Below, one piece after another: positions 1 to 6,835 of a stretch of DNA of 6,835 bases. The translations under genes were made by a program, and so were the position numbers. Under the pieces are notes generated by a model. It searched no databases. It was not told where the DNA came from and saw only the letters and a program-made list of their open reading frames with translations. The stretch lies in the NCBI GenBank assembly GCA_028685275.1, contig JAQUEG010000039.1:1-6835 (forward strand). Reading direction: 5' to 3'. Source of the DNA: Bacilli bacterium (GTDB lineage Bacteria > Bacillota_I > Bacilli_A > RF39 > UBA660). Positions within the stretch are counted from its first letter, which is position 1; the number at the start of each line of letters is the position of its first letter.

Positions 1-469
1 CGGTATAAGGTCCTAAACCAGGAGAACCAATAAACCCTGCTACAGATGATGTGTTAATAATACACCCTTCTTTTTGCTTCATCATAACTGCCATTACATG
101 TTTTAAGCCAAAATATATTCCTTTAATATTTACCCCTAAAACAAAGTCTAAGTTTTCAGCAGTAGTATCAACGATATTTTGGACTTTACCTTCTACACCA
201 GCATTATTAATAAAAATATCAATTTTACCATATTTATTAAGCGTTGCTTCAACGTAACGCTTAACTTCTTCTTCCTTCGATACATCTGCTACTTGAATAA
301 GATAATTATTTTCATCTAAATTTAATGTGGCAACCAATTCCCTTAAACTATCTTCATTAATATCAACTAATGTTAATTTAGCACCATTATTAGCAAATAA
401 TTTTGCAATTGCCTCGCCAATACCACCTGCCGCTCCTGTTATTATAATAACTTTATCTTGAAATTCCAT
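1..469 (-). CDS. Short-chain dehydrogenase/reductase (SDR), 3'-truncated by the window edge
   Basis: NAD(P)-dependent oxidoreductase of the classical SDR family, cytosolic, substrate unknown. The first 156 residues are present. They show the Rossmann cofactor motif TGAAGGIG (residues 11-18), an Asp at the end of the second strand (LVDIN, D36) that usually favours NAD(H) over NADP(H), NNAG (88-91), the catalytic Asn in VNIKG (N114) and the catalytic Ser in NTSSVAG (S142). Tyr155 lies 13 residues after S142, as expected for the YxxxK pair; the Lys falls outside the window. Classical SDRs are about 250 residues, so some 90 residues are missing. The start is fixed by GGAGGTG at 475-481, five bases upstream. 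The gene lies 57 bases downstream of a PII-like gene with no convincing terminator between, so read-through from that operon is possible. SDR membership is certain; the substrate cannot be told. Confidence 0.93.
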   Translation of the reverse strand, partial: MEFQDKVIIITGAAGGIGEAIAKLFANNGAKLTLVDINEDSLRELVATLNLDENNYLIQVADVSKEEEVKRYVEATLNKYGKIDIFINNAGVEGKVQNIVDTTAENLDFVLGVNIKGIYFGLKHVMAVMMKQKEGCIINTSSVAGFIGSPGLGPYT

Positions 470-526
470 GCTTTCACCTCCATATTTCTTTTAATAGCAT
501 GTTCATTTTTTAATAATTTATAATTT

Positions 527-838
527 TTAAATGCCAATTACATTTTCAACATCCAAAACAAAAGTAATTCCTTTTCCTTTTTCCTTGATATTTAACTTAC
601 TTGTTATTTCATCAATAACGAATTTTTCTTTTTCCTGCTCAACTACAATCATAATAATTTCTTTTTCAGGTTCAATCGGAAACCCAAATATTTTTCCTTT
701 TTCATAAATACTAGAACCACGACCATTAATTACAGTACCACCTTCGGCACCTCCTTCTTTAGAAGCCGCAATTACATTAGCTGCCATCCCCTTATCAACA
801 ATAGTAATAATTAATTTATACTTTTTATCATTATCCAT
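527..838 (-). CDS. PII-like regulator 2 of the DUF1538 operon (P-II family, divergent)
   Basis: Small (103 aa) soluble protein of the PII/GlnB superfamily, probably a trimer that senses a small ligand and controls a partner membrane protein. The ferredoxin-like pattern is visible: strand YKLIITIV (7-14), a helix region, a T-loop segment (about 39-60, GRGSSIYEKGKIFGFPIEPEKE region), strand EIIMIVVE (60-67), helix, then a B-loop/C-terminal strand GKGITFVLDV (88-97) that aligns with GDGKIFVFDV of GlnB. The Lys of the canonical GDGK motif is replaced by Ile (GKGI), and the T-loop Tyr51 motif YRGAEY of GlnB/GlnK is absent. It therefore should not be named glnB or glnK. It lies two bases downstream of a second PII-like gene and last in the DUF1538 cluster. 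The Shine-Dalgarno AAGGTG lies nine bases upstream. Regulation of the adjacent membrane proteins is inferred from context; the ligand is unknown. Confidence 0.85.
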   Translation of the reverse strand: MDNDKKYKLIITIVDKGMAANVIAASKEGGAEGGTVINGRGSSIYEKGKIFGFPIEPEKEIIMIVVEQEKEKFVIDEITSKLNIKEKGKGITFVLDVENVIGI

Positions 839-840
839 TT

Positions 841-1191
841 TTAATCACACCTTTCTTCTATATTTAATAAACTTCTTAAGCCATACCATTCTTTCAAATT
901 TATAACCAGCGCAATTCCAGTTCCTGGTTCGGTTAATTTTCCAACCTTTGTTACCCTTGTTAAAAGTGATTTAATTTTTGTTGCTTTTTCAATCACTAAA
1001 ATAATTTCTTTTTCGGGTGCAAATTTAATTCCAAAAATATTTTCACAAAGATTTTTGTCAACACTACCTTCACCATAAAAGATAGTCCAACCCATAATTT
1101 TTTCTTTCATTAATCGTTTTATTATTTTATGAGATTGACCACGATTAATAATTATTATTACTAATTTATATATATCATTTTTATTATCCAT
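841..1191 (-). CDS. PII-like regulator 1 of the DUF1538 operon (P-II family, divergent)
   Basis: A 116-aa PII-superfamily protein, paralogous to the gene just downstream. Both share the block IFG-x3-xPEKEII-x-V: residues 52-65 here (IFGIKFAPEKEIIL) and 50-63 in the neighbour, at the end of the T-loop. The first strand is IYKLVIIII (7-15). The B-loop region reads PGTGIALVINL (89-99), keeping the GxG of GDGK but not the Lys. The T-loop differs strongly from its paralogue (GEGSVDKNLCEN, with a Cys at 49), and a short C-terminal extension ends in ERCD. Two diverged PII-like subunits in tandem suggest a heterotrimer or two sensors with different ligands. GGAGG at 1200-1204 lies inside the last codons of the upstream membrane gene, eight bases before the start, which indicates translational coupling. 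The family call rests on fold pattern and context; the ligand and target are inference. Confidence 0.8.
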   Translation of the reverse strand: MDNKNDIYKLVIIIINRGQSHKIIKRLMKEKIMGWTIFYGEGSVDKNLCENIFGIKFAPEKEIILVIEKATKIKSLLTRVTKVGKLTEPGTGIALVINLKEWYGLRSLLNIEERCD

Positions 1192-1194
1192 AAT

Positions 1195-1923
1195 TTATTC
1201 CTCCGTCCTTTTATTTCGTTCATATAAACAACCTAAAACGAGAATCATTATAATTGGAATAATTGCCACTAATGATAACATACCAAAATCATCTACTATA
1301 GTATTGAATCCACTAACAGTTTGGGCATAACTAGCAGTAATTACCAAAAGAAAAGTTGCAATTAACGGGCCAATAACAATCCCACCAGCATCAAAAGCGA
1401 TAGCAACAAACAATGGACTAGCATATTTAGTTAAAATAAGAGCGATTAAATAACTAGGGAATACAAAATACCATAATGATAATCCCATTAAAATTCTTAA
1501 AATAGCTAATGATACTGATACTCCTACACCAGTTGCTAAAAAACCCCAAAATAATTTAGGTTTAATATAACCAGTAGTAATTTCTTCTATTTCATCAATT
1601 AAAATTTTTACTGCCGGTTCTGCTAAAGTAACAATAAAACCCAAAACAAAGGCAATTGGGACCATTAACCAGTTATTATTTAGCGATCCAATTGCTTTAC
1701 CAAGCGATGATCCCGCTGCAATAAAACTAATATTAACCCCATGTAAAAAGAAAATTAATCCTATAAAAGTTAATAACATTCCTTTAATAATAGTAATCAT
1801 TTGTGAACGGTTTAATTTTAATAAAAATATTTGCATAATTACCAAAATAAGTAATAAAGGAATAAAAGCATAAAAAGATTCTAAAAAAACATCAAAAAAA
1901 CCATTTGTTAATTCTTTAATCAT
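1195..1923 (-). CDS. DUF1538 family integral membrane protein, second half-gene
   Basis: A very hydrophobic 242-aa protein with about six or seven membrane segments (roughly 18-36, 45-65, 87-105, 124-146, 150-166, 169-200, 214-233). It carries the hallmarks of the DUF1538 family: GVNIS...GSSLGKAIG (62-79), AEPAV (101-105) and FDAGGIVIGP (177-186). The small-residue-rich motifs inside membrane stretches look like discontinuous helices, as in secondary transporters or channels. The same three motifs occur at similar places in the neighbour encoded upstream, so the two are duplicated halves. In other bacteria DUF1538 often occurs as one protein of double length. The start ATG overlaps the upstream TGA (ATGA), and GGGGGTGA lies seven bases before it. 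The charged tail RNKRTEE is probably cytosolic, where the PII-like partners would bind. No substrate is known to me; a transport role is inference. Confidence 0.88.
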   Translation of the reverse strand: MIKELTNGFFDVFLESFYAFIPLLLILVIMQIFLLKLNRSQMITIIKGMLLTFIGLIFFLHGVNISFIAAGSSLGKAIGSLNNNWLMVPIAFVLGFIVTLAEPAVKILIDEIEEITTGYIKPKLFWGFLATGVGVSVSLAILRILMGLSLWYFVFPSYLIALILTKYASPLFVAIAFDAGGIVIGPLIATFLLVITASYAQTVSGFNTIVDDFGMLSLVAIIPIIMILVLGCLYERNKRTEE

Positions 1924-2609
1924 CCGATAATCACCCCCAATATAAGGACTGCTAAAATTGGGCCAATAGAAGCCAGAGCAACAAAACCAAAACTTTCTTC
2001 TGTTCCTTTGGCAATTCCTTTGATTGAAGTAAGGCCAAGTCCTAATGCCAAAAGAAACGGCGATATTATTGGTCCGGTTGTTACTCCACCAGAATCAAAT
2101 GCAATCGTGAAAAACTGATAAGGTGCTAGATATGAAAAAATAAAAATAAAAATATAGCAACTAATCAATAAGGTTTTTAAAGAAATATTGAAAATAAACC
2201 GAAGTAAAGCAAGACCTAAAAATATACCTACCCCTAAAGCCATAACTATTATTAATAAATAACTAGGAACAATTCCATTTATTACAATATCAGTTTGCGG
2301 TGCAAAAACTAAAACAGCTGGTTCTGCTACTGTCAAAGCAAAACCTAAAGCTACTATTAAACCAATTACAAACCATAAACTAGTTTTTGTAATTAATGAT
2401 TGCCCAATTTTTTTACCAAGGGGCAACAAACTAACATTCGCACCAATTACAAATAAAATAAAGCCAATTGTTGCCATTAATACACCAATTACAAAAATAA
2501 TAATTGATTTTATTGATATATCAATAAACAATAACAATAAAATAAAAATAAAAATAGTTAACGGAATAATTGAATAAATTATTTCTAAAATAATATCTTT
2601 TATATTCAT
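1920..2609 (-). CDS. DUF1538 family integral membrane protein, first half-gene
   Basis: A 229-aa polytopic inner-membrane protein and the first gene of the DUF1538/PII-like operon. Hydrophobic segments lie at about 12-29, 34-57, 78-102, 115-138, 143-163, 166-192 and 207-228. Conserved family motifs are GANVSLLPLGKKIG (56-69), AEPAV (95-99) and FDSGGVTTGP (171-180). This copy keeps more polar residues in the last motif (Ser, Thr, Thr) than its partner (Ala, Ile, Val, Ile), so it may line the substrate path while the partner has drifted. AGGAGG at 2617-2622 precedes the start by seven bases, and an extended -10 promoter lies just upstream. The 4-nt ATGA overlap with the next gene implies coupled synthesis and probably a one-to-one complex. 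Family assignment is good; function is uncharacterised as far as I know. Confidence 0.88.
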   Translation of the reverse strand: MNIKDIILEIIYSIIPLTIFIFILLLLFIDISIKSIIIFVIGVLMATIGFILFVIGANVSLLPLGKKIGQSLITKTSLWFVIGLIVALGFALTVAEPAVLVFAPQTDIVINGIVPSYLLIIVMALGVGIFLGLALLRFIFNISLKTLLISCYIFIFIFSYLAPYQFFTIAFDSGGVTTGPIISPFLLALGLGLTSIKGIAKGTEESFGFVALASIGPILAVLILGVIIG

Positions 2610-2616
2610 TATTAGG

Positions 2617-2622
2617 CCTCCT
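2617..2622 (-). promoter_or_regulatory. Ribosome binding site of the first DUF1538 gene
   Basis: A perfect AGGAGG lies seven bases before the ATG at 2609. It fixes the start and marks the first gene of this operon as strongly translated. Confidence 0.8.
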
Positions 2623-2645
2623 AGGTGTATTTTCTACCTTAAATA

Positions 2646-2673
2646 ATTATATCATATTTCAACTATTTTCGAA
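2646..2673 (-). promoter_or_regulatory. Promoter of the DUF1538/PII-like operon
   Basis: On the minus strand there is a perfect -10 TATAAT (2646-2651) with an upstream TG one base away (2653-2654), which makes an extended -10. A weak -35 TTCGAA (2668-2673) lies 16 bases upstream. Initiation near 2639 would give a leader of about 30 bases before the DUF1538 start. The promoter sits directly downstream of the terminator of the preceding operon, so the two minus-strand operons look independently transcribed. Confidence 0.65.
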
Positions 2674-2682
2674 TTAAATATT

Positions 2683-2708
2683 AAAAAAAACAATCAATTA
2701 CGATTGTT
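2683..2708 (-). terminator. Intrinsic terminator of the activase operon
   Basis: On the minus strand a 7-bp stem AACAATC/GATTGTT (2702-2708 with 2689-2695) closes a six-base loop and runs into eight Ts (2683-2690). The TAA stop of the activase gene (2698-2700) lies in the loop, so the 5' arm is still coding. The stem is AT-rich and modest, but the T-tract is long. Confidence 0.72.
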
Positions 2709-3660
2709 CTTTTATTTTAATAGCACCATTCTCACAACGATTACCCCAAGAATCAATTAAGTAACCATCTTTAAACACACATATAATTTCACAATTATTA
2801 GCACATTTCTTACACTCAACACCTCTAGTTTCAAATTCAATTTCATTTATATCAAAATCAAAATCTTTTTCTGATTTTTTATTCTTTGCTAATATTGCCA
2901 CTCCTAAAGCCCCCAATAAATGAGAATTAGGATCAACTATTATTTCTTCTTTTGTAACATCACTAAAAGCTTTAATAACACCAATATTTTTACTAACACC
3001 ACCTTGAAAAACAATCGGTGATTTAATTTTTTTACCTTTACCTACATTATTTAAATAATTAGTTACTACTGCTTTACATAAACCAGCAACTATATCCTCA
3101 CGACGATGCCCAATTTGCATTTTATGAACAAGATCTGATTCCGCAAAAACAGTACAACGCGCGGCAATATTAGTTGGATTATTACTTTGTAGTGCTAAAG
3201 GACCAAATTCTTCTACTTCTAGTCCTAATCTTCGTGCTTGACTAGTTAAAAAGGCTCCTGTTCCCGCCGCACATAAAGTATTCATCGCATAATCAACTAC
3301 TATCCCATCTTCAATTATAATTATTTTAGAATCTTGTCCCCCAATTTCGAAAATTGTTCTAACTTCCGGATATAAAGAAGTAGTGCCAATCGCATGCGCT
3401 GTTATCTCATTTTTAACTACATTAGCACCTAAAATAGTTCCAGTTAATTTACGAGCTGAACCAGTTGTACCTACACCTACCACTTTATATTTTTTTTGTT
3501 CAAATTGATTTGCTAATTCACTAATTAATCTTTTAACCGCGCCAATTGGATTTCCTTCCGTCCAAAGATAAGCTTCTGCTAATATTTTATTATTTTTATC
3601 AATAATAACACCTTTAGTCGAAATTGAACCAACATCAACACCTAAATATGCTTTTTTCAT
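2698..3660 (-). CDS. Acyl-CoA dehydratase activase (BadF/BadG/BcrA/BcrD ATPase family, HgdC-like) with Cys-rich tail
   Basis: ATP-hydrolysing Fe-S protein that in this family injects a low-potential electron into a partner protein. It is 320 aa, somewhat longer than HgdC (about 260). The ASKHA-fold ATPase signs are GVDVGSISTKGVI (7-19, phosphate 1), GVGTTGSAR (62-70), FEIGGQDSK (104-112) and FQGGVSKN (218-225). The two Cys that hold the [4Fe-4S] cluster between subunits of the homodimer are C130 in NTLCAAGTGAF and C169 in ARCTVFAESDLV. The extra C-terminal part (283-309) has Cys at 283, 286, 290, 294 and 309 and the end GNRCENG. A similar block links activase and DUF2229 parts in large fused homologues. 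It is the last gene of the operon, and its ATG overlaps the preceding TAA by one base (TAATG). Family is certain; the electron acceptor is unknown. Confidence 0.93.
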   Translation of the reverse strand: MKKAYLGVDVGSISTKGVIIDKNNKILAEAYLWTEGNPIGAVKRLISELANQFEQKKYKVVGVGTTGSARKLTGTILGANVVKNEITAHAIGTTSLYPEVRTIFEIGGQDSKIIIIEDGIVVDYAMNTLCAAGTGAFLTSQARRLGLEVEEFGPLALQSNNPTNIAARCTVFAESDLVHKMQIGHRREDIVAGLCKAVVTNYLNNVGKGKKIKSPIVFQGGVSKNIGVIKAFSDVTKEEIIVDPNSHLLGALGVAILAKNKKSEKDFDFDINEIEFETRGVECKKCANNCEIICVFKDGYLIDSWGNRCENGAIKIKEQS

Positions 3661-4727
3661 TACCTCTTTTCCTTCCTCATTTCAATCATATCATAAAATG
3701 CTTCTAATCTAGTTTTAATCCCCGTTTCACTAGTTTGCGTATCAAAACTTAAATACAAAATAGGAATTTTATAATCATTACTAATATTCTGTAATACTGA
3801 CATTGCATCTGCTTCTGGCATACAACCAAACGATTTAACATGAATAAGACCATCATACCCATCTTTTGCTAAACGAAGAGCTTCGCTTACTGTATCCGTT
3901 CCGGTCGCTCCAATATCATATTGTAAATAACCTTTAATTCTAGTTTTAATATCTTTATCTTTTCTTAAAAATAAACTATTAGAAATATTCATAGTTCTAG
4001 TAATAACCATTCCTTTTTTAGCTAATTCTTTCTCTATATAATGATTACTAAATGGTTCCATAATAGTATAATATTCACCTATTATCCCGACTCTTAATGG
4101 TTTTTTTGGTTTTTTTGTTTTAATAATTTTAAATTGTTTATAATAATTTTGATAAACATCATTCATTTCTTTTTTTGTTTTAACTTTTCTTAATGCTTCT
4201 AAAAATTCTTTTTGTAATTTGTCAAAACTACCACTTACTACTTCAAAGCCAACATTTTCCCGAATAAAACCTTCTACTTTGTCAATTATCTTAACCATTC
4301 TAATCATTAACGCCATGTAATTTGTTAATTTACTAATTGATAAACGAGGATTAACTTTTTTAAAATCAGAAAAAAAAGTATATGGTTTACGATAACTAAC
4401 TTTAGCTAAATTAATAAAAATAAAATCATAACCTAAATCCTTTAAAATTTGTTCATGTAATTCGCCATAATAACCCAAACGACATAACCCACCTGTTTGC
4501 ATTAAAGTGTTCGCACCCTCTTCTAAGGCTTCAATATAATTACCTAAATTGTATTTAAATGGTGAACAAACAAATTCTGGACTATGCATACTACCTAATT
4601 CTAATGTTTTTTTTGTAATTGGTGGTGGAATAATATAATCAGCATCTAAAGCATTTTTAACCAAAAATTCAATTGCTACCCAATAATTCCCAAGATGCGG
4701 AAAACTAACTTTCTTTTTGTTTTTCAT
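3660..4727 (-). CDS. 2-hydroxyacyl-CoA dehydratase (HgdB-like) family protein, accessory reductase component
   Basis: A 355-aa protein of the HGD-D/CoA-activase-associated family, likely an Fe-S cluster reductase partner of the downstream activase. Family motifs are VSFPHLGNYW (7-16), LELGSMHSPEFVCSPFKYNLGNYIEA (42-67, Cys54), GGLCRLGYYGE (79-89, Cys82), a basic linker at 195-212, the second-domain start RVGIIGEYY (212-220), SFGCMPEADA (299-308, Cys302) and the C-terminal LSFDTQTSETGIKTRLEAF (326-344). Three Cys at such positions could bind one [4Fe-4S] or a double-cubane cluster. The usual GG-x-GPCR-x-GYY segment is shortened to GGLCRLGYY, losing one Cys position seen in some homologues. The start lies inside the end of the upstream gene (23-base overlap), with AAGGA at 4739-4743 as ribosome site. 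It lacks companions that would mark a true dehydratase, so a redox accessory role is more likely. The substrate is unknown. Confidence 0.85.
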   Translation of the reverse strand: MKNKKKVSFPHLGNYWVAIEFLVKNALDADYIIPPPITKKTLELGSMHSPEFVCSPFKYNLGNYIEALEEGANTLMQTGGLCRLGYYGELHEQILKDLGYDFIFINLAKVSYRKPYTFFSDFKKVNPRLSISKLTNYMALMIRMVKIIDKVEGFIRENVGFEVVSGSFDKLQKEFLEALRKVKTKKEMNDVYQNYYKQFKIIKTKKPKKPLRVGIIGEYYTIMEPFSNHYIEKELAKKGMVITRTMNISNSLFLRKDKDIKTRIKGYLQYDIGATGTDTVSEALRLAKDGYDGLIHVKSFGCMPEADAMSVLQNISNDYKIPILYLSFDTQTSETGIKTRLEAFYDMIEMRKEKR

Positions 4728-5643
4728 TTACAACATCCTTCTTTAATTTTATTATATCAACAAAACTTTCTAATCTAGTTTCCATTCCGGCATTTCCTTC
4801 TTGTTCATCTAAAACTAAATTTAAAATAGGCTTTCCCTTAACTTTTCTAATAATCATTTCATTAACTAAAGAATCAGGGCCGCACGGAAAAGAACTCATT
4901 AAAACAATACCGTCAACTTGCTTTTGATATAACTTTATCGCTCCTAATAATTCTTTATTATAGGTCCATGGTAATGTTGGACTCATTTCTTTAGCTTCTT
5001 GTTTTGCTTCTTGTTTAGGCGAAATTTCACCGATTATAATAATGCAATCTAATTTTTCTAAATATTTAACAATTGGTTCGCCAACAAATTTATCATATAT
5101 GTTATAAGCATGAGAAACTATCAATACCTTTAATTCACTATCACGTTTTAATAATTCTTGTTGTTTTTTTAATTCTAATTGAAAATAAGTTTTTTCAGCT
5201 TGCTTAGCCATAAAATATGCTCTAATTATTTCAAATTTACGTTTATTTAATTCTTTTCCCATTTTCATAAAAGCCTTAAACTCTGTTTGTTTTTTACGAT
5301 GATCAATATTATAATTTAATATTTTTATATTTTGATCCCGAAAAGTATTAGCAATTACATCATAAGCAGCTTGAAATTTAGTACAAACAACTTCCCCTAA
5401 ACCAAAATTAGCAATGCGAGGGACTAAAATATAATCACACTTATCAATTAAATAATGAACGTGACCTAAATAAATTTTTGAAGATAAGCAGCTTTCATCC
5501 ATCGCATAATTAATGCCATCTTTAACAATTTGACGATTAGTTTCTGGACTTAAAACAATTTCACAACCTAATTCATGAAAAAAAGTTTCCCATAAATAAC
5601 GATATTTATAATACAAAAAAGCTCTTGGAATCCCTATTTTCAT
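4705..5643 (-). CDS. Acyl-CoA dehydratase activase-related protein (DUF2229 family)
   Basis: First gene of the three-gene operon, 312 aa from the preferred start. The N-terminus MKIGIPRAFLYYKYRYLW and ELGCEIVLSPETN are typical of DUF2229. Further motifs, numbered from the first of two Met codons, are AMDESCLSSKIYLGHV (48-63, Cys53), VLIVSHAYNIYDKFVGEP (174-191), SSFPCGPDSLV (251-261, Cys255) and LDEQEGNAGMETRLESF (279-295). Cys28, 53, 70, 88, 201 and 255 are available; 53 and 255 sit in the conserved motifs and are the best cluster-ligand candidates. DUF2229 normally occurs inside large fused activase proteins; here it stands alone, as in some Firmicutes. Two ATGs stand in tandem (5646 and 5643). 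The second has the better Shine-Dalgarno spacing and gives the usual MKIGIPR start. It probably works with the two following gene products in ATP-driven electron transfer. Confidence 0.86.
   Translation of the reverse strand: MKIGIPRAFLYYKYRYLWETFFHELGCEIVLSPETNRQIVKDGINYAMDESCLSSKIYLGHVHYLIDKCDYILVPRIANFGLGEVVCTKFQAAYDVIANTFRDQNIKILNYNIDHRKKQTEFKAFMKMGKELNKRKFEIIRAYFMAKQAEKTYFQLELKKQQELLKRDSELKVLIVSHAYNIYDKFVGEPIVKYLEKLDCIIIIGEISPKQEAKQEAKEMSPTLPWTYNKELLGAIKLYQKQVDGIVLMSSFPCGPDSLVNEMIIRKVKGKPILNLVLDEQEGNAGMETRLESFVDIIKLKKDVVNEKQKES
4993..5016 (-). repeat. 12-bp in-frame tandem duplication (KQEA-KQEA)
   Basis: Two adjacent 12-base units in the DUF2229 gene, AAACAAGAAGCA and AAACAAGAAGCT, differ by one base and encode KQEA twice (residues 211-218). 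They fall in a charged, probably exposed loop between two conserved domains. This looks like a recent slippage duplication that the protein tolerates. Confidence 0.7.
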
Positions 5644-5648
5644 CATTA

Positions 5649-5654
5649 CACCTC
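5649..5654 (-). promoter_or_regulatory. Ribosome binding site that decides the DUF2229 start
   Basis: GAGGTG on the minus strand lies two bases before the ATG at 5646 but five bases before the ATG at 5643. Two bases is too short for efficient initiation, so 5643 is preferred. An alternative AGGA at 5658-5661 could serve the first ATG at 11 bases. The two choices differ by one Met only. Confidence 0.65.
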
Positions 5655-5666
5655 ATGTCCTTTTTG

Positions 5667-5695
5667 ATTTTAACATACATTTAATATTAGTTCAA
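5667..5695 (-). promoter_or_regulatory. Promoter of the three-gene activase operon
   Basis: On the minus strand -35 TTGAAC (5690-5695) and -10 TAAAAT (5667-5672) are 17 bases apart, with TG one base upstream of the -10 (5674-5675). Initiation near 5660 leaves a very short leader that contains little beyond the ribosome site, so a leader riboswitch for this transcript is unlikely. Confidence 0.6.
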
Positions 5696-5731
5696 ATACA
5701 AAAATTATCTTATAATTTATTAAAAAGGTTC

Positions 5732-5746
5732 CTAATTAGTAATTAG
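5732..5746. repeat. 15-nt palindrome, candidate operator
   Basis: CTAATTA-G-TAATTAG is a perfect inverted repeat with 7-base arms about a single central base. It lies 37 bases upstream of the activase-operon -35 box. Its position suits a dimeric regulator, but in such AT-rich DNA chance symmetry is common. Confidence 0.35.
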
Positions 5747-5760
5747 ACTTTTAATATAAT

Positions 5761-5791
5761 AATAAAGCCCTTATAAAATAAGGGCTTTATT
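5761..5791. terminator. Stand-alone 13-bp hairpin, terminator-like in both directions
   Basis: AATAAAGCCCTTA (5761-5773) and TAAGGGCTTTATT (5779-5791) pair perfectly around a 5-base loop with a GC-containing core (GCCC/GGGC). Both sides are T-rich on their own strand (TTTATTTATT after the stem on plus, TTTATTATTATATT on minus). This is the shape of a bidirectional intrinsic terminator. Both neighbouring genes are transcribed away from it, so it ends no visible gene. It may end a small RNA, insulate the two promoters, or be a relic. Confidence 0.6.
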
Positions 5792-5840
5792 TATTGGAGC
5801 ATTGACTTGTCTTATTCAAGAAAAATCATTGCTAGAAAAG

Positions 5841-5864
5841 ATATAAATTAAATTTAATTTATAT
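5841..5864. repeat. 24-nt perfect palindrome, all A/T
   Basis: The 12-base arm ATATAAATTAAA is followed at once by its exact reverse complement TTTAATTTATAT, with no spacer. It lies 90 bases upstream of the regulator start and overlaps a weak -35 (TTAAAT, 5848-5853) that is 17 bases from a TATAAT at 5871-5876. It could be an operator or a cruciform/curved element. Confidence 0.5.
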
Positions 5865-5882
5865 TCATTTTATAATGTTTTA

Positions 5883-5900
5883 ATTATTATTATTATTATT
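5883..5900. repeat. (ATT)6 trinucleotide run
   Basis: Six uninterrupted ATT units end within the -35 box of the regulator promoter. As an AT-rich run just upstream of -35 it could act as an UP element for RNA polymerase. Copy-number change would alter the sequence upstream but not the -35/-10 spacing. Confidence 0.7.
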
Positions 5901-5926
5901 AACTTATTTTCAAAAAATGATATAAT
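5899..5926 (+). promoter_or_regulatory. Promoter of the WYL regulator gene
   Basis: -35 TTAACT (5899-5904) and a perfect -10 TATAAT (5921-5926) are 16 bases apart, with TG at 5918-5919 forming an extended -10. Initiation near 5933 gives a leader of about 20 bases containing GGAGGTG (5940-5946), seven bases before the ATG. Confidence 0.68.
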
Positions 5927-5936
5927 AGTTATCATT
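5916..5936. promoter_or_regulatory. Inverted repeat over the -10 box, candidate autoregulatory operator
   Basis: AATGATA (5916-5922) and TATCATT (5930-5936) are exact inverted repeats separated by 7 bases, centre-to-centre 14. They bracket the -10 box and the expected start of transcription. A dimeric HTH protein bound here would block RNA polymerase. The regulator encoded just downstream is the obvious candidate, so negative autoregulation is inferred. Confidence 0.5.
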
Positions 5937-5953
5937 GTTGGAGGTGTATAATA

Positions 5954-6430
5954 ATGTCTAAAATAAGTAATGTATTAACTATGATTGAATTGTTAAGTAT
6001 CGGTAAAAAATATAGTATTCAAGAATTATCAGAAAAACTAGAAGTATCACCAAGAATGATAAGAATTTATAAGGATGAGATTGAAATGGCCGGAATCTAT
6101 ATAGACACAATTAAAGGTCCTTATGGTGGTTATGTGTTAAATCAAAATATTAATGTTCCAAAAAGATTTATTACTCCTATTCCATTAAAAATTAAAAATA
6201 AAAGTACTTATAATACTTTTAACAGAGCAATAAAAGAAAAAAGGAAATGTTTTATTGAATATTATTCAAAAGATAAAACTATATCAAAAAGAACTATTCA
6301 TCCATATGATTTAATAATTTTAGGTAATGAATGGGGTATCGCTGCTTATTGTGAGTTAAAAAGCGAAATAAGGCATTTCTATATAAACAGAATAAAATCA
6401 ATCAAATTATTAGAAAATTTTTTTAACTGA
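5954..6430 (+). CDS. HTH-WYL transcriptional regulator, short form
   Basis: DNA-binding regulator of the YafY/WYL type, 158 aa, half the usual length of about 300. An HTH_11-type winged helix occupies about 5-62: SIQELSEKLEVSPRMIRIYKDEIEMAGI, then the wing GPYGGYVL (55-62). A short linker leads to a WYL domain (about 92-154): CFIEYYSK (99-106), HPYDLIILGNEWGIAAY (116-132), IRHFYINRIKSI (139-150). The namesake Trp-Tyr-Leu is Trp-Gly-Ile here (127-129), while the ligand-site Arg in IRHFY (R140) and NRI (R146) are kept. The usual C-terminal WCX extension is absent. WYL domains typically bind nucleic-acid or nucleotide ligands and often control phage-defence or DNA-damage genes. All eight Arg codons are AGA/AGG, unlike the minus-strand genes. 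It likely regulates itself and the SIS-domain gene 55 bases downstream. Confidence 0.88.
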   Translation: MSKISNVLTMIELLSIGKKYSIQELSEKLEVSPRMIRIYKDEIEMAGIYIDTIKGPYGGYVLNQNINVPKRFITPIPLKIKNKSTYNTFNRAIKEKRKCFIEYYSKDKTISKRTIHPYDLIILGNEWGIAAYCELKSEIRHFYINRIKSIKLLENFFN

Positions 6431-6441
6431 CATATATAATG

Positions 6442-6477
6442 CCACTTCTTTTGATACACTTATATTAAAAGAGGAGG
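6442..6477 (+). promoter_or_regulatory. Hairpin sequestering the Shine-Dalgarno of the SIS-domain gene
   Basis: CCACTTCTTTT (6442-6452) can pair with AAAAGAGGAGG (6467-6477) through ten pairs, including one G-U, with one A-A mismatch, around a 14-base loop. The 3' arm contains the entire ribosome site GAGGAGG (6471-6477), and TTTT follows. It could restrain translation of the next gene or act as a weak attenuator. No convincing -35/-10 pair is seen between 6431 and 6485, so the gene is probably co-transcribed with the regulator. Confidence 0.42.
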
Positions 6478-6485
6478 TTTTAAAA

Positions 6486-6835
6486 ATGTTACAGCATAAA
6501 TATACTGAACCAGCTAAAACTAATTTTTCGAAATTAGAAGAAAGGCTTATGCAAATTAATTCAGAGAAAATATTTACTCAATTTCAATTTCTACATAATT
6601 TTTGGTGGCCAATGACAAATTCTAATGGTTTTAAAAAACCAACACTAATTATGGCTACAGGTGGCTCAAAAGCTGCAGCTTATTATTTACAGATGGTATT
6701 AGAAAGCAAAGGAACAATAACTGAAGTAATTGAACCACGTGATTATTCTTATAAAACAAGTATTAATAATTTTGATAGATTGATTGCACTATCTAAAAAT
6801 GGTAAAACAAATGGAATTCAAGAAGCGCTCCATTT
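6486..6835 (+). CDS. Probable SIS (sugar isomerase) domain protein, 3'-truncated by the window edge
   Basis: The first 116 codons of a larger protein. After an N-terminal helical stretch (about 14-40, ending in FWWP) a SIS-like alpha/beta fold begins. TLIMATGGSKAAAYYLQMVLE (53-73) resembles strand 1 with its glycine-rich turn and helix. TEVIEPRDY (79-87) is the next strand, and DRLIALSKNGKTNGIQEAL (97-115) matches the S-x-SG-x-T phosphosugar loop, with S103, G106 and T108 at the key places and Asn at the position of the second Ser. SIS domains bind phosphosugars or related phosphorylated metabolites in isomerases and regulators. The start has GAGGAGG eight bases upstream. The gene follows the WYL regulator directly, so its expression is probably controlled by that protein. 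The domain call is from pattern only, and the rest of the gene is needed to name an activity. Confidence 0.62.
   Translation, partial: MLQHKYTEPAKTNFSKLEERLMQINSEKIFTQFQFLHNFWWPMTNSNGFKKPTLIMATGGSKAAAYYLQMVLESKGTITEVIEPRDYSYKTSINNFDRLIALSKNGKTNGIQEALH

Follow-up and report, generated by a model that had tools for sequence, protein, structure and literature searches.

DUF1538 and PII-like genes in the window

The window (the whole stretch of DNA analysed here, 6,835 nucleotides) is contig 103 of a Bacilli bacterium genome of 874 kb in 166 contigs, which is 82% complete. It harbours an operon-like run of four genes on the minus strand, coding for two DUF1538 membrane halves and then two PII-like proteins, called PII1 and PII2 (Table 1). 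A purine-rich, ribosome-binding-like sequence, read directly from the DNA, precedes each of the four starts. A preliminary description of this DNA had pointed to the tight spacing of the four genes, to AEPAV and FD(S/A)GG motifs in both membrane proteins and to an FG....PEKEII block common to both small proteins. The ORF coordinates agree with the described spacing, and the motifs are present in each of the proteins concerned.

The umpA-like gene is preceded, 88 bases upstream, by three genes on the same strand that are of the acyl-CoA dehydratase activase/2-hydroxyglutaryl-CoA dehydratase D kind, and no relatives of them were found near DUF1538 in 194 other loci. A gene for an HTH_11/WYL regulator is also present in the window, and the ORF after it is cut off and matches nothing in Pfam. 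A search of the window and 31 related loci for Na+, Li+, K+ or c-di-AMP riboswitches gave no hit at the gathering threshold.

Table 1. Positions of the genes and gene pairs discussed in the text
Feature	Location	Positions	Strand	Remarks
Four-gene run	window	527-2609	-	DUF1538 halves, then PII-like proteins
umpA-like gene, DUF1538 N-half	window	1920..2609	-	229 aa; AEPAV, FDSGG
umpB-like gene, DUF1538 C-half	window	1195..1923	-	242 aa; AEPAV, FDAGG; 4-base overlap with umpA-like gene
PII1 gene, first-position (d1) type	window	841..1191	-	116 aa; 3-base gap after umpB-like gene
PII2 gene, second-position (d2) type	window	527..838	-	103 aa; 2-base gap after PII1 gene
Three dehydratase-type genes	window	2698-5646
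HTH_11/WYL regulator gene	window	5954-6430
Cut-off ORF	window	6486-6833
PII1 + PII2 without DUF1538	L206 (G030)	2343-3054
PII1 + PII2 without DUF1538	L207 (G207)	3371-4092
PII1 + PII2 without DUF1538	G219:C12	50874-51525
PII1 + PII2 without DUF1538	G223:C22	8689-9340
DUF1538 fragment	L210 (G198)	4857-5174		105 aa
First DUF1538 gene, Chelativorans plasmid	L124 (NZ_CP120363.1)	4678-4950		annotated ~90 aa
Three-PII locus	L211 (G339)	2537-4888

The DUF1538 pair and UmpAB

Both membrane proteins belong to the Pfam family DUF1538 (PF07556), with E-values of 3.1e-59 (UmpA-like) and 2.5e-58 (UmpB-like) and scores of 200.3 and 197.3 bits against a gathering score of 22.6. They are identical to each other at 68 of 229 aligned positions. 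Each half has one AEP and one FD.GG motif at helix breaks, and the acidic residues at these breaks are conserved in both halves. DUF1538 proteins are commonly single chains of ~500 residues that comprise both halves, whereas the window has the halves as separate genes. The family gave no sequence match to PDB chains, and a comparison of solved structures with a DUF1538 model gave no convincing match.

The preliminary description knew of no described substrate for DUF1538, which needs correcting. UmpAB of Halomonas zhaodongensis is a paired DUF1538 protein tested as an antiporter of protons and Na+, Li+ or K+ (PMC5484666; NF041627/NF041628). It confers tolerance to NaCl and LiCl on Escherichia coli KNabc, and its subunits co-immunoprecipitate and are reported to form a heterodimer (PMC5484666). 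Co-expression of umpA and umpB without further genes sufficed for growth of E. coli on salt (PMC5484666). The antiport thus needed no cognate PII gene, and PII would accordingly be a regulator rather than a catalytic subunit. A 2026 machine-learning paper also lists DUF1538 among the pH-adaptation families that it tabulates (PMC13255231).

Like umpAB, the window has adjacent, overlapping genes for paralogous DUF1538 subunits of the N and C types. It differs by the PII genes beside the pair, as PMC5484666 mentions none. The window proteins are also remote from UmpA and UmpB: the UmpA-like protein matches NF041627 with an E-value of 2.9e-25, under the equivalog cut-off, and the pair scores 82.7/66.2 and 89/73.3 bits against NF041627/NF041628, far below the equivalog cut-offs of 490/500. 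Hence, they are members of the family but not proven equivalents of UmpAB.

Linkage of DUF1538 and PII genes across genomes

We analysed 392 genomes drawn evenly from the phylum of the window, 95 of which, that of the window included, have DUF1538. PII genes are found beside DUF1538 in 94 of the 95, and downstream of it in 93, counts that come from related genomes and hence do not represent independent events. Without the window, PII-domain ORFs adjoin DUF1538 on the same strand in 93 of 94 genomes, downstream in 92 and upstream in G339, where three PII genes precede DUF1538 halves that miss some motif residues. The sole exception, G198, has a DUF1538 fragment with no PII ORF nearby (Table 1), an apparent case of transporter decay together with sensor loss. 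Among named contigs (the best 80 of 589, mostly from Clostridia and Bacilli), 78 have PII beside DUF1538, including two (L111 and L091) that showed one significant PII domain each and were scored as having PII. In the other two (L063 and L106), the contig ends inside DUF1538 or within ~130 bases of it. The preliminary description had suggested looking for DUF1538/PII co-occurrence, and this near-universal linkage bears the idea out. Given these conservation counts, the four-gene arrangement is far beyond chance.

The association extends to plasmids. Nine plasmid records match the UmpB-like protein of the window, and all seven that were examined have PII next to it. On the plasmids of the Alphaproteobacteria Methylocystis rosea and Chelativorans, the DUF1538 halves are split and only one PII is encoded. 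The first DUF1538 gene of the Chelativorans conjugative plasmid is annotated as unusually short (Table 1) and may be truncated or mis-started.

In the reverse direction, a PII1-type profile, built from genes adjoining DUF1538 and also picking up PII2, matched 98 of the 392 genomes, of which 94 have DUF1538. The four others (G030, G207, G219 and G223) have the PII pair as an ordered two-gene unit without DUF1538 (Table 1), and therefore in these genomes it must do something that does not involve DUF1538. Two of these four loci, those of G030 and G207, were viewed in full and share no obvious partner gene. No DUF1538-PII fusion was present among the matches listed.

We found no report of a DUF1538-PII link in the literature searched, which consists mostly of papers outside subscription. 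The papers in it that name DUF1538 say nothing about PII (the letters occur once, as part of a peptide motif), and neither do two cable-bacteria papers from the UmpAB literature. PII control of transporters is already known, as is DUF1538 antiport from one case. In contrast, the near-constant pairing of DUF1538 with PII, and the sensor being a duplicated, non-identical PII pair, are apparently unreported.

Sequence features of the PII-like proteins

PII2 matches the Pfam P-II family (PF00543) with an E-value of 5.6e-7 and 30.3 bits, above the cut-off of 25. PII1 has no Pfam match at E 0.001 and reached 18.1 bits in the genome search, below the same cut-off. With PII2 as the query, however, phmmer retrieved PII1 at 2.7e-12 from a small ORF set. 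This match, together with its placement in the clade of first-position PII domains (see below), identifies PII1 by sequence as a PII relative. A ferredoxin-like PII domain, the fold of the PII superfamily, was found at both positions. No other PF00543-like gene was found in this 82%-complete genome.

The PII domains of 170 loci were aligned to E. coli GlnK. We take Q39, K58, K90 and R101 of GlnK to be ligand residues, Y51 to be the uridylylated residue and R47 to be the pore arginine. K58 is the only ligand residue kept, in 151/170 first-position (d1) and 164/170 second-position (d2) domains. The others are nearly always missing, with Q39 retained in 3/170 d1 and 10/170 d2, K90 in 0/170 and 1/170, and R101 in 1/170 and 2/170; R103 is retained in 14/170 of each type. 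In the T-loop, where the alignment is uncertain, Y51 is found in 0/170 d1 and 27/170 d2, and R47 in 0/170 of both, its column being a gap. Thus, GlnK-style sensing of Mg-ATP and 2-oxoglutarate, uridylylation and R47-mediated pore plugging appear unlikely for these PII domains. The pair would instead bind another ligand, most likely a nucleotide as in SbtB.

Ancestry of the two pairs

In relatives of the window locus, the PII domains are encoded by two genes or by one tandem gene of ~220 residues; in the window, all four parts of the system are separate. Peptoclostridium acidaminophilum (L122) is an example of a fused DUF1538 accompanied by a tandem PII. The gene order is kept whether the parts are fused or split, with the exceptions of G042 and G339. 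Before counting, we dropped L001, L002 and L007-L012, search-made loci that repeat one genome. A few further loci share a genome (L013 and L041; L038 and L137). For the trees, L005 and L027 were replaced by L187 and L188. The PII tree excludes L186 (a contig end) as well as L189 and later loci, and L111, L123, L124, L129 and L170, with one or three detected domains, are unlabelled in it. The one-half loci L018, L124, L142 and L186 were left out of the DUF1538-half tree.

In the PII tree (340 domains of 170 two-domain loci), the first/second label changes once, compared with 105-126 changes in 20 shuffles. Similarly, the N/C label changes once in the tree of 380 DUF1538 halves, compared with 118-141 changes in 20 shuffles. 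As each tree separates its two types a single time, both the PII pair and the DUF1538 halves look like ancient, co-inherited hetero-pairs. The UmpA-like protein falls among the N-halves of fused homologues and the UmpB-like protein among their C-halves (supports 1.0 and 0.67). The d1 domains form one clade with a support of 0.82 that includes PII1 of the window, while the d2 domains, with GlnK as the root, do not group as one clade. Support is weak at some deep nodes (0.16 and 0.26). PII2 has its nearest neighbours in L187 and L170, both domains being of the second-position type (support 0.45). The mean identity of PII2 is 35.0% to the d2 set and 23.5% to the d1 set. That of PII1 is 18.7% to the d1 set and 21.9% to the d2 set, no closer to d1 than to d2, and its assignment to the d1 type therefore rests on the tree and the gene order.

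In the two Alphaproteobacteria, the lone PII falls within the large group of second-position domains, with a support of 0.88. The three-PII loci, L211 (G339) and L129 (G042), each have one first-position and two second-position type domains. The preliminary description had proposed a paired, possibly hetero-oligomeric sensor, and an old, ordered PII pair that is often fused in one chain fits that proposal.

A C-terminal peptide in DUF1538 relatives

We recovered the C-terminal tails of the DUF1538 proteins of 165 loci by means of an anchor pattern. Inspection of these tails led us to define a motif that starts with an acidic or amide residue, continues after a spacer of at most two residues with two of I/V/M and, past one residue of any kind, ends with a hydrophobic one. 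This pattern, defined after the fact, is present in 129/134 unique tails of at least 25 residues, where it is followed by a median of 1 residue, and in 131/153 unique tails of at least nine residues, compared with 23 on average and 37 at most across 1000 shuffles. L041, L026 and L110 illustrate the acidic-I-I-x-(F/L/Y)-like peptide at the extreme C-terminus. The tail comes after basic residues past the last helix and is predicted to be flexible (pLDDT 58). The window lacks the peptide, as its UmpB-like protein ends in ...ERNKRTEE, and so do many homologues that have a short tail and a tandem PII, for example in Paraclostridium (L121). That the peptide is a binding site for PII is speculation.

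Proposed function and alternative explanations

In our preferred reading, the DUF1538 halves form a predicted monovalent-cation/H+ antiporter, and the two PII-like proteins bind to its cytosolic face and gate it; we put its probability at a little above even, roughly 0.57. The pair would exchange the same cations for protons as UmpAB, and the acidic residues of the AEP and FD.GG helix breaks would bind both cation and proton. PII1 and PII2 would assemble as a hetero-oligomer. Their small ligand, most likely a nucleotide, would bind at a modified version of the GlnK site. In one ligand state, they would dock onto the cytosolic face of the transporter and stop it. Precedents exist, as SbtB blocks SbtA with its T-loop and GlnK does likewise with AmtB (PMC8352866, PMC10710835). 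Counter-evidence to gating comes from the four genomes that have the PII pair without DUF1538, the lack of ion riboswitches in the loci searched and the lack of fusions among the matches listed. In addition, a 2023 review describes PII gating as apparently restricted to transporters able to be trimers (PMC10710835), whereas UmpAB is reported as a heterodimer.

The cargo may be different even if the PII pair gates DUF1538. Ammonium, bicarbonate or another small ion, rather than Na+, Li+ or K+ against protons, would be compatible with the distance between the window proteins and UmpAB, and with the absence of the riboswitches searched for. The PII-gated transporters named in the review carry nitrogen or carbon sources, namely ammonium, nitrate/nitrite, urea and bicarbonate (PMC10710835). 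We nevertheless regard another cargo as rather unlikely, since the sole tested DUF1538 member that we found is a monovalent cation/H+ antiporter and the helix-break acidic residues are conserved in both halves. Another possibility, to which we give a low probability, is that DUF1538 serves as a membrane anchor that sequesters the PII pair, which on release controls another target, cytosolic or DNA-bound. AmtB likewise sequesters GlnK at the membrane, according to the title of a reference in PMC10710835, and the four genomes without DUF1538 indicate that the pair is useful without it. However, DUF1538 adjoins the PII pair in 94 of the 98 genomes matched by the PII1-type profile, and the two exceptional loci viewed in full have no obvious common partner.

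It is highly improbable that the PII genes code for ordinary GlnB/GlnK nitrogen sensors placed beside a transporter by chance. The annotated plasmid relatives are indeed named P-II family nitrogen regulators, and the genome of the window has no other PF00543-like genes in its sequenced part. Nevertheless, the pairing and the linkage are far too regular for this explanation, each domain type has lost Q39, K90 and R101 in 160 or more of the 170 loci, and R47 is lost in all. Y51 is missing from all d1 and from 143/170 d2 domains.

As in GlnK-AmtB, a PII-type protein is encoded beside a transporter here, and the DUF1538-PII linkage is conserved in 94 of 95 genomes. However, GlnK is a homotrimer while the window has two different PII domains, the DUF1538-linked domains lack R47 and mostly Y51, Q39, K90 and R101, and the transporter family matches no PDB chain by sequence. 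The residue losses argue against a close copy of GlnK-AmtB. Some SbtB proteins have a C-terminal CGPxGC hairpin, which is absent from both PII1 and PII2. The system also differs from SbtB-SbtA by its duplicated PII and another kind of transporter, and a PDB sequence search with PII2 at E 1 listed no SbtB. In the NuoL-like operons described in PMC5700660, a PII gene similarly comes last, on the 3' side, in an operon coding for a membrane protein that resembles ion transporters, but these membrane proteins are COG1009 paralogues and the PII gene is single and small.

A more elaborate model is possible, and we propose it tentatively. A hetero-duplicated PII module, with one type per non-identical transporter half, would gate a non-trimeric, pseudo-two-fold monovalent cation/H+ antiporter and so tie ion and pH homeostasis to a nucleotide signal. 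Such a system would be spread across Bacillota, with a single PII in Alphaproteobacteria, and in many Bacillota the C-terminal acidic-I-I-x-(F/L) peptide on its flexible tail would serve as the PII docking site.

A DUF1538 structure may be informative in its own right, as the model of this family resembles no solved structure convincingly. If a PII pair is indeed tied to a cation/proton antiporter family, PII signalling would extend to ion and pH balance, and a role would be found for the 'P-II nitrogen regulators' annotated next to a 'protein of unknown function'. DUF1538 would thus go from a single tested case to a testable two-part system, consisting of a transporter and its dedicated sensor.
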